Shown here piece by piece: positions 1 to 56,030 of a stretch of DNA of 56,030 bases. Within the stretch, counting starts at the first letter, position 1, and every line of letters starts with the position of its first letter. Source of the stretch: Bacteroidaceae bacterium (GTDB taxonomy: Bacteria; Bacteroidota; Bacteroidia; Bacteroidales; Bacteroidaceae); assembly GCA_017541025.1 (NCBI GenBank), contig JAFXZY010000059.1, forward strand, positions 1-56,030, written 5' to 3'. Under the pieces are notes generated by a model, which saw nothing but the letters and a program-made list of their open reading frames with translations, did not search any database and had not been told where the DNA came from. The position numbers and the translations under genes were made by a program.

Positions 1-33
1 AAGACTAGCAAGAGCACCAGCTCTTGCGGTTAA
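1..33 (+). CDS. C-terminal end of an unidentified gene
   Basis: The window opens with eleven codons in frame 1 that end in TAA and read KTSKSTSSCG. Such a Ser/Gly-rich tail would suit an HU-family DNA-binding protein, which in Bacteroidales often sits just before a smalltalk peptide gene like the one at 150. Only ten residues are visible, so neither the frame nor the family can be confirmed. The HU suggestion rests on gene order alone. Confidence 0.3.
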   Translation, partial: KTSKSTSSCG

Positions 34-142
34 AAAGTTAAAGGGTTAAAAAGTTAAAAGGTTATCATTCCTTTAACTACCCTTTAACTTCCCTCTTAAC
101 TCGTAAACTATAACATTTTAACCATTTAACATTTTAACATTG
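30..142. repeat. Low-complexity GTTAAA / TTTAACATTTTAAC tract
   Basis: The stretch is built from short variants of GTTAAAA and CCTTTAAC, followed by repeated AACATTTTAAC, and ends just before the start codon at 150. The same AACATTTTAAC wording recurs directly before the GH43 start at 3813. It does not code. It may be a simple-sequence array or a leader element. Confidence 0.55.
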
Positions 143-149
143 TTTTTCT

Positions 150-248
150 ATGAAAAATAAAGAAACTTGGAAGACTATACTTCACCTTGTAGCAAGCATC
201 ATTGCTTCTATCATTACTGCACTTGGTACTACCAGTTGTATGAGGTAA
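150..248 (+). CDS. Smalltalk-type 32-residue peptide
   Basis: This 32-codon reading frame runs from ATG at 150 to TAA at 248. It encodes a short basic N-terminus (MKNKETWKT), a hydrophobic helix (ILHLVASIIASIITALG) and a C-terminal TSCMR. Length, the hydrophobic centre and the closing T-S-C-M match the Bacteroidetes 'smalltalk' peptides, which usually lie between an HU-like gene and an N-acetylmuramoyl-L-alanine amidase gene. Here the peptide is followed by a terminator, and no amidase gene follows. The TSC near the end resembles a lipobox, but almost nothing follows the Cys. Function is unknown for the family. The protein is too short for ordinary gene callers. Confidence 0.72.
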   Translation: MKNKETWKTILHLVASIIASIITALGTTSCMR

Positions 249-319
249 TCAACCTTAACGTTAACCCTAACCTTAAACGTTTAAGAACTTTGGCTGTTAG
301 CTCTTGGCCTTGGCTTCTC

Positions 320-353
320 TAACCGCTAACCTCTAACCTCTAACCTCTAACCT
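320..353. repeat. TAACCTC heptamer array
   Basis: About five consecutive copies of the 7-base unit TAACCTC (the first is TAACCGC) stand directly before the terminator stem. It is non-coding simple sequence of a kind common between Prevotella genes. No function is visible. Confidence 0.7.
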
Positions 354-400
354 AAAAACTGCTATCTTGCATTAATAAGGTGGCAGTTTTTTTGTTTTTT
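354..400 (+). terminator. Strong intrinsic terminator after the smalltalk gene
   Basis: The arm AAAACTGCTATCTT (355-368) pairs along all 14 positions, with two G-U pairs, with AAGGTGGCAGTTTT (377-390) across an 8-base loop. A T-rich run to position 400 follows. It closes transcription of the smalltalk unit and insulates the gene at 481. Confidence 0.85.
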
Positions 401-425
401 ATTATGTTTATCTCTCGATTATTTG

Positions 426-433
426 TAAATTTG
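426..433 (+). promoter_or_regulatory. Bacteroidetes -7 box before the DUF4153-like gene
   Basis: TAAATTTG matches the Bacteroidetes -7 consensus TAnnTTTG and lies 47 bases before the start codon at 481. No good TTTG -33 box stands 19-21 bases upstream, so strength is uncertain. Confidence 0.45.
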
Positions 434-480
434 CAAATAGAAACTACAAAGATATAGAATAATAGTGGTGTTTAATTGAG

Positions 481-2118
481 ATGAATACAAGAGTTAAAAC
501 AATATTGCAGCAGCTGTTGCAGAGTCCAAGGCGGTTCCCCGTAGAACTGGCCTTGGGAGTAGCGTTTTTTATCATTGCCGCTTGGGATAGTGAGACTCGC
601 GAATGGTGTAATAAAACGGAAGAGTATGTAAGTGCAGTGAATGGTGATATCCTTTGGTTCTTCGTGCTGCTGATGGCACTGACCTTCTGGCTCCATCGGG
701 TCAACCGCTGGGCTTATATCGCCTCGTTCTTCCTCTTCCTGCCCCTGATGGCACTTGACCTGAAGCCTTTCCTATGGACTTACGGTTTTGCCTTTACCTA
801 CGTTCTGGCAGCCATTCTGCTCATTATAGGCAACAGACGGATGGACAACCGCTCGTTTGCTGCTCATGCCCTGCATGTTGTTACACAGATGTTCTTCGGT
901 CTGCTGATTTCCGGCATTCTGAACATGGCTGTAATGGCCATCGTTGCCTCGTTCTTCTATATCTTCGGCATCAATTCGCCCAAGCATTTCTACGAACATA
1001 TCTTCCAGTTCATCTGGTTCGTAATGGCTCCGCAGATATGTTGCACCCTTGTCCGCCAGAACGAGGATGAGGTGGCCGAGCCATTCAAGATTCTCAGGCT
1101 TATCCTTAATTTCATCCTCTCCCCAGCCGTCATCATCTACACGGTCATCCTCTATACCTATTTTATAAAGATTGTCTTAGAGTGGGATTTGCCCAAGGGC
1201 GGCGTGGCTTGGATGGTGATGGGATTCATAACGGTGGCTTTGATTGGACGCGTGGCTCAGTCGATACTCAGCCAGCGCTATTACGACTGGTTCTACAGCC
1301 GATTTACGCTGATTGCTATTCCTCCGCTTATCATGTACTGGATTGGTTCCATCTACCGCATCCGTCTTTACAGCTTCACCGAGAGCCGCTTCTACCTAAT
1401 GGTGGCAGGTGTGCTGATGACGCTCTTTGTGCTGATGCTGTTCCGCGAGCGTACCCGTAGGTATCAGCTTATGGCACTTATCTTCGGTGCGGCTATCATC
1501 CTCTTCACCTATATCCCTGGTATCTCTGCCAAGAGTATCGGACTGGCCTGCCAGAAGCAGCGACTCACGGAACTCATCAGCGAACTGAAACTGACCGATT
1601 CCAAGACGGGCAAACTGAACGATGACCTGGACATGAGGAGCATCAAGCAGGACAGTCTGATGTGCGAGCGATATAAGGATGTGACCAGTGTCATCAAGTA
1701 TGTACGCGATGATATTGGAGAAAAGGAGTTTGAGGCGAAATACGGAAAATGGTCGCACTCGGAGTATAATTTCTACTACGACAAGACTGAGGAAAACAAG
1801 TATAGTAACAATAATTGGCATGTCAGGAGAAAGCCCGTTGAGTTGGACGAATACACGATTATGCTCCCTTCAAAAGCATATGAACCCCATTTCGATGAGC
1901 AGACTGTTACTATCACACTGGATAAGGATACCGTTCTGGAATATCCTATCAATGAGATCATCCGACGGGATACGATGCTTCTGCATCATCCTGAACAACT
2001 GCTCACCTATAGCAACGACTCACTGATGCTGGTACTTGAAGGAGTGTGCATTGAAGACACCGCCGTTACTGATGTCAGGTACTATGGTCTACAACTGTTC
2101 AAGAAAAAGGATAGATGA
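481..2118 (+). CDS. DUF4153-like polytopic membrane protein
   Basis: This 545-residue protein has about ten hydrophobic segments between residues 20 and 350. A soluble C-terminal domain of roughly 190 residues follows (about 355-545), rich in Asp, Lys and Tyr. The segment with QRYYDWFYSRF, IPPLIMYWIGS and RIRLYSFTESRFYL is characteristic of the DUF4153 family, whose biochemical role is not known. The C-terminal domain would lie on one face of the inner membrane. The gene stands alone behind the terminator at 354-400 and is followed after 97 bases by the GPH symporter, which has its own promoter. No signal peptide is evident beyond the first membrane segment. The family call rests on recalled motif resemblance. 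Confidence 0.72.
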   Translation: MNTRVKTILQQLLQSPRRFPVELALGVAFFIIAAWDSETREWCNKTEEYVSAVNGDILWFFVLLMALTFWLHRVNRWAYIASFFLFLPLMALDLKPFLWTYGFAFTYVLAAILLIIGNRRMDNRSFAAHALHVVTQMFFGLLISGILNMAVMAIVASFFYIFGINSPKHFYEHIFQFIWFVMAPQICCTLVRQNEDEVAEPFKILRLILNFILSPAVIIYTVILYTYFIKIVLEWDLPKGGVAWMVMGFITVALIGRVAQSILSQRYYDWFYSRFTLIAIPPLIMYWIGSIYRIRLYSFTESRFYLMVAGVLMTLFVLMLFRERTRRYQLMALIFGAAIILFTYIPGISAKSIGLACQKQRLTELISELKLTDSKTGKLNDDLDMRSIKQDSLMCERYKDVTSVIKYVRDDIGEKEFEAKYGKWSHSEYNFYYDKTEENKYSNNNWHVRRKPVELDEYTIMLPSKAYEPHFDEQTVTITLDKDTVLEYPINEIIRRDTMLLHHPEQLLTYSNDSLMLVLEGVCIEDTAVTDVRYYGLQLFKKKDR

Positions 2119-2184
2119 AAACAAAAACAATGTCATTGTATGGGAAATAATTTGTAAAGATGGCAAAAAATTGGAAAATTTCTG

Positions 2185-2192
2185 TATTTTTG
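2185..2192 (+). promoter_or_regulatory. -7 box of the xylan-utilisation genes
   Basis: TATTTTTG fits TAnnTTTG exactly and stands 23 bases before the ATG at 2216. The -33 region around 2161 is weak (TGGC). The box supports starting the symporter at 2216 rather than at any codon further upstream, because transcription would begin at about 2199. Confidence 0.6.
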
Positions 2193-2215
2193 CACTCAAA
2201 TTAACAACAAAAACT

Positions 2216-3613
2216 ATGGCAACTGAAACTATTAACCAAGAATCAAAAGGATTCTACAAACTTTCTTGGCTCCAACGCATCGGATTCGGTTCCGGCGACC
2301 TGGCACAAAACCTTATCTTCCAGACAACATGCATGTACCTGCTGTTCTTCTACACCGATATCTACGGACTGGATGCCGTGGATGTGTCGGTGATGTTTAC
2401 AGTGGGTAATGTGGCTAACGTAATATGGGACCCCATAGTGGGTGCCCTGATAGACAAGCACTCGCCCCGTCTGGGCAAATACCGTGCCTATCTGGTATAT
2501 GTGGGCATTCCACTGACGGGCTTTGCCATCCTCTGCTTCTGGAACGGCTTTGCCCCCAGCCTACTCTACGCATACATTACGTATATAGCCATGACGCTGC
2601 TATATACCTTTATTAATGTGCCGTACGGAGCGCTGAACTCGTCGCTGACCCGTGACACGGACGAGATTACCATCCTAACCAGCGTGCGCATGTTCATGGC
2701 TAACTGCGGCGGACTGGCCGTAGGCTCAGGCCTGCCCCTGCTGATTGCCTACTTCACCAACGAACAGCACGAGGGTCTGCCCAAAGACCCCACAGCATGG
2801 TTCACCACCATGACCATTTACGCTCTGGTGGGACTGGCTCTGCTTTTCTTCTGCTTCAGCCAGTGTAAGGAGCGTGTGGTAATGGATGAGAGCGAGGCAG
2901 CCAACGTAAAGATTAGCGACCTGTGGATGGAGTTCTTCCACAACCGTCCGCTGCGCGTAATAGCCTTCTTCTTTATCACAGCCTTTGCTATGATGTCAAT
3001 CGGTAATGCTGCCGGAGCATACTTCATCAACAGCAATATGCACGGCTCGCCCGACCAGCTCTCTATCTTCATGGGACTGGGTTCTGCGCCCTCGTTCATC
3101 TTTATGCCTCTGGTGCCCATCATCAAGAAACTGGTGGGAAAGAAGAATATGTTCTACATCTTCCTAAGCGTTGCCATCATAGGCATGGCCTTCCTGTACG
3201 GTGTGGCTAAAATGGATGAACCCAGCATGACACTGGTTTACATAGCTCAGTTTGTGAAATCAACCGGTGTAATCGTTGCAACGGGCTACATGTGGGCTCT
3301 GGTACCTGAGGTGATCAGCTACGGCGAATATGTGAGCGGCAAGCGCATTGCCGGCATCGTGAACGCCCTGACAGGCATCTTCTTTAAGGCTGGCATGACA
3401 TTAGGCAGCGTGGTGGCTCCTGCCATCTTAGCCTATGTGGCATACAATCCCAAGACCATCGACCAAACCCCAATGGCTCAGGAAGGAATCCTCTGGTTGG
3501 TATGCGTCATCCCCGCCGCCCTACTACTCTTAGCCATCTTCATCATATCCAAGTACGAACTGACTGATGAAAAAATAGACAAAATAAACAAGGAGATAGA
3601 AGCACGGAGTTAA
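2216..3613 (+). CDS. GPH-family sugar:cation symporter
   Basis: This 465-residue inner-membrane transporter has about twelve membrane segments and belongs to the glycoside-pentoside-hexuronide:cation (MelB/XynP-like) family. Typical wording is GSGDLAQNLIFQ near the N-terminus, then NVIWDPIVGALIDKH and FINVPYGALNSSLTRD. The reading frame extends upstream to 2036, but that part overlaps the previous gene and the promoter. ATG at 2216 gives the usual family N-terminus. The genes that follow encode GH43 and GH67 enzymes, so the likely cargo is xylo-oligosaccharides or aldouronates, as for the xynD-type symporter beside xynB in rumen Prevotella. The substrate is inferred from the neighbours. Confidence 0.9.
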   Translation: MATETINQESKGFYKLSWLQRIGFGSGDLAQNLIFQTTCMYLLFFYTDIYGLDAVDVSVMFTVGNVANVIWDPIVGALIDKHSPRLGKYRAYLVYVGIPLTGFAILCFWNGFAPSLLYAYITYIAMTLLYTFINVPYGALNSSLTRDTDEITILTSVRMFMANCGGLAVGSGLPLLIAYFTNEQHEGLPKDPTAWFTTMTIYALVGLALLFFCFSQCKERVVMDESEAANVKISDLWMEFFHNRPLRVIAFFFITAFAMMSIGNAAGAYFINSNMHGSPDQLSIFMGLGSAPSFIFMPLVPIIKKLVGKKNMFYIFLSVAIIGMAFLYGVAKMDEPSMTLVYIAQFVKSTGVIVATGYMWALVPEVISYGEYVSGKRIAGIVNALTGIFFKAGMTLGSVVAPAILAYVAYNPKTIDQTPMAQEGILWLVCVIPAALLLLAIFIISKYELTDEKIDKINKEIEARS

Positions 3614-3627
3614 CGAAAACGAAAATA

Positions 3628-3763
3628 ACTTCGTACGATAACGATAACGTTAACGAAAAAAACTTCGTACGATAACGATAACGTTAACGAAAAAAACTTC
3701 GTACGATAACGATAACGTTAACGAAAAAAACTTCGTACGATAACGATAACGTTAACGATAACT
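3628..3763. repeat. Four tandem copies of a 34-bp unit
   Basis: Units begin with ACTTCGTACG at 3628, 3662, 3696 and 3730, exactly 34 bases apart. They are near-identical until the last few bases of the fourth. Each contains the perfect 8-bp palindromes TCGTACGA and TAACGTTA, with CGATAACG between them. There is no spacer, so it is not a CRISPR array. It separates the symporter from GH43. Confidence 0.92.
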
Positions 3764-3775
3764 TATAAAACAAAC

Positions 3776-3812
3776 CCTTTAACATTTTAACATTTTAACC
3801 CTTTAACATTTT
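3776..3812. repeat. CCTTTAACATTTTAAC leader tract
   Basis: Repeated TTTAACATTTTAAC abuts the GH43 start codon. The same motif precedes the smalltalk start at 150. It may act as an A/T-rich unstructured leader, which would suit Bacteroidetes genes that lack a Shine-Dalgarno sequence. It could equally be simple-sequence DNA. Confidence 0.5.
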
Positions 3813-4844
3813 ATGAAGCCTCGATATCTTTTTCCAAGTGATTATATGGCCGACCCTGCTGGCCACGTGTTTAACGATAAGCTGTACATCTACCCCAGCC
3901 ACGACTGGGATGCCGGTGAGTGCTTCGACGACGACGGCGGACACTTTCAGATGAAAGACTACCATGTACTTTCGTTCGACGATGTAGAGAACGGGCCTGC
4001 AACAGACCACGGTGTGATTCTGGACGTAAGCCAAGTGCCCTGGGCGGAGAAACAGATGTGGGACAGCGATGTGGTAGAGAAGGACGGCAAGTACTACCTC
4101 GTCTTCTCGGCTAAGGCTTATGACGGTGTATTCAGATTAGGTGTTGCCATTGCCGACAAACCCGAGGGCCCCTTCATTCCCCAGGAGTTTCCCATCCGCG
4201 GCTCTTTCTCTATAGACCCTTGTATGTTCAAGGACGATGACGGACAGATATACTGCTACTTTGGCGGTCTCTGGGGCGGTCAATTGCAATGGTGGCGTTC
4301 CCTCTTCCATGGTTTTTCCACAATCCCCGGCAAATACGGAAACGACAATGGTCTAATAGACTTAGGGCCTGCAGCAGACCATAAGACACAGCTCTTCGCA
4401 AAGCCCGATGCCCCCGCTCTGCCAAGCGCCGTTGTCCGCATGAGTGATGATGTACTGCAGTTTGCTGAGGCACCCCGTGCTGTACTCATTCTGGATAAGG
4501 ACGGGCAGCCCATGAAAGCTGGCGACCAACATCGCTTCTTCGAAGCCAGTTGGATGCACAAGTACAAGGGTAAATACTACTTCAGCTACTCCACAGGCGA
4601 CAGTCATCTGCTCTGCTACGCTACAGGCGACAATCCTTACGGCCCCTTCACTTATAAGGGTGTTATCCTGGAGCCGGTAGTGGGTTGGACTACCCATCAC
4701 AGCATAGTGGAGTTTAAGGGTCAGTGGTATCTGCTGTATCACGACTGTGTTCCCTCGAACGACATTACCCATCTGCGCTCCCTGAAGGTACAGCGCCTGT
4801 TCTATAACGAAGACGGCACCATACAAACCGTAATCAATGAATAA
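3813..4844 (+). CDS. GH43 beta-xylosidase / arabinofuranosidase
   Basis: This 343-residue five-bladed beta-propeller hydrolase carries the three GH43 acidic residues in good contexts. They are Asp14 (YMADPAGHVF, general base), Asp135 (SIDPCMFKDDDG, pKa modulator) and Glu244 (FFEASWMHK, general acid). No signal peptide is present, so it should act in the cytoplasm on oligosaccharides imported by the adjacent symporter. The best fit is the xylan-type branch of GH43 (xynB-like), but specificity for xylose or arabinose cannot be read from sequence. Its stop overlaps the next start in ATGAATAA (4837-4844), which indicates translational coupling to the alpha-glucuronidase. Confidence 0.92.
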   Translation: MKPRYLFPSDYMADPAGHVFNDKLYIYPSHDWDAGECFDDDGGHFQMKDYHVLSFDDVENGPATDHGVILDVSQVPWAEKQMWDSDVVEKDGKYYLVFSAKAYDGVFRLGVAIADKPEGPFIPQEFPIRGSFSIDPCMFKDDDGQIYCYFGGLWGGQLQWWRSLFHGFSTIPGKYGNDNGLIDLGPAADHKTQLFAKPDAPALPSAVVRMSDDVLQFAEAPRAVLILDKDGQPMKAGDQHRFFEASWMHKYKGKYYFSYSTGDSHLLCYATGDNPYGPFTYKGVILEPVVGWTTHHSIVEFKGQWYLLYHDCVPSNDITHLRSLKVQRLFYNEDGTIQTVINE

Positions 4845-6639
4845 ACTTGGGAGCATTATAATCCTTTTCGTCTTCTGCATGACTACAGCTAAGGCAGAAG
4901 ACGGAAGTCGTTTATGGCTGCGCAGTGAAATGCCAACAGACATTACGCTGAGCATAGATTCCACCATGCCTGACGATGACGGCTACCGCATCAGCGGTAA
5001 AACTATCACCGCACGCACCCAGATGGGACTTCTCTATGGTAAGTATGCCCTGCTGAGAGGCGAACAGGGAGAGTCGCACCCTTACTTCAAGTACCGTATC
5101 CTGAATCATTGGGACAACTTAGATGGAACCATAGAGAGAGGGTATGCCGGGGAAAGCATCTTTTGGAGCCTCACCCCCGCCCCCTCTCCCAGAGAGAGGG
5201 GAGATCACATTAACAAGTACGCAGAAGCTTGTGCTTCCGTCGGCATTAACGGAACGGTACTGAACAATGTGAATGCTTCGCCCAAGATGCTCACACCTAT
5301 TTATATAAATAAGGTGAAGGAGATTGCCGACATTCTGAGGCCATGGGGCATTCGGGTTTATCTGTCTGTAAACTTCGGGTCGCCCAAGGCATTAGGCGAA
5401 GTTAAGACTGCCGACCCCCTGAATCCACAGGTTAGAAAGTGGTGGAAGAAAAAAACCAGAGAAATATACAAGCTAATTCCCGACTTTGGCGGCTTCTTAG
5501 TAAAGGCTAACAGCGAGGGACAGCCAGGCCCGTTCGACTATGGTCGGACCCACGCCGATGGTGCCAATATGCTGGCCGATGCGCTGAAACCCTACGGCGG
5601 AATTGTGATGTGGCGTTCCTTTGTATATGGAGCCAAGCATCAAGGTGAAGACCGTGTAAAACAGGCTGTATCTGAGTTTGCCGAGCTAGATGGTCAGTTC
5701 CGCGATAATGTTATCCTGCAATCCAAGAACGGCCCCCTGGACTTCCAACCTCGTGAGCCCTACGCTCCTATCTTTGACCAAATGAAGAAAACGCCACAGA
5801 TGGCTGAGTTGCAGATAACACAGGAATACCTGGGACAGAGCAAGCACTTAGTTTATCTGGCTCCCATGTGGGAAGAATTCTTTGGCTACGTAGAACCAAG
5901 CAGACTGGTCGGCATAGCAGGTGTAGCCAACATAGGGTTAGACACCAACTGGTGCGGGCACCACTTCTCGCAAGCTAACTGGTATGCCTTTGGCCGACTG
6001 GCGTGGGACCCTACCCTAACCTCAGAACAGATAGCAAAGGAATGGCTCAGCCAAACCTTCGGGAATGAAAAGGGAAAAATGAAAAATGAGGAAATTTCTA
6101 CTGTAATCACATCCCTGCTCTTGCGAAGCCACGAAGCTTGTGTGAATTACATGATGCCCTTGGGACTGCACCACATCTTTAAGTTCGACCACCACATGGG
6201 ACCTGAGCCCGACGGATTCAAGGCTGACTACCCCATTGAATGGTGTCCAGTATATTACCATCGTGCCAACAAGGACAGCATAGGTGTGGATCGCAGCAGC
6301 ACTGGCACCAACGCCACCGGTCAGTATCGAGAACCCTACCGCTCGCTATATGACAACATAAAAACCTGCCCAGAGGAATATCTGCTTTGGTTTCACCGTG
6401 TGCCCTGGACGTACCGTATGGAGAGCGGCCTCACCCTGTGGGATGAAATACAGAGACACTATAACAGAGGCGTGGCTGAGGTGGACGACTTTGCCTACAT
6501 CTGGCAGCAAACAAAGCCCTGTATAGATGAGCAGCGTTGGCAAGAGGTGGATGAATGTCTCCGCTTCCAGCAAAAGGATGCTCGCCTCTGGCGTGACACC
6601 TGCCTGAAGTATTTTGGTTCTTTTCTCAGTTCGGAATAA
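4837..6639 (+). CDS. aguA: GH67 alpha-glucuronidase
   Basis: This 600-residue exported enzyme should remove 4-O-methyl-glucuronic acid from the non-reducing end of xylo-oligosaccharides. Residues 1-20 form a signal peptide. The family signature HWDNLDGTIERGYAG is at 91-105. Candidate catalytic residues are Glu228 (KANSEGQPGPFDYGR, acid), Asp302 (NGPLDFQPREP) and Glu330 (QITQEYLGQSK), with spacing close to that of characterised GH67 enzymes. Residues 111-123 (SLTPAPSPRERGD) come from a GC-rich palindromic repeat inserted in frame where relatives have a short W..LP-like loop. Residues about 409-418 (NEKGKMKNEE) look like a second simple-sequence insertion. The last codons run into a promoter module. 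Periplasmic location contrasts with the cytoplasmic GH43. Confidence 0.93.
   Translation: MNKLGSIIILFVFCMTTAKAEDGSRLWLRSEMPTDITLSIDSTMPDDDGYRISGKTITARTQMGLLYGKYALLRGEQGESHPYFKYRILNHWDNLDGTIERGYAGESIFWSLTPAPSPRERGDHINKYAEACASVGINGTVLNNVNASPKMLTPIYINKVKEIADILRPWGIRVYLSVNFGSPKALGEVKTADPLNPQVRKWWKKKTREIYKLIPDFGGFLVKANSEGQPGPFDYGRTHADGANMLADALKPYGGIVMWRSFVYGAKHQGEDRVKQAVSEFAELDGQFRDNVILQSKNGPLDFQPREPYAPIFDQMKKTPQMAELQITQEYLGQSKHLVYLAPMWEEFFGYVEPSRLVGIAGVANIGLDTNWCGHHFSQANWYAFGRLAWDPTLTSEQIAKEWLSQTFGNEKGKMKNEEISTVITSLLLRSHEACVNYMMPLGLHHIFKFDHHMGPEPDGFKADYPIEWCPVYYHRANKDSIGVDRSSTGTNATGQYREPYRSLYDNIKTCPEEYLLWFHRVPWTYRMESGLTLWDEIQRHYNRGVAEVDDFAYIWQQTKPCIDEQRWQEVDECLRFQQKDARLWRDTCLKYFGSFLSSE
5169..5204 (+). 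repeat. GC-rich palindromic element inside GH67
   Basis: The run of CCTCACCCCCGCCCCC followed by TCTCCCAGAGAGAGGGGAG forms a strong hairpin (CTCTCCC / GAGAGGGG) and encodes residues 111-123 in frame. Its wording matches the start of the intergenic element at 54326, and it is related to the shorter elements in the ABC cluster. Confidence 0.75.
6064..6095 (+). repeat. AATGAAAAATGA simple sequence inside GH67
   Basis: AATGAAAAGGGAAAAATGAA and the following bases resemble the AATGAAAAATG arrays common between Bacteroidetes genes. The stretch encodes EKGKMKNEE, about six residues longer than I expect for GH67 at this point. The claim rests on recalled family length and has not been aligned. Confidence 0.4.
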
Positions 6640-6687
6640 AAAATAAATGTATTTATTTTGTTCTTCTCTCACTTAATCGTATCTTTG
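6622..6687 (+). promoter_or_regulatory. Promoter module copy A (overlaps the GH67 stop)
   Basis: TTTG (6657-6660), a 19-base spacer and TATCTTTG (6680-6687) form a consensus promoter. The spacer contains CTCACTTAATCG. The inverted repeat AAATAAAT-GT-ATTTATTT (6641-6658) runs into the -33 box. The upstream part, TCTCAGTTCGGAA, lies in the last GH67 codons and resembles the ACTCACGCTC block of copy B. The final 47 bases (6641-6687) are nearly identical to 6724-6770. Confidence 0.8.
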
Positions 6688-6698
6688 AAGCTTTGCTT

Positions 6699-6770
6699 CG
6701 AAAATACTCACGCTCTACAATAAAAATAAATGAATTTATTTTGTATTGTGCTCACTTAATCGTATTTTTG
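6699..6770 (+). promoter_or_regulatory. Promoter module copy B, nearest the 133-residue gene
   Basis: The parts in order are: upstream block CGAAAATACTCACGCTC (6699-6715), inverted repeat AAATAAAT-GA-ATTTATTT (6724-6741), -33 TTTG (6740-6743), a 19-base spacer containing CTCACTTAATCG, and -7 TATTTTTG (6763-6770). It stands 25 bases before the ATG at 6796 and should be the main start for that gene. Confidence 0.85.
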
Positions 6771-6795
6771 CACGGAAATTTAAACAAGAAAAAAA

Positions 6796-7197
6796 ATGAG
6801 ACAACTTATTACATTAGCTTTATTTGGCTTACTGATGTTTGCGCAAGTACAGCATATCTATGCTGGAGAAAAAGACGATGCACATATTGCATACATTTTC
6901 AAAAACATGAGACTCTCTTCTGAAGAGAAAACTAAGGTGAAACCTATCCTGCAGGCTTATTACAAGGAAGTATCCGCTGCTAAGGCATCAAACAAAGCAC
7001 TTAAGGATAAATACGATATGGCAGAGGATGCAGGAAAGCTGACACCCGCTCAGTGCGACGAACTGTTCGATAGCAAGCAGAAAGCCGAGCGTGCAGAGCT
7101 GGATATCCGTAAGGCTTACTATCCTAAGTTCAAGGCCGTACTGCCTGCCATGAAAGCATACCAACTGATGAAGTTGGCAAACGACAAGGTAAAATAA
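6796..7197 (+). CDS. Small exported helical protein, Spy/CpxP-like
   Basis: This is a 133-residue protein. Residues 1-23 form a signal peptide (hydrophobic core ITLALFGLLMFA, cleavage near IYAG). The mature part is almost wholly helical and charged, with LSSEEKTKVKPILQAYYKE, LTPAQCDELFDSKQKAE and a terminal basic helix. The LTPAQ wording and all-helix build recall LTxxQ-motif periplasmic proteins such as Spy and CpxP, which act as chaperones or stress sensors. Homology is not certain from sequence alone. One cysteine remains in the mature chain. The gene has its own tandem promoters and a weak terminator-like hairpin after it, so it is probably mainly monocistronic. Confidence 0.7.
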   Translation: MRQLITLALFGLLMFAQVQHIYAGEKDDAHIAYIFKNMRLSSEEKTKVKPILQAYYKEVSAAKASNKALKDKYDMAEDAGKLTPAQCDELFDSKQKAERAELDIRKAYYPKFKAVLPAMKAYQLMKLANDKVK

Positions 7198-7204
7198 AGG
7201 TCCC

Positions 7205-7233
7205 TTTCGCCCCGTATGAGAGGCGGGATTTCT
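7205..7233 (+). terminator. Weak terminator-like hairpin
   Basis: TTTCGCC (7205-7211) can pair with GGCGGGA (7222-7228), using two G-U pairs, over a 10-base loop. TTTCTT follows. The stem is short, so readthrough into the EttA gene is likely. Confidence 0.35.
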
Positions 7234-7236
7234 TCC

Positions 7237-7269
7237 AATTCTCAATTTTCAATTTTCAATTTTCAATTC
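7237..7269. repeat. TTTTCAA heptamer array before ettA
   Basis: Four to five copies of a 7-base unit (CAATTTT) stand directly before the ettA start. It is non-coding and matches the A/T simple-sequence arrays seen between other genes here. Confidence 0.7.
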
Positions 7270-7276
7270 AAGTAAA

Positions 7277-8974
7277 ATGGCAACTACTGACGACAAGAAA
7301 ATCATCTTCTCGATGGTTGGAGTTAGCAAAACCATCCAGCAGAATCAGAAACAAGTACTTAAGAACATATACCTCTCCTTCTTTTATGGAGCCAAGATAG
7401 GTATTGTAGGTCTGAACGGTGCAGGTAAATCTACGCTGATGAAGATTATTGCAGGCCTCGACCAGCAATATCAGGGAAATGTTGTCTGGAGTCCCGGCTA
7501 TTCAGTCGGATATCTGGAACAGGAACCGCATCTGGATGACAACAAAACGGTTATCGAGGTCGTAAAAGAAGGTGTACAACCCATCGTGGATGCTCTAAAG
7601 GAATACGAGGAGATAAACCAGAAGTTCGGTCTACCCGAATACTACGAGGACGAGGACAAGATGAACGCCCTCTTTGCCCGTCAGGGTGAGTTGCAGGATA
7701 TCATAGACAGCACCGACGCATGGAACCTGGATAGCAAGCTGGAGCGTGCCATGGATGCACTCCGTTGCCCACCAGCCGACCAGCCTGTAGTAAACCTTTC
7801 TGGTGGCGAAAGGCGTAGAGTTGCTCTTTGTCGTCTGTTGCTCCAAAAGCCAGATGTACTTTTGCTGGACGAACCTACCAACCACCTGGATGCAGAGAGT
7901 ATCGACTGGTTGGAACAGCATCTTACCCAATACGAGGGAACGGTTATTGCAGTAACGCACGACCGTTACTTCTTGGATGATGTGGCTGGTTGGATTCTGG
8001 AACTGGACAGAGGGGAAGGAATACCTTGGGAAGGAAACTATTCTTCTTGGCTGGAGCAGAAAACCAAGCGAATGGCTCAGGAGGAAAAGGTGGCCAGCAA
8101 GCGTCGCAAGGCTCTTGAGCGAGAGTTGGAATGGGTTCGTATGGCACCCAAGGCCCGCCAGGCAAAGGGTAAGGCCCGTCTGAACTCATACGACAAGATG
8201 CTGAACGAGGAGCAGAAGGAGCGTGAAGAGAAATTGGAAATCTTCATTCCAAACGGCCCCCGCCTGGGCAATAAGGTAATAGAAGCTCACGGACTTTGCA
8301 AGGCATACGGCGAAAAGGTTCTCATCAAGGACCTCGACTTTATGCTGCCTCCCAACGGTATCGTGGGAGTCATCGGTCCCAATGGTGCTGGTAAGACTAC
8401 CCTATTCCGTATGATTATGGGATTGGAGAAACCTGACTCGGGAACATTCGAGGTGGGCGAAACCGTAAAACTGGCTTACGTTGACCAAAGTCATAAGGAC
8501 ATCAAGCCAGATGAAAGTGTCTTCCAGGTTATCTCGCAAGGCAATGAACTCATAAGGATGGGCGGAAGAGACATCAACGTACGTGCCTACCTGAGCCGTT
8601 TCAACTTCAATGGTGCCGACCAGGAAAAGAAGTGTGGCGTACTCTCCGGTGGAGAACGTAATCGTCTGCATTTGGCTATGGCCCTGAAGCAGGAAGGTAA
8701 CGTGCTCTTGTTGGACGAGCCGACCAACGATATTGACGTAAACACTTTGCGAGCCCTCGAAGAAGGTCTCGAGAACTTTGCCGGCTGTGCCGTTGTTATC
8801 AGTCACGACCGTTGGTTCCTGGACCGTATCTGCACACATATCCTGGCCTACGAAGGCGACGGAAACGTTTACTTCTACGAAGGAAGTTATACAGATTACG
8901 AGGCCAATAAGCTAAAACGACTTGGTTTAGAGGAACCACGCAGAATTCGGTATCGCAAGTTGATGGCCGATTAA
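7277..8974 (+). CDS. ettA: ABC-F protein EttA, translational throttle
   Basis: This 565-residue cytoplasmic ABC-F ATPase has two nucleotide-binding domains and no membrane part. Domain 1 has Walker A GLNGAGKST (45-53), signature LSGGERRR (174-181) and Walker B LLLDEP (196-201). Domain 2 has Walker A GPNGAGKTT (367-375), then LSGGERNR and LLLDEPTND. The region at about 95-150 corresponds to the Arm and 250-325 to the charged interdomain linker that reaches the P-site tRNA. Length and order match EttA, which gates early elongation according to ATP/ADP ratio. Only 12 bases separate it from the DUF3737 gene, and MATE follows with overlap, so the three are probably cotranscribed. Confidence 0.95.
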   Translation: MATTDDKKIIFSMVGVSKTIQQNQKQVLKNIYLSFFYGAKIGIVGLNGAGKSTLMKIIAGLDQQYQGNVVWSPGYSVGYLEQEPHLDDNKTVIEVVKEGVQPIVDALKEYEEINQKFGLPEYYEDEDKMNALFARQGELQDIIDSTDAWNLDSKLERAMDALRCPPADQPVVNLSGGERRRVALCRLLLQKPDVLLLDEPTNHLDAESIDWLEQHLTQYEGTVIAVTHDRYFLDDVAGWILELDRGEGIPWEGNYSSWLEQKTKRMAQEEKVASKRRKALERELEWVRMAPKARQAKGKARLNSYDKMLNEEQKEREEKLEIFIPNGPRLGNKVIEAHGLCKAYGEKVLIKDLDFMLPPNGIVGVIGPNGAGKTTLFRMIMGLEKPDSGTFEVGETVKLAYVDQSHKDIKPDESVFQVISQGNELIRMGGRDINVRAYLSRFNFNGADQEKKCGVLSGGERNRLHLAMALKQEGNVLLLDEPTNDIDVNTLRALEEGLENFAGCAVVISHDRWFLDRICTHILAYEGDGNVYFYEGSYTDYEANKLKRLGLEEPRRIRYRKLMAD

Positions 8975-8986
8975 AATATCCACTTA

Positions 8987-9832
8987 ATGAAGATTATTAA
9001 AGACCAGGAATTTGGAGGCGAAAGGCCTCTGTACACATTACATGATGCACAACTAAAGAATGTTACCATTCACTTAGGCGAATCCAGCATTAAGGAATCA
9101 GGTAACATTGAAGCCGAGGACTGCACTTTCGAAGGAAAATATGTCTTTTGGGAATGCAAAGGCTTTAAGACAACGAATTGCCTCTATCGCGAAAGTGCCA
9201 GAAGCAGCCTCTGGTACAGCGAGAACGGCACGCTCGTAAACTGCCGAGTGGAAGCTCCAAAACTGTTTCGCAGGATGAAGGGTATCCGAGTAGAAGGTTG
9301 TACTTTTACAAATGCGCAGGAAACTCTTTGGGATTGTGACCAAGTGGTGATTAAGGATTCACGCATCGAGAATGCCGACTATCTGGGAATGCATACCGAC
9401 AACGTCCGGATAGAGAACTTCCACCTTGATGGTAATTATGCTTTTCAGTACAGCAAGAATGTCGAAATCAGAAACGCTTTACTGAACAGCAAAGATTCTT
9501 TTTGGGAAACAGAAAATGTGACACTGATAGATTGCGAGATAAATGGCGAATACCTTGGTTGGTATAGCAAAAATCTTAGGCTTATCCGTTGCCATATCAC
9601 AGGTGAACAGCCCCTCTGCTATAGCGAGAATCTCTATATGGAGGATTGCACTATGGGAGATGATGCCAATCTGGCTTTCGAATACAGCTCCATCGAAGCG
9701 ACAATCAGGGGAAATGTACACAGTATCAAGAATCCCACATCAGGAAGTATTGAAGTTGACAGTGTTGGTGAAATCATTATCGACGAGAATCAGAAATCAC
9801 CAGCAGATTGCAAGATTAAGGTAAAAGGATGA
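8987..9832 (+). CDS. DUF3737 beta-helix protein
   Basis: This 281-residue protein has no signal peptide. It is built of repeated turns with a VxIxxxxx(N/D)C-type rhythm, for example VEGCTFTNAQETLWDCDQV, VRIENFHLDGNYAFQYSKNV and VTLIDCEINGEYLGWYSKNL. This indicates a right-handed parallel beta-helix. The N-terminus IIKDQEFGGERPLYTLHDAQ is typical of DUF3737. The biochemical function is unknown. It looks like a cytoplasmic polysaccharide-lyase-fold protein without clear catalytic residues. Its stop overlaps the MATE start (ATGA at 9829-9832), so the two are translated together. Confidence 0.85.
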   Translation: MKIIKDQEFGGERPLYTLHDAQLKNVTIHLGESSIKESGNIEAEDCTFEGKYVFWECKGFKTTNCLYRESARSSLWYSENGTLVNCRVEAPKLFRRMKGIRVEGCTFTNAQETLWDCDQVVIKDSRIENADYLGMHTDNVRIENFHLDGNYAFQYSKNVEIRNALLNSKDSFWETENVTLIDCEINGEYLGWYSKNLRLIRCHITGEQPLCYSENLYMEDCTMGDDANLAFEYSSIEATIRGNVHSIKNPTSGSIEVDSVGEIIIDENQKSPADCKIKVKG

Positions 9833-11247
9833 CATATACGCAGAAAAAAGATCTGCTCCTCGAACAGATAAGGAATGGAACAAAGATGTTAGGACGCGAC
9901 CAGGTGTTGCTCGTTGTACTTTTGTCTGTTCCATCTATGCTGGCTCAGCTTACTCATATTGTAATGCAGTACATTGATGCCAGTATGGTGGGAAGTCTGG
10001 GAAAAGAAGCAAGTGCAAGCATAGGTCTGGTAAGTACCACCATCTGGCTCTTCGGCAGTCTTTCTTCTGCAGCAAATGTGGGTTTCTATGTTCAGGTGGC
10101 TCATCGCATCGGAGCCGGAGAGTTTGCCGAAGCAAGGAACGTGCTCAGGCAAAGTTTTATCTCGTGCATTCTCTTTGCCCTTACCCTTATGGTAATAGGT
10201 GTTTCCATAAGTCCCTATCTGCCATCCTGGCTTGGAGGAAACGAAGACATCAACGCTAATTCTTCATTGTATTTCATGTGTTACAGCCTATGTCTTCCCT
10301 TTGCCCAACTTAACTCGCTCTGTAGCGGTATGTTACGTTGTAGCGGGAACATGCATATTCCCAGCATTCTGAACATAGGTATGTGCTTTTTGGATGTGAT
10401 ATTCAACTGGTTCCTTATCTTCCCTTCACATCAAGTGTTAGGCATCACTATTCCAGGAGCTGGTTTAGGTGTAATGGGAGCAGTAATAGGAACAGGCCTT
10501 GCCTTTGCAGTAACCTCGCTACTGATGTGCTATTTCACGACCATAGCCAGCAAAGAATTGAATCTTCTGCAAGACAAGGGAAGTTTTATTCCTAAATTGG
10601 ATACACTACGCAAAGCCACGAGAATGTCTCTCCCAATAGCTGTACAGCACATTATCTTTTGTGGAGCACAAATTACAAGTACCCTTATTGTGGCTCCATT
10701 AGGAACAGTTGCCATTGCTGCCAACTCGTTCGGAATAATTGTAGAGGCACTCTGCTATATGCCTGGCTATGGTATTGCCGATGCAGCCACAACACTAGTG
10801 GGACAAAGTTTAGGCGCCAAACGCAGGAAGTTGGCTCGAAGCTTTGGAAACATAACTGTAGGAATGGGTGTGGCAGTAATGACAGTTCTTGGTGTAGTTA
10901 TGTATCTAACAGCACCTTCCTTGATGACACTTATGACACCAGATGTTGCCGTTCAACATCTGACATCACAGGTTCTACGCATAGAAGCTTTTGCTGAACC
11001 GATGTTTGCTGCCAGCATAGTTGCCTATGGTGTATTTGTTGGAGCTGGCGACACCCTGATTCCCTGCGCGATGAATCTGGGCAGCATTTGGGTGGTACGA
11101 ATAACCTTAGCTTTGCTGTTATCCACCACAATGGGATTGCAAGGAGTATGGATAGCTATGGCTACAGAGCTCTGCTTCAGAGGTATTATCTTCCTGATCC
11201 GACTACATGGCGACAGTTGGATGAAGAAGATTCCCCTTAATTCTTAA
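9829..11247 (+). CDS. MATE-family efflux transporter
   Basis: This 472-residue inner-membrane protein has twelve predicted membrane segments in two related halves. MATE wording is visible in the first half (SVPSMLAQLTHIVMQYIDASMVG) and in the second (AVQHIIFCGAQ, and GIADAATTLVGQSLGAK). It should export cationic or aromatic compounds in exchange for Na+ or H+. The substrate cannot be told. It overlaps the DUF3737 stop by 4 bases at its start, and its last 11 bases overlap the convergent helicase gene. Confidence 0.93.
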   Translation: MTYTQKKDLLLEQIRNGTKMLGRDQVLLVVLLSVPSMLAQLTHIVMQYIDASMVGSLGKEASASIGLVSTTIWLFGSLSSAANVGFYVQVAHRIGAGEFAEARNVLRQSFISCILFALTLMVIGVSISPYLPSWLGGNEDINANSSLYFMCYSLCLPFAQLNSLCSGMLRCSGNMHIPSILNIGMCFLDVIFNWFLIFPSHQVLGITIPGAGLGVMGAVIGTGLAFAVTSLLMCYFTTIASKELNLLQDKGSFIPKLDTLRKATRMSLPIAVQHIIFCGAQITSTLIVAPLGTVAIAANSFGIIVEALCYMPGYGIADAATTLVGQSLGAKRRKLARSFGNITVGMGVAVMTVLGVVMYLTAPSLMTLMTPDVAVQHLTSQVLRIEAFAEPMFAASIVAYGVFVGAGDTLIPCAMNLGSIWVVRITLALLLSTTMGLQGVWIAMATELCFRGIIFLIRLHGDSWMKKIPLNS

Positions 11248-13525
11248 GTGTAAATTTAGCAAAGCGCAAAAGCAATTGTTTGGTTCCTGAATTCTGGAAC
11301 CTTACACATGCCTTGGCATCCAGGCCGCTGCCCTCGAGCCTCTCCACAACTCCTTCGCCAAAGCGTTCGTGAACAATTACACTTCCGACAGTCAATCCGT
11401 TAACAGAAGTCGGGACATTATTAACAGGTCGTGTTTCTGAAACAGGTTTTCTAACCTTAATAAAATTAGAGGGAGGCGTTTGTATTACGTTACGAGGTGT
11501 TTCAGGAATTATACGCGGTCTCTGAGGGATAAATGTAGGACGGGAAACAATATCCTTGAATGATGGCATTTCCGGCTTATCAGATTTCAAGAACCGTTTA
11601 TCAATGTCTCTCAGGAAACGGCTGGGTTCGCAATCAGAAGTAATGCCATACTTCATTCTCCTTCTGGCATAAGTAAGGAAAAGGTGCTTCTTGGCTCGCG
11701 TCATTGCTACATAAAAGAGTCTCCTCTCCTCCTCTATCTGACGAGGGCTGTCCATAGACATGGAACTTGGGAAAAGCTCTTCTTCGAGTCCGACAACAAA
11801 TACCGCCTCAAACTCCAATCCCTTGGCAGCATGAACTGTCATAAGTGTAACCTTATTGTCGCCTTCGCTTTCATCCTCATCCATATCTGTAAGAAGACTT
11901 ACTTCAGAAAGGTAATGGGTAAGCATATATCCAGCACCTGCTTCAACTCGTTCTTGAACAAAGGACGCCATACCATCTAACATTTCCTGTAGGTTTTCCT
12001 GACGTGAAACGTCTTCTGGTTCCGCTCCATGAAAAATATCGGCTCTTATACCGCTTTCATTTACAATTTTAAGTCCAGCATTGTAGGCATCCTGGCTCAT
12101 AGCCACCTCACGGAACGAGAGAATCATATCGGCAAATGCTTGTAATCTTGCCTTTGTAGCACTATTAACATCAACCAAATCAAGATGCGTTAATATCTCC
12201 CATACGGATAAGTTATTTACAGAAGCCGCATCCAGAATCTTACCTACGGTAACATCGCCAATCTTTCTGTTAGGATAGTTAATGATTCGCTTTAGAGCTT
12301 CCTCGTCGTTAGGATTGATAACCAAACGAAAATAGGCAATTACATCTTTAATTTCCTTGCGCTGATAAAAAGAGGTTCCTCCATATATTCTATAAGGAAT
12401 ATTCTGTTTCCTTAAAGCGTCTTCTAAACTACGACTCTGGGCGTTAGTCCTATATAGAATTGCCGTCTCACTGTACTTTAGGTTTTCCTTTGCGACAAGA
12501 TTCCGAATCTTTCTAACAACAATGTTTGCTTCATCAACATCGCTATATGCTTTGCAGACTTCTATAGGTTCGCCAACATCGCCTTTACTGTAAACATCCT
12601 TACGAATCTGTTGCACATTGTGATGAATAAGACTGTTAGCGGCACTTACTATTGTCTGAGTTGAACGGTAATTCTGTTCCAACTTAAAAAGCTTAACGCC
12701 ACTAAAAAGCTTTTGGAAGTTTAATATATTATCTATCTTAGCTCCACGGAAGCTATAGATACTCTGTGCATCATCTCCCACCACGCATACATGCTGCTGA
12801 TTTCCCGTCAGCAACAACACTATCTGATGCTGTGCATAGTTGGTATCCTGATACTCATCGACCAGAATATACTTAAATTTCTCCTGATACTTCTGTGCTA
12901 TATCAGGATGATTTTTAAACAAGAGCCACGTATAGACCAACATGTCATCAAAATCCATAGCATTGCTCTTCTTACACCTTTGCATATACTCGTCATAGAC
13001 TAAACAGGTCTCAGGCATCTGTTGAGCTCTGTCATGTTCTAACAGCCTACTTGAATTTCTGTATGCATCAGGTAACACTAATGAATTCTTGGCATTACTG
13101 ATATGAGCCAACACAGCACTTGGTTTATATTTCTTTTCATCCAAATGCAAGTCTTTAATGATAGCTTTAATTAAGCTTTTGCTATCTGAAGTATCATAAA
13201 TGGTGAAATCAGATGTAAAACCAATATAATCAGATTCGTACCTGAGAATCTTGCCAAAGATACTATGGAAGGTTCCTGCCCAAAGGTAACGTGCCTGTTC
13301 TTCATTAACGAGTTTACCTATACGCTCCTTCATCTCGCGGGCAGCCTTGTTGGTAAAGGTCAGTGCCATAATGCTCCAAGGTTCGTATCCCTGTTCCAGC
13401 AGATAAGCAATCTTATAGGTAATAACACGCGTCTTTCCACTCCCCGCTCCTGCAATAACGAGGGAGGGAGAATCACAACAGAGAACAGCCTCTCTTTGGC
13501 TCTGGTTTAAATCTTCTAACAGCAT
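11237..13525 (-). CDS. uvrD: UvrD/PcrA-type DNA helicase
   Basis: This 762-residue superfamily-1 3'-5' helicase works in nucleotide-excision and mismatch repair and in fork rescue. Visible motifs are Q motif LNQSQREAV, Walker A GAGSGKT (26-32), TFTNKAAREMKERI, DEYQDTN (Walker B), QNYRST, TVHAAKGLEF and VAMTRAKKHL. The C-terminal VHERFGEGVVERLEGSG resembles the Tudor-like tail of UvrD/PcrA. The frame has a TTG at 13528, but ATG at 13525 is preferred because it shares a base with the previous stop (TGATG), a coupled junction. It is the last gene of the long minus-strand run and ends 11 bases inside the convergent MATE gene. Confidence 0.95.
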   Translation of the reverse strand: MLLEDLNQSQREAVLCCDSPSLVIAGAGSGKTRVITYKIAYLLEQGYEPWSIMALTFTNKAAREMKERIGKLVNEEQARYLWAGTFHSIFGKILRYESDYIGFTSDFTIYDTSDSKSLIKAIIKDLHLDEKKYKPSAVLAHISNAKNSLVLPDAYRNSSRLLEHDRAQQMPETCLVYDEYMQRCKKSNAMDFDDMLVYTWLLFKNHPDIAQKYQEKFKYILVDEYQDTNYAQHQIVLLLTGNQQHVCVVGDDAQSIYSFRGAKIDNILNFQKLFSGVKLFKLEQNYRSTQTIVSAANSLIHHNVQQIRKDVYSKGDVGEPIEVCKAYSDVDEANIVVRKIRNLVAKENLKYSETAILYRTNAQSRSLEDALRKQNIPYRIYGGTSFYQRKEIKDVIAYFRLVINPNDEEALKRIINYPNRKIGDVTVGKILDAASVNNLSVWEILTHLDLVDVNSATKARLQAFADMILSFREVAMSQDAYNAGLKIVNESGIRADIFHGAEPEDVSRQENLQEMLDGMASFVQERVEAGAGYMLTHYLSEVSLLTDMDEDESEGDNKVTLMTVHAAKGLEFEAVFVVGLEEELFPSSMSMDSPRQIEEERRLFYVAMTRAKKHLFLTYARRRMKYGITSDCEPSRFLRDIDKRFLKSDKPEMPSFKDIVSRPTFIPQRPRIIPETPRNVIQTPPSNFIKVRKPVSETRPVNNVPTSVNGLTVGSVIVHERFGEGVVERLEGSGLDAKACVRFQNSGTKQLLLRFAKFTLKN

Positions 13526-14106
13526 CAAAGGATAATATTAAATATGTACGAAACACAACGTGTAATAAAGGATAATAGCATAACGATAACCAAGAGAGGA
13601 GAAAACCTCCGGATGCCGTAAGTAAGCAAATCGGAGAAGTCATCAACGGTCTTTACACGATGAGTCTGTATAGCATACAAAACAGAAAGGAAAATGACAC
13701 ACCAGATGAATACAGTTGGCAATCCCTGAATGAAAGGACTGTTCTTAAAATGCCCAGTAATACTAAGAAGTGGGCTATGAGGATGCAAGACACTAAAAAG
13801 AATAATGGCAAGCAGTAAAACTAATACAAGGAGGACAAGATAAAGTGCATTGACATCATCCTTCTTCTTCCTACGAAGAATACCGCATCTGATAGTACTT
13901 CCAACACCTATCATGCCGCACAGACATAACGTAGTCCATCTGTTAGCGCATGCTATGGGAATATTATAGAATATCCACCTCCACCCTTCTTCACTAAGGA
14001 GTGATTTGCAGTCGAATCCCAGTGCCGACAATATCCAGGAAAATATCGGCAACATGACGGCTACGACAAGGAGCAGCAGTATCAGGTATGAAAGGAACTT
14101 ATTCAT
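13525..14106 (-). CDS. Small membrane protein, AbgT-like half
   Basis: This 193-residue protein has about five membrane segments. The segment SLLSEEGWRWIFYNIPIACANRWTT followed by LCLCGMIGVG (with a gap omitted here) resembles the AbgT transporter motif in which a SL-S-EGIRW-F-N-V-NF segment precedes a G-G-G membrane helix. Full AbgT proteins are about 500 residues, so this would be a shortened, Bacteroidetes-specific relative, and transport activity cannot be assumed. ATG at 14106 overlaps the response-regulator stop in ATGAATAA. A TTG nine bases upstream is less likely. The downstream stop overlaps the helicase start. Position therefore ties it to the two-component system by translation. 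Confidence 0.6.
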   Translation of the reverse strand: MNKFLSYLILLLLVVAVMLPIFSWILSALGFDCKSLLSEEGWRWIFYNIPIACANRWTTLCLCGMIGVGSTIRCGILRRKKKDDVNALYLVLLVLVLLLAIILFSVLHPHSPLLSITGHFKNSPFIQGLPTVFIWCVIFLSVLYAIQTHRVKTVDDFSDLLTYGIRRFSPLLVIVMLLSFITRCVSYIFNIIL

Positions 14107-14821
14107 CGTCGGCAACCAAGTGCTCGGGATCTATAATATGCAATTGTATGGCTCTGACAGCAAGGTGTACGGCATTGACACCTGTACGCTCGTTGGGAGC
14201 AAAAAGACGATTGATGAGGTCGGCCTGACGTTTTTCGAGGCTCTTTGTACCAAACGGCATCTGACGAAGATTGGCAATCATATCCTTGGTATAACCCAAG
14301 GCAAGATGACGCAGGAAGCGCTCGTCGTACTCGTCTATCTCGTAGTCGATCATCGCATCGGATGTGGCTGACTCTCCGTTTACGATTTTCTTGAACCTTT
14401 CTATCACTTTCTCCAGGAACGGTTCGTTGAAAACCAGTTTTCTTCCGTGCATAACCAACTGAACGTCATCCCTTTCCAACAGATTACCTGTCTTAAGGAT
14501 GATGCCGTCGGCACCAGCATTCAACACTTCTACCCAAAGTTTCTCGTTTAGCACTTCACCAGTGAAAACCAACACTTTAACCATAGAATAACGGGCTTTA
14601 AGCTGACGGCAGATATCCACACCGACAGTAGTACTGCCTCCCAACCCTAAATCCAACAGGACTAAGTCGGGGGTTTCGACACGCATCAGTTTCCAGAATT
14701 CGCTTTCATTCTGGGCAGTCCCTATTATTTCAGCTTCAGGAATGTCATGACGGAAAATCTCTTCTGTACCCTTAAGCTCTAATTTAACATCTTCAACGAT
14801 GATTACTTTAAATTTGTCCAT
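14099..14821 (-). CDS. Response regulator with divergent LuxR-like output
   Basis: This is a 240-residue protein. The receiver domain (about 1-125) has acidic residues E10/D11, phospho-acceptor Asp57 (LVLLDLGLGG), Thr87 (VFTGEV) and Lys110 (GIILKTG). The output region (about 160-235) has the shape of a NarL/LuxR helix-turn-helix (ERFLRHLALGYTKDMIANLR, then TKSLEKRQADLINRLF), but wording differs from the standard GLTNKEIA pattern. It is probably the partner of the tandem kinase immediately upstream (15-base gap) and a DNA-binding regulator. The target is unknown. It is translationally coupled to the small membrane gene that follows. Confidence 0.85.
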   Translation of the reverse strand: MDKFKVIIVEDVKLELKGTEEIFRHDIPEAEIIGTAQNESEFWKLMRVETPDLVLLDLGLGGSTTVGVDICRQLKARYSMVKVLVFTGEVLNEKLWVEVLNAGADGIILKTGNLLERDDVQLVMHGRKLVFNEPFLEKVIERFKKIVNGESATSDAMIDYEIDEYDERFLRHLALGYTKDMIANLRQMPFGTKSLEKRQADLINRLFAPNERTGVNAVHLAVRAIQLHIIDPEHLVADDE

Positions 14822-14836
14822 ATATCGAGTATTAGT

Positions 14837-17800
14837 TTATTTGCATAATAATGAAAAATGTATGGTAAAACCGTCTTCTGTCTGCAACGCAACCAGTCGC
14901 AAGCCAGGATAACCGTATCGGGCATCATGTTCGCGAATAATCTGCCTTACAATATAATATGGGAAATTCTCTTTTGATGGCGAGAACAAATTATCCAATT
15001 CATCTTGCTCTTTGTGTATATTTCCGAATGTGAATAATACGTTCATGATATTATTATCCGGCAAGAATGACACTTTCAGGCTCTGAGCGGCATCTTTGTT
15101 GGCCATGAGAATATTATCTACAAGTATCTTCAGCAGGTTCTTATCGCAACAGACGCCCTTATCAACCTGTGAAGCTTCAAACAGGACACTTTTATTCTCT
15201 TTAGCATTTATTGCGTCTATCTTCTTCTTGGCATACACGGCAATTTCCATGCAATTAACCAGCTGACTACGGAAATTGGATTGCAAAAGCTGTCGGTTAG
15301 CCTGCTCATACAACAGCAGATATAGCTCCTTGTAATATTGAACCAGATTATCCAATTCTTCAACAGCAACGATATTATCAGCATGTTCCTGCATAGCCTG
15401 AGCCATTTGGTCGATACGTGCAGGGTAATACATCGTCTCGTGTTTAATAGTACTAAGTGAGTTATCAAGAACCTGATTCATGACATACAAACGGTCCTCC
15501 TCGAAACTGGTCTTGTAATTCTGTTCTGTCAGCTGAGTAATGTCTGTTTCTAAGGCGTTTATCTTGTTCAGATTATTTATAATGTCGGCATAGAAGTCTT
15601 GAATAACGCCGGTAAGATAATTATCATCATAGATAACAGATAAAAGTTTATCGCGCTTAGCAGTTATTTCCCGGATAAAATCTGTATTTAACCGGATAAC
15701 CTCTGATTCTCTGGATTTAGGAAGATTCTCAAGTTCACTCACATGAGCGGAGATTTTTTCTAAGGTGGAATCGAAATTCCGGCACAAGAAAACGATTCGT
15801 TTTCTGTTACGGATTCTGTCTTTCAGAAATACATTGTAAATCAAACATAATATGACGAAACAAGATATGGCCAACAGGACAAAAAGTACGGAACTGTCAT
15901 ATTTTGCTTCCTCCATCTGACGGCAGTACGATGCAAGAGATGTATCCTGAGAATACAACCAGTGTAAACGTACACATTCGTCATTGTTAAACCGATAATC
16001 ATCCCATCTGTTTAACGCCTGAGAGGCAATAGCCATTTCATTTCTGAACTGAACAATCGAGATGGTATCGTGCATAATCTCTGGCATCTTCAGGGCACTG
16101 TCGGCATATCGCAGAGCATCCTCATATCGTCCTTCGACATTTGCTATGTAGGTAGAATCAAAAAGCGAACTGTAACGTTCCGATACCGCAAAAGTGCTAA
16201 CGGACAATACAAAAGATAGTATCAAGCACAGTGCCCGAGGCAGACGGAACCAGAAACGGCTCCCTTTACCCAAGACACTCTCGACTCCGAAGTCGCAGAC
16301 AGCAAACTTCGAGGAAGTCTTTTTGTACTTGTTTATAATACCCTTACAATTCATGATTCCAAACCCGAAACCTTTATTGTCATTAGAAATGCCAAGGTGG
16401 GATGAATCATATACATTACTATTGTTAAGCGTCGTGACATCATCTTCACTTAAACCGATTCCTGTATCCTGAATTCCTATCTCGACATATTCGTCGGTAG
16501 CATTCAGTGTAATTTCTATTTTACCACCGGCATCGGTGAACTTTCTGGCATTATCCGTCAACGTATTAACCATGAAGAGGGTAAGTGCTTCATCTGCCTT
16601 AACCTTTAACTCTGTGGTAGGAACAATAAGTGTTATTTCTTTATTCTCGTATGTAAACGTATTGAGCCTTAGAATACTCAGGATGTTGTCAAGAGGGAAA
16701 GTTGAGATATGCAAATTCAGCAGCCCTTTCTGCATCTTAATCCATTCCGTTAGAACATCATTGATACGAGTAATTTCAGCTGTCAGTTCACGAATATATG
16801 TCAGTCTGAAAATACTGCTCTTACCTTCGGACTTCATTCTGTGCGTTTCAGCAAGGATTCTGTTCAGGTATGGAACAATGGCATAAACCAACGACACCTT
16901 TGCCCGACGTATAATATTTCCATTAATATATTCTACGATGTGAAGCTTACTTATATTAAGTTGATCTGTAAGGGCTTCTATATTATCTTCCTGGGCTTCG
17001 GTATAGCGGTCCATGACCTTAGTTGCATAAATGAATCGTTCGGATTCTCTTATACTTAACAACGTTGCATATTGGGAAGTAATGTGATTCTTTATCCTGT
17101 GGATATATAGGACTATCAGGACGGAAATCAGCAACATCAGCAGTATAAATACACCTATTCCTACATGAACATCCCTAACCTCTTTAGAAAGATTCTCCTT
17201 ACGGATATCCAACTCCTTGTTTTGACGGGAGTAATCCAGCAAATCAAGATAGATATTCCGGTGATAGTCCGAAAGAGCCTTGTTGCCGATAGAACTGTAT
17301 GAAAGGCTCAGACGTTCATGAATGCCTGCCATCCATGCAATGATGCTCTTACTGGAACGTTTCTGCTGGCTATGCACAAGAGACAATGCTGCAACGTAGT
17401 TCTGATAGGCTTTCTGATAACTGCCATCAGAGAAATAGATGTCGCCAAGGGTGCGATACAAACAAGCTGTCTGGAACAAATCCTTGTACTTGACAAACAG
17501 ACGTAGAGATTTTGAAGCAAGTGCTAAAGGCAAGGCTCTTTGTATCTCAACAGAATCTGTTATGCTTTCATCTAAAACCTGATCTTTGATGTAATTATAT
17601 GCATCCTTTCTGTACTGCTTAATGATACTGACACTAAAAGAGTCAATGAGCATCTCTGCAAAAGACTGCAAAGAGTTAGCCTCAAAATAGGTTATTCCCT
17701 TTGCTTTTGAAAGTGTGTATGCACGTAAAAGGTGATCTAATTCCTGAAGTTTAACATCGGGTTTGTTACCTTTTATTAACCCACCACTACCTAACATGTA

Positions 17801-18394
17801 ATGATAATAAAGGAACTGTGTAGTATCATTATCTAACCTGATCTGATTAGAAATAGAATTAATTTCATCGTGAGCCAAAGAGTCCTGTCCAAGATAATAA
17901 TAATAGGTAGAAGAAACTATGTGTAATTCCGTATTGGCATAATGAACCCTACGCAATTGGTGTTCGGAAAGGTCATTGATACGCTCATTTATTCTTGCCA
18001 ATCTCTTAAGAGCACTATTTCTGCATCTGAAGAATTCATAACCATTTCCTATACGTTGCATCACTTTCATCATCATAACATCAGAACAAAGCAGTTCTAT
18101 CTGGTTACGAGATTGGTTTAAGACTTTCTTGAGCAAACGAATGGAATGGTCATACTTCATCTGCTGATAATAAACATATGCAAGATTGTTTATTGCTTCG
18201 TTTCTCCCATCTTCGTAATTAATTGAGAAAGCATAAGCCTTTTTTGCAGCAAGATATGAAGAATCTATATTGGAATACCTCGTCTCATAAGATATAGTGT
18301 TATAGTAATCCGCAGAATTTAGTTCTTTGGATTCATTACTTCTGCAACAAACGAGCAGAAGGACTATAGATATGATAGAAAATAAGTTCCTCAA
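14837..18394 (-). CDS. Tandem sensor-kinase-like protein, DUF5112/DUF5113 type
   Basis: This 1185-residue membrane protein is built from two sensor units. Unit 1 has a lipoprotein-like signal (LLLVCC, Cys16/17), TPR-like helices at about 40-390, a membrane helix at 411-431, and a HATPase with N-box TLTDNARKF (611-619), DTGIG (643-647), GFGFG (675-679) and GKGSRFWF (709-716). Unit 2 follows without a break: membrane helix at about 721-738, short periplasmic TPR-like region to 835, membrane helix at 836-857, coiled coil, then STIKHETMYYPAR with candidate phospho-acceptor His985, and an ATPase-like end lacking the glycine boxes. No H-box precedes the canonical HATPase. The build matches Bacteroides proteins labelled DUF5112/DUF5113. 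Its response regulator follows. Confidence 0.82.
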   Translation of the reverse strand: MRNLFSIISIVLLLVCCRSNESKELNSADYYNTISYETRYSNIDSSYLAAKKAYAFSINYEDGRNEAINNLAYVYYQQMKYDHSIRLLKKVLNQSRNQIELLCSDVMMMKVMQRIGNGYEFFRCRNSALKRLARINERINDLSEHQLRRVHYANTELHIVSSTYYYYLGQDSLAHDEINSISNQIRLDNDTTQFLYYHYMLGSGGLIKGNKPDVKLQELDHLLRAYTLSKAKGITYFEANSLQSFAEMLIDSFSVSIIKQYRKDAYNYIKDQVLDESITDSVEIQRALPLALASKSLRLFVKYKDLFQTACLYRTLGDIYFSDGSYQKAYQNYVAALSLVHSQQKRSSKSIIAWMAGIHERLSLSYSSIGNKALSDYHRNIYLDLLDYSRQNKELDIRKENLSKEVRDVHVGIGVFILLMLLISVLIVLYIHRIKNHITSQYATLLSIRESERFIYATKVMDRYTEAQEDNIEALTDQLNISKLHIVEYINGNIIRRAKVSLVYAIVPYLNRILAETHRMKSEGKSSIFRLTYIRELTAEITRINDVLTEWIKMQKGLLNLHISTFPLDNILSILRLNTFTYENKEITLIVPTTELKVKADEALTLFMVNTLTDNARKFTDAGGKIEITLNATDEYVEIGIQDTGIGLSEDDVTTLNNSNVYDSSHLGISNDNKGFGFGIMNCKGIINKYKKTSSKFAVCDFGVESVLGKGSRFWFRLPRALCLILSFVLSVSTFAVSERYSSLFDSTYIANVEGRYEDALRYADSALKMPEIMHDTISIVQFRNEMAIASQALNRWDDYRFNNDECVRLHWLYSQDTSLASYCRQMEEAKYDSSVLFVLLAISCFVILCLIYNVFLKDRIRNRKRIVFLCRNFDSTLEKISAHVSELENLPKSRESEVIRLNTDFIREITAKRDKLLSVIYDDNYLTGVIQDFYADIINNLNKINALETDITQLTEQNYKTSFEEDRLYVMNQVLDNSLSTIKHETMYYPARIDQMAQAMQEHADNIVAVEELDNLVQYYKELYLLLYEQANRQLLQSNFRSQLVNCMEIAVYAKKKIDAINAKENKSVLFEASQVDKGVCCDKNLLKILVDNILMANKDAAQSLKVSFLPDNNIMNVLFTFGNIHKEQDELDNLFSPSKENFPYYIVRQIIREHDARYGYPGLRLVALQTEDGFTIHFSLLCK

Positions 18395-18412
18395 GTTATA
18401 ATCATTACAGTA

Positions 18413-19117
18413 TTAATGTGTGAAAGCATAGTATATACCAGCGCAAACAATGAATAATAGCGTTGCTAAAAATACAATATGCAATATTAAGAAATCTTTC
18501 TTCATATATCCGGTTGAAGTAAATAATGAAGAATATCTACTTCTATGAAAACAAAATCTCTTTATTAATATTTGATAGATGTAGTAAAATAACAGAGCTA
18601 TAAGACTACCAGATACCATACCGGCAAGAATGTCACCAGGGTAATGAAGTCCCAGATAAATTCTACTATATGAAGATAGTATTGCCCATGAGAACAGGAC
18701 AGCCGTAGTTCTTGCATTCTTGAAAATCAAAGAAAAGTACAGGGCAACAGCAAATGTGTTTGTAGCATGACCAGATATAAAGCCATATAAACTGCCTCGA
18801 TAGTTACTTGCCATATCCACAAGATTAGCTAATGACGGATCTTGAGAAGGCCTGAGCCGATGAAAAAATGGTTTACAAAAACCACTTGAAAACTGGTCGG
18901 TAGCTACAACTAACAGAACTGTTAAACCAAGTAGTATAAGACATCGCCTGGTATAATTATTCTTTAATACGACATATAACATGCAAACAAAAAGCGGAAT
19001 CCATGTAGAAGTTTTAGTTAATGTCAAAAAGAAACCATCAATGAATAACGAATCACTTCCGTTCAAGAAGAGCAACAAGGACTTGTCAAACTCAATTAAT
19101 TGGTCTAAAATACTCAT
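18413..19117 (-). CDS. PAP2-family membrane phosphatase
   Basis: This 234-residue inner-membrane protein has about six helices. All three parts of the PAP2 acid-phosphatase signature are present: KPFFHRLRP (K-x6-RP), SGH in FISGHATN, and SRIYLGLHYPGD (SR-x5-H-x3-D). Such enzymes dephosphorylate undecaprenyl diphosphate, phosphatidic acid or lipid A on the periplasmic face. Which one applies here cannot be told. It lies 7 bases after batE and 18 bases before the sensor kinase, so it is in the same run of transcription. Confidence 0.92.
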   Translation of the reverse strand: MSILDQLIEFDKSLLLFLNGSDSLFIDGFFLTLTKTSTWIPLFVCMLYVVLKNNYTRRCLILLGLTVLLVVATDQFSSGFCKPFFHRLRPSQDPSLANLVDMASNYRGSLYGFISGHATNTFAVALYFSLIFKNARTTAVLFSWAILSSYSRIYLGLHYPGDILAGMVSGSLIALLFYYIYQILIKRFCFHRSRYSSLFTSTGYMKKDFLILHIVFLATLLFIVCAGIYYAFTH

Positions 19118-19124
19118 AATACAA

Positions 19125-19883
19125 TTATATTAATTCAAGGGTATTCTTTTGTATCCATCCTATCTTGCCATCGGCAATTTGTATTTCAAGCCAGTCTTTC
19201 ATACTGGAGTCTTTTATTTCCACACGAGTTCCTTCGTGAATTACAAAAAGATCACTGCCACTCTCCGTTGGAGTACTTTTAACTGTTACAGCTGGGGCCA
19301 TAATAACACCATTGACATGATTCCTTGCCAATGAACGTTGTTGGTAAGCGCAAATATTTCCTATGATACACAATACTATACATAAAATAGACATGAAAAG
19401 ACCTATCTTACGCAGAGATAAAATATTGGAAAAGAAAAACAATGATACAAAGACAAAAGAAAAAATAAACAAAGATATACATACAATGCTCCAACTTTTG
19501 AGACTCATTAAATTAACCAGTTTCTTGAATAAAGAAACAATAATCATCTCATGCCTTGGTGTAATCTTATCGATTGTTTTATTTCGAACTAATACTAGAT
19601 TGAACTGTACATCTTCGTCACTTGGATTGAGTCGTGAAGCACGCTCTAACCATAGAATGCTCTTTGCTATATTATCTGTTCTGTAATAAGAGCAGCCCAA
19701 ATTATAGAAAATCTTATAGTTTGTCGTTTTTTGGGCAATCTTTTCATATAACTTGATAGCTTTATCATATTGCTCATGTGAATAAGCGGAATCCGCCTGA
19801 GCTTTCAATGAAACATTGTCATTTGCATAAGTATTTAATGCAAACGATATTAAACAGGATAATATTATGATATATTGTTTCAT
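19125..19883 (-). CDS. batE: BatE: TPR, membrane and SH3 protein
   Basis: This 252-residue protein has a signal peptide (1-20), TPR units at about 25-100 (YNLGCSYYRTDNIAKSILWLERA), two membrane helices at about 133-180, and an SH3-like domain at the C-terminus (VKSTPTESGSDLFVIHEGTRVEI, ending with WLEIQIADGKIGWI in the final part). This order is that of BatE, the last member of the Bacteroides aerotolerance cluster. It lies 9 bases after batD. The role of the Bat proteins in oxygen tolerance was shown genetically in Bacteroides fragilis. The exact biochemistry is unknown. Confidence 0.9.
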   Translation of the reverse strand: MKQYIIILSCLISFALNTYANDNVSLKAQADSAYSHEQYDKAIKLYEKIAQKTTNYKIFYNLGCSYYRTDNIAKSILWLERASRLNPSDEDVQFNLVLVRNKTIDKITPRHEMIIVSLFKKLVNLMSLKSWSIVCISLFIFSFVFVSLFFFSNILSLRKIGLFMSILCIVLCIIGNICAYQQRSLARNHVNGVIMAPAVTVKSTPTESGSDLFVIHEGTRVEIKDSSMKDWLEIQIADGKIGWIQKNTLELI

Positions 19884-19892
19884 ATAGTAATC

Positions 19893-21737
19893 TTATTTCT
19901 TTTTAATTGCAGAATCAAGTTCGTTAATAACATTAGATGCAGAGGCGTATATCTTCTCCATTGTAGCATCAGGATCACCTGGCGCATAACGGGCAAACTC
20001 ACATTCACTAATAATATTCATGTACGAATCAACCAAATTCTGTTCTACTCCAAATGACTGTAATGAAGCACTTACATTCTCTTTGTTCAAATCAGACTTC
20101 TGAATATTCAGCTTATCACCGGCATATCCTAAAAGGGCCTTCATTACTTCGTCGAAAAATGCTTCGCTCTGGTGCTGTTTCATCAGTTTAGATGCTGTCT
20201 TCAGGCGTTTAGATGCTGCTTTGCTCGCCCTCAGAACACGCATTCCTGATATATCTCTACTCTTTTTAATTTGTCTGTTAAAAAGAACCAATAACAGGAC
20301 AAACAAACAAAAAGAAATAACATAATACATCCAATAGGACATACTACCGAAGAACAAACTCCCCGATTCAGAATTACCGATATTACCTAATTTGATATAT
20401 CTGATATCATTATTCAAAACCTTAAGATCTTCTTGTTCGTGATAATTGGTCGAACCTGTAGTTTTTGATTTGGCAACAGCAATAGTGAATGAATCAGTCT
20501 TAAGAGTCTTATATGATTGAGCTTCTGGATCAAAGTAACAAAATTCAACAGGTGCAATATTAAATTTCCCACCATGCCGGGGAACTACCACATAATCATA
20601 TACAACATTACCCTTAGCGCCTAAGGATGTATTTGTAGTCTTATCTGAGACCTTTGGATCATAAATTTCAAAATCTTGAGGGAAATTAACTTTAGGTGCC
20701 TTCATCAACTTCATGTTGCCTTGACCACTAACTGTCAGACGGAGCGTTGCAGCATCATTAGCGTTAACCTGTTCTGGAGTAAGTTGTCCCGATATGGTAT
20801 ATTTGCCTACGGCGCCGGCAAAGTTAGCAGGTTTTGGCGTGGGTAAAGGTAAAACTTCAATCTCTATAGCAGGTGCAACAATACTCTTTTTAACAATCTG
20901 GGAAAGGGAGCCGCCGCCAAAGAAAACATCAAATGGATCCATGCTGGTATTTTGGATCTCAACCTGAGAGTCAAAAGTAATACTAGGTACCTTCAGCTTT
21001 CCTGTTTTTTGGGGAAACAGGACATACTGTCGCCAAATGGCAGTTCCGTAATTTCTTCCATTGACACGTTCATATTTTAATGACATCTGGGCTTTGGAAT
21101 CCACTTCTTGAACATGAAAGCCATCAAGTTGAGGCATCTCACCGGCAATCTGCTGAATATTAACAAGAGTATAAAGTTTATATGTTAAAAGAACTGCTTC
21201 CTGCTCATATATTTTCCGTTTAGAAGCAGATACTGTCATATAAAGTTCTTTACCTCCTATATCAGATGCACTTACCTGGTTTCTTTGGCGGGACGAACCA
21301 TTGTTTTGTTGTCTATTTGTTTGCGATTGTTGGTTGTTGCCCTGTGCATGAACACTGGAGGGTAATACCTCTATTACAGAGGTTCCACTCTTATATGTTT
21401 TACCACCCACCTTAATGGCGGCTGCAGGAAGAGTGAATTTTCCCTCTTCTGTTGCAAGAACCGTATATGTAAACGTTAACGAACTGCTTTGAGTGGTTTT
21501 CCCGTTTATCATGGAAATACTGGTTGAACTACTGGTGCTTGGTCCATATACGACGTTAAAACCGGGAAATTCACCAACCTGAATATCTTCTACATCCTGT
21601 GTGTTAGCCACATAACTTACTCTAATTCTTCTGCCAACTTCTGTTTGAGCTGGTGCCTGTATCTTCAACGTTATTTGTGCAGAAACAAATTCTGTAATAA
21701 TGAATAAGAGTGAAAATATGGAGTATAATCTTTTCAT
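19893..21737 (-). CDS. batD: BatD: exported aerotolerance protein
   Basis: This 614-residue protein starts with a signal peptide ending FVSAQ, followed by several beta-rich domains of the BatD type (VGRRIRVSYVANTQDVEDI, QSSSLTFTYTVLATEEGKFTL). A membrane helix lies at about 465-485 (SYWMYYVISFCLFVLLLVLF) and a cytoplasmic helical tail follows. A Gln/Asn-rich stretch near residues 130-150 separates two beta domains. ATG at 21737 is chosen because it gives a standard signal peptide. An ATG at 21755, overlapping the batC stop, would add six residues and is also possible. Confidence 0.9.
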   Translation of the reverse strand: MKRLYSIFSLLFIITEFVSAQITLKIQAPAQTEVGRRIRVSYVANTQDVEDIQVGEFPGFNVVYGPSTSSSTSISMINGKTTQSSSLTFTYTVLATEEGKFTLPAAAIKVGGKTYKSGTSVIEVLPSSVHAQGNNQQSQTNRQQNNGSSRQRNQVSASDIGGKELYMTVSASKRKIYEQEAVLLTYKLYTLVNIQQIAGEMPQLDGFHVQEVDSKAQMSLKYERVNGRNYGTAIWRQYVLFPQKTGKLKVPSITFDSQVEIQNTSMDPFDVFFGGGSLSQIVKKSIVAPAIEIEVLPLPTPKPANFAGAVGKYTISGQLTPEQVNANDAATLRLTVSGQGNMKLMKAPKVNFPQDFEIYDPKVSDKTTNTSLGAKGNVVYDYVVVPRHGGKFNIAPVEFCYFDPEAQSYKTLKTDSFTIAVAKSKTTGSTNYHEQEDLKVLNNDIRYIKLGNIGNSESGSLFFGSMSYWMYYVISFCLFVLLLVLFNRQIKKSRDISGMRVLRASKAASKRLKTASKLMKQHQSEAFFDEVMKALLGYAGDKLNIQKSDLNKENVSASLQSFGVEQNLVDSYMNIISECEFARYAPGDPDATMEKIYASASNVINELDSAIKKK

Positions 21738-21748
21738 GTTAAAATAGT

Positions 21749-22456
21749 TTACCATTGTTTTTGAAGATGCTTTCTTTGTGGTTGCTGAAGCGCACGTTGC
21801 ATTTTCTCCTGAGTGGACTTCTCATCTTGCATAGCAGCCTTTAGCATCTGCTCTGCATTTTCTTTACTCATATCAGGTTTTTGTTCTTCTTGCTGGTTTT
21901 GTTTGTTCTGTTTGTTCTGCTTTTCTTGTTCCTGTTTATCTTGCTCTTGCTTGTCTTGCTTGTCTTGCTTGTCTTGCTTGTCTTTCTGATCTTGCTGCTG
22001 ATTCTGATTATCCTGTCCGCCGCCATTCTTTTTTAACATATAGAGGCAGAGAGCATAATTGTATCTGGTCTCATCGCATGCGGGATTGTTTCGCAACGAG
22101 TTCTGGTAGAATGCAAGAGCCTTATCATATTGTTTTGCAGACTGTAATAAAACTCCCATATTATGGTAAATTTTAGACAGTCGCATTTTATTACGCTCAA
22201 ACTTAGTTGCAGTATCATATTCTTTCAGGGCATCTTCTGCTTTATTTTGATACATGAGAGCATTGCCTAAGTTAAAATGTGCAATAGCATTGGTGTTATC
22301 GGCCTCTATCGCTTTTTGATACTCAACCTGCGCTTTTGCAAATAAAGTATCTCTCATTAGACGGTTTCCTCTTCTTACATGGTCTCTATCGTTCTGTGCA
22401 ATAATACACAGACAAGAAACAAAGCATATAAATATAGATATAATTCTATTTGACAT
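21749..22456 (-). CDS. batC: BatC: TPR protein with Lys/Gln-rich tail
   Basis: This 235-residue protein has a signal peptide (1-21, ending IIAQ), three TPR units at about 25-140 (AKAQVEYQKAIEADNTNAIA, SKIYHNMGVLLQSAKQYDKA) and a highly charged tail. The tail holds repeated KQD, KQE and KQN triplets from about 163 to 195. A longer frame exists upstream, but ATG at 22456 gives the signal peptide and overlaps the batB stop by 11 bases. TPR proteins in this cluster probably scaffold the VWA proteins BatA and BatB at the membrane. Confidence 0.9.
   Translation of the reverse strand: MSNRIISIFICFVSCLCIIAQNDRDHVRRGNRLMRDTLFAKAQVEYQKAIEADNTNAIAHFNLGNALMYQNKAEDALKEYDTATKFERNKMRLSKIYHNMGVLLQSAKQYDKALAFYQNSLRNNPACDETRYNYALCLYMLKKNGGGQDNQNQQQDQKDKQDKQDKQDKQEQDKQEQEKQNKQNKQNQQEEQKPDMSKENAEQMLKAAMQDEKSTQEKMQRALQQPQRKHLQKQW
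21940..21988. repeat. 9-bp coding repeat in batC (KQD units)
   Basis: Tandem CTTGTCTTG-type 9-mers (plus strand) encode successive K-Q-D triplets, with degenerate KQE and KQN copies on either side. Changes in copy number would alter tail length without breaking the frame. Confidence 0.85.
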
Positions 22457-23483
22457 ATTCTCTATTCTTAAGAAGATTTGAAAATAATTTACGATGACTG
22501 CTGCGTTCCAGGAAGAACACATCAAGTATCAGGAACAAAATTCCAAGTATAATAAAACCCTGGAACTGCTCATCATATTCACTGTAAATTTGGCTTTCTA
22601 TCTTTGATTTTGACAGTTTATCCATCTGTTCAGACAACTTCTTTTGAGCAGAAGTACTATTGTCAACAAATATGTATGAACCATTACCTGCCCGTGCTAT
22701 CTCACGGCACATTTCTTCATTAAGCTTAGAAACAACCGTATTTCCCTCATCATCAATAATATACTGATTTGTGCCCGGAATGGGAATGGGAGCACCCAAT
22801 GGATCACCAATGCCTAAGAGATAAACTCTGATGCCAGCTTTTACGGCATCTTTGGCAGCTTCTATAGCACCTCCCTCATTGTCTTCACCATCAGTTATAA
22901 GGAAAATGGCCTTTGCGACATCTTCCTGTTGGGTGAAACTTTTACAACCTAAACGTATCGCTTCTGCAATATCTGTTCCCTGAACCGAAATCATAGATGG
23001 CAATATTGTCTCTAAGAACATCTTGGCACTTACATAATCGCTGGTTATTGGAATCTGAGTAAACGCCTGACCAGCAAAAACAATGAGTCCCACCTTATCA
23101 TCTTTCATACCATCCACCATATTGCTTATCATCATCTTTGCCTTTTCGAGCCTGTTAGGCTTAACATCCTCGGCATACATAGAGTTACTGACATCTAAAG
23201 CAATGATAGCCTCAATACCCATTCGCTCACGTTTATCTACCTTAGTACCAAACTGAGGACGAGCATAGGCTATGATAAACATAGACAGTGAAAGTATACA
23301 CAACCAGAACTTCAGTTCCGGCTTCCATACAGAGACATCTATCAATAAATCCTTAATAAGGCCTTTATCTCCAAACGACTTTAATTTATTACGCCTTCTG
23401 TAGGCAGCATAATAATGTACCAGTATTAAAAATATTAATACCAGAAAGATATATAAGTATTCAGGATATTCAAATCTAAGCAT
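22446..23483 (-). CDS. batB: BatB: VWA-domain membrane protein
   Basis: This 345-residue protein has membrane helices at about 8-27 and 59-75, a von Willebrand A domain (90-290) and a C-terminal helix at about 309-327. The MIDAS metal site is complete: DVSNS (Asp97, Ser99, Ser101), then QGTD and TDGED. BatA and BatB are paralogues, and such pairs probably form a metal-dependent adhesion module worked by the MoxR ATPase. It lies 14 bases after batA and overlaps batC. Confidence 0.93.
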   Translation of the reverse strand: MLRFEYPEYLYIFLVLIFLILVHYYAAYRRRNKLKSFGDKGLIKDLLIDVSVWKPELKFWLCILSLSMFIIAYARPQFGTKVDKRERMGIEAIIALDVSNSMYAEDVKPNRLEKAKMMISNMVDGMKDDKVGLIVFAGQAFTQIPITSDYVSAKMFLETILPSMISVQGTDIAEAIRLGCKSFTQQEDVAKAIFLITDGEDNEGGAIEAAKDAVKAGIRVYLLGIGDPLGAPIPIPGTNQYIIDDEGNTVVSKLNEEMCREIARAGNGSYIFVDNSTSAQKKLSEQMDKLSKSKIESQIYSEYDEQFQGFIILGILFLILDVFFLERSSHRKLFSNLLKNREYVK

Positions 23484-23497
23484 AAACTACAATATAT

Positions 23498-24496
23498 TTA
23501 TGGTATTCTTTGCAGATATGTATTCCTTAACAACAACTCCAATATTAAAGCTAAAAGGGAAAAGAAGATAAAAATGCCAAAAGCCTCATATCTTTTAGAG
23601 TACTTCTTCACATTCATCTTCGTCTTCTCCAATTTGTCAATTTCCTTGTAAACCTCAAAGAGTTTTTGTGTATTGGTAGCACGATAGAACTCTCCATCAG
23701 TTTTCTTTGCAATTGTAGCAAGAGTCTTCGTGTCAATCTCAACAGGAATATTAATGTATTCTATATGACCAGCAACAGGCATTGGATACCTTGCTGTTCC
23801 ATTTGTTCCAACTCCAATTGTATAAACACGAATACCATAAGTCTTTGCTATTTCAGCTGCTGTATTCGGACTTATTTGTCCCCTATTGTTTGTTCCGTCA
23901 GTCAACAGGATAATTACCTTGCTTTTAGCTTTACTGTCTTTCAGACGAGTAAGAGCATTTGCAATACCCATACCGATGGCTGTTCCGTCTTCTATCATTC
24001 CGTTTTGAGCCATATCAGCACGCATGCCATTCAGGAGGTTTAACAAAACTGCATGGTCAACAGTCATTGGACACTGGGTAAATGCTTCACCGGCAAATAA
24101 CGTTAAACCGATGTTATCATTCGGTCTGCCTGATATAAACTGGATAGCAACCTCTTTGGCAGCTTCAATTCGGTTGGGTTTCAAGTCTTCTGCCAACATA
24201 CTGGTACTGACATCCATACAAAGCATAATATCTATACCCTCTGTTTGCTTGGTACTCCAGTTGTTAGTGGTTTGAGGTCTTGCCAAAGCAATAACAGCAA
24301 GAACAAAGCATATTAGCCTCAACAAAAAGGGAAAGTGAAGCAAATAATTGCGTAAAGTCTTTGGCGCACGATACAATCCATTCAAACTACTTACTCTCAG
24401 TGAAGGAGTAGATTTCATATGTTGAAACAGATACCAGATAATATAAGGTATCAGTAACAATAATAGGAGAAAATATGCAGGAGATGCGAATGTCAT
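23498..24496 (-). CDS. batA: BatA: VWA-domain membrane protein
   Basis: This is a 332-residue paralogue of BatB with the same build: N-terminal membrane helices, VWA domain and C-terminal helix (FGIFIFFSLLALILELLL). MIDAS residues are intact (DVSTS at 94-98, DGTA and TDGTNN later). ATG at 24496 gives MTFASPAYFLLLL, typical of BatA. An ATG nine codons upstream lies within the previous gene and is less likely. The gene starts 10 bases after the preceding stop. Confidence 0.93.
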   Translation of the reverse strand: MTFASPAYFLLLLLLIPYIIWYLFQHMKSTPSLRVSSLNGLYRAPKTLRNYLLHFPFLLRLICFVLAVIALARPQTTNNWSTKQTEGIDIMLCMDVSTSMLAEDLKPNRIEAAKEVAIQFISGRPNDNIGLTLFAGEAFTQCPMTVDHAVLLNLLNGMRADMAQNGMIEDGTAIGMGIANALTRLKDSKAKSKVIILLTDGTNNRGQISPNTAAEIAKTYGIRVYTIGVGTNGTARYPMPVAGHIEYINIPVEIDTKTLATIAKKTDGEFYRATNTQKLFEVYKEIDKLEKTKMNVKKYSKRYEAFGIFIFFSLLALILELLLRNTYLQRIP

Positions 24497-24506
24497 AATT
24501 AAAATT

Positions 24507-25586
24507 TTATAGCAATATGTCAACTGAACGCCATATCAGCCAGCAAGTTAAACATACAGATATTACGATTAATACACCCATAATAATTCTCATGGCAAGA
24601 ACCTGATTCATTCTCTTCTTATCAGTTTCCTTTATAATTTCCGGTTCAGGTTTGGCATTGGGATCAACCTCTTGCTTTGTCTGGTTAATATACTCCAGAG
24701 CAGCAACGAGATTAGCGTCGTTTTCATTTATTAAGGTGTTATATTTTGCAAATTTAACAAGATCGGCTGTGGTGAAAATCTCACGCAACTCAGATAAAGC
24801 TTCTTCGTTATTATCCGATATCAAGCGGTTAATAATTTCAGTAGAGGTCATCTCCATGGCGTTGAATCCATAACGGTCTTTAATATACGTACGTAAGGTA
24901 TCAGTTAGCAAGGTATAATACTCCTTGCTATCTTCTTCTGCCCATTTCCTGTCGGCCTTAATGCGCTCAATCTCATTGATAGCAATTTTATGAGGTGGTA
25001 GAATTTTCTTCCTTCTGATAATTCTTACTATCGGCTTGCCTATTACAACGTGATAATACAGGACAACACAGATAATCAGCAAAAATATCACAACGAACGA
25101 ACCAAAAACAATCCACTTCCAGTCAATCCAGGCAAACGGGACATCCATAATACTATAGGGGGGGAAGAATCGGTCGGTATGTATTGTATCTACATCAACC
25201 GTATAAACCTTAATAGCCAGACTCTTGGATTTGTATTCTCTACCATCCACCTTAACCTCAAAAGGAGGCAAATAGTATAACGATGAATCCCATGCCGTAA
25301 TGGTGTAGCGCTGAATTATCTCCATCCGCTTTCCTTCATCAAGGACGTTCGTGTCAGGACGTTGTATATCTACAACCTCAATGTTAGAAATCAGTTGGTC
25401 TCCTTTCTTCAGCTCAGGCAACTGCAACTTCTGTTTTGCTCCCAAGGTTACACCTAAGGTAATATCTGTCTGTTCGCCAATAAAAAGTTGTAAGCTGTCT
25501 ACCTTTACATCTACAAGAACCTGTGCATTAATATTATACACAGGCAACATCATAGACAAGCAAAGTAGAATTCTATAAAAACGCAT
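24507..25586 (-). CDS. BatD-like exported protein of the moxR-bat cluster
   Basis: This 359-residue protein has a signal peptide (1-21, ending NINAQ), a beta-rich domain at about 25-130 with BatD-like phrasing (VDSLQLFIGEQTDITLGVTL), and a membrane helix near 158-180. A basic helical cytoplasmic region (KAINEIERIK-like segment through YTLLTDTLRTYI) follows, with a final membrane helix at about 335-355. The middle region YYTLLTDTLRTYIKDRYG is shared with DUF4381-type proteins found between DUF58 and batA. A partner role in the Bat complex is inferred from position. No enzyme motif is visible. Confidence 0.75.
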   Translation of the reverse strand: MRFYRILLCLSMMLPVYNINAQVLVDVKVDSLQLFIGEQTDITLGVTLGAKQKLQLPELKKGDQLISNIEVVDIQRPDTNVLDEGKRMEIIQRYTITAWDSSLYYLPPFEVKVDGREYKSKSLAIKVYTVDVDTIHTDRFFPPYSIMDVPFAWIDWKWIVFGSFVVIFLLIICVVLYYHVVIGKPIVRIIRRKKILPPHKIAINEIERIKADRKWAEEDSKEYYTLLTDTLRTYIKDRYGFNAMEMTSTEIINRLISDNNEEALSELREIFTTADLVKFAKYNTLINENDANLVAALEYINQTKQEVDPNAKPEPEIIKETDKKRMNQVLAMRIIMGVLIVISVCLTCWLIWRSVDILL

Positions 25587-25604
25587 AGTTATCTTCTTAT
25601 TTTA

Positions 25605-26474
25605 TTATCCTCTTTGCGCAAATAGCGACATCAGAGAACTAACATAATCCTGATCAGTTCGGATGCTTACAGAGTCCACATTACTTCTGTTGAAAGTATC
25701 TTTCAATTTCAGGTTCATATTTGTCCACCATCTGTGTTGGGCCTCTCTGACTTTCTTACTACTGGTGTCAACTATCAAATCTGCCCCCGTCTCTGCATCA
25801 CGCATCTTTATCAGACCAATATTAGGCAACTCTACAATTCTCTTATCATAGACTTGGATAGCTACTACATCATGTTTTCTGTTTGCAATGGACAAGGTCT
25901 GACAGAAATCATTTTTGTCGATAAAGTCACTAATAACAAAGGCCGTACAACGTCTCTTAATAGCTTGAGTCATATACTGAAGGGCAAAACCGACATCAGT
26001 TCTGCTGCTAACAGGCTTGAAATCGAGCAATTCACGAATAATATAAAGAATGTGTTTTCTACCTTTCTTCGGCGGAATAAACTTTTCTACTTTATCCGTG
26101 AAGAAAATCACTCCGATTTTATCATTATTCTGAATAGCAGAGAAAGCCAACGTTGCAGCAATTTCTGTTACCATTTCACGTTTGGTCTGCTTCTGTGTAC
26201 CAAAGTCAAGGCTTCCGCTGACATCGATTAATAGCATAACTGTCAGCTCACGCTCCTCTTCAAAAACCTTAACGTAAGGCTTGTTGAATCGGGCCGTAAC
26301 ATTCCATTCAATATCACGGATGTCGTCACCATATTGATATTCGCGCACTTCGCTGAAAGCCATACCACGTCCCTTAAATGCAGAGTGGTATTCGCCAGCA
26401 AAGATGTTGTTGCTCAAGCCCTTGGTCTTGATCTCAATCTGCCTTACTTTCTTTAAGATATCAGATGTATCCAC
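25605..26474 (-). CDS. DUF58 / VWA-like protein
   Basis: This 289-residue cytoplasmic protein has the DUF58 signature GRGMAFSEVREYQYGDDIRD followed by WNVTARFNKPYVK, and a VWA-like core (LLIDVSGSLDFG) retaining the DxSxS metal motif. In MoxR clusters it is the usual direct neighbour and probable client of the AAA+ ATPase. It lies 11 bases after moxR and 18 bases before the BatD-like gene. Confidence 0.93.
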   Translation of the reverse strand: MDTSDILKKVRQIEIKTKGLSNNIFAGEYHSAFKGRGMAFSEVREYQYGDDIRDIEWNVTARFNKPYVKVFEEERELTVMLLIDVSGSLDFGTQKQTKREMVTEIAATLAFSAIQNNDKIGVIFFTDKVEKFIPPKKGRKHILYIIRELLDFKPVSSRTDVGFALQYMTQAIKRRCTAFVISDFIDKNDFCQTLSIANRKHDVVAIQVYDKRIVELPNIGLIKMRDAETGADLIVDTSSKKVREAQHRWWTNMNLKLKDTFNRSNVDSVSIRTDQDYVSSLMSLFAQRG

Positions 26475-26485
26475 TGATAATAGAA

Positions 26486-27481
26486 TTAGGGAACTTCAAC
26501 CTTGTTGATAATCTTACTAATAATCTCCTCGCTTGTGACATTATTAGCTTCTGCCTCATAAGTTAAACCAATACGATGACGTAGCACATCATAAGCAACA
26601 GCTCTCACATCTTCTGGAATAACATAACCACGATGTTTAATGAAGGCGTTTGCCCTTGATGCAAGAGCCAAATTAATACTGGCACGTGGTGAAGCACCAA
26701 ATTCAATGTAGTCTTTTATCTCTTTCAAGCTATATTTTTCTGGATAGCGGGTTGCAAAGACTATGTCGGCAATATATTGCTCAATTTTTTCGTCAATATA
26801 TACCTGCTGGACAACCTCTCGAGCCTTGGTTATATCTGCTGTAGATACAACTGGACGGACATTGTCGTCAGCACCAGAAATCTGCTGACGTATAATCAAT
26901 TTTTCTTCCTCCAACTTGGGATAGTCAATAACAACTTTCAGCATGAAACGGTCCACCTGTGCCTCAGGCAGTGGATAGGTTCCTTCCTGCTCTATGGGGT
27001 TCTGGGTTGCTAATACCAAGAAAGGTTTGGGAAGATCAAAGGTTGTCTTACCAATTGTTACTTGACGCTCCTGCATTGCTTCAAGCAAAGCACTCTGGAC
27101 CTTAGCCGGAGCACGGTTAATTTCATCTGCCAAAACGAAATTCGCAAACACAGGTCCTTGTTCTACCATGAACTTCTCATCTTTCTGACTATAGATCATA
27201 GTACCTATTACGTCAGCAGGAAGAAGGTCAGGAGTAAACTGAATTCTGCTAAACTTAGCATCCACTAATTGAGACAAAGTCTTTATAGCCTTAGTCTTAG
27301 CCAAACCTGGAACACCTTCCAGTAATACGTGACCGTCGCTAAGCAAGCCTATAAGTAATGACTCAATAAGATGCTTCTGCCCTACAATCACCTGATTCAT
27401 TCCAGTAACCAAATTGGTTACAAAACTACTCTGTTTCTCTATTCGTTCATTAAGTTCACGAATATCTATTGATTCTGCCAT
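26486..27481 (-). CDS. MoxR-type AAA+ ATPase
   Basis: This is a 331-residue MoxR-family AAA+ protein. Walker A is GVPGLAKT (in LLEGVPGLAKTKAI), Walker B is LADEINR, sensor 1 is ATQNP (VLATQNPIEQEG), and the arginine finger region is YPLPEAQVDRFM. MoxR ATPases act as chaperones that assemble or activate VWA proteins, here DUF58, BatA and BatB downstream. ATG at 27481 is used. The frame continues to 27520, but the promoter -7 box occupies that part. First gene of the minus-strand run to 11237. Confidence 0.94.
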   Translation of the reverse strand: MAESIDIRELNERIEKQSSFVTNLVTGMNQVIVGQKHLIESLLIGLLSDGHVLLEGVPGLAKTKAIKTLSQLVDAKFSRIQFTPDLLPADVIGTMIYSQKDEKFMVEQGPVFANFVLADEINRAPAKVQSALLEAMQERQVTIGKTTFDLPKPFLVLATQNPIEQEGTYPLPEAQVDRFMLKVVIDYPKLEEEKLIIRQQISGADDNVRPVVSTADITKAREVVQQVYIDEKIEQYIADIVFATRYPEKYSLKEIKDYIEFGASPRASINLALASRANAFIKHRGYVIPEDVRAVAYDVLRHRIGLTYEAEANNVTSEEIISKIINKVEVP

Positions 27482-27517
27482 ATTTTGAATATTGTATTTT
27501 TTTGTCTTTTTTGTGCA

Positions 27518-27549
27518 CAAAATTACCGCTTTTTAAAGACATACACAAC
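27518..27549 (-). promoter_or_regulatory. Promoter of the moxR-bat run
   Basis: Read on the minus strand: GTTG (27549-27546), a 20-base spacer, then TAATTTTG (27525-27518). Both fit the Bacteroidetes -33/-7 pattern. Transcription would start about 30 bases before the moxR ATG at 27481, which rules out the longer frame. Confidence 0.7.
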
Positions 27550-27620
27550 ACCCAAAATGCAAAAAGAGTTATACTAATGTTTAATTCTGTTAAATGGAAT
27601 GAAACAAGGAACGTGTAATG

Positions 27621-28754
27621 TTATTTTTCTTTTAATCTAGGCAATTTCACTTCTGTTCCAACAGGCACATTATTGGGGTCAGTGAACTTATTATAAGATA
27701 CTACATATTTCAACGCATCTTCAGTTCCGTACTCTTCTCTTACTATTTTCAATAGGTAATCCCCCCATTTTATGGTTCTTACACCCTTTTGCCCAACAAT
27801 CTCATAAGCTAAAGGACTTTTTTTCTTGACTTCAACAGAACTTTGTACTGTTTTTACTGTCTGATTTGCAGTTGTCTTTGGCTGTTCTGTCTTTATTCGA
27901 CTTTCTTCCAGAATAACGTTTCTGAGCGAATCTTCGATAACTTGAATATAAGAAGAGTCAGGTTCTACTGTTTTCTCAATATATACAGTATCTATTTCTA
28001 CAATGGGTACCTGATCTGGTTTGTTGAAAAACTCGTCAATGTTCCCCCAATTATTACTGCCTATAAAATAGCCAATCAGCAAAACTATCCAGAAAAAGGC
28101 AAAAAGTAATGCCAACATAGCCGGACTGATATACCACCAATTGTGTACTTCAGTAGTTGACCGTTGAGAGTTGACAGTTGAGATTATTTCTTCTTCAGGC
28201 TCGACAGGGACCTCATGAGCCCCTTGAACCTCTTGAACCCCTGGGACCTCATGAACCTCTTGAACTTCCTGAACACCTTGAACTTCCTGAACACCTTGAA
28301 CCTCCTGAACATCTAGAACTTCCTGAACACCTTGCCCCGTAGGTGTTTCCAAAACTTCTGAGGTATCATGTACTACCAAACGGTCAACTGACGGAAGTTC
28401 CTCGAACTTCTCCATATCCTCAATAGATGTACCTTCATTAATGACAACCGTCTGGAAGAAAGCAAAGGGTTTATTCACCTGCTCCTTCAGTTCTGTATCA
28501 GGGGTGAATGAAATCTTGGAATGACCAGGAATAATAATTCTTTCTCCAGTATTCACGTTAACACTCTCACGGTCCTGTACCTCTATCATTTTAAAGGTAC
28601 CCAGTCCTTTTATTTTAGCAATTTTATCTTGAAGAATACCATCACTGATGGTTTCAAAGAATGCTTTTAGAAACGCTTCTGCTTCTTTACGCTGTATATT
28701 TCTCTTTGATGCTAATGATTGAGCCAGATCCTGAAGTGATACTTTGCCGTCCAT
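27621..28754 (-). CDS. Membrane-anchored HU protein with LysM-like end
   Basis: This 377-residue protein is, in order, an HU/IHF-type DNA-binding domain (1-95, with KIKGLGTFKMIEVQDRE and VNVNTGERIIIPGHSKISF), and a Glu/Val-rich linker with repeated VQEVQG units (about 143-190). A single membrane helix (about 210-232) comes next. A periplasmic region ends in a LysM-like domain (about 320-375, VRTIKWGDYLLKIVREEYG, final VPVGTEVKLP). Lack of a signal peptide and one helix predict DNA binding inside and glycan binding outside. The linker also encodes STVNSQRST from a short repeat. It lies 8 bases after HU. A link between nucleoid and cell wall is my inference. Confidence 0.85.
   Translation of the reverse strand: MDGKVSLQDLAQSLASKRNIQRKEAEAFLKAFFETISDGILQDKIAKIKGLGTFKMIEVQDRESVNVNTGERIIIPGHSKISFTPDTELKEQVNKPFAFFQTVVINEGTSIEDMEKFEELPSVDRLVVHDTSEVLETPTGQGVQEVLDVQEVQGVQEVQGVQEVQEVHEVPGVQEVQGAHEVPVEPEEEIISTVNSQRSTTEVHNWWYISPAMLALLFAFFWIVLLIGYFIGSNNWGNIDEFFNKPDQVPIVEIDTVYIEKTVEPDSSYIQVIEDSLRNVILEESRIKTEQPKTTANQTVKTVQSSVEVKKKSPLAYEIVGQKGVRTIKWGDYLLKIVREEYGTEDALKYVVSYNKFTDPNNVPVGTEVKLPRLKEK
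28208..28330. repeat. 18-bp coding repeat in the HU-LysM linker
   Basis: Degenerate tandem copies of an 18-base unit (GAACTTCCTGAACACCTT on the plus strand) encode VQEVQG-like hexapeptides. Several copies are identical, which suggests recent expansion. Confidence 0.8.
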
Positions 28755-28762
28755 AACACAAA

Positions 28763-29041
28763 TTATTTACCATTAACCTTACCTTTCATACCTGTATTAG
28801 GCTTAAAACTCACTACCATCTTAGGCGGAACCAGCATACGCTGCTTAGTAGCAGGATTAACCAGAACACGCTCTAGTTTCTTCTTAACCTCGAATGTGCC
28901 AAATCCAGTAATTCCAACAGCATTTTCATCGGTCAATTCGTCTGTTATGGCACAAATAACATCACTTGCCATCTGTGCTATTTCTTTTGTCCCATATCCA
29001 GTTTTAGCACTTAATGCTGATAAAAATTCCTTATTATTCAT
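28763..29041 (-). CDS. HU-family DNA-binding protein
   Basis: This 92-residue histone-like protein has the dimerisation helices at the N-terminus (NNKEFLSALSAKTGYGTKEI), the GFGTFEVKKK beta strand and the DNA-binding arm NPATKQRMLVPPKMVVSFKP. Length is standard for HU. It lies between rimO (17 bases) and the membrane-anchored HU gene (8 bases), so the soluble and anchored forms are probably made from one transcript and could form heterodimers. Confidence 0.95.
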   Translation of the reverse strand: MNNKEFLSALSAKTGYGTKEIAQMASDVICAITDELTDENAVGITGFGTFEVKKKLERVLVNPATKQRMLVPPKMVVSFKPNTGMKGKVNGK

Positions 29042-29058
29042 AAGTCGTCATATATTTC

Positions 29059-30360
29059 TTAAACCACATGAGCATAAAGGTCGAACTCTTCTGCACTATC
29101 TATATTTACATTATAAAACGCACCTATTTTTAAATCAGTATCATCCGTTTTATGGATTAGCACTTCAGGATCTACTTCCGGAGAGTCATACTCAGTTCTT
29201 CCTATATAATAATCGCCTTCCAGTCTGTCTATGATTACCTTATATTGTTTGCCTACTTTTTCGTTCTGGGCATTCATACTTATGTTCTGCTGAACGCGCA
29301 TCAATTTGCTAAGCCTTGCACGTTTTACCTCCTCCGACACATCATCGGTATAATGATCTGACGCGTAAGTGCCGTCTTCTTCACTATAGGCAAAAGCACC
29401 CATCCTTTCAAACTTCGCCCACTTGACAAATTCTAACAATTCAGCAAAGTCCTCTTCTGTTTCACCGGGGAAACCTACCATCAGTGTGGTTCGAATATGA
29501 ATGCCAGGCACTTCTTTTCTGATAGTCTCAAGCAAAGCAAGAGTCTGTTCCTTAGTTATATTTCTATGCATATTGGCAAGCACACTGTCCGAGCAATGCT
29601 GCAAGGCTATATCCAAGTAATTGCATACATTATCATACTTGGCCATCACCTTAAGCAGATTCATGGGGAATTGGGTGGGATAAGCATAATGTAAACGTAT
29701 CCATTCTACACCTGGTGTTTGTGCAATCTTTTCAACGAGTTCTGCAATCTTACGCTCTTTATATATATCAAGGCCATAGTAGGTTAGCTCCTGGGCAATA
29801 ATTTGAAACTCTTTCACCCCTTGCTGTACCAGTTCTTCAACTTCCGAGAGGATATCTTCAATAGTTCTACTCTTATGGGCACCTGTTATAATAGGAATTG
29901 CACAATAGGCACAAGTCCTATCGCATCCTTCGCTGATTTTCAAATATACATAATGGCTGGGGGTTGTGATACGTCTTGAATTGCATGATTCTTTAAAATA
30001 AGTCTTACCCAGATCTGTTATGAGTTGTTCCCAATCGAACTTACCATAGAATCTGTCAACCTCGGGTAATTCTCCTTCCAGTTCATGCAGATATCTTTCA
30101 GACAGACACCCCATTACAATCAGTAGCTTAAGATTTCCCTTAACCTTACGCTGGGCCATCTCAAGAATTATGTTTATGCTCTCTTCTTTAGCATCTCCTA
30201 TGAAGCCGCAAGTATTAATTACAGCGATCTCACCATGAGGTTTCTCTGCATCATGTGTAACATTGAAACCATTAAGTTCCAACTGGCGGATAAGTTTCTC
30301 GCTGTCCACCAGATTCTTACTACAACCAAGAGTTATGATATCTACTGTGGGTTTGCGCAT
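29059..30360 (-). CDS. rimO: Ribosomal protein S12 methylthiotransferase RimO
   Basis: This is a 433-residue radical-SAM enzyme. The UPF0004 N-terminal domain has TLGCSKNLVDSE and the cluster cysteines in INTCGF and GCLSER. The radical-SAM loop is CDRTCAYCAIP (C-x3-C-x2-C). A TRAM domain ends the chain. It adds a methylthio group to Asp of S12. The order LGCSKN and TRAM with S12-type wording favours RimO over the tRNA enzyme MiaB. Its start is 2 bases after the ftsY stop, so both are cotranscribed. Confidence 0.95.
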   Translation of the reverse strand: MRKPTVDIITLGCSKNLVDSEKLIRQLELNGFNVTHDAEKPHGEIAVINTCGFIGDAKEESINIILEMAQRKVKGNLKLLIVMGCLSERYLHELEGELPEVDRFYGKFDWEQLITDLGKTYFKESCNSRRITTPSHYVYLKISEGCDRTCAYCAIPIITGAHKSRTIEDILSEVEELVQQGVKEFQIIAQELTYYGLDIYKERKIAELVEKIAQTPGVEWIRLHYAYPTQFPMNLLKVMAKYDNVCNYLDIALQHCSDSVLANMHRNITKEQTLALLETIRKEVPGIHIRTTLMVGFPGETEEDFAELLEFVKWAKFERMGAFAYSEEDGTYASDHYTDDVSEEVKRARLSKLMRVQQNISMNAQNEKVGKQYKVIIDRLEGDYYIGRTEYDSPEVDPEVLIHKTDDTDLKIGAFYNVNIDSAEEFDLYAHVV

Positions 30361-30362
30361 TA

Positions 30363-31319
30363 TTACTTGGTTGCGAACAGAGAATCGACAAATTCCCTCC
30401 GGTTAAATCCTTGCAAATCTTCCATTCCTTCGCCCAACCCAATGTAACGAACAGGAATTTTAAATTGGTCGCTGATGCCAATCACAACTCCACCTTTTGC
30501 AGAGCCATCCAATTTGGTAATAGCCATACTGGTCACGTCTGTAGCTTGCGTGAATTGCTTTGCTTGTTCAAATGCATTCTGACCTGTACTTCCATCCAGC
30601 ACTAACAACACATCATCAGGAGTATCTGCTTTCAATTTCTGCATTACTCGTTTAATCTTGGAAAGTTCATCCATCAGACCCTTTTTGTTGTGTAAACGAC
30701 CAGCTGTATCTATAAGCACGACATCAATATCGTTGGCAATAGCACTGTTCAATGTGTCGTAAGCAACGCTGGCAGGATCGCTTCCCATATTCTGTTTTAC
30801 AACAGGAACGCCTACCCTTGCCCCCCAGATAACCAGTTGCTCAACAGCAGCAGCACGAAAGGTATCTGCAGCTCCAAGCATCACTTTGTATCCTGCCTGC
30901 TTAAACTGGAAAGCTAACTTGCCAATGGTTGTAGTCTTTCCAACACCATTAACACCAACCACCATAATAACGTATGGTTTTTTACCTTCAGGGATTTTAA
31001 AACCCTCGGTATCATCTGTATTATTCTCTGTCAGCAGTTGAGAAATCTCATCACGCAGAATATTGTTTAACTCACTGGTAGAAACATATTTGTCTCTGGC
31101 CACACGATTCTCTATACGCTGGATAATGTTCAGCGTGGTTTCCACGCCTACATCACTTGTTACCAACACCTCTTCCAAGTTATCCAAGACATCATCATCC
31201 ACCTTGGACTTACCTGCTACGGCACGTGTCAATTTACCAAAGAAACTCTCTTTTGTCTTCTCCAGACCTTGATTAAGCGTTTCTTTTTTTTCCTTTGAGA
31301 AGAAATTAAAGAATCCCAT
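30363..31319 (-). CDS. ftsY: Signal recognition particle receptor FtsY
   Basis: This 318-residue SRP GTPase has the N domain helices (about 1-95). The G domain has G1 GVNGVGKTTTIGKLA, G3 DTAGRLHNKKGLMDEL, G4 TKLDGSAKGG and closing GEGMEDLQGFNRREFVDSL. It docks SRP-ribosome complexes at the inner membrane for co-translational insertion. The acidic A domain of enterobacterial FtsY is absent, as is usual in Bacteroidetes; the N-terminus MGFFNFFSKEKKE is the membrane-targeting helix. First gene of the ftsY-rimO-HU-HU/LysM run. Confidence 0.96.
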   Translation of the reverse strand: MGFFNFFSKEKKETLNQGLEKTKESFFGKLTRAVAGKSKVDDDVLDNLEEVLVTSDVGVETTLNIIQRIENRVARDKYVSTSELNNILRDEISQLLTENNTDDTEGFKIPEGKKPYVIMVVGVNGVGKTTTIGKLAFQFKQAGYKVMLGAADTFRAAAVEQLVIWGARVGVPVVKQNMGSDPASVAYDTLNSAIANDIDVVLIDTAGRLHNKKGLMDELSKIKRVMQKLKADTPDDVLLVLDGSTGQNAFEQAKQFTQATDVTSMAITKLDGSAKGGVVIGISDQFKIPVRYIGLGEGMEDLQGFNRREFVDSLFATK

Positions 31320-31339
31320 ATTTTTCCCGAAATTTTCTG

Positions 31340-31347
31340 CAAAGTTA
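31340..31347 (-). promoter_or_regulatory. -7 box before ftsY
   Basis: TAACTTTG on the minus strand fits TAnnTTTG and lies about 20 bases before the ftsY ATG. The -33 region is not recognisable, so confidence is low. Confidence 0.4.
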
Positions 31348-31401
31348 CAAAAAATTCATGATTCCATCGATTATTTGACGAAAACTTTCCCTTTATATGT
31401 C

Positions 31402-32193
31402 TTATTCGTAATGTCTGATTCTCACATCAATCCCATCATTTTTCAATTGAGCAGGAATGATGCTGACATTTGTCTGTCCATAATGATAGGGAAACAAAAC
31501 CTTGGGCTTAATAATCTTTGCAGCTGCCACAAGCTGCTCAGGTGTCATCGTATAAGGCTGGTTACAAGGCAGGAAAGCTATATCAATGTCCTTTATATCT
31601 TTCATCTCTGGAATATCCTCCGTATCACCGGCAATATAGATTCTTAACCCATCAATAGTAAGGATATAGCCATTGTCCCTGCTTTTCGGGTGAAACTGCT
31701 GTCTGCCTTCTGTGATATTATATGCAGGAACTGCTTCTACCTTAAAATCTTTTGCAAGAACCAGTCTATCACCATTAGCCATCACATGTCCAGAGCCATT
31801 CTTGTCAAAACAGTCATTGAGAGCAATAAACATATCAGCACATCGTTTATTCATAATCAGTTGTGTCTTCTCTGTAGAGAGCAGTTTCAGGGTCGCAGCA
31901 TCATAATGGTCTGCATGTTCATGTGTTACAAAGATGTAATCGGCCTTTGGCATAGCTGCATAATTAACTGTTCTGTCTCTCAACTTAGCAACAGGATCAA
32001 TCTGAATCTCCTTATCATCATATATAATACGTATGCAGGAGTGCATCAGAGCAAAAAATTTAATCTCTTTTCCACTTTTGGTTTTAAACACATCCACTTC
32101 ATAATTATCTGATCCTGTGGAATTCTGCTGACCATAAGCCCAAGTCAGCCCTAAGAATGCTAGCAAACAAGTAATAAACGTCTTTATGTCCAT
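31402..32193 (-). CDS. Exported metallo-beta-lactamase-fold hydrolase
   Basis: This 263-residue protein has a signal peptide (1-21, ending WAYGQ) and a metallo-beta-lactamase fold. Visible metal motifs are THEHADHYD (HxHxDH), AGDTED and FPYHYGQ. The short length and the phrasing IQIDPVAKL and YIAGDTEDIPEM place it with the UlaG-like L-ascorbate-lactonase / 'MBL fold metal-dependent hydrolase' group rather than true beta-lactamases. The substrate is unknown. The gene stands alone with its own promoter, divergent from the envelope-glycan block. Confidence 0.88.
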   Translation of the reverse strand: MDIKTFITCLLAFLGLTWAYGQQNSTGSDNYEVDVFKTKSGKEIKFFALMHSCIRIIYDDKEIQIDPVAKLRDRTVNYAAMPKADYIFVTHEHADHYDAATLKLLSTEKTQLIMNKRCADMFIALNDCFDKNGSGHVMANGDRLVLAKDFKVEAVPAYNITEGRQQFHPKSRDNGYILTIDGLRIYIAGDTEDIPEMKDIKDIDIAFLPCNQPYTMTPEQLVAAAKIIKPKVLFPYHYGQTNVSIIPAQLKNDGIDVRIRHYE

Positions 32194-32246
32194 AAGTTTA
32201 AATTGATTTATATCTGAATATTAATCTTTACATCGTTATTCAATTG

Positions 32247-32278
32247 CAAAAGTATAAATAAATCAAATTCCATGCAAT
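32247..32278 (-). promoter_or_regulatory. Promoter of the MBL-fold hydrolase
   Basis: On the minus strand ATTG (32278-32275), a 20-base spacer and TACTTTTG (32254-32247) fit the Bacteroidetes pattern. It lies 54 bases before the ATG at 32193. Confidence 0.55.
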
Positions 32279-32363
32279 TAATAGAGCTATATATTTCAAA
32301 TCATTGAAATAATCTCAGTCCCTAATTGGTCTTTCACTCGTTTTATCGCACTTTGGCTTGCAC

Positions 32364-32439
32364 CGAAAGAACTTACGCTCGGAAAAGAAAAGAAAAACTC
32401 GTTTTCCTTTTGCTTTTCGCTCACTTAATCGTACCTTTG
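32364..32439 (+). promoter_or_regulatory. Promoter module copy C, before the acyltransferase
   Basis: The order is the same as in copies A and B: block CGAAAGAACTTACGCTC (32364-32380), an inverted repeat of about 17 bases (32382-32398 with 32401-32418, one bulge), -33 TTTG inside the right arm (32409-32412), a 19-base spacer containing CTCACTTAATCG, and TACCTTTG (32432-32439). The repeat arms differ in sequence from copies A and B, but the symmetry is kept. It fixes the acyltransferase start at 32449. Confidence 0.85.
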
Positions 32440-32448
32440 CAATTGATA

Positions 32449-33315
32449 ATGAAGAAGAAACATCATTTTATGCGGCTGCTGGCGGGACTGCCTTTGCGCT
32501 TCCTGTACCTGATTAGCGATGTGGCCTACCCAATTACATATTATGTAATAAGGTACAGGCGGCGGCTGGTCAGGGAAAACCTCAGATGCTCTTTCCCCAA
32601 CAAGAACGAAGAAGAAATCATACGCATAGAAAAAGGCTTCTACCACCACCTATGTGACGTATTCATGGAATCTTTTAAGTGCCTGAATATTTCTGATGAG
32701 GAGATGCGTAAACGTGTGGAGGTGGTGAACTGCGAATTGCCTGAGCGGATTGCCTCGGAAGGTAAAAACGTATTTATGCTTCTAGGTCATTGCGGCTGCT
32801 GGGAATGGGTTCAGGAAGTATGTATGCGCTACAAGGCTCCCAAGAAAAATTGTGAAATATACAAGCAAATCAGCAACCAATACTTTGCCTCTCTGATGCA
32901 CGAGATACGCAGTAGGTGGGATACAGAGCAGATAGAGATGAAACAGACTGTGCGCACCCTACTGCAATGGAACACTGAGGGTGAGCCTTTCCTGTGCGGT
33001 TTCCTGCAGGATCAACGACCATATACAAAATATAAAGACGTTATAACGTTCCTTAACCAGCCCACAAGAATTGTTCCTGGCGCTGAGGAGATAGCTAAGA
33101 AGGTGAACGCAGAATTGGTGTATCTGGATATAGAAAAAACGGCTCGTGGACATTACCGACTAACATTCCTGGAGATGGCTATACCAGAGGATTTGAAGCA
33201 AAAGCCTTTCCCTCAGTCAGAACTTTACTTCCGAATGTTGGAAACAACAATACAGAAACAGCCGGAGATTTGGCTATGGTCGCATAACAGATGGCGTAAA
33301 TGGGACTTGGTATGA
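32449..33315 (+). CDS. LpxL/HtrB-like lipid A acyltransferase
   Basis: This 288-residue inner-membrane protein has an N-terminal membrane segment (LLAGLPLRFLYLISDVAYPI) and the acyltransferase motif H-x4-E in LLGHCGCWEW. The other family features are YKQISN, LQDQRPYTKY and WLWSHNRW. The closing WLWSHNRWRKW is typical of LpxL/LpxM, which add secondary acyl chains to lipid A. The frame extends upstream to 32326 through the promoter, so ATG at 32449, ten bases after the -7 box, is the start. A leader this short is unusual. Its stop overlaps the next start (ATGA at 33312). Confidence 0.9.
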   Translation: MKKKHHFMRLLAGLPLRFLYLISDVAYPITYYVIRYRRRLVRENLRCSFPNKNEEEIIRIEKGFYHHLCDVFMESFKCLNISDEEMRKRVEVVNCELPERIASEGKNVFMLLGHCGCWEWVQEVCMRYKAPKKNCEIYKQISNQYFASLMHEIRSRWDTEQIEMKQTVRTLLQWNTEGEPFLCGFLQDQRPYTKYKDVITFLNQPTRIVPGAEEIAKKVNAELVYLDIEKTARGHYRLTFLEMAIPEDLKQKPFPQSELYFRMLETTIQKQPEIWLWSHNRWRKWDLV

Positions 33316-34268
33316 AGCAGGAACAAATGTTCAACATAGATGTTGTCATTACATGGGTGGATGGCAACGACCCAGAACTCGGCGCTAAAAGAGCTCAGTA
33401 TATGCAGGGAAATGACTCTCTGCAGGCTGATGATATTGCAGGTACTACACGCTATTCCGACCGAGGCGAGATATACTGGTGTGTACGCTCCATCAATAAG
33501 TTCATGCCGTGGGTGCATCGAATTTTCATTGTTACTGATGGACAAGACCCAAAAGTGGAGAGTGAAATTCCGGTCGAAATCGTTGACCATAAAGTCATTT
33601 TCAGAGGATACGAGCATTATCTGCCCACATTCAACTCCCTTAGTATAGAAGCCATGCTCTGGAGAATCCCTGAGCTAAGCGAGCATTTTGTATATTTCAA
33701 TGATGATTTTATGATATGCAAAAAGGTAAATAAAGATATGTTCTTCCCGAAAGAAGGATATATTAAGTGTCATGGACACAAGGCTTCTCTTCTTTGGACA
33801 AAGATACGATATTTCTTTAAGCGTCTCATGGGTCATGCTTGCAGAGTAAATCATGTGCAGCAGATGATGGATTCAGCAGACATTGTAGGAGGCAGCAATT
33901 CCTTCATCCGACTTTCACACACTCCCTATCCCCTGCTTAAGAGCACCCTGCAAGGATTCTATGAATCGCATCCCAGTCTTTTAGCGCAAAACATATGCAA
34001 CCGATTCCGTAGTAGGGAGCATTTTCGTAGCGATGAGTTGGTATATATGTTACTCAGGAAGGAAGGGAAACTGCAAGTAATGCCAGAACGGGATGTACTC
34101 ATGGAATATATGCCACACGGAGGAATGGAACGTTTGGAGAGAAAACTGCATCGGGTAACATGCCCAGGAAGCCATGTATGCTTTATTAATTTTGGTTCTT
34201 TAGATAAAGCCTCTGATGACATCTTTTCGCGTATTACCCAATTTGTAGAAGAACTACTGAAACAATAA
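33312..34268 (+). CDS. Stealth-family sugar-phosphate transferase
   Basis: This 318-residue cytoplasmic protein carries the conserved Stealth regions: CR1 IDVVITWVDGNDPE near the N-terminus, CR2 HFVYFNDDFMICKKV, and later conserved stretches ending near GSHVCFINFG. Stealth proteins transfer hexose-1-phosphate in making phosphoglycan capsules or surface glycans and are related to human GNPTAB. ATG at 33312 overlaps the acyltransferase stop by four bases. With the two GT2 genes that follow it suggests a phosphate-linked surface polysaccharide. Confidence 0.9.
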   Translation: MKQEQMFNIDVVITWVDGNDPELGAKRAQYMQGNDSLQADDIAGTTRYSDRGEIYWCVRSINKFMPWVHRIFIVTDGQDPKVESEIPVEIVDHKVIFRGYEHYLPTFNSLSIEAMLWRIPELSEHFVYFNDDFMICKKVNKDMFFPKEGYIKCHGHKASLLWTKIRYFFKRLMGHACRVNHVQQMMDSADIVGGSNSFIRLSHTPYPLLKSTLQGFYESHPSLLAQNICNRFRSREHFRSDELVYMLLRKEGKLQVMPERDVLMEYMPHGGMERLERKLHRVTCPGSHVCFINFGSLDKASDDIFSRITQFVEELLKQ

Positions 34269-34274
34269 AAGAAT

Positions 34275-35132
34275 ATGGTTAGCGTCATTGTTCCAATATA
34301 TAATATAGAACGCTATCTGCGTCGCGCCTTGGATAGCATTCTTTCTCAAACATACAAAGACTGGGAGGCCATCCTTGTAGATGATGGCAGTACAGATGGC
34401 AGCAACCTGATAATTGAGGAATATGTTGGACGCGACAACAGATTCAAGGTCGTACATAAGCCAAATGGAGGTCTTTCGGATGCACGTAATGCCGGTATGG
34501 AACATATCAGCGGGGAATTCCTCATTTTCCTTGATGCTGATGATTTCCTGCATCCGCAATTAATGGAACTATGTCTGGAGGCTTCCCTGAGAGACAACTC
34601 AGATATGGTTGCCTTTACCTACGATCGGCCTTACCGTACGTTCGGCATAATCAGGCATTTCTTGCATTTAGGAGATCCCACTCCACACTTTAAGTACTAC
34701 AAACAGCCACCTTATCTGGTTACGGATAACATCTACGACTATGCGACAGAATACTCCAGTCCCAAAGACATTGACAAGCGTTGGGCGGTAAAGCATTGCC
34801 AAGTATGGAGATGTATGTATAAGACATACGCCATCCGTGGGATTAAGTTCATTAAAGGAATCAATTACGAGGACTTCCCTTGGTGGAGTGAGGTACTGTT
34901 GCACATCCGTCGTTGCACCATCCTGAACTTACCATTGTATTTCTACTACCCTAACCCTCTGGGCTATATTCTGTCTGCGAACCCGTCACACAAGATTGAA
35001 AGCCTCCGGAAAGGTATAGAAGCCGCCAAACAAGTCTATGCCACAGCACCAGAAGCCAAGCGTAATGCTTGGAAACGCAACTTTCTTCTTCCCTTCGAGC
35101 AGAAGTTACAGAAAAAACAGCATTCTAAATAA
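34275..35132 (+). CDS. GT2-family glycosyltransferase (first)
   Basis: This 285-residue GT-A enzyme starts VSVIVPIYNIERYLRRALDS and has ILVDDGSTDGS, GGLSDARNAGM and the DXD metal motif in FLDADDFLHP. The sugar donor cannot be read. The second half (about 130-230) has Tyr- and Trp-rich acceptor-side wording. Six bases separate it from the Stealth gene, so they are cotranscribed. No membrane helix is present. It is probably a peripheral enzyme of capsule, O-antigen or lipooligosaccharide assembly. Confidence 0.92.
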   Translation: MVSVIVPIYNIERYLRRALDSILSQTYKDWEAILVDDGSTDGSNLIIEEYVGRDNRFKVVHKPNGGLSDARNAGMEHISGEFLIFLDADDFLHPQLMELCLEASLRDNSDMVAFTYDRPYRTFGIIRHFLHLGDPTPHFKYYKQPPYLVTDNIYDYATEYSSPKDIDKRWAVKHCQVWRCMYKTYAIRGIKFIKGINYEDFPWWSEVLLHIRRCTILNLPLYFYYPNPLGYILSANPSHKIESLRKGIEAAKQVYATAPEAKRNAWKRNFLLPFEQKLQKKQHSK

Positions 35133-35140
35133 CGCAATAT

Positions 35141-35932
35141 ATGAAGAAACTTAGCATCATCACCGTTAATTATAACAACATTGCCGGACTGCGCAAGACG
35201 TACGAAAGTATAAAGCCACAGACATTCCGCGATTTTGAGTGGATTGTAGTTGATGGTGGCAGCACAGATGGTGGAAAGGAGTTCCTGTTGGAACATCTGA
35301 CAGAAATGGCATGGTGGTGTTCTGAACGTGATGGCGGTATTTACAATGGAATGAATAAGGGTATAACTCATGCCGAAGGTGAATATATGATGTTCTTGAA
35401 TTCTGGAGACGAACTGTTGAACTCAGACACATTACAAAAAGTTTTTGCTTCAGCATCCGATGCAGATGTAATCTATGGCAACTGGCTTGAGAAGAAAAAA
35501 TATGGGTTTAAGAAGAAATGCATTCCTCCCAAAGATGTTAACTATTATTACTTTGCTTACCGCCCCCTCTGCCACCAGACAACGTTCATCCGCAGTTCTC
35601 TACTGAAACAAAGCCCGTATGACGAGAGTTATCGTATCTGTGCTGACTGGGCAAAATGGGTGGAACTAAGTAAGGAAGGATGTACATTCCAATATGTTCC
35701 TGTTGCTGTATGTGTTTATTTTCGCGATGGCGTCAGTTATCATGCCGTAAAACAAAAAAAAGAGGAGCACAAACGCATCCTCTCTGAATTCTATCCTGCT
35801 GATTTAGCAGATATTCTATACTACCTGATGATGAAAAAGGATGAAAGACTGAAGGTGATCCGAAGGCTGGTATGCCTCAGTTCGGCCCTGCTACTGGTAG
35901 TTATTATCCTTTCATTTTGTTTATATCTCTAA
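35141..35932 (+). CDS. GT2-family glycosyltransferase with C-terminal anchor
   Basis: This 263-residue GT-A enzyme (LSIITVNYNNIAGLRKTYES, WIVVDGGSTDGG) has the motif MFLNSGDELL in place of the usual DXD, as in the WcaA-like subgroup. A single hydrophobic helix at the very C-terminus (LSSALLLVVIILSFCLYL) should hold it at the inner membrane. It starts 8 bases after the first GT2 gene. It ends 4 bases inside the convergent glycosyltransferase gene. Confidence 0.9.
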   Translation: MKKLSIITVNYNNIAGLRKTYESIKPQTFRDFEWIVVDGGSTDGGKEFLLEHLTEMAWWCSERDGGIYNGMNKGITHAEGEYMMFLNSGDELLNSDTLQKVFASASDADVIYGNWLEKKKYGFKKKCIPPKDVNYYYFAYRPLCHQTTFIRSSLLKQSPYDESYRICADWAKWVELSKEGCTFQYVPVAVCVYFRDGVSYHAVKQKKEEHKRILSEFYPADLADILYYLMMKKDERLKVIRRLVCLSSALLLVVIILSFCLYL

Positions 35933-36774
35933 AGAATGTCCCTGAATCTTTCAGGCACTTTAACTACAATTCTTAATTCTAACATAGCAGGCTTGTTGAG
36001 CGCATAAGGCGGACGGCACCATGTCTGAATGATGCGAGCCCGACGTGTCCATCGGTCAAAGTTGCGTGCCTTCTTCTCTGTAACATACCTAATGGTACGG
36101 CTACGCTTGTAAATATGATTCGCCCTTCCCTGTGTCACACGCTCCTTATCACCCAACCTTTCCTCAAGGATTCTCTTGTCGGCATACCCAAAGTGCAGAA
36201 GATACAGGTCTTTGCCTATATGAAAATTGTGTCCCTTTATACGATGGAACCCACTACCCCATCTGCAGGGCTGTGCTATAATAGATGGCTTGGTATAACG
36301 CGTTCCTATTTGGGCATAGTGGCGTTGGCTGAGGAACGTCTGTTCCTGCAAGAGGATTTCCTCTTCTCCTAACTTCTGACCAAAATCAAGACCTAAAGGG
36401 GAAAGGCTCACAGCTATCTCCTGTGACGAAAGGTACTCGCGAAGACCCACGTTTAAGTTGGGGTCAACAACAATATATTCGTCGGCATCCACACCTATTA
36501 CAATGTCATATCCTTTTGCAAAAAGTTCCGCTGCCTTTTCCGAAAGGAATCTTAATCTGCCCTTCTCTGCTGCTACCACCTCCCATCCTATCTTGGGATG
36601 AACAAATGCATTGGTTCTTTGGCAAAAGTCGCCAATGACCTGGTCCTCGCCATCATAATATATATAAAGGTTTTCCTTGCCTAATTCACGTCCGTAGTAC
36701 TCTACCCACTTACGTAGGAAAAAATCATCGTTACGGACCATTGTAAGTGCTGCAATATGTTTGAGCGTTGACAT
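35929..36774 (-). CDS. Glycosyltransferase of the Glyco_tranf_2_4 type
   Basis: This 281-residue protein begins HIAALTMVRNDDFFLRKWVE, the typical opening of this family (PF13704-like). It has DIVIGVDADEYIVVDP as the DXD region, then HFHIGK-like and LHFGYADKR segments. ATG at 36774 is preferred to a TTG five codons upstream. It probably acts on cell-surface glycans together with the opposite-strand cluster. It lies 20 bases after the ABC exporter in the same direction, so they are likely cotranscribed. Confidence 0.85.
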   Translation of the reverse strand: MSTLKHIAALTMVRNDDFFLRKWVEYYGRELGKENLYIYYDGEDQVIGDFCQRTNAFVHPKIGWEVVAAEKGRLRFLSEKAAELFAKGYDIVIGVDADEYIVVDPNLNVGLREYLSSQEIAVSLSPLGLDFGQKLGEEEILLQEQTFLSQRHYAQIGTRYTKPSIIAQPCRWGSGFHRIKGHNFHIGKDLYLLHFGYADKRILEERLGDKERVTQGRANHIYKRSRTIRYVTEKKARNFDRWTRRARIIQTWCRPPYALNKPAMLELRIVVKVPERFRDIL

Positions 36775-36794
36775 TTCTGTTTGTTTCAATTCTT

Positions 36795-38630
36795 TTATAA
36801 CTGTTGCATATCGTAGAGACGCTTGTAATAGCCGCCTTTGGCTATAAGTTCGTCGTGCTGACCGCTCTCCACGATTTCTCCTTCGTACAAGACATGAATT
36901 ACATCCGCATTCCTGATGGTGGAAAGACGATGAGCAATAGCAATGGTTGTCCGACTCTTCATCAGTCGTTCCAAAGCCTCCTGAACCAAGCGTTCGCTCT
37001 CAGTATCCAAGGCAGATGTTGCTTCATCAAGAATCAGTATAGGCGGATTCTTCAAGATAGCACGTGCAATACTTATACGTTGACGTTGACCACCTGAGAG
37101 ACGTCCGCCTCGGTCACCAATCATTGTATTATATCCCTTCTCTGTTTCCATAATAAAGTCGTGCGCATTGGCAATCTTTGCTGCCTCTATCACTTGTTCC
37201 ATGCTGGCATTTTCCACACCAAATGTAATGTTGTTATAGAAGGTGTCGTTAAAGAGGATAGCTTCTTGATTTACATTTCCTATTATGGAGCGTAAGTCAC
37301 TGATACGTAAGCATTTTATATTTTTTCCATCAATGAGCACTTCACCTTTCTTTACATCGTGGAATCGAGGTATTAAATCAACCAAAGTAGATTTGCCTGA
37401 GCCGGATTGCCCAACTAAAGCTATGGTTTTCCCTTTGGGGACTTTCAGGTTAATATGCTTCAGGACATCCTTTCCCTCTGTGTAACAGAATGAGACATCA
37501 CGTAGCTCAATCTCCTTCTCGAATGCCGTCATGGGTTGCGGAATTTCGGGCTCCTTAATCGGGTTATCGGCTTTCAGGATGAAATCGATTCGGTCCATTG
37601 AAGCAAGTCCCTGTGGAATCTGATAGGTAGCCCTCGAGAACTCTTTCAGCGGATTAATAACGCTATAGAGGATAACCATATAGAAGATAAAGGTGGAAGC
37701 GTCTATGAGGTTTGAATCGTTCAGAATAAGTGCCCCCCCAAACCACAACACTACCGTCAGGATGATGGTACCAAGAAACTCACTCATCGGATGAGCTGCG
37801 CCCTGACGGATAAGCATAGCATTCATGTCCTTGCGGTAGGAATTGTTAATCTGCAGGAATCGTTTCTCCATCTTCTTCTCTGCAATGAATGCCTTTATGA
37901 TACGCAAACCGCCCAATGTCTCGTCAAGTTGTGCCATAATGCTTCCCCACTGACGCTGTACGGATTCTGACTGGCGCTTCAGTTTTCGTCCTACAATACC
38001 CATAAACCATCCGGCGACTGGTGCTACGACCAATACAAAGAGGGTTAATTGCCAGCTGACAGCAAACAGCGTAACAAAGCAAACTAGAATGGCAATAGGC
38101 TGACGGATAAGCATATCAACAGAGTTGGCGATGGACATCTCTACCGCCTGTACATCGGCACTCATACGGGCAATGATGTCGCCCTTACGTTCTTCGGAGA
38201 AGAAACTCAGGGGTAACTTCATAACCTTATTATATACTGCTGTACGTATATCACGAACTACTCCGGTACGGAGAGGTACCATGATAGCCGATGAAGCGAA
38301 ATAGCCTGTAGTCTTCAGGCCCGTCATCACAATCAGGGCCACACCCATGAAGACTAATGTGAGAAAAGCACCATGCGTATTAATCAGTTCCTGTACCGAG
38401 GCGTATGCGTTATTAACCACCAAATCCTTGCTGAGCGTGTCCCACGTCCATTCCTTATATGCATAGACTGTAGTATCTATCTTGAAAAGAATGTTCAGAA
38501 TGGGAATAAGCAGGACGAAAGAGAACACATTAAGCCATTGTGAAACAAAGTTCAGAACTACAGACCATGCCAGATACTTTCTGTACGGCCTAAGGTAGCG
38601 TGACATAATGGACAGGAACTGTTTCAGCAT
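36795..38630 (-). CDS. MsbA-like ABC exporter
   Basis: This 611-residue half-transporter has six membrane helices (about 20-320) fused to an ATPase domain. Walker A is GQSGSGKST, the signature is LSGGQRQR, Walker B is ILILDEATSALD, and the H-loop is IAHRLSTI. Organisation and length match lipid A/oligosaccharide flippases of the MsbA type. The neighbours, an LpxL-like acyltransferase and glycosyltransferases, support a lipid-linked glycan as cargo. It lies 8 bases after the carboxyltransferase gene but is functionally unrelated to it. Confidence 0.92.
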   Translation of the reverse strand: MLKQFLSIMSRYLRPYRKYLAWSVVLNFVSQWLNVFSFVLLIPILNILFKIDTTVYAYKEWTWDTLSKDLVVNNAYASVQELINTHGAFLTLVFMGVALIVMTGLKTTGYFASSAIMVPLRTGVVRDIRTAVYNKVMKLPLSFFSEERKGDIIARMSADVQAVEMSIANSVDMLIRQPIAILVCFVTLFAVSWQLTLFVLVVAPVAGWFMGIVGRKLKRQSESVQRQWGSIMAQLDETLGGLRIIKAFIAEKKMEKRFLQINNSYRKDMNAMLIRQGAAHPMSEFLGTIILTVVLWFGGALILNDSNLIDASTFIFYMVILYSVINPLKEFSRATYQIPQGLASMDRIDFILKADNPIKEPEIPQPMTAFEKEIELRDVSFCYTEGKDVLKHINLKVPKGKTIALVGQSGSGKSTLVDLIPRFHDVKKGEVLIDGKNIKCLRISDLRSIIGNVNQEAILFNDTFYNNITFGVENASMEQVIEAAKIANAHDFIMETEKGYNTMIGDRGGRLSGGQRQRISIARAILKNPPILILDEATSALDTESERLVQEALERLMKSRTTIAIAHRLSTIRNADVIHVLYEGEIVESGQHDELIAKGGYYKRLYDMQQL

Positions 38631-38638
38631 AATCTGAT

Positions 38639-40414
38639 TTAGTTTCTGCGTATATATGCAATGGTATCGCCCTTGGAAACCTTGCCGCCCTGGTTGGCAC
38701 AGATTTCAACCAACTTGCCACCTAACGCAGCAGGAATCTCTGTTATCTGGCCATACTGGTTTTGCAGGAAGCAGAAGCGTTCACCCTCTTTATACTCCTT
38801 ACCTACCATGGGGGTAATACTCTTAACGCATTCTGCATCACCGTTGATTTCCCACATTACGGTTCCGTTCTCAGGAGCAATAATGGCATCGGCCTCGGCG
38901 TGCTTGTAGGCAGCCACTTCCTCCAGAGACATGCCGTTCTTCTGCATCTCCTTATCCTTGGCAGCCTGCAAATCCTTCAGGAAACGCTCCTTTGCTACGC
39001 CACTCTTGTAGTCGCGATACTGGCTCTCGTGCATGGCAAACTCAAAGAGTTCTTCGTCGTCTTCGCCACGCTCCCAACCGTTCTTCTCCATCTCCTCGAT
39101 AAAACGAGGCAGGTCGTCTGGGTAATTGCTCTGAGGATCAGCTGTTGTAAACTCGAAACCTTTTTCCTTGGCTAGCTCTATGATTTCGGGAGCCACCTCG
39201 CCAGGCAACTTACCGCTTTTGCCTAGAATCATACCCCAGATAGAGGGGTCCATCATGCTGTAACGGGGTTTACCCATAGACTCGGTAAGCAGATTCATCA
39301 GAGCAATATTCTTAACATATTGAGAGAACGGGGTAACCAATGGAGGATAACCTACGCGTGGCCATACGTATGCTACTTCGTTGAAGAGACGAACCAGCAG
39401 GGCATCCTCGCTAAAAGGTTCCTCTCCCTTGTTCTTCCGGTTGTTGTTGATGGCATCCATGACACCTTTCAGGTCGGCCATCATACTACCCATCATACCG
39501 CCGGGCAGACCGCAGCCCAAGAGTAACGAAGACATCAGCTTGTTGGAAGGATTCATAAAGTAACCCAAGAAGTCATCAATGAACTCCTGTGTGAGTTTAC
39601 GAGCCTCCATATAAGCTTCCATATTGATTTCCGGCACATCAAAGCCGTAGTTCTTCAGCATACTCTGAACAGATATGATATCCGGATGAACCTTACCCCA
39701 CGAAAGTGGTTCGATGGCAGTATCAATCACGTCGGCACCATTCTTACATACCTCCAAGATACTAGCCATAGACAGACCTGGGCCGCTATGCCCGTGATAC
39801 TGAATAATAGTCTTGGGATGTTTCTCCTTAATCATCTTCACCAATTTGCCCAACATGGCTGGCTGACCGATACCAGCCATATCCTTCAGACAGATTTCCG
39901 GAGCACCAGCCTCAATAAGCTGATCTGCTATGTTGGCATAGTACTCTGCTGTATGAATGGGACTGGTGGTAATACACAGGGTTGCCTGCGGAGTCATACC
40001 GGCTTCCAATGCATACTTGATAGATGGAATGATATTGCGCACATCGTTCAGTCCGCAGAAGATACGAGTGATGTCAACACCCTGAGCATGCTTTACCTTG
40101 TACATCAGACGACGTACATCGGCAGGAACAGGGAACATACGCAGCGCATTCAGACCACGGTCCAACATGTGAGTCTTGATGCCAACTTCATTGAAGGGTT
40201 TGGTAAAGGCGCGAACGGCCTTGTTGGGGTTCTCTCCATACAACAGGTTTACTTGTTCGAAGGCACCTCCGTTGGTTTCTACACGAGCAAAGCAACCCAT
40301 TTTTATAATAACCGGGGCAATACGCTCCAACTGATCTTTGCGAGGCTGGTATTTTCCGCTTGACTGGAACATATCTCTATATACGAGACTGAACTGAATC
40401 TTTCTCTTTTCCAT
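38639..40414 (-). CDS. Oxaloacetate-decarboxylase-alpha-like carboxyltransferase
   Basis: This 591-residue protein has a TIM-barrel carboxyltransferase domain (about 1-290, LVYRDMFQSSGKYQPRKDQ, metal-binding YHGHSGPG, carboxylated Lys in EICLKDMAGIG) and the conserved PYC/OADA domain (VAYVWPRVGYPPLVTPFSQY). A biotinyl-like domain ends the chain (about 515-591). Where canonical domains have AMKM, this one reads LQNQYGQ, so the biotin lysine is missing. The metal and substrate sites look intact. It may use biotin on a separate carrier, as in Na+-pumping decarboxylases, or bind none. No partner subunit is in the window. Confidence 0.85.
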   Translation of the reverse strand: MEKRKIQFSLVYRDMFQSSGKYQPRKDQLERIAPVIIKMGCFARVETNGGAFEQVNLLYGENPNKAVRAFTKPFNEVGIKTHMLDRGLNALRMFPVPADVRRLMYKVKHAQGVDITRIFCGLNDVRNIIPSIKYALEAGMTPQATLCITTSPIHTAEYYANIADQLIEAGAPEICLKDMAGIGQPAMLGKLVKMIKEKHPKTIIQYHGHSGPGLSMASILEVCKNGADVIDTAIEPLSWGKVHPDIISVQSMLKNYGFDVPEINMEAYMEARKLTQEFIDDFLGYFMNPSNKLMSSLLLGCGLPGGMMGSMMADLKGVMDAINNNRKNKGEEPFSEDALLVRLFNEVAYVWPRVGYPPLVTPFSQYVKNIALMNLLTESMGKPRYSMMDPSIWGMILGKSGKLPGEVAPEIIELAKEKGFEFTTADPQSNYPDDLPRFIEEMEKNGWERGEDDEELFEFAMHESQYRDYKSGVAKERFLKDLQAAKDKEMQKNGMSLEEVAAYKHAEADAIIAPENGTVMWEINGDAECVKSITPMVGKEYKEGERFCFLQNQYGQITEIPAALGGKLVEICANQGGKVSKGDTIAYIRRN

Positions 40415-40448
40415 ATTACCTTAAATTATATTATATCCTTTTGGGGTA

Positions 40449-40480
40449 CAAAATTAAGAATAAACGAGCAAAAAAGCAAA
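40449..40480 (-). promoter_or_regulatory. Promoter of the carboxyltransferase gene
   Basis: On the minus strand TTTG (40480-40477), a 20-base spacer and TAATTTTG (40456-40449) fit the consensus well. Its -33 box lies only 5 bases from the -33 box of the divergent GH105 promoter. Confidence 0.75.
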
Positions 40481-40485
40481 TTAAT

Positions 40486-40517
40486 TTTGTTTTGTTCACA
40501 CATAAACCCTATCTTTG
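40486..40517 (+). promoter_or_regulatory. Promoter of the GH105 gene
   Basis: TTTG (40486-40489), a 20-base spacer and TATCTTTG (40510-40517) fit the consensus, 23 bases before the ATG at 40540. The two divergent -33 boxes form the palindrome CAAATTAATTTTG (40477-40489). Confidence 0.78.
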
Positions 40518-40539
40518 CAGAGCAACTAAATAAAAAAAC

Positions 40540-41673
40540 ATGAAAAAAATATTGTTTTTTGTCTGCCTGTTATGCGCGACGACCCTACAGGCAAAAAGAT
40601 GGAGAATTAACGAGGTAAAGGATATTATCAGAAAGGTGAATACCTACTGGCAGACCAATAATAAGGCCGAAGTCAACTCTTTCTGGGATAATGCAACCTA
40701 CCACACTGGCAACATGGATGTGTATAAACTACTAAAGGATGAGCAGATGCTGGACTATAGCATTCGCTGGGCAGAGCATAACCAATGGATGGGTGCAACG
40801 GAACCTGATGCCTCCAAGTGGAAATACAGAAACTATGGCGAAGGACCTGAATATGTACTCTTTGGCGACTGGCAGATTTGTTTCCAAACCTATATCGACC
40901 TCTTTTCTATCGCACCAGAAGAGAAGAAAATTTATCGTGCCATAGAAGTAATGAACTACGAGGCTGATTCTGAGACAAACGATTACTGGTGGTGGGCTGA
41001 TGCGCTCTATATGGTTATGCCTGTGATGACCAAAATGTACTGGCTGACCGGTGATGTGAAATATCTGAACAAGCTTTACGAGAATATCCTGTATACAGAC
41101 AGCATTATGCTCGATAAGGAAACAGGGCTCTATTTCCGGGATGGCAAATACGTTTATCCTAAGCATAAAACGGAAAACGGCAAGAAAGACTTCTGGGCTC
41201 GTGGCGATGGATGGGTATTGGCAGGACTGGCTAAGGTGCTGGATGGTATGCCGGAGACCTATGTTCGCCAGCCATTCTTTGTGGAGAAATATGTGAATCT
41301 GGCCAGAGCTGTGAAGGATTTACAGCAACCTGAAGGGCACTGGACCCGTTCCATGATGGACCCAGCTCAAGCTCCTGGCTACGAGACTAGCGGCACAGCC
41401 TTCTTCTGCTATGGACTACTTTGGGGCGTGAATAATGGTTATCTGCCCAAGAAGGAGTTCCGTCCTTGCATTCAACAGGCTTGGAACTACCTGACTACCA
41501 TAGCCTTACAGGAAGACGGCAAAGTGGGGTATGTGCAACCTATTGGTGAACGTGCTATTCCTGGTCAGACCGTTGATGCAAACTCACAGGCTAACTTTGG
41601 TGTGGGAGCCTTCTTGCTGGCAGCCTGTGAATATGCAAAATACCTGAAACAGAAACAATTACATTGGAAATAA
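40540..41673 (+). CDS. GH105 unsaturated rhamnogalacturonyl hydrolase
   Basis: This 377-residue exported enzyme has a signal peptide (1-18, ending LQAK) and an (alpha/alpha)6 barrel. It hydrolyses unsaturated uronic acid from oligosaccharides made by lyases. Candidate catalytic Asp residues are Asp154 (WWWADALYMVMP) and Asp223 (FWARGDGWVLAGL), the two positions used by YteR-like enzymes. SGTAFFCYGLLWG is also typical. The DUF2264 gene follows after one base, and a PL11 lyase lies downstream, which fits rhamnogalacturonan breakdown. Confidence 0.92.
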   Translation: MKKILFFVCLLCATTLQAKRWRINEVKDIIRKVNTYWQTNNKAEVNSFWDNATYHTGNMDVYKLLKDEQMLDYSIRWAEHNQWMGATEPDASKWKYRNYGEGPEYVLFGDWQICFQTYIDLFSIAPEEKKIYRAIEVMNYEADSETNDYWWWADALYMVMPVMTKMYWLTGDVKYLNKLYENILYTDSIMLDKETGLYFRDGKYVYPKHKTENGKKDFWARGDGWVLAGLAKVLDGMPETYVRQPFFVEKYVNLARAVKDLQQPEGHWTRSMMDPAQAPGYETSGTAFFCYGLLWGVNNGYLPKKEFRPCIQQAWNYLTTIALQEDGKVGYVQPIGERAIPGQTVDANSQANFGVGAFLLAACEYAKYLKQKQLHWK

Positions 41674-41674
41674 A

Positions 41675-42937
41675 ATGAGAAGATTCTCCTCCATACTGCT
41701 TATGGCATGCGTACTGATAATGCCGATGCAAGCCAAAAAGACAAAGACTACAGAGCAATCTGATCGCGATTATTGGTTCTCTCTGGCCTATAAGATGGCT
41801 CAACCTGTACTAGAGAATATGGCAAAGGGCGAACTGCAGAAGAATATGAAGACAGAGTTCTCGCCCTCGTTCGACAATCGCGACCGTAGTGTGGTTTATA
41901 TGGAAACCTTTGGCAGACTGATGTCAGGTATTGCCCCTTGGCTCTCGTTACCCGATGACGAAACGCCAGAAGGATTACAACGCAAGCAATTGCACCTTTG
42001 GGCGTTATCAGCATACAAGAATGCTGTTGACCCAGAATCACCAGATTATCTTTGTTGGGGCAAATCCGGTCAGAATCTGGTAGATGCAGCCTTCCTTGCA
42101 GAATCATTCCTTCGTGCTTGGGAAACCCTTTGGTTGCCACTTGATGATGTGACCAAACAACGTTACATCAAGGAATTTCAGGCTTTACGTAAGATAGATC
42201 CACCTTACTCCAATTGGTTACTCTTTTCATCTACCATCGAGAGTCTGTTAGCAAAGGCTGGTGCTCAGTTCGATGAATACCGTGTGAATATGGCTTGCCG
42301 CAAGGTTGAGGAATGGTACGTGGGCGATGGTTGGTATGCCGACGGCCCCTCGTTTGCTTTCGACTACTACAGCAGCTATGTATTCCACCCCATGTACCTT
42401 GAGACCCTACAGGCTATGGTGGATGCTAAACGGAATTCACGTATCGACTATCAGAAGTATTATGACCGTGCCCTGCACCGTGCCCAAAAGTATGCCGTCA
42501 TTCTGGAGCGTTTTATCTCTCCTGACGGCACCTTCCCTGTATTTGGTCGTTCTATTGTTTACCGTTTGTCGGCCATGCAACCCTTGGCGCTGATGGCTTG
42601 GTATCAGACCTTACCCAATGAATTGAGCAACGGACAAGTTCGTGCTGCCCTTACCAGGGTGCTTCATCGTATGTTCGATGCTCAGGAGAACTTTAATGAT
42701 GCGGGGTATCTTACCATTGGTTTCTGTGGCTCTCAGCCTGATGTGGCCGACTGGTACACCAATAATGGCTCACTGTATATGACCTCGATGGTTTTCATGC
42801 CATTAGGTTTACCTGCCAACCATCCCTTCTGGACGGATGCTCCACAGCCTTGGACACAAGTAAAAGCTTGGGGAGGACAACCCTTCCCCAAGGATCATAA
42901 GTGGTCTGATGATATACAGACTAAAGATAAGTGGTAA
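41675..42937 (+). CDS. DUF2264 protein (GH154-like)
   Basis: This 420-residue exported protein has a signal peptide (1-20, ending MQAK). Segments typical of DUF2264 are YMETFGRLMSGIAPWLSL, QNLVDAAFLAESFLRA, GDGWYADGPSFAFDYYSSY and GTFPVFGRSIVYRLSAMQPL. The fold is an alpha/alpha barrel. DUF2264 has been classed as GH154, for which beta-glucuronidase activity is reported, to my recollection. It is found in pectin and related loci. The start is one base after the GH105 stop, so they form an operon. Confidence 0.85.
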   Translation: MRRFSSILLMACVLIMPMQAKKTKTTEQSDRDYWFSLAYKMAQPVLENMAKGELQKNMKTEFSPSFDNRDRSVVYMETFGRLMSGIAPWLSLPDDETPEGLQRKQLHLWALSAYKNAVDPESPDYLCWGKSGQNLVDAAFLAESFLRAWETLWLPLDDVTKQRYIKEFQALRKIDPPYSNWLLFSSTIESLLAKAGAQFDEYRVNMACRKVEEWYVGDGWYADGPSFAFDYYSSYVFHPMYLETLQAMVDAKRNSRIDYQKYYDRALHRAQKYAVILERFISPDGTFPVFGRSIVYRLSAMQPLALMAWYQTLPNELSNGQVRAALTRVLHRMFDAQENFNDAGYLTIGFCGSQPDVADWYTNNGSLYMTSMVFMPLGLPANHPFWTDAPQPWTQVKAWGGQPFPKDHKWSDDIQTKDKW

Positions 42938-42953
42938 GTGTCTCCCACCTTCT

Positions 42954-43475
42954 TTACTCTTTTACTGCCGTTGGAGTCCAATTCCTGAAGAATCGCAGCA
43001 CTTTCTCTTGGTTGTAGCCCTTGCCTTCCTCCAGGAAACTGGAATCTTGGATGTGCATGACATTACCGTTTTCGTCAAGAACCACAAACACTGGATAGCC
43101 GAATCTACCCGGATTGTTAAGTCGTTTCAACATTTTCTTGGCCTGAGCCTCCTTCTCTGCTCCTTCTGACTTGCGTGGATTGTAGTTCACATGCTCATAG
43201 ACAAAGTTCTCGTCTATCATCTTGCTGATGGTAGTATCCTTGGTGATAAAATCAGCAAAAATCAGGCACCAGGGACACCAGTTGCCACCCACTTGGCAGA
43301 TAACATTTTTTCCTTCTTTCTTTGCTTTTGCTACTGCCTTGTCAATCTGCTCCAACTGATTGATGTCCTCGTTGTAAACCTTGGGCAGCGCCGTTTGTGC
43401 CATTGAACTTTGTATACAAAACAAGCAGAGCAACAGCTCACAGCCTATTTTCAAAATAAAACTATATGATTTCAT
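42954..43475 (-). CDS. Exported thioredoxin-fold protein
   Basis: This 173-residue protein has a signal peptide (1-26, ending SSMAQ) and a thioredoxin domain with active site WCPWC (C-x2-C with Pro-Trp, GGNWCPWCLIFADFI). The later GYPVFVVLDENGN contains the cis-Pro loop. The type matches periplasmic thioredoxin-like reductases of Bacteroidetes that accompany carbohydrate or sulfatase loci. Partner unknown. It is convergent with the DUF2264 gene and 93 bases from the sulfatase stop. Confidence 0.9.
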   Translation of the reverse strand: MKSYSFILKIGCELLLCLFCIQSSMAQTALPKVYNEDINQLEQIDKAVAKAKKEGKNVICQVGGNWCPWCLIFADFITKDTTISKMIDENFVYEHVNYNPRKSEGAEKEAQAKKMLKRLNNPGRFGYPVFVVLDENGNVMHIQDSSFLEEGKGYNQEKVLRFFRNWTPTAVKE

Positions 43476-43568
43476 AATTATTCTTGTTTCTCTGTTGTTT
43501 GTAAAAGTTTGAAGTTGACAGGAAAAAAAAGTAAGATATATATACTGGCTTATGGAATAATCTTTATA

Positions 43569-45152
43569 TTATCTGGATATCGGAGATTTGTATGTGGCCC
43601 CGCCACTACGTTCCTTTTCGATAAATGATTGTAACGTGAAGACCACCTGCGGATTCTGAAGGGCTACATTATCCTGCTCATAAGGTTGCTGCATATTGTA
43701 TAACTGAGGCTCACGGGCATAGCCGCTTTCCATATTAGGACCCAAAATTATGGCAGGTCCTTGGCTGGGAGGAATATATTTCCACTCTTTGGTACGAACA
43801 GATAATGCATGGTTGGCTGCCTGTTCCAAAACATACGGACGATCCTGGCGGTCTTCACCCAAAAGGGTACTCAGACGGTTCTGGCTGTCAATGGCTCCGC
43901 CTTTAGGAATACGAGCTCCCACAAGGGCGCTGAGCGATGCCAACCAGTCAATTTGCGATACAAGGGCATCTGATTTCTGTCCTGCTTGAACTTTCTTGGG
44001 CCAGGATACTATTGCAGGCACTACGGTTCCACCTTCGAATGTGCTGTATTTTCCTGCACGGTAAGGGCCAGCCGGACTATGATTGCCAAGCAATTCAACG
44101 GCTCTGTCCTGATAGCCGTCATCTACCACAGGACCGTTATCGCTGCTTAGGATGATAAGCGTATTCTCACGCAAGCCCAATCGGTCCAACTCAGAGATTA
44201 CCTTACCAACTGTCCAGTCAAACTGCGCAATGGCATCGCCTCTGAAACCCATTGGGTTCTTACCCCTGAAACGTTCGTGAGGGAAGCGGGGTACATGCAC
44301 ATCGTTGGTAGCCAGATACATAAAGAAGGGTTCTTGCTGATGTTTATGGATGAAACCAATGGCGTGAGCTGCTATACTGTCAGCAATATTCTCATCCTTC
44401 CAAAGAGCCTTTCCCCCACCCTTCATATAACCAATACGACCTATACCATTAACAATGCTCTGATTGTGCCCATGACTGGCTTTCAGATTGTAGAGTAACT
44501 CGGGGTTCTCCTTTCCAGTGGGTTCGTTTGGGAAATTCTGTTCGTAACTAACAAGAATGGGAGCAGAGGGGTCGTAGTTGGCAACATGGCCTTGTTCTAT
44601 GAAAACGCAGGGAGTACGGTCGGCCGTAGCAGCCATAATATAATGATAGTCGAACCCAATATCACCCGGATGCATGGGGAGCTGGGCGTTCCAGTCCTGC
44701 TCAGCGTCCTTATCTCCTAAGCCCAAATGCCATTTCCCTATGGCAGCAGTGGCATATCCGGCATTCTTGAAAGCATCAGCAATGGTAAACTGCTCTGGTC
44801 GGATTATCATACCAGCATTTCCACGTGCAATATCGGTGTTGGGGTGACGGAAGGCATATTCGCCAGTCAACAGTCCGTAGCGCGATGGCGTACTGGTAGC
44901 GGCAATAGCGTGAACATTGGTAAACTGAATGCCACTCTTAGCCAAAGCATTCACATTAGGCGTCTGTACACGAGTAGCACCGAAGCACTCTAAATCGCCG
45001 TAGCCAAGGTCGTCGGCAAAGATTATAATCACATTGGGTTCCTGACGGTTAGTAACAGCCATGTTCCTCTTCTGACTCTTGGCAGTAACGGGGATAGCGG
45101 GTAGTATAGCTGAGGCTAAAGTGCCTACGTAGAGCAGGTTATCTTTCTTCAT
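43569..45152 (-). CDS. S1-family sulfatase, serine type
   Basis: This 527-residue exported arylsulfatase-type enzyme has a signal sequence of about 24 residues. Metal-binding IIFADDLGYGDLECFG, the formylglycine motif STPSR (Ser87-Thr-Pro-Ser-Arg91) followed by GLLTGEYAFR, GKWHLG and SSDNGP are present. Having Ser rather than Cys at the first position means activation by an anaerobic radical-SAM maturase (anSME), which is not in the window. A substrate in sulfated host or algal glycans, or rhamnose-containing polysaccharide, is possible. The context suggests use with the uronate and rhamnose enzymes beside it. Confidence 0.93.
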   Translation of the reverse strand: MKKDNLLYVGTLASAILPAIPVTAKSQKRNMAVTNRQEPNVIIIFADDLGYGDLECFGATRVQTPNVNALAKSGIQFTNVHAIAATSTPSRYGLLTGEYAFRHPNTDIARGNAGMIIRPEQFTIADAFKNAGYATAAIGKWHLGLGDKDAEQDWNAQLPMHPGDIGFDYHYIMAATADRTPCVFIEQGHVANYDPSAPILVSYEQNFPNEPTGKENPELLYNLKASHGHNQSIVNGIGRIGYMKGGGKALWKDENIADSIAAHAIGFIHKHQQEPFFMYLATNDVHVPRFPHERFRGKNPMGFRGDAIAQFDWTVGKVISELDRLGLRENTLIILSSDNGPVVDDGYQDRAVELLGNHSPAGPYRAGKYSTFEGGTVVPAIVSWPKKVQAGQKSDALVSQIDWLASLSALVGARIPKGGAIDSQNRLSTLLGEDRQDRPYVLEQAANHALSVRTKEWKYIPPSQGPAIILGPNMESGYAREPQLYNMQQPYEQDNVALQNPQVVFTLQSFIEKERSGGATYKSPISR

Positions 45153-45169
45153 TTCTATAGAATTTTATG

Positions 45170-45177
45170 CAAAAATA
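45170..45177 (-). promoter_or_regulatory. -7 box before the sulfatase
   Basis: TATTTTTG on the minus strand, 18 bases before the ATG at 45152, fits TAnnTTTG. No TTTG -33 box stands at the right distance, so regulation by an activator is possible. Confidence 0.4.
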
Positions 45178-45258
45178 ATTATTTTCTTTGGTTTTTCCGT
45201 TCTCTATCATTGAAAAATTTGTATCTTTATGCCCGAATTACAAATAAGGTATAAGAAA

Positions 45259-46827
45259 ATGGAAAAAAGAATAGTGTTTTACCTTCTTTTCCTACTGGTC
45301 TCAACAGGTTGTTTTGCTGATGGTATAGACAAGGATGCCTGCACCAGCATCATGGTGGGCAAGAAGGCTTCTACCGACGGAAGTGTCATCACCAGTCATA
45401 CGTGCGACTCGTGGTACCGCACATGGATGAATATAGTTCCTGCCCAGGATTACAAGAAAGATACGGTAACGTACATCTACGAGGGTACCATGCATACCGA
45501 ACATGCTGATGACCGTACAGGCGTGAAGGAGAAAGGTAAGATTCCACAGGTGAAGCACACCTATCGTTACCTGAATACCGCCTATCCATGCCTGAACGAA
45601 CATCAGTTGGGAATTGGCGAGACTACCTACGGTGGCAGAGATACCATGCAGAACAAGGATGGTATGTTTATGATAGAAGAACTGGAACGCATAGCTTTGG
45701 AGCGTTGTACAACAGCTCGCGAAGCCATCCGTCTGATGGGTGAGCTGATTAAGGAATACGGTTATGGCGACTCTGGCGAATGTCTGACCATTGCGGACCC
45801 CAATGAGGTGTGGATATTTGAGGTTCAGGGCGAAGGCCCCAAGAAGATTGGGGGCGTATGGGCAGCCCAGCGCATACCCGACGACGAGATTGCCGTTAGT
45901 GCCAATGTTAGCAGAATTGGGAAAATAGACCTCTCAGACCCCGATCACTTTATGGCTTCAGAGAATGTCTTCGACGTGGCACGTAAGATGAATCTGTGGG
46001 ACGGCAAGGAAGCTTTCTCTTTCTGGAAAGCTTATAGCGGCGGTAATTACTTCGACGAACCCAAGAACTATTCGGTACGCGAGTTATTCATTATGCAACA
46101 ACTGGCTCCCTCCAAGGGATTCACGGCCGATATGGACGAACTACCCGTAAGTGTAAAACCCGATTCCTTGGTAAGCATAGAGCGTGTGGCCAAGTTGCTG
46201 GGCTCTTACTACGAGGGAACGGAGCAGAGTTTGTCGTGCAAGATAGACAGCCTTGCAGCTAAGTCAGAGGTAAAAGGCCGTTCTATGATTACTAACCCAT
46301 GGATGCGGCCCGACGAGATAGCGCTATATGGTAAGCTGCTGAACGATTCCACCATGCAGAATATACGTACCGTTAGCGTCAGTTGGTGCGCCTACAGTAC
46401 CATTATCCAACTGCGCTCCTGGTTACCCGACGAGATTGGCGGCGTTGCTTGGATCTGTCTGGATAATCCCGGTCAGTCGCCCCGTTTCCCCATCTTTGCA
46501 GGCAACACCTCGCTTCCCATGATGCTGAACATCTGCGGCCAGCACCGTCTGCGCGACGATGCCGCACTCTGGCATTACCGTCAGGCTAACCGTATCGCTA
46601 CCGTAAGATGGGCCAACTGTCGTGGTAGCATGGAAGCAGCCCAACAGTACTTCTTAGATAAGGGAAAGCGCGAACTACCCTTTGTGGAGCAAACGTGGCA
46701 GTCATTGCCCGAAGGTGAAAGAAAAGATTTCCTGAACGGTTACACGGGCGACTTCTTCGGCGCTACCATAACCCGTTGGGATGAGTTATTCCGTCAATAT
46801 ACCCGTCAACTATGGTCAGGATTCTAA
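45259..46827 (+). CDS. C69-family dipeptidase, exported
   Basis: This 522-residue N-terminal-nucleophile peptidase has a lipoprotein-like signal (FLLVSTGCFADG). The probable nucleophile Cys is in KDACTSIMVGKKAS, directly after the processed leader, and the conserved GECLTIADPNEVW and SANVSRIG segments follow. C69 (PepD/U34) enzymes cleave small peptides. A longer frame starts at 45229, but ATG at 45259 gives the proper signal. The 3' end overlaps the PL11 start by 16 bases, so it is cotranscribed with a polysaccharide lyase for no obvious reason. Confidence 0.9.
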   Translation: MEKRIVFYLLFLLVSTGCFADGIDKDACTSIMVGKKASTDGSVITSHTCDSWYRTWMNIVPAQDYKKDTVTYIYEGTMHTEHADDRTGVKEKGKIPQVKHTYRYLNTAYPCLNEHQLGIGETTYGGRDTMQNKDGMFMIEELERIALERCTTAREAIRLMGELIKEYGYGDSGECLTIADPNEVWIFEVQGEGPKKIGGVWAAQRIPDDEIAVSANVSRIGKIDLSDPDHFMASENVFDVARKMNLWDGKEAFSFWKAYSGGNYFDEPKNYSVRELFIMQQLAPSKGFTADMDELPVSVKPDSLVSIERVAKLLGSYYEGTEQSLSCKIDSLAAKSEVKGRSMITNPWMRPDEIALYGKLLNDSTMQNIRTVSVSWCAYSTIIQLRSWLPDEIGGVAWICLDNPGQSPRFPIFAGNTSLPMMLNICGQHRLRDDAALWHYRQANRIATVRWANCRGSMEAAQQYFLDKGKRELPFVEQTWQSLPEGERKDFLNGYTGDFFGATITRWDELFRQYTRQLWSGF

Positions 46828-49800
46828 TTACTCTCCTCGTGGCTTTGCTCACCGTTGGCACAGCCTCAGCGCAGCGCTTCACCGATCAGCTCGATCGCGG
46901 ACTGGTTGGCATGAAGGTAAGCGGCGGCATTTACCTGAGTTGGCGCATCCAGGCCAATGAATACTACGATGTAACCTATAATTTGTATCGCGACGGAGAA
47001 TTGGTGGCGGAGAATCTGAACGTGAGCAATTTCACCGATTCCAACGGCACCATTAATAGTACCTATAAGGTAACAGCCGTAGTGCGAGGCGTGGAGCAAA
47101 CGCTGAGCAAGGAGCAAAAGCCTTGGACAACCAGTTATAAGGAGATCCAGTTGAAGCACGAGGACATCAAGAGTACGCTTGTGCCCAACGATGCCTGCTG
47201 TGCTGATGTAGATGGCGACGGCGAGTTGGAGATTCTGATGAAGTTCGACAACCAGAGTGAGATTAGCCAGTCTTACCCAAAAAATGGCCCCGTGATTGAT
47301 AGTATTGCCACTAAGGAATACAGCATCATGGAGTGCCTGAAGCTCGATGGCACCCGCCTCTGGTGGATTAATTGCGGACCTAATATGGATGACTTCCAGA
47401 ACAACGAACAGAACATCGTAGCCTACGACTGGGACCAGGACGGTAAGGCAGAAGTGGTGATGCGTGCCTGCGACGGTACCACTATCCATCAGGCCGATGG
47501 TTCCACCTATACTGTAGGAGACGCATCAGTTAATGTGCGTGCTGCTACGGGCGGTGGTACCAACTGGTTTGTGATTACCACAGGCGAGTATCTGTTGTAT
47601 CTGGATGGCGAATCAGGAAAGGTTCACCAATGCCTTCCCTACCCGCTCCGATTGTTGGAAGGCAATGAGACCGATGTCAATAAGGCGTGGGGCGATGGCT
47701 ATGGACATCGTGCCTCCAAGCACTTTTTCGGAGCTCCCTATTTGGATGGACGCAAACCCAGCATCTTCTTGGCTCGAGGCATCTATACCCGTCATAAGAT
47801 GATTGCCTACGATGTGAATCCTCAAACCCACACCCTCACTGAACGTTGGCGTTGGTTCAATAATTCTGGCGGCGCTTGGAAGGGTCAAGGCTATCATAAC
47901 TACTGCGTGGCCGATGTTGATTTGGACGGACGTGATGAGATTGTTTTCGGCTCAATGATTATCGATGATAACGGTAAGGGGCTTTCCACTACTGGCTTCG
48001 GACACGGTGATGCCGAGCACGTGGGCGATCTAAACCCTTATCATCACGGACAGGAAATCTTTGCCTGTATGGAGGACAACCCAGGTACCAACTATCGCGA
48101 TGCTACTACCTCTAAGGTATTCTTTCGCTATACCGCTGAACGCGATGTGGGTAGGTGTATGGCAGGCAACTTCTCTAACAAATACCCTGGCGGCATCTGT
48201 ACCCCTACAGGCGGCAAGCCCTTGAGCACCGTAACAGCGACCATAAACAACAGTCTGGTGGAAGATGGCATTAACCAGAACTTCCGCATCTATTGGGATG
48301 GGGACCTGTGCGAAGAAACCTTCAACTACGTGAACGGCAAAAACACCGAGGGCTGTATTGCCAAGTACGGATCATGGAGTCCCATCTATACTTGTGCCGG
48401 ATCTATGACCAACAACGACACCAAGGGTACTCCCTGCTATCAGGGAGACATCTTGGGCGACTGGCGCGAGGAAATCATCATGCGAACGTCTGGCAATAAC
48501 ATCCGCATATATTCTACTCCCGCGCCTACTAAGTGGCGCATCCCATCCTTGTGGTACGACCATCAATATCGCAACGCTATGGTTTGGCAGATGTGCGGCT
48601 ACAACCAGCCTCCCCGTCCCAGCTACTTCTTGGGAGAATTGGAAGGCATTACCATCGCTCCGCCCCCACTTACTATGACGGGGCGTGTAAATGTCATCGA
48701 TGGGGGAAAAATTGGGAGCAGTCTAAACGGGCAGCATGTTATTGTATGTGAGACACAGAACAGCAGCGTAACTATTGAAGCGGATGCAACACCTGAGGTA
48801 CTCACCTTCAATGTACCCACATGGGTGCAGGGAACAGCAGCCAGCGAGAGCACCAGCCAGAACACCAAAATTAACTACGTCACTTATACTTGTACTGTAA
48901 ACGGTGCAGGCATCAGCGGGAACGCACGACTGGTGAAGCAAGGTGACGGTATCCTAACTTTGCCCAAGAGCGATTTCACCCATACAGGCAATACCGATGT
49001 GTGGGGTGGAACGTTAAACTTCGACGGCACCATGAAGCAAAGTGTGCTTTGGCTCAACCGTCACACAGAATTGAATTCCGATGGTGGCGAATTCAAGTAT
49101 ATCAAGGCCGATTACGGATCTGTGATTCGTCCTGGCGGTGCCAACCATCAGGGAACCATTAGCACAGATACGCTTGAATTAGGCTTTGGCTCACGCCTAT
49201 CGATAGATTTGTTCAGCAAAGACACACAAGCCGATGTTGTTAGGGCCAAGGTCCTGAAATTGGAATGTAAGACGGGAATCACATGGACGCAGTATGGCCC
49301 TGAACACCTTGCCCCCGTTATCGAACTAACCGGTCATCTTACCGAGGGCGAGCAATTGCTCACACCAGGCAAGTACGTTATTGCCGAAATAAACGAGTTG
49401 GAGGGCGATGCAGCGGATTTTATTGTCGAGGGGCTGAACACCCAAAAGAAGAAAGTGTACACTCAGGACGGGAAACTGATTGTCGAGATAATCGGTCTGC
49501 GCGATGCCGCCAACGTCATTTGGACGGGTGCCAACGGCAATGCGTGGGACGATGCCGAAACCCTTAACTTCTCGCTCGAAGGAGATGCCACCCCTTTTGT
49601 GGCAGGTGACAGCGTAACGTTCACCGACGAGGCACAGTCTAAGTCAATAAACATCAAAACCAGCATCTATCCCGCTTCCGTTACGGTGGACAATACCGAA
49701 TCCTACACCTTTACGGGCAACGGCAGCATTAGCGGTGATGCGGTGTTCAACAAGCAAAATAAAGGAACGGTAACGATGAACGTCGCCAACAGCTACAGCG

Positions 49801-51380
49801 GCGGCAATCACCTAAAAGGTGGCACCGTAAAGGTCACAACGCTATCCAACCAATACTCAGCCACAGGCAATCTGGGTGCCCTCACCACAAAGGCCGACCT
49901 TTTTACTATGGAGGACGGTGCTGTACTGCAAGCCACAAAGGCCATAGAGACCGGCTCACCTATGAAGATGCTAGACGACAAGGGAGGAATAATCAATGCC
50001 TCTGCTGATTTCAAGATGAATGCAGCCCTTTCCGGCACACTACTTACCAAGAAAGGCAACGGTTGCCTCTATCTAATGCAGGCAGGAACACTAGAGCATC
50101 TTGTGATGTCGGGCGGCGATGTAGCCATACAGAACAACACGCCGGCAAAGAGAATCGAAATACAGACAGGCACTCTCTACGATGATGTGCAAGCCACCTC
50201 TCATGCCCTAATCGTACCCAAGGGCAAGTCGGCAACTTGGCAGTTGACGGGCGTTTATTATACAGCTTACGCCAACAAGTTGACTGGCGAAGGTACGCTC
50301 ACCATCATCCCGCGCAATACCGTTCAGCGTGTACGCATTACGGGCGACTGGTCACAATTCGCAGGAACGGTCAGACATACCACCAAGAACATCTGCTTCC
50401 CTTTCGATAACTCGTCCGGTATGCCCAATGCCACCCTCGATGTATCTGAGGGTTGTAGCGTTTCCAACGTATGTAAGTCGTTCAGCATTGGTCGGCTTAC
50501 CGGAAAAGGCTCGTTACTCCAGCCCATTGCCGACTTCAAGAGCCAGGCGGTCGTCAGCGGCAACAACACGTGGAACGTAGGCAATAGTTGGGAGACCGGG
50601 GGCGACTTCACCTTCGAGGGCACCTTCAAGGATGAGGGCGGCTCTAACAAGTGCCTATTTAATAAGGTAGGCACGTGCAAGATGACCGTCAGCGGAAAGA
50701 GCACCCACTCAGGAGCCACACACATCAAAGGCGGTGAATTGTGCATAAAGAGTGGTGCCACATTAGGCACAGGAACACTCTCCGTAGATAAGAACGGAAC
50801 ACTCTCCGGCGTCACCGCATCCAACAGCAAGCTAACCAACAGCTCTTACTCCATCGCCAACGGCGGCACCTTGCGCGTGGGTACCTCCTCTTCACCCACA
50901 ACGGGTGTGATGCGTTTTGGCGGTAAGAGCGTAAGCTTTTCCAGCGGGTCGGTCCTTGAGTTGGGAGTGGCCCAGGCTGCCACCAGCACCAACACTGGCT
51001 GCACTAGCATTCAGAACATTTCCAAGCTGACCATGAATGGTACCATCCGCATGAATGTCAGTCCTTCGGCAGCCGAGAATCTGGCAGTGGGCGATAGTGT
51101 AGTTCTGTGGAAAGATGTCGACACTTTCGATGGAACCCCCAAGCTGGAGAGCAACATTGTAGATGCCATAAGATGCTTGGTCTGGGATACTAGCGATTTG
51201 CATAAAGGAATACTTCGCATAGCATACGATAATGCTCTGAATATCATTCCGGGAGCAAAGGATATACAGAACTATCCGCAAGCCATTTTCACCCTTGAGG
51301 GCCGACGCGTCAAGCATCCTCGCAAAGGACAGATATACATCGTGGAAGGAAAGAAAATTTATATCAAAAGTGATAAATAA
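46812..51380 (+). CDS. PL11 rhamnogalacturonan lyase with long beta-helical tail
   Basis: This is a 1522-residue exported protein. Signal peptide 1-20 (TASAQ). The PL11 beta-propeller at about 21-620 has RFTDQLDRGLVGMKVSGGIY, calcium-type loops DVDGDGELEI and DWDQDGKAEVV, GDGYGHRASKHFF, QGDILGDWREEI and WYDHQYRNAM. It cleaves rhamnogalacturonan I by beta-elimination. Typical PL11 enzymes end near residue 620. The remaining 900 residues are Gly/Thr/Ser-rich repeats (THTGNTDVWGGTLNFDG, NSYSGGNHLKGGTVKV, STHSGATHIKGGELCI) like passenger-associated repeats of autotransporters. The last about 35 residues (FTLEGRRVKHPRKGQIYIVE and following) form a Prevotella-type C-terminal tail of surface or secreted proteins. 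Confidence 0.9.
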   Translation: MVRILITLLVALLTVGTASAQRFTDQLDRGLVGMKVSGGIYLSWRIQANEYYDVTYNLYRDGELVAENLNVSNFTDSNGTINSTYKVTAVVRGVEQTLSKEQKPWTTSYKEIQLKHEDIKSTLVPNDACCADVDGDGELEILMKFDNQSEISQSYPKNGPVIDSIATKEYSIMECLKLDGTRLWWINCGPNMDDFQNNEQNIVAYDWDQDGKAEVVMRACDGTTIHQADGSTYTVGDASVNVRAATGGGTNWFVITTGEYLLYLDGESGKVHQCLPYPLRLLEGNETDVNKAWGDGYGHRASKHFFGAPYLDGRKPSIFLARGIYTRHKMIAYDVNPQTHTLTERWRWFNNSGGAWKGQGYHNYCVADVDLDGRDEIVFGSMIIDDNGKGLSTTGFGHGDAEHVGDLNPYHHGQEIFACMEDNPGTNYRDATTSKVFFRYTAERDVGRCMAGNFSNKYPGGICTPTGGKPLSTVTATINNSLVEDGINQNFRIYWDGDLCEETFNYVNGKNTEGCIAKYGSWSPIYTCAGSMTNNDTKGTPCYQGDILGDWREEIIMRTSGNNIRIYSTPAPTKWRIPSLWYDHQYRNAMVWQMCGYNQPPRPSYFLGELEGITIAPPPLTMTGRVNVIDGGKIGSSLNGQHVIVCETQNSSVTIEADATPEVLTFNVPTWVQGTAASESTSQNTKINYVTYTCTVNGAGISGNARLVKQGDGILTLPKSDFTHTGNTDVWGGTLNFDGTMKQSVLWLNRHTELNSDGGEFKYIKADYGSVIRPGGANHQGTISTDTLELGFGSRLSIDLFSKDTQADVVRAKVLKLECKTGITWTQYGPEHLAPVIELTGHLTEGEQLLTPGKYVIAEINELEGDAADFIVEGLNTQKKKVYTQDGKLIVEIIGLRDAANVIWTGANGNAWDDAETLNFSLEGDATPFVAGDSVTFTDEAQSKSINIKTSIYPASVTVDNTESYTFTGNGSISGDAVFNKQNKGTVTMNVANSYSGGNHLKGGTVKVTTLSNQYSATGNLGALTTKADLFTMEDGAVLQATKAIETGSPMKMLDDKGGIINASADFKMNAALSGTLLTKKGNGCLYLMQAGTLEHLVMSGGDVAIQNNTPAKRIEIQTGTLYDDVQATSHALIVPKGKSATWQLTGVYYTAYANKLTGEGTLTIIPRNTVQRVRITGDWSQFAGTVRHTTKNICFPFDNSSGMPNATLDVSEGCSVSNVCKSFSIGRLTGKGSLLQPIADFKSQAVVSGNNTWNVGNSWETGGDFTFEGTFKDEGGSNKCLFNKVGTCKMTVSGKSTHSGATHIKGGELCIKSGATLGTGTLSVDKNGTLSGVTASNSKLTNSSYSIANGGTLRVGTSSSPTTGVMRFGGKSVSFSSGSVLELGVAQAATSTNTGCTSIQNISKLTMNGTIRMNVSPSAAENLAVGDSVVLWKDVDTFDGTPKLESNIVDAIRCLVWDTSDLHKGILRIAYDNALNIIPGAKDIQNYPQAIFTLEGRRVKHPRKGQIYIVEGKKIYIKSDK

Positions 51381-51460
51381 GAGTTACCAACTGTCAACTC
51401 TCGATACCAGCACGATTGTCCATCCCCACCTCTGATACGTCCCTTGATTTTTCTCCATAG

Positions 51461-51476
51461 TGTCCGTTTCCGAACA
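51461..51476. promoter_or_regulatory. Upstream activator site 1 for sigma-54
   Basis: TGTCCG-TTTC-CGAACA is a 16-base dyad with a 4-base centre. It shares spacing and half-site with site 2, 23 bases away centre to centre. It is read as a binding site for a Fis-type enhancer-binding protein because it stands about 100 bases upstream of the predicted start. Confidence 0.75.
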
Positions 51477-51483
51477 AACAAAG

Positions 51484-51499
51484 TGTCCGGAAATGGACA
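51484..51499. promoter_or_regulatory. Upstream activator site 2 for sigma-54
   Basis: TGTCCG-GAAA-TGGACA is a 16-base near-perfect dyad of the same form as site 1. The longer AGTGTCC/GGACACT arms could also fold as an RNA hairpin followed by TTCTTTTT, so a terminator role for the PL11 transcript is an alternative or additional reading. Confidence 0.75.
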
Positions 51500-51542
51500 C
51501 TTCTTTTTGATCCTATATCTGATTTTCAGAGAGTTACGAGTT

Positions 51543-51557
51543 TGGCACGCTTCTTGC
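51543..51557 (+). promoter_or_regulatory. Sigma-54 promoter of the ABC cluster
   Basis: TGGCAC-GCTTC-TTGC matches the -24/-12 consensus TGGCAC-N5-TTGC exactly. GG (51544-51545) and GC (51556-51557) are 12 bases apart as required. Predicted start is near 51569, 25 bases before the ATG at 51594. Confidence 0.9.
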
Positions 51558-51593
51558 TATATATAATGTGGATTGCTTAAAAGTAAATTGCAA

Positions 51594-52955
51594 ATGAAAT
51601 ACATTAGACAAGTATTATTGATGATGCGCGAAGAAAAGTTGTTTTCGGCGATACATATTGCAGGAACGGCAATGGCCATTGCTTTCACGATGGTGATGGC
51701 GGTGGTGTATTACATCAAGCTGGCACCCATTTATCCCGAGGTGAACAGGATGCGGACGGTTTACTTCGATGGCATCATAACGATGAATGACGGAGAAGGA
51801 GGTGGAGCAAGTATGACATATTTCGGTGCGAAGGCTTTTGAGGAATGGTTCATGTCCAGCCCCAACATTGAGTACTGCTCTCCTACCAACTTGGCCGTCG
51901 GAAGGGGCAAGTACTCCTCGGAATGCCAAGGTTTTGTACTCGCAAAGAAGGGCGAATACATGGAGGTTATCCTCAACTGGACAAGCGCCGACTTCTTCAA
52001 GATTTATGAGTACGACTTCATAGAGGGACGACCATTCACCAAGAAGCAGGTAGAAGCTCGCGAGAAAGTCTGCGTCATCAGCGAAGCCCTTGCCGAGCGT
52101 CTGTTTGGTAAGGACAAGGAGGCAAAGGGGCAAATGGTGACCATGGAGAACGGATTGAGCGTACGTGTGACAGGCGTAGTGCGAAACGGCAGCCAGCTAA
52201 CGCCCGACAGCTATGCCGACCTGTTCCTACCCTACACGCTTCGGGAAGACAAATACGAAATTAATTCCCCTTACACAGGCCATTTCTCTATCGTTGCCAC
52301 TGTGAAGGATACTGAGCACCTGAAGGCATTGAAGCAGGAACTTGCCGAGATAGAGGCACGTCTGACGAACAACTCTTCTGAGATTCTTGGCTGGAGCACC
52401 AGCAGTGTGGAGATGGGAAAAAAGCACGTGGAGCTGGGAAAGGACATGGAGACGCACCCGATGCACACCCTGCGCAGAAATAACGGCGGTGACTGGTACA
52501 ATAAGATCCCCAACAGCCAACTCATCTATCACTTTGCCGGCTTGCTGTTTGTCCTGCTCTTCGTGCCTGCCCTGAACCTCTGTGGCATTGTGGCGGGCAG
52601 GATGGAGCGCCGCACAGCAGAGATGGGTATCCGTAAGACCTTTGGTGCCCGCAGGAGTACTTTGCTCTGGCAAGTAGTGACGGAGAATCTGGTGCTGACC
52701 AGCATCGGCGGCATTATCGGCCTCGTAATCTCTTGGCTTGCCATTTACGGCTTCCGCTTGGAGCTTCTCAGCTTGTTCTTCGACAGCTACATGATGAGCA
52801 CAGCTCCCATCGTAACAGGTGAAATGCTCTTTTCGCCGCTGCTCTTTGTGGGTTGCTTCGTTGCCATCTTAGTGCTGAACCTGCTGTCGGCCTTGCTTCC
52901 CGCATGGCTAAGTCTAAGAAAACCTATTGTTGAATCTATGATGGAGAAAAGATAA
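51594..52955 (+). CDS. ABC transporter permease 1 (MacB/FtsX type)
   Basis: This 453-residue permease has one N-terminal membrane helix (FSAIHIAGTAMAIAFTMVMAVVYYI), a periplasmic MacB_PCD-type domain (about 50-280), and three C-terminal helices of the FtsX domain. The conserved RRTAEMGIRKTFGARRSTLL lies between the first and second of these. Such permeases, in sets of several with one ATPase, are common in Bacteroidetes beside sigma-54 activators; they work as mechanotransmission machines rather than channels. A TTG seven codons upstream is rejected for the ATG at 51594. Four bases separate it from permease 2. Confidence 0.92.
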   Translation: MKYIRQVLLMMREEKLFSAIHIAGTAMAIAFTMVMAVVYYIKLAPIYPEVNRMRTVYFDGIITMNDGEGGGASMTYFGAKAFEEWFMSSPNIEYCSPTNLAVGRGKYSSECQGFVLAKKGEYMEVILNWTSADFFKIYEYDFIEGRPFTKKQVEAREKVCVISEALAERLFGKDKEAKGQMVTMENGLSVRVTGVVRNGSQLTPDSYADLFLPYTLREDKYEINSPYTGHFSIVATVKDTEHLKALKQELAEIEARLTNNSSEILGWSTSSVEMGKKHVELGKDMETHPMHTLRRNNGGDWYNKIPNSQLIYHFAGLLFVLLFVPALNLCGIVAGRMERRTAEMGIRKTFGARRSTLLWQVVTENLVLTSIGGIIGLVISWLAIYGFRLELLSLFFDSYMMSTAPIVTGEMLFSPLLFVGCFVAILVLNLLSALLPAWLSLRKPIVESMMEKR

Positions 52956-52959
52956 TAAA

Positions 52960-54321
52960 ATGAATAATATACCAAAACTAACTTCAAATCTCTCCCTCCT
53001 CGGGGGGAGCTGGAGGGGGGCTTCTGTATGGCTCTTCCTGGAACTGATAGTAATCAGCGTTGTGGCTTGGGTAGTTATCGACCCTGCTGTGGTGAACCTC
53101 TACTACCGCAGTTTGCCAATGATGTACGATGCAGACCAACTGCTCTATGCCAAAACGAAACCGAAGACAGATGCCGACGGATTTGGCGATAATATGACTG
53201 AGGAACGCCAAATGCAGTTCCTCCGCCAGTTGGAATCGATGGAGGGCGTAGAGAGTGCATATATTTACAATCGAAACGGTACGGTAATTGGCGAAAACAG
53301 TCCATCCTACCACACGGTCAGCAACGAGAAGGATACCATCTGGATAACAGAGGTTTGCTTTGCGAGTAATGCCAGATTCTTTGAAACCTACGGCTTACGG
53401 CCAATGCCTGGAAGTCCGTCGGCAGAGGAACTCTCTAAGATAATGAAACAAGGTAAGCCTGACAAGGCCGTTCTGACCCGAAAAGCTGCCCTTACACTCT
53501 TTGGTACGGACGATGTGGTAGGCCGCCACTTCCAACATTATGGTCAACCAGATACAGGGCGTCCAATGGAGTGGATCGACGCTACCGTCATGGGCGTCGT
53601 GGAAGACTTCCGCCTGTCCTTAGCCCGCGACATACGCACCATCATCTTCTTCCCATACACTAACTTCCTTACCGATGCGGACGTCGTCATCCGACTGAAG
53701 AAGGGCGTCCACCCAGGACGCTTCGTCGAGGAGCACGGACAAGAGCTCATAGCAAAGGGTGATACGGAGTTCTGCCGCATCAGCAAACTGATGACCTTCA
53801 AGGATTACATCAAACAATCAGAACTGAGGGAAGGGAATACGCAGGAGGTAAACCGCAGCCTGATGCTGGCACTTTTCTTCCTGGTAAACCTCAGCCTCGC
53901 CATCATCGGCACCGTCTGGCTGCAAGCCAAACGCAGGACCGAAGAATGTGGTGTGCGCCGAGCCTTCGGAGCTACCCGTCCGCGTCTGTTGCTGGGTTTC
54001 CTCTCCGAAGGGGCGCTTATGGCAACCGTTGCTGTCATTATCGGCTGCATCATCTACTTGAACTACGCCTACAGCGGCTTGGAGTATAACGAAGGGATAA
54101 ATATAACTCACTTCGGATTGGAGCATTTCGAGACCATGTACAATACCAGCCATTACGAGAATCCTGCCGACCAGACTTGGCCCGACCACTTCTGGCCGCA
54201 CTTCCTCATCGTGTCCGGCATCGTGTACCTTATTATATTATGTACTGTCTTGATAGGAACAGCCATACCGGCAATAAAGATAATTAATACAAGAATAACA
54301 GAATCGTTAAGAGAAGAGTAA
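52960..54321 (+). CDS. ABC transporter permease 2 (MacB/FtsX type)
   Basis: This 453-residue permease has the same plan: N-terminal helix (VWLFLELIVISVVAWVVI), periplasmic domain, three helices, with RRTEECGVRRAFGATRPRLL in the FtsX region. Residues about 11-21 (LSLLGGSWRGA) are encoded by a GC-rich palindromic repeat fused in frame just before the first helix, where relatives have a short polar N-terminus. The repeat appears tolerated because it lies on the cytoplasmic side of the membrane. Confidence 0.9.
   Translation: MNNIPKLTSNLSLLGGSWRGASVWLFLELIVISVVAWVVIDPAVVNLYYRSLPMMYDADQLLYAKTKPKTDADGFGDNMTEERQMQFLRQLESMEGVESAYIYNRNGTVIGENSPSYHTVSNEKDTIWITEVCFASNARFFETYGLRPMPGSPSAEELSKIMKQGKPDKAVLTRKAALTLFGTDDVVGRHFQHYGQPDTGRPMEWIDATVMGVVEDFRLSLARDIRTIIFFPYTNFLTDADVVIRLKKGVHPGRFVEEHGQELIAKGDTEFCRISKLMTFKDYIKQSELREGNTQEVNRSLMLALFFLVNLSLAIIGTVWLQAKRRTEECGVRRAFGATRPRLLLGFLSEGALMATVAVIIGCIIYLNYAYSGLEYNEGINITHFGLEHFETMYNTSHYENPADQTWPDHFWPHFLIVSGIVYLIILCTVLIGTAIPAIKIINTRITESLREE
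52990..53023 (+). repeat. Palindromic element in permease 2
   Basis: CTCCCTCCTCGGGGGGAG, then CTGGAGGGGGGCTT: the same two-part layout (self-complementary core, then a GGAGGGGGC tail) as the elements at 54666, 55367 and 55470. It is coding. Confidence 0.8.
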
Positions 54322-54325
54322 CAGA

Positions 54326-54440
54326 AGCCTCACCCCTAACCCGAACACCGTCGAGAGTGGGAACTCTCTCCCCTCTGTGGGGCCGCAGCCACATTTAGTG
54401 GCTACTCTAAAGACCCCATTCGCTCCGAGGAGAGGGGAAC
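54326..54440. repeat. Long GC-rich stem-loop element between permease 2 and the ATPase
   Basis: It begins with CCTCACCCCTAACCCG, like the element in GH67. It contains a nested hairpin GCAGCCAC-ATTTA-GTGGCTAC (54385-54405) flanked by GTGGGG and ACCCCAT arms, and ends GAGGAGAGGGGAAC, which pairs with CTCTCCCCTC near 54366. It has no coding frame. It may attenuate transcription within the operon. Confidence 0.7.
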
Positions 54441-54601
54441 TAGTGGCCAAACGATAAACGATAAACGAAATACGGATTCGCTAACCGCTAAACGTTATGT
54501 GCGTGTAAAACCATCGTCTTTAACTTCTCAGGCCGAAAGGCCGATAACTTCTCTAACTTCTTTAACTTCTAATCAAAGAAATTATAAACCAATAAAACAA
54601 T
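54441..54601. other. Non-coding gap before the ABC ATPase
   Basis: No gene is seen. The stretch holds short arrays (AAACGAT units near 54453, TTAACTTCT units near 54519-54570) and a small hairpin GGCC-GAAA-GGCC (54531-54542) with a GNRA loop. No consensus -33/-7 promoter was found, so the ATPase is probably read from the sigma-54 promoter. Confidence 0.6.
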
Positions 54602-55366
54602 ATGATTATGAACACCGAACAGAATGTAAACAAGCAGAATCAACCAAGTCTAACAACATCTGAGTTCCTCCCCCAAGGGGGAGGTCAGGAGGGGGCCGTA
54701 ATTAGGCTCACTGGCATTAACAAAATCTATCGTACTGACGAAGTGGAGACACAAGCTTTGGAGAATGTGAACATCGAAGTAAAGAAGGGCGAGTTCCTGA
54801 GCATCATGGGACCTTCCGGCTGTGGCAAATCTACGCTGCTGAACATCATGGGCCTGCTTGACGAACCTACAAGCGGCACCATAGAACTGTGCGGAACCGT
54901 CATCGACCCCAAGCTGCCGGACAACAAACTCGCTGAGCTGAGGAACAAGACGCTGGGCTTCGTGTTCCAAAGCTTCCACCTCATCAGTACACTCAACGTA
55001 TTGGACAACGTGCAGATTCCCCTTATCTATCGTGGTGTACGCAGCGGTGAGCGTCTGCGCTTGGCGAAGGAGGTGATAGAGCGTGTAGGCCTCTCGCATC
55101 GCATGAAGCACCGTCCCTCGCAGCTCTCAGGCGGTCAGTGTCAGCGTGTCGCCATCGCCCGCGCCATCATCGGCAACCCCGAGATACTCCTTGCCGACGA
55201 GCCGACAGGTAACCTCGACTCGAAGATGGGTGCCGAGATTATGGAACTGCTGCACAAGCTGAACCGAGAGGACGGCCGCACCATCGTGATGGTAACGCAC
55301 AACGAACAGCAGGCCGCACAGACCGACAGAATTATCAAGTTCCTGGACGGAAGACAAGTTCAGTAG
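54602..55366 (+). CDS. ABC ATPase of the LolD/MacB type
   Basis: This is a 254-residue ATPase. Walker A is GPSGCGKST, the Q-loop is VFQSFHL, the signature is LSGGQCQR, Walker B is ILLADEPTGNLD, and the H-loop is VTHN. The core begins VIRLTGINKIYRTDEVETQA, which is where relatives usually start. The preceding about 35 residues are an extra N-terminus that includes FLPQGGGQEG encoded by a palindromic element. No start codon is available closer to the core, so the extension is probably translated. It should energise the three permeases around it. Confidence 0.93.
   Translation: MIMNTEQNVNKQNQPSLTTSEFLPQGGGQEGAVIRLTGINKIYRTDEVETQALENVNIEVKKGEFLSIMGPSGCGKSTLLNIMGLLDEPTSGTIELCGTVIDPKLPDNKLAELRNKTLGFVFQSFHLISTLNVLDNVQIPLIYRGVRSGERLRLAKEVIERVGLSHRMKHRPSQLSGGQCQRVAIARAIIGNPEILLADEPTGNLDSKMGAEIMELLHKLNREDGRTIVMVTHNEQQAAQTDRIIKFLDGRQVQ
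54666..54697 (+). repeat. Palindromic element in the ABC ATPase
   Basis: CCTCCCCCAAGGGGGAGG core followed by TCAGGAGGGGGC. It is read in frame as LPQGGGQEGA-type residues in the N-terminal extension. Confidence 0.85.
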
Positions 55367-55399
55367 CCCCCTCCCCGCTCCCCCTTTGGGGGAGTGCCT
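55367..55399 (-). repeat. Palindromic element after the ATPase stop
   Basis: Reverse orientation of the same element (read on the minus strand: CACTCCCCCAAAGGGGGAG, then CGGGGAGGGGGC). It is the only intergenic short copy here and begins directly after the stop codon at 55364-55366. Confidence 0.85.
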
Positions 55400-55421
55400 C
55401 AATCCCATTAAAAAATAAAAT

Positions 55422-56030
55422 ATGAATAGGTTATTTACAAAACTGAGTAGCTTCTTCTCCCTTACTTTTCACTCCCCCAAAGGGGGAGCCGGAGGGGGCT
55501 TTGCTCACGCCTTCGCCCTCATTCGTGCCGACAAGCTGTTCTCCACCATCTATATCGCGGGCACAGCTGTTGCCATCGCCTCGGCTATGGTGGTCGCCAT
55601 CGTGCTGAACATCATGCTGGCGGACATTGAGCCGGAAGTGAACCGCAGCCGGACGCTCTACGGTCTGAACCGCTTCTACAAGGACTCGTGGGGTGACGGG
55701 CGGCAGCGAATCCAGCACTGTTCTGTCGAGGCCATCGACTCCTGCTTCCGGCAGATGAAGTGTGTGGAGCTCGTTGCTGCAGTTATCCCGCCCCACGAGC
55801 CCGTGGCACAGGGCTTCGACGCTACGGACGAAGAGAAGAAGCACACCATGAAAGAGGTCGCCATCATGGCAGGCAATCCCGATATGTTCCGCCTCTACGA
55901 ATACCAGTTTCTGAGTGGGCGTCCCTTCTCCGAAAAGGAGTTCCAAGACGGCGAGTACGTCTGCGTCATCACCGAGCGAGTGGCCCGGAATATCGGCAGT
56001 GAGAGCATCCTGCTCAACGGCTACAAGTAT
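55422..56030 (+). CDS. ABC transporter permease 3, cut by the window end
   Basis: This frame starts at ATG 55422 and stays open for 203 codons to the last base. It has the family N-terminus FALIRADKLFSTIYIAGTAV then AIASAMVVAIVLNIML and IEPEVNRSRTLYGLN, close in wording to permease 1. Residues about 17-27 (HSPKGGAGGGF) are encoded by another copy of the palindromic element, placed before the first membrane helix as in permease 2. The periplasmic domain is under way at the window end; the FtsX part lies outside. Confidence 0.9.
   Translation, partial: MNRLFTKLSSFFSLTFHSPKGGAGGGFAHAFALIRADKLFSTIYIAGTAVAIASAMVVAIVLNIMLADIEPEVNRSRTLYGLNRFYKDSWGDGRQRIQHCSVEAIDSCFRQMKCVELVAAVIPPHEPVAQGFDATDEEKKHTMKEVAIMAGNPDMFRLYEYQFLSGRPFSEKEFQDGEYVCVITERVARNIGSESILLNGYKY
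55470..55501 (+). repeat. Palindromic element in permease 3
   Basis: CACTCCCCCAAAGGGGGAG then CCGGAGGGGGCT. Its reverse complement is nearly identical to the copy at 55367-55399, only 70 bases away, so the two form an inverted pair flanking the permease 3 start codon. Confidence 0.85.

Follow-up and report, generated by a model that had tools for sequence, protein, structure and literature searches.

How does a short palindrome come to lie in frame inside three consecutive ABC transporter genes, and what kind of element is it? We address this question for a window of 56,030 nucleotides. This contig, C87, belongs to a metagenome-assembled genome of 3.28 Mb that is 84% complete; the window stops at the contig end. 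A sequence-only reading of this stretch had placed four palindromes at or near 52990-53023, 54666-54697, 55367-55399 (reverse) and 55470-55501, and had taken three of them to be in frame in the transporter genes. The positions were confirmed, as was, from the gene translations, the reading frame of the three copies. Each of the four palindromes carries a G-rich tail, GGAGGGGGC, which reads GGGGAGGGGGC in the third. Elements of a related type (C-type) were also found in the window (Table 1), and an in-frame element similar to the composite one between the first two transporter genes occurs in asnB elsewhere in the same genome. Rfam, searched at gathering thresholds, gave no match in the window.

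Table 1. Palindromic elements in the window and the genes that carry or adjoin them.
Feature	Position	Strand	Remarks
FtsX/MacB-type permease gene with element	52960..54321	+	Pfam PF12704, PF02687
A-type palindromic element	52990..53021	+	In frame after codon 10 of the permease gene, LSLLGGSWRGA
Composite C-type element, 115 bp	54327..54441	+	Between permease and ATPase genes
ABC ATPase gene with element	54602..55366	+	Pfam PF00005
A-type element	54667..54696	+	In frame, N-terminus of the ABC ATPase, LPQGGGQEGA
A-type element	55366..55394	-	Outer base is the final base of the ATPase stop codon
MacB-type permease gene with element, cut by contig end	55422..56030	+	Pfam PF12704
A-type element	55472..55499	+	In frame, N-terminus of the next permease, SPKGGAGGG
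GH67 alpha-glucuronidase gene with C-type element	4837-6639		Pfam PF07488, PF07477
C-type element	5168..5203	-	In frame inside the GH67 alpha-glucuronidase gene, SLTPAPSPRERGD

None of the three coding copies is followed by an in-frame ATG, GTG or TTG before the first conserved strand or membrane segment of its protein. Because no usable start exists between element and conserved segment, the three copies must, to judge from the reading frames, be translated. It is thus extremely unlikely that non-coding repeats only seem to be coding because of misassigned starts or errors of assembly: a caution of this kind is known for REPs at N-termini (in the part of PMC3733652 available to us), but copies in the interior and at the C-terminus of proteins are common as well, and other assemblies show the same. 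The remaining palindrome, the third by position, is non-coding and overlaps the stop codon of the ATPase gene (TAG, 55364-55366) by one base, the final one. It is the left half of an inverted pair with both tails pointing outward (tail-out), with the copy in the second permease gene as the right half, and the start codon of that gene is enclosed between the two.

One unit measures approximately 29 bases: a loop of 2-4 bases joins a C-rich arm to its complement, and the one-sided G-rich tail completes the unit. In 81 copies chosen by their GGGGGC end, the core is usually preceded by CA and the tail followed by T-rich bases, and no GTAG or CGTC tag was present at the foot. The consensus unit contains no stop codon in any of the six frames, therefore an in-frame copy is simply translated (some variant copies carry a stop in one frame); it would add approximately 9-12 residues per unit and 26-38 per dimer. 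Two units with their tails outward make up a REPIN-like dimer, and this arrangement prevails. With a loose detector, 25 out of 29 neighbours closer than 250 bp in the own genome are tail-out; with a strict detector the figure is 16 out of 19 close pairs. Among the matches listed for 117 loci of other genomes, 50 out of 56 close pairs are tail-out, a count that includes pairs from any overlapping loci. By eye, units of different families meet at some junctions, both in the window and in relatives, so the two halves can differ in origin.

The genome holds the many further copies on which the sequence-only reading had made its interpretation depend. We found the exact core CTCCCCCNNNGGGGGAG 40 times in the own genome and the reversed pattern not once, which cannot be attributed to chance. 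The core-plus-tail pattern gave 76 matches, and because a G-rich control gave 28, the exact core is the safer count. For the related C-type (GAGGGG..GGGGTGAGG) we counted 46 matches compared to one in the control. Within the genus the core was found in 67 of 139 genomes, ranging from 0 to 109 places per genome, with a single control match in each of three of the 139. A stricter full pattern occurs in 14 of 49 genus genomes and in none of 32 genomes from other families of the order. Outside the own genome it marks at least 117 loci, 80 of which are listed. Among these matches listed, the named genomes are mostly ruminant-gut assemblies of Bacteroidaceae, Prevotellaceae or Bacteroidales, accompanied by Mucilaginibacter pineti and a Flavipsychrobacter assembly.

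To describe the placement of the units we used 365,705 bases (approximately 366 kb) of the own genome around A-type matches, 83% of which are coding; units were found by regular expression and genes by a home-made simple gene caller. This sample contains 108 units, two of which overlap another unit. Inside gene calls lie 64 of the 108, in contrast to the mainly extragenic location expected of REPs and REPINs: 38 in the interior, 11 in the first 40 codons and 15 in the last 25. The others are found up to 12 nt after a stop codon (19), up to 60 nt before a start codon (8) or elsewhere (17). The N-terminal placement noticed in the earlier reading therefore holds for the three window genes, but it is not a general rule, as C-termini, stop codons and gene interiors are used too.

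The units are also oriented. In the own genome the tail points into the gene in 11 out of 11 N-terminal, 13 out of 15 C-terminal and 18 out of 19 post-stop copies, and in five out of eight copies before a start; interior copies lie on the same strand as the gene in 24 cases and on the opposite strand in 14. The two C-terminal exceptions are the two overlapping units. Among the matches listed for other genomes (228 units in 117 loci) the tail points into the gene in 17 out of 20 N-terminal, 12 out of 12 C-terminal and 26 out of 26 post-stop copies and in 13 out of 15 before a start, interior copies are divided 77 to 47, and 31 lie elsewhere. This polarity may be the mark of tail-out units placed at gene borders, of which one half has often decayed.

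We compared the transporter operon with that of six relatives of the same genus (G016, G002, G003, G045, G027 and G013). The first permease gene (52960-54321) lacks the element in the orthologues of G016, G002 and G003 and in a paralogue of G045; the G045 orthologue contains a similar copy, and G027 and G013 contain other variants. In the ATPase gene the element is absent from G027, G045 and G002, and other families are present in G003 and G013, this comparison being made without G016, whose contig ends before the gene. The second permease gene (55422-56030) is free of the element in G027 and G013, has a similar copy in G045 and holds other variants in G002 and G003. The alternative variants and families at these sites are in frame, in one case as a tandem duplicate (G003). 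The alignment with orthologues that the earlier reading had suggested thus returned genes without the element, genes that share it and genes that hold another family at the same site, and no orthologues of distant genera with the same residues were encountered.

These empty sites bear on the suggestion of the earlier reading that a palindromic mRNA stem at the 5' ends of the genes could tune translation. Such a regulatory RNA structure, selected at the transporter genes and formed at the third gene as a long hairpin around the start codon, is in our view very unlikely. The stretch 55362-55502, which holds the inverted pair and the start codon between its halves, does form a very stable fold (-75 kcal/mol, z -9.3), but any inverted pair would fold stably. 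Taken singly, the three coding copies show no more stable folding than shuffled sequence (z -0.45, -0.80 and -0.79), and that of the non-coding copy is somewhat more stable (z -2.69). Since orthologues of all three transporter genes exist without elements, a needed regulatory role is argued against, and the proposed stem finds no support. The position of tail-out pairs points both ways: five of the 16 strict pairs of the own genome enclose a called start codon (six lie within one gene and five elsewhere), but only four of the 50 tail-out pairs at the 117 loci of other genomes do so, among the matches listed. One of the six pairs within one gene consists of two separate inserts in gltB. We also considered a standard REPIN interior that might carry the start codon with it. 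Among 15 pair interiors compared, two start-enclosing pairs (C28:25222 and C83:113017) have 16 identical bases around the start including the ATG, AATATGGAACAGAAAA; this agreement speaks for a start region that the two would have in common, and it fits a regulatory role. The other start-enclosing pairs gave no long shared match. Two compact dimers share 26 bases at 88%.

Core enzymes of the organism tell more about how such sites are filled. The glutamate synthase gene gltB of the own genome contains seven element-derived inserts when compared to same-genus relatives that are 74-89% identical. In G015, three of these seven sites are filled by the same type and two by something else, and the remaining two are empty; in G005 none of the five insert sites covered is filled, and in G016 several of these loops contain palindromes of other kinds. 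In several cases the copy took the place of native loop residues rather than inserting cleanly, and one C-type copy of the own genome lies within what is left of an A-type copy; at that site G015 contains only the A-type. Purifying selection acts on the gltB gene with its seven inserts (pS 0.684 and pN 0.083 compared to G015, with synonymous sites near saturation).

CarAB contains two inserts in the own genome. The linker between CarA and CarB is occupied by an A-type dimer in the own genome, by the dimer of another family in G015 and G029, by a third family in G016 and by AT-rich inverted repeats in G005 and G018; nothing recognisable was seen in G008 and G010. We also considered a REPIN insertion as the cause of the carA-carB fusion and rejected it, as element-free relatives have the fused frame as well. 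The palindrome family of G016 gave six matches in 140 kb, four of which are the gltB and carAB inserts and two are further copies. Compared to solved homologues, the inserts of QueA, GltB, CTP synthase and AsnB appear as gaps or unaligned residues, with the sites in GltB judged from a partial alignment; the one insert of asparagine synthetase B (AsnB) leaves 49 residues unaligned. For Mfd and a DPP-like peptidase the displayed part of the alignment to a solved homologue does not reach the element. At the level of sequence, these comparisons show presence and absence between species, residence in protein loops and the exchange of families at one site. As in the case of the Rickettsia palindromic elements (RPE), the element is found in frame in conserved genes and is absent from orthologues.

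The exchange of families raises the question whether the copies arise through gene conversion, by recombination or template switching among short repeats, with one family overwriting another, rather than through transposition. The different families at the same sites of sister species in gltB and carAB would agree with this, as would the C-type copy that lies inside an A-type remnant of the own gltB with native residues replaced. However, many orthologous sites have no repeat that could be converted, and unrelated families share little sequence, so that we regard gene conversion as an unlikely route.

The appearance of the element also suggests a classical REP or REPIN mobilised in trans by a RAYT, a Y1 transposase, that is absent from the incomplete assembly, too divergent to match or lost. 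A palindrome with a one-sided tail, a high copy number and tail-out dimers are the look of RAYT-linked REPs. We searched the profile PF01797 in the own genome, in 81 genomes (own included), in 24 genus members and in Mucilaginibacter pineti. At E 0.001 there was no match in the own genome, 84% of which is covered, nor in the element-rich G045; the profile might overlook divergent RAYTs. Strong matches (E below 1e-10) were found in three of 14 genomes with strict copies, and in four of 16 chosen genomes with at least six cores compared to four of eight with none. If weak matches are counted, eight of the 16 have one. These weak matches are open reading frames of approximately 160-231 amino acids with their own palindromes; they look like divergent RAYTs, and as the profile scores this kind poorly (E about 1e-5), genes like them could have gone unnoticed in other genomes.

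The flanks of the Y1 genes do not favor the link either. In 22 Y1 stretches of the genus no Y1 gene is flanked on both sides by the A-type element, and the A-type core is near a Y1 match in two of the stretches, as single copies 186 nt and approximately 1.2 kb away. The palindromes seen there are of the CTGGCGGATT..AATCCGCCAG type in six stretches, of the CCCAGGGC..GCCCTGGG type in five and other pairs of their own in four. In the own-genome sample of 365,705 bases we found none of these types with patterns that were validated on RAYT loci, and five Y1 loci of Mucilaginibacter pineti were without such an element. As a candidate for a parent gene we also considered genes bracketed by distant tail-out copies; in the own-genome segments four complete gene calls are enclosed in this way, none of them transposase-like by eye, and the candidate was dropped. 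The RAYT connection drawn in the earlier reading is therefore not borne out by the profile searches and the reading of flanks, and mobilisation in trans by a classical RAYT appears quite unlikely. As far as tested, the element is an orphan without a linked RAYT. The mobiliser might be encoded in the 16% that the assembly lacks, be a divergent enzyme or act in trans.

We consider it highly probable that the palindromes belong to a family of selfish repeats of the REP/REPIN type that behave like Rickettsia palindromic elements and are spread by an enzyme or a recombination route. The high copy number of a short palindrome and the tail-out inverted dimers correspond to REPs and REPINs. The idea of a REP-like or Rickettsia-palindrome-like element that moves through coding and non-coding DNA is thereby upheld, given the many copies and the orthologues that are without it or hold other families. 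Copies would spread by some enzyme or recombination route, a movement step that we infer, and would persist where they are least harmful, namely directly behind stop codons, near either end of a gene (first 40 or last 25 codons) and in protein loops that are variable; the encoded peptides would be neutral. More tentatively, and as a possibility short of our expectation, a process independent of RAYTs might keep several unrelated families moving in this genus, with permissive loops and protein ends as a shared niche that is recolonised in sister species and with the tail-into-gene rule revealing insertion at gene borders.

Several known systems come close to this one, and we compare them here as far as the consulted parts of the cited articles describe them. 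Rickettsia palindromic elements and the palindromes of Wolbachia occur in frame in genes of conserved proteins as well as between genes, as is the case here, and are regarded as selfish and, where tested, as roughly neutral (PMC2229807). They differ from our elements in the host phylum, and in the present case several families of one genus occupy the same protein loops of sister species. The unit described here has approximately 29 bases (dimers about 78-150) in contrast to 105-146 for RPE, a comparison by size and not by sequence. Most REPs are intergenic, O. terrae and R. conorii have the largest numbers of intragenic GTAG/CGTC REPs, and CGTC REPs are without a known dedicated transposase, according to the part of PMC3733652 at hand. 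Our element resembles these REPs in its short palindrome, one-sided tail, dimers and copies that abut stops or lie within genes, and it resembles the CGTC REPs in lacking a known dedicated transposase; unlike them it has no such tag, and more than half of its units are inside gene calls. Subclass 2.6 of the RAYT/TnpA-REP proteins, from Bacteroidetes, is described with atypical REPs in the portion of PMC6006769 consulted. It shares the phylum with the genus studied here, in which Y1 genes of similar size occur, and from size and motif our guess is that these belong to subclass 2.6. Those seen in the genus are flanked by palindromes of other types rather than by the element.

Palindromes that are read in frame in Rickettsia and Wolbachia, and REPs inside genes, are thus already established, within the parts of PMC2229807 and PMC3733652 that we drew on. 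Our literature search, whose coverage did not extend to subscription journals and preprints, gave no account of such elements in Bacteroidales. New are the host group, the missing link to a transposase and the repeated use of the same protein loops by several families. In-frame palindromes, formerly described as an oddity of Rickettsia, Wolbachia and a handful of others, are now seen in core enzymes of mostly ruminant-gut Bacteroidales. They represent a natural experiment on insertion tolerance, which marks the loops of glutamate synthase, CarAB and asparagine synthetase that accept a new peptide. Because the copy number spans such a wide range within one genus, the movement of the repeats becomes a testable question.

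At three own-genome loci (C58:32938-34587, C80:13355-16204 and C83:62316-63680) the palindromic elements contribute to what resemble signal peptides as judged by eye. Read in the frame used at several N-termini, the elements yield SPKGGAGRG followed by a hydrophobic stretch. Two tail-out pairs of the own genome that enclose start codons, C28:25222-25344 and C83:113017-113144, share 16 identical bases including the ATG (AATATGGAACAGAAAA). In the same-genus relative G003 the orthologue of the third gene, which encodes the MacB-type permease, carries two tandem in-frame copies of a different family's element (L068 9190-9520).

A composite element of 115 bp was counted five times in the own-genome stretches read and the window, and occurs between genes as well as within a coding frame (see table). 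Compared at the protein level, the AsnB with the in-frame copy possesses 49 residues without counterpart in E. coli AsnB. The GH67 alpha-glucuronidase gene of the window contains an in-frame C-type palindrome in its interior (5168-5203).

Location of the 115-bp composite element
Sequence	Position	Setting
GCCTCACCCC ... AGCCACATTTAGTGGCT ... GAGGGGAAC	window 54327-54441	intergenic
GCCTCACCCC ... AGCCACATTTAGTGGCT ... GAGGGGAAC	L100 ~1455-1595	in frame within asnB

RAYT-like genes of the genus (stretches L305-L310, L255 and L258) are accompanied by palindromes of their own, CTGGCGGATT..AATCCGCCAG and CCCAGGGC..GCCCTGGG.

The linker between CarA and CarB contains in-frame AT-rich inverted repeats, GTTGACAAG / CTTGTCAAC, in two relatives (L263 and L266). 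With them there is a second class of repeat that is translated, this one rich in AT.
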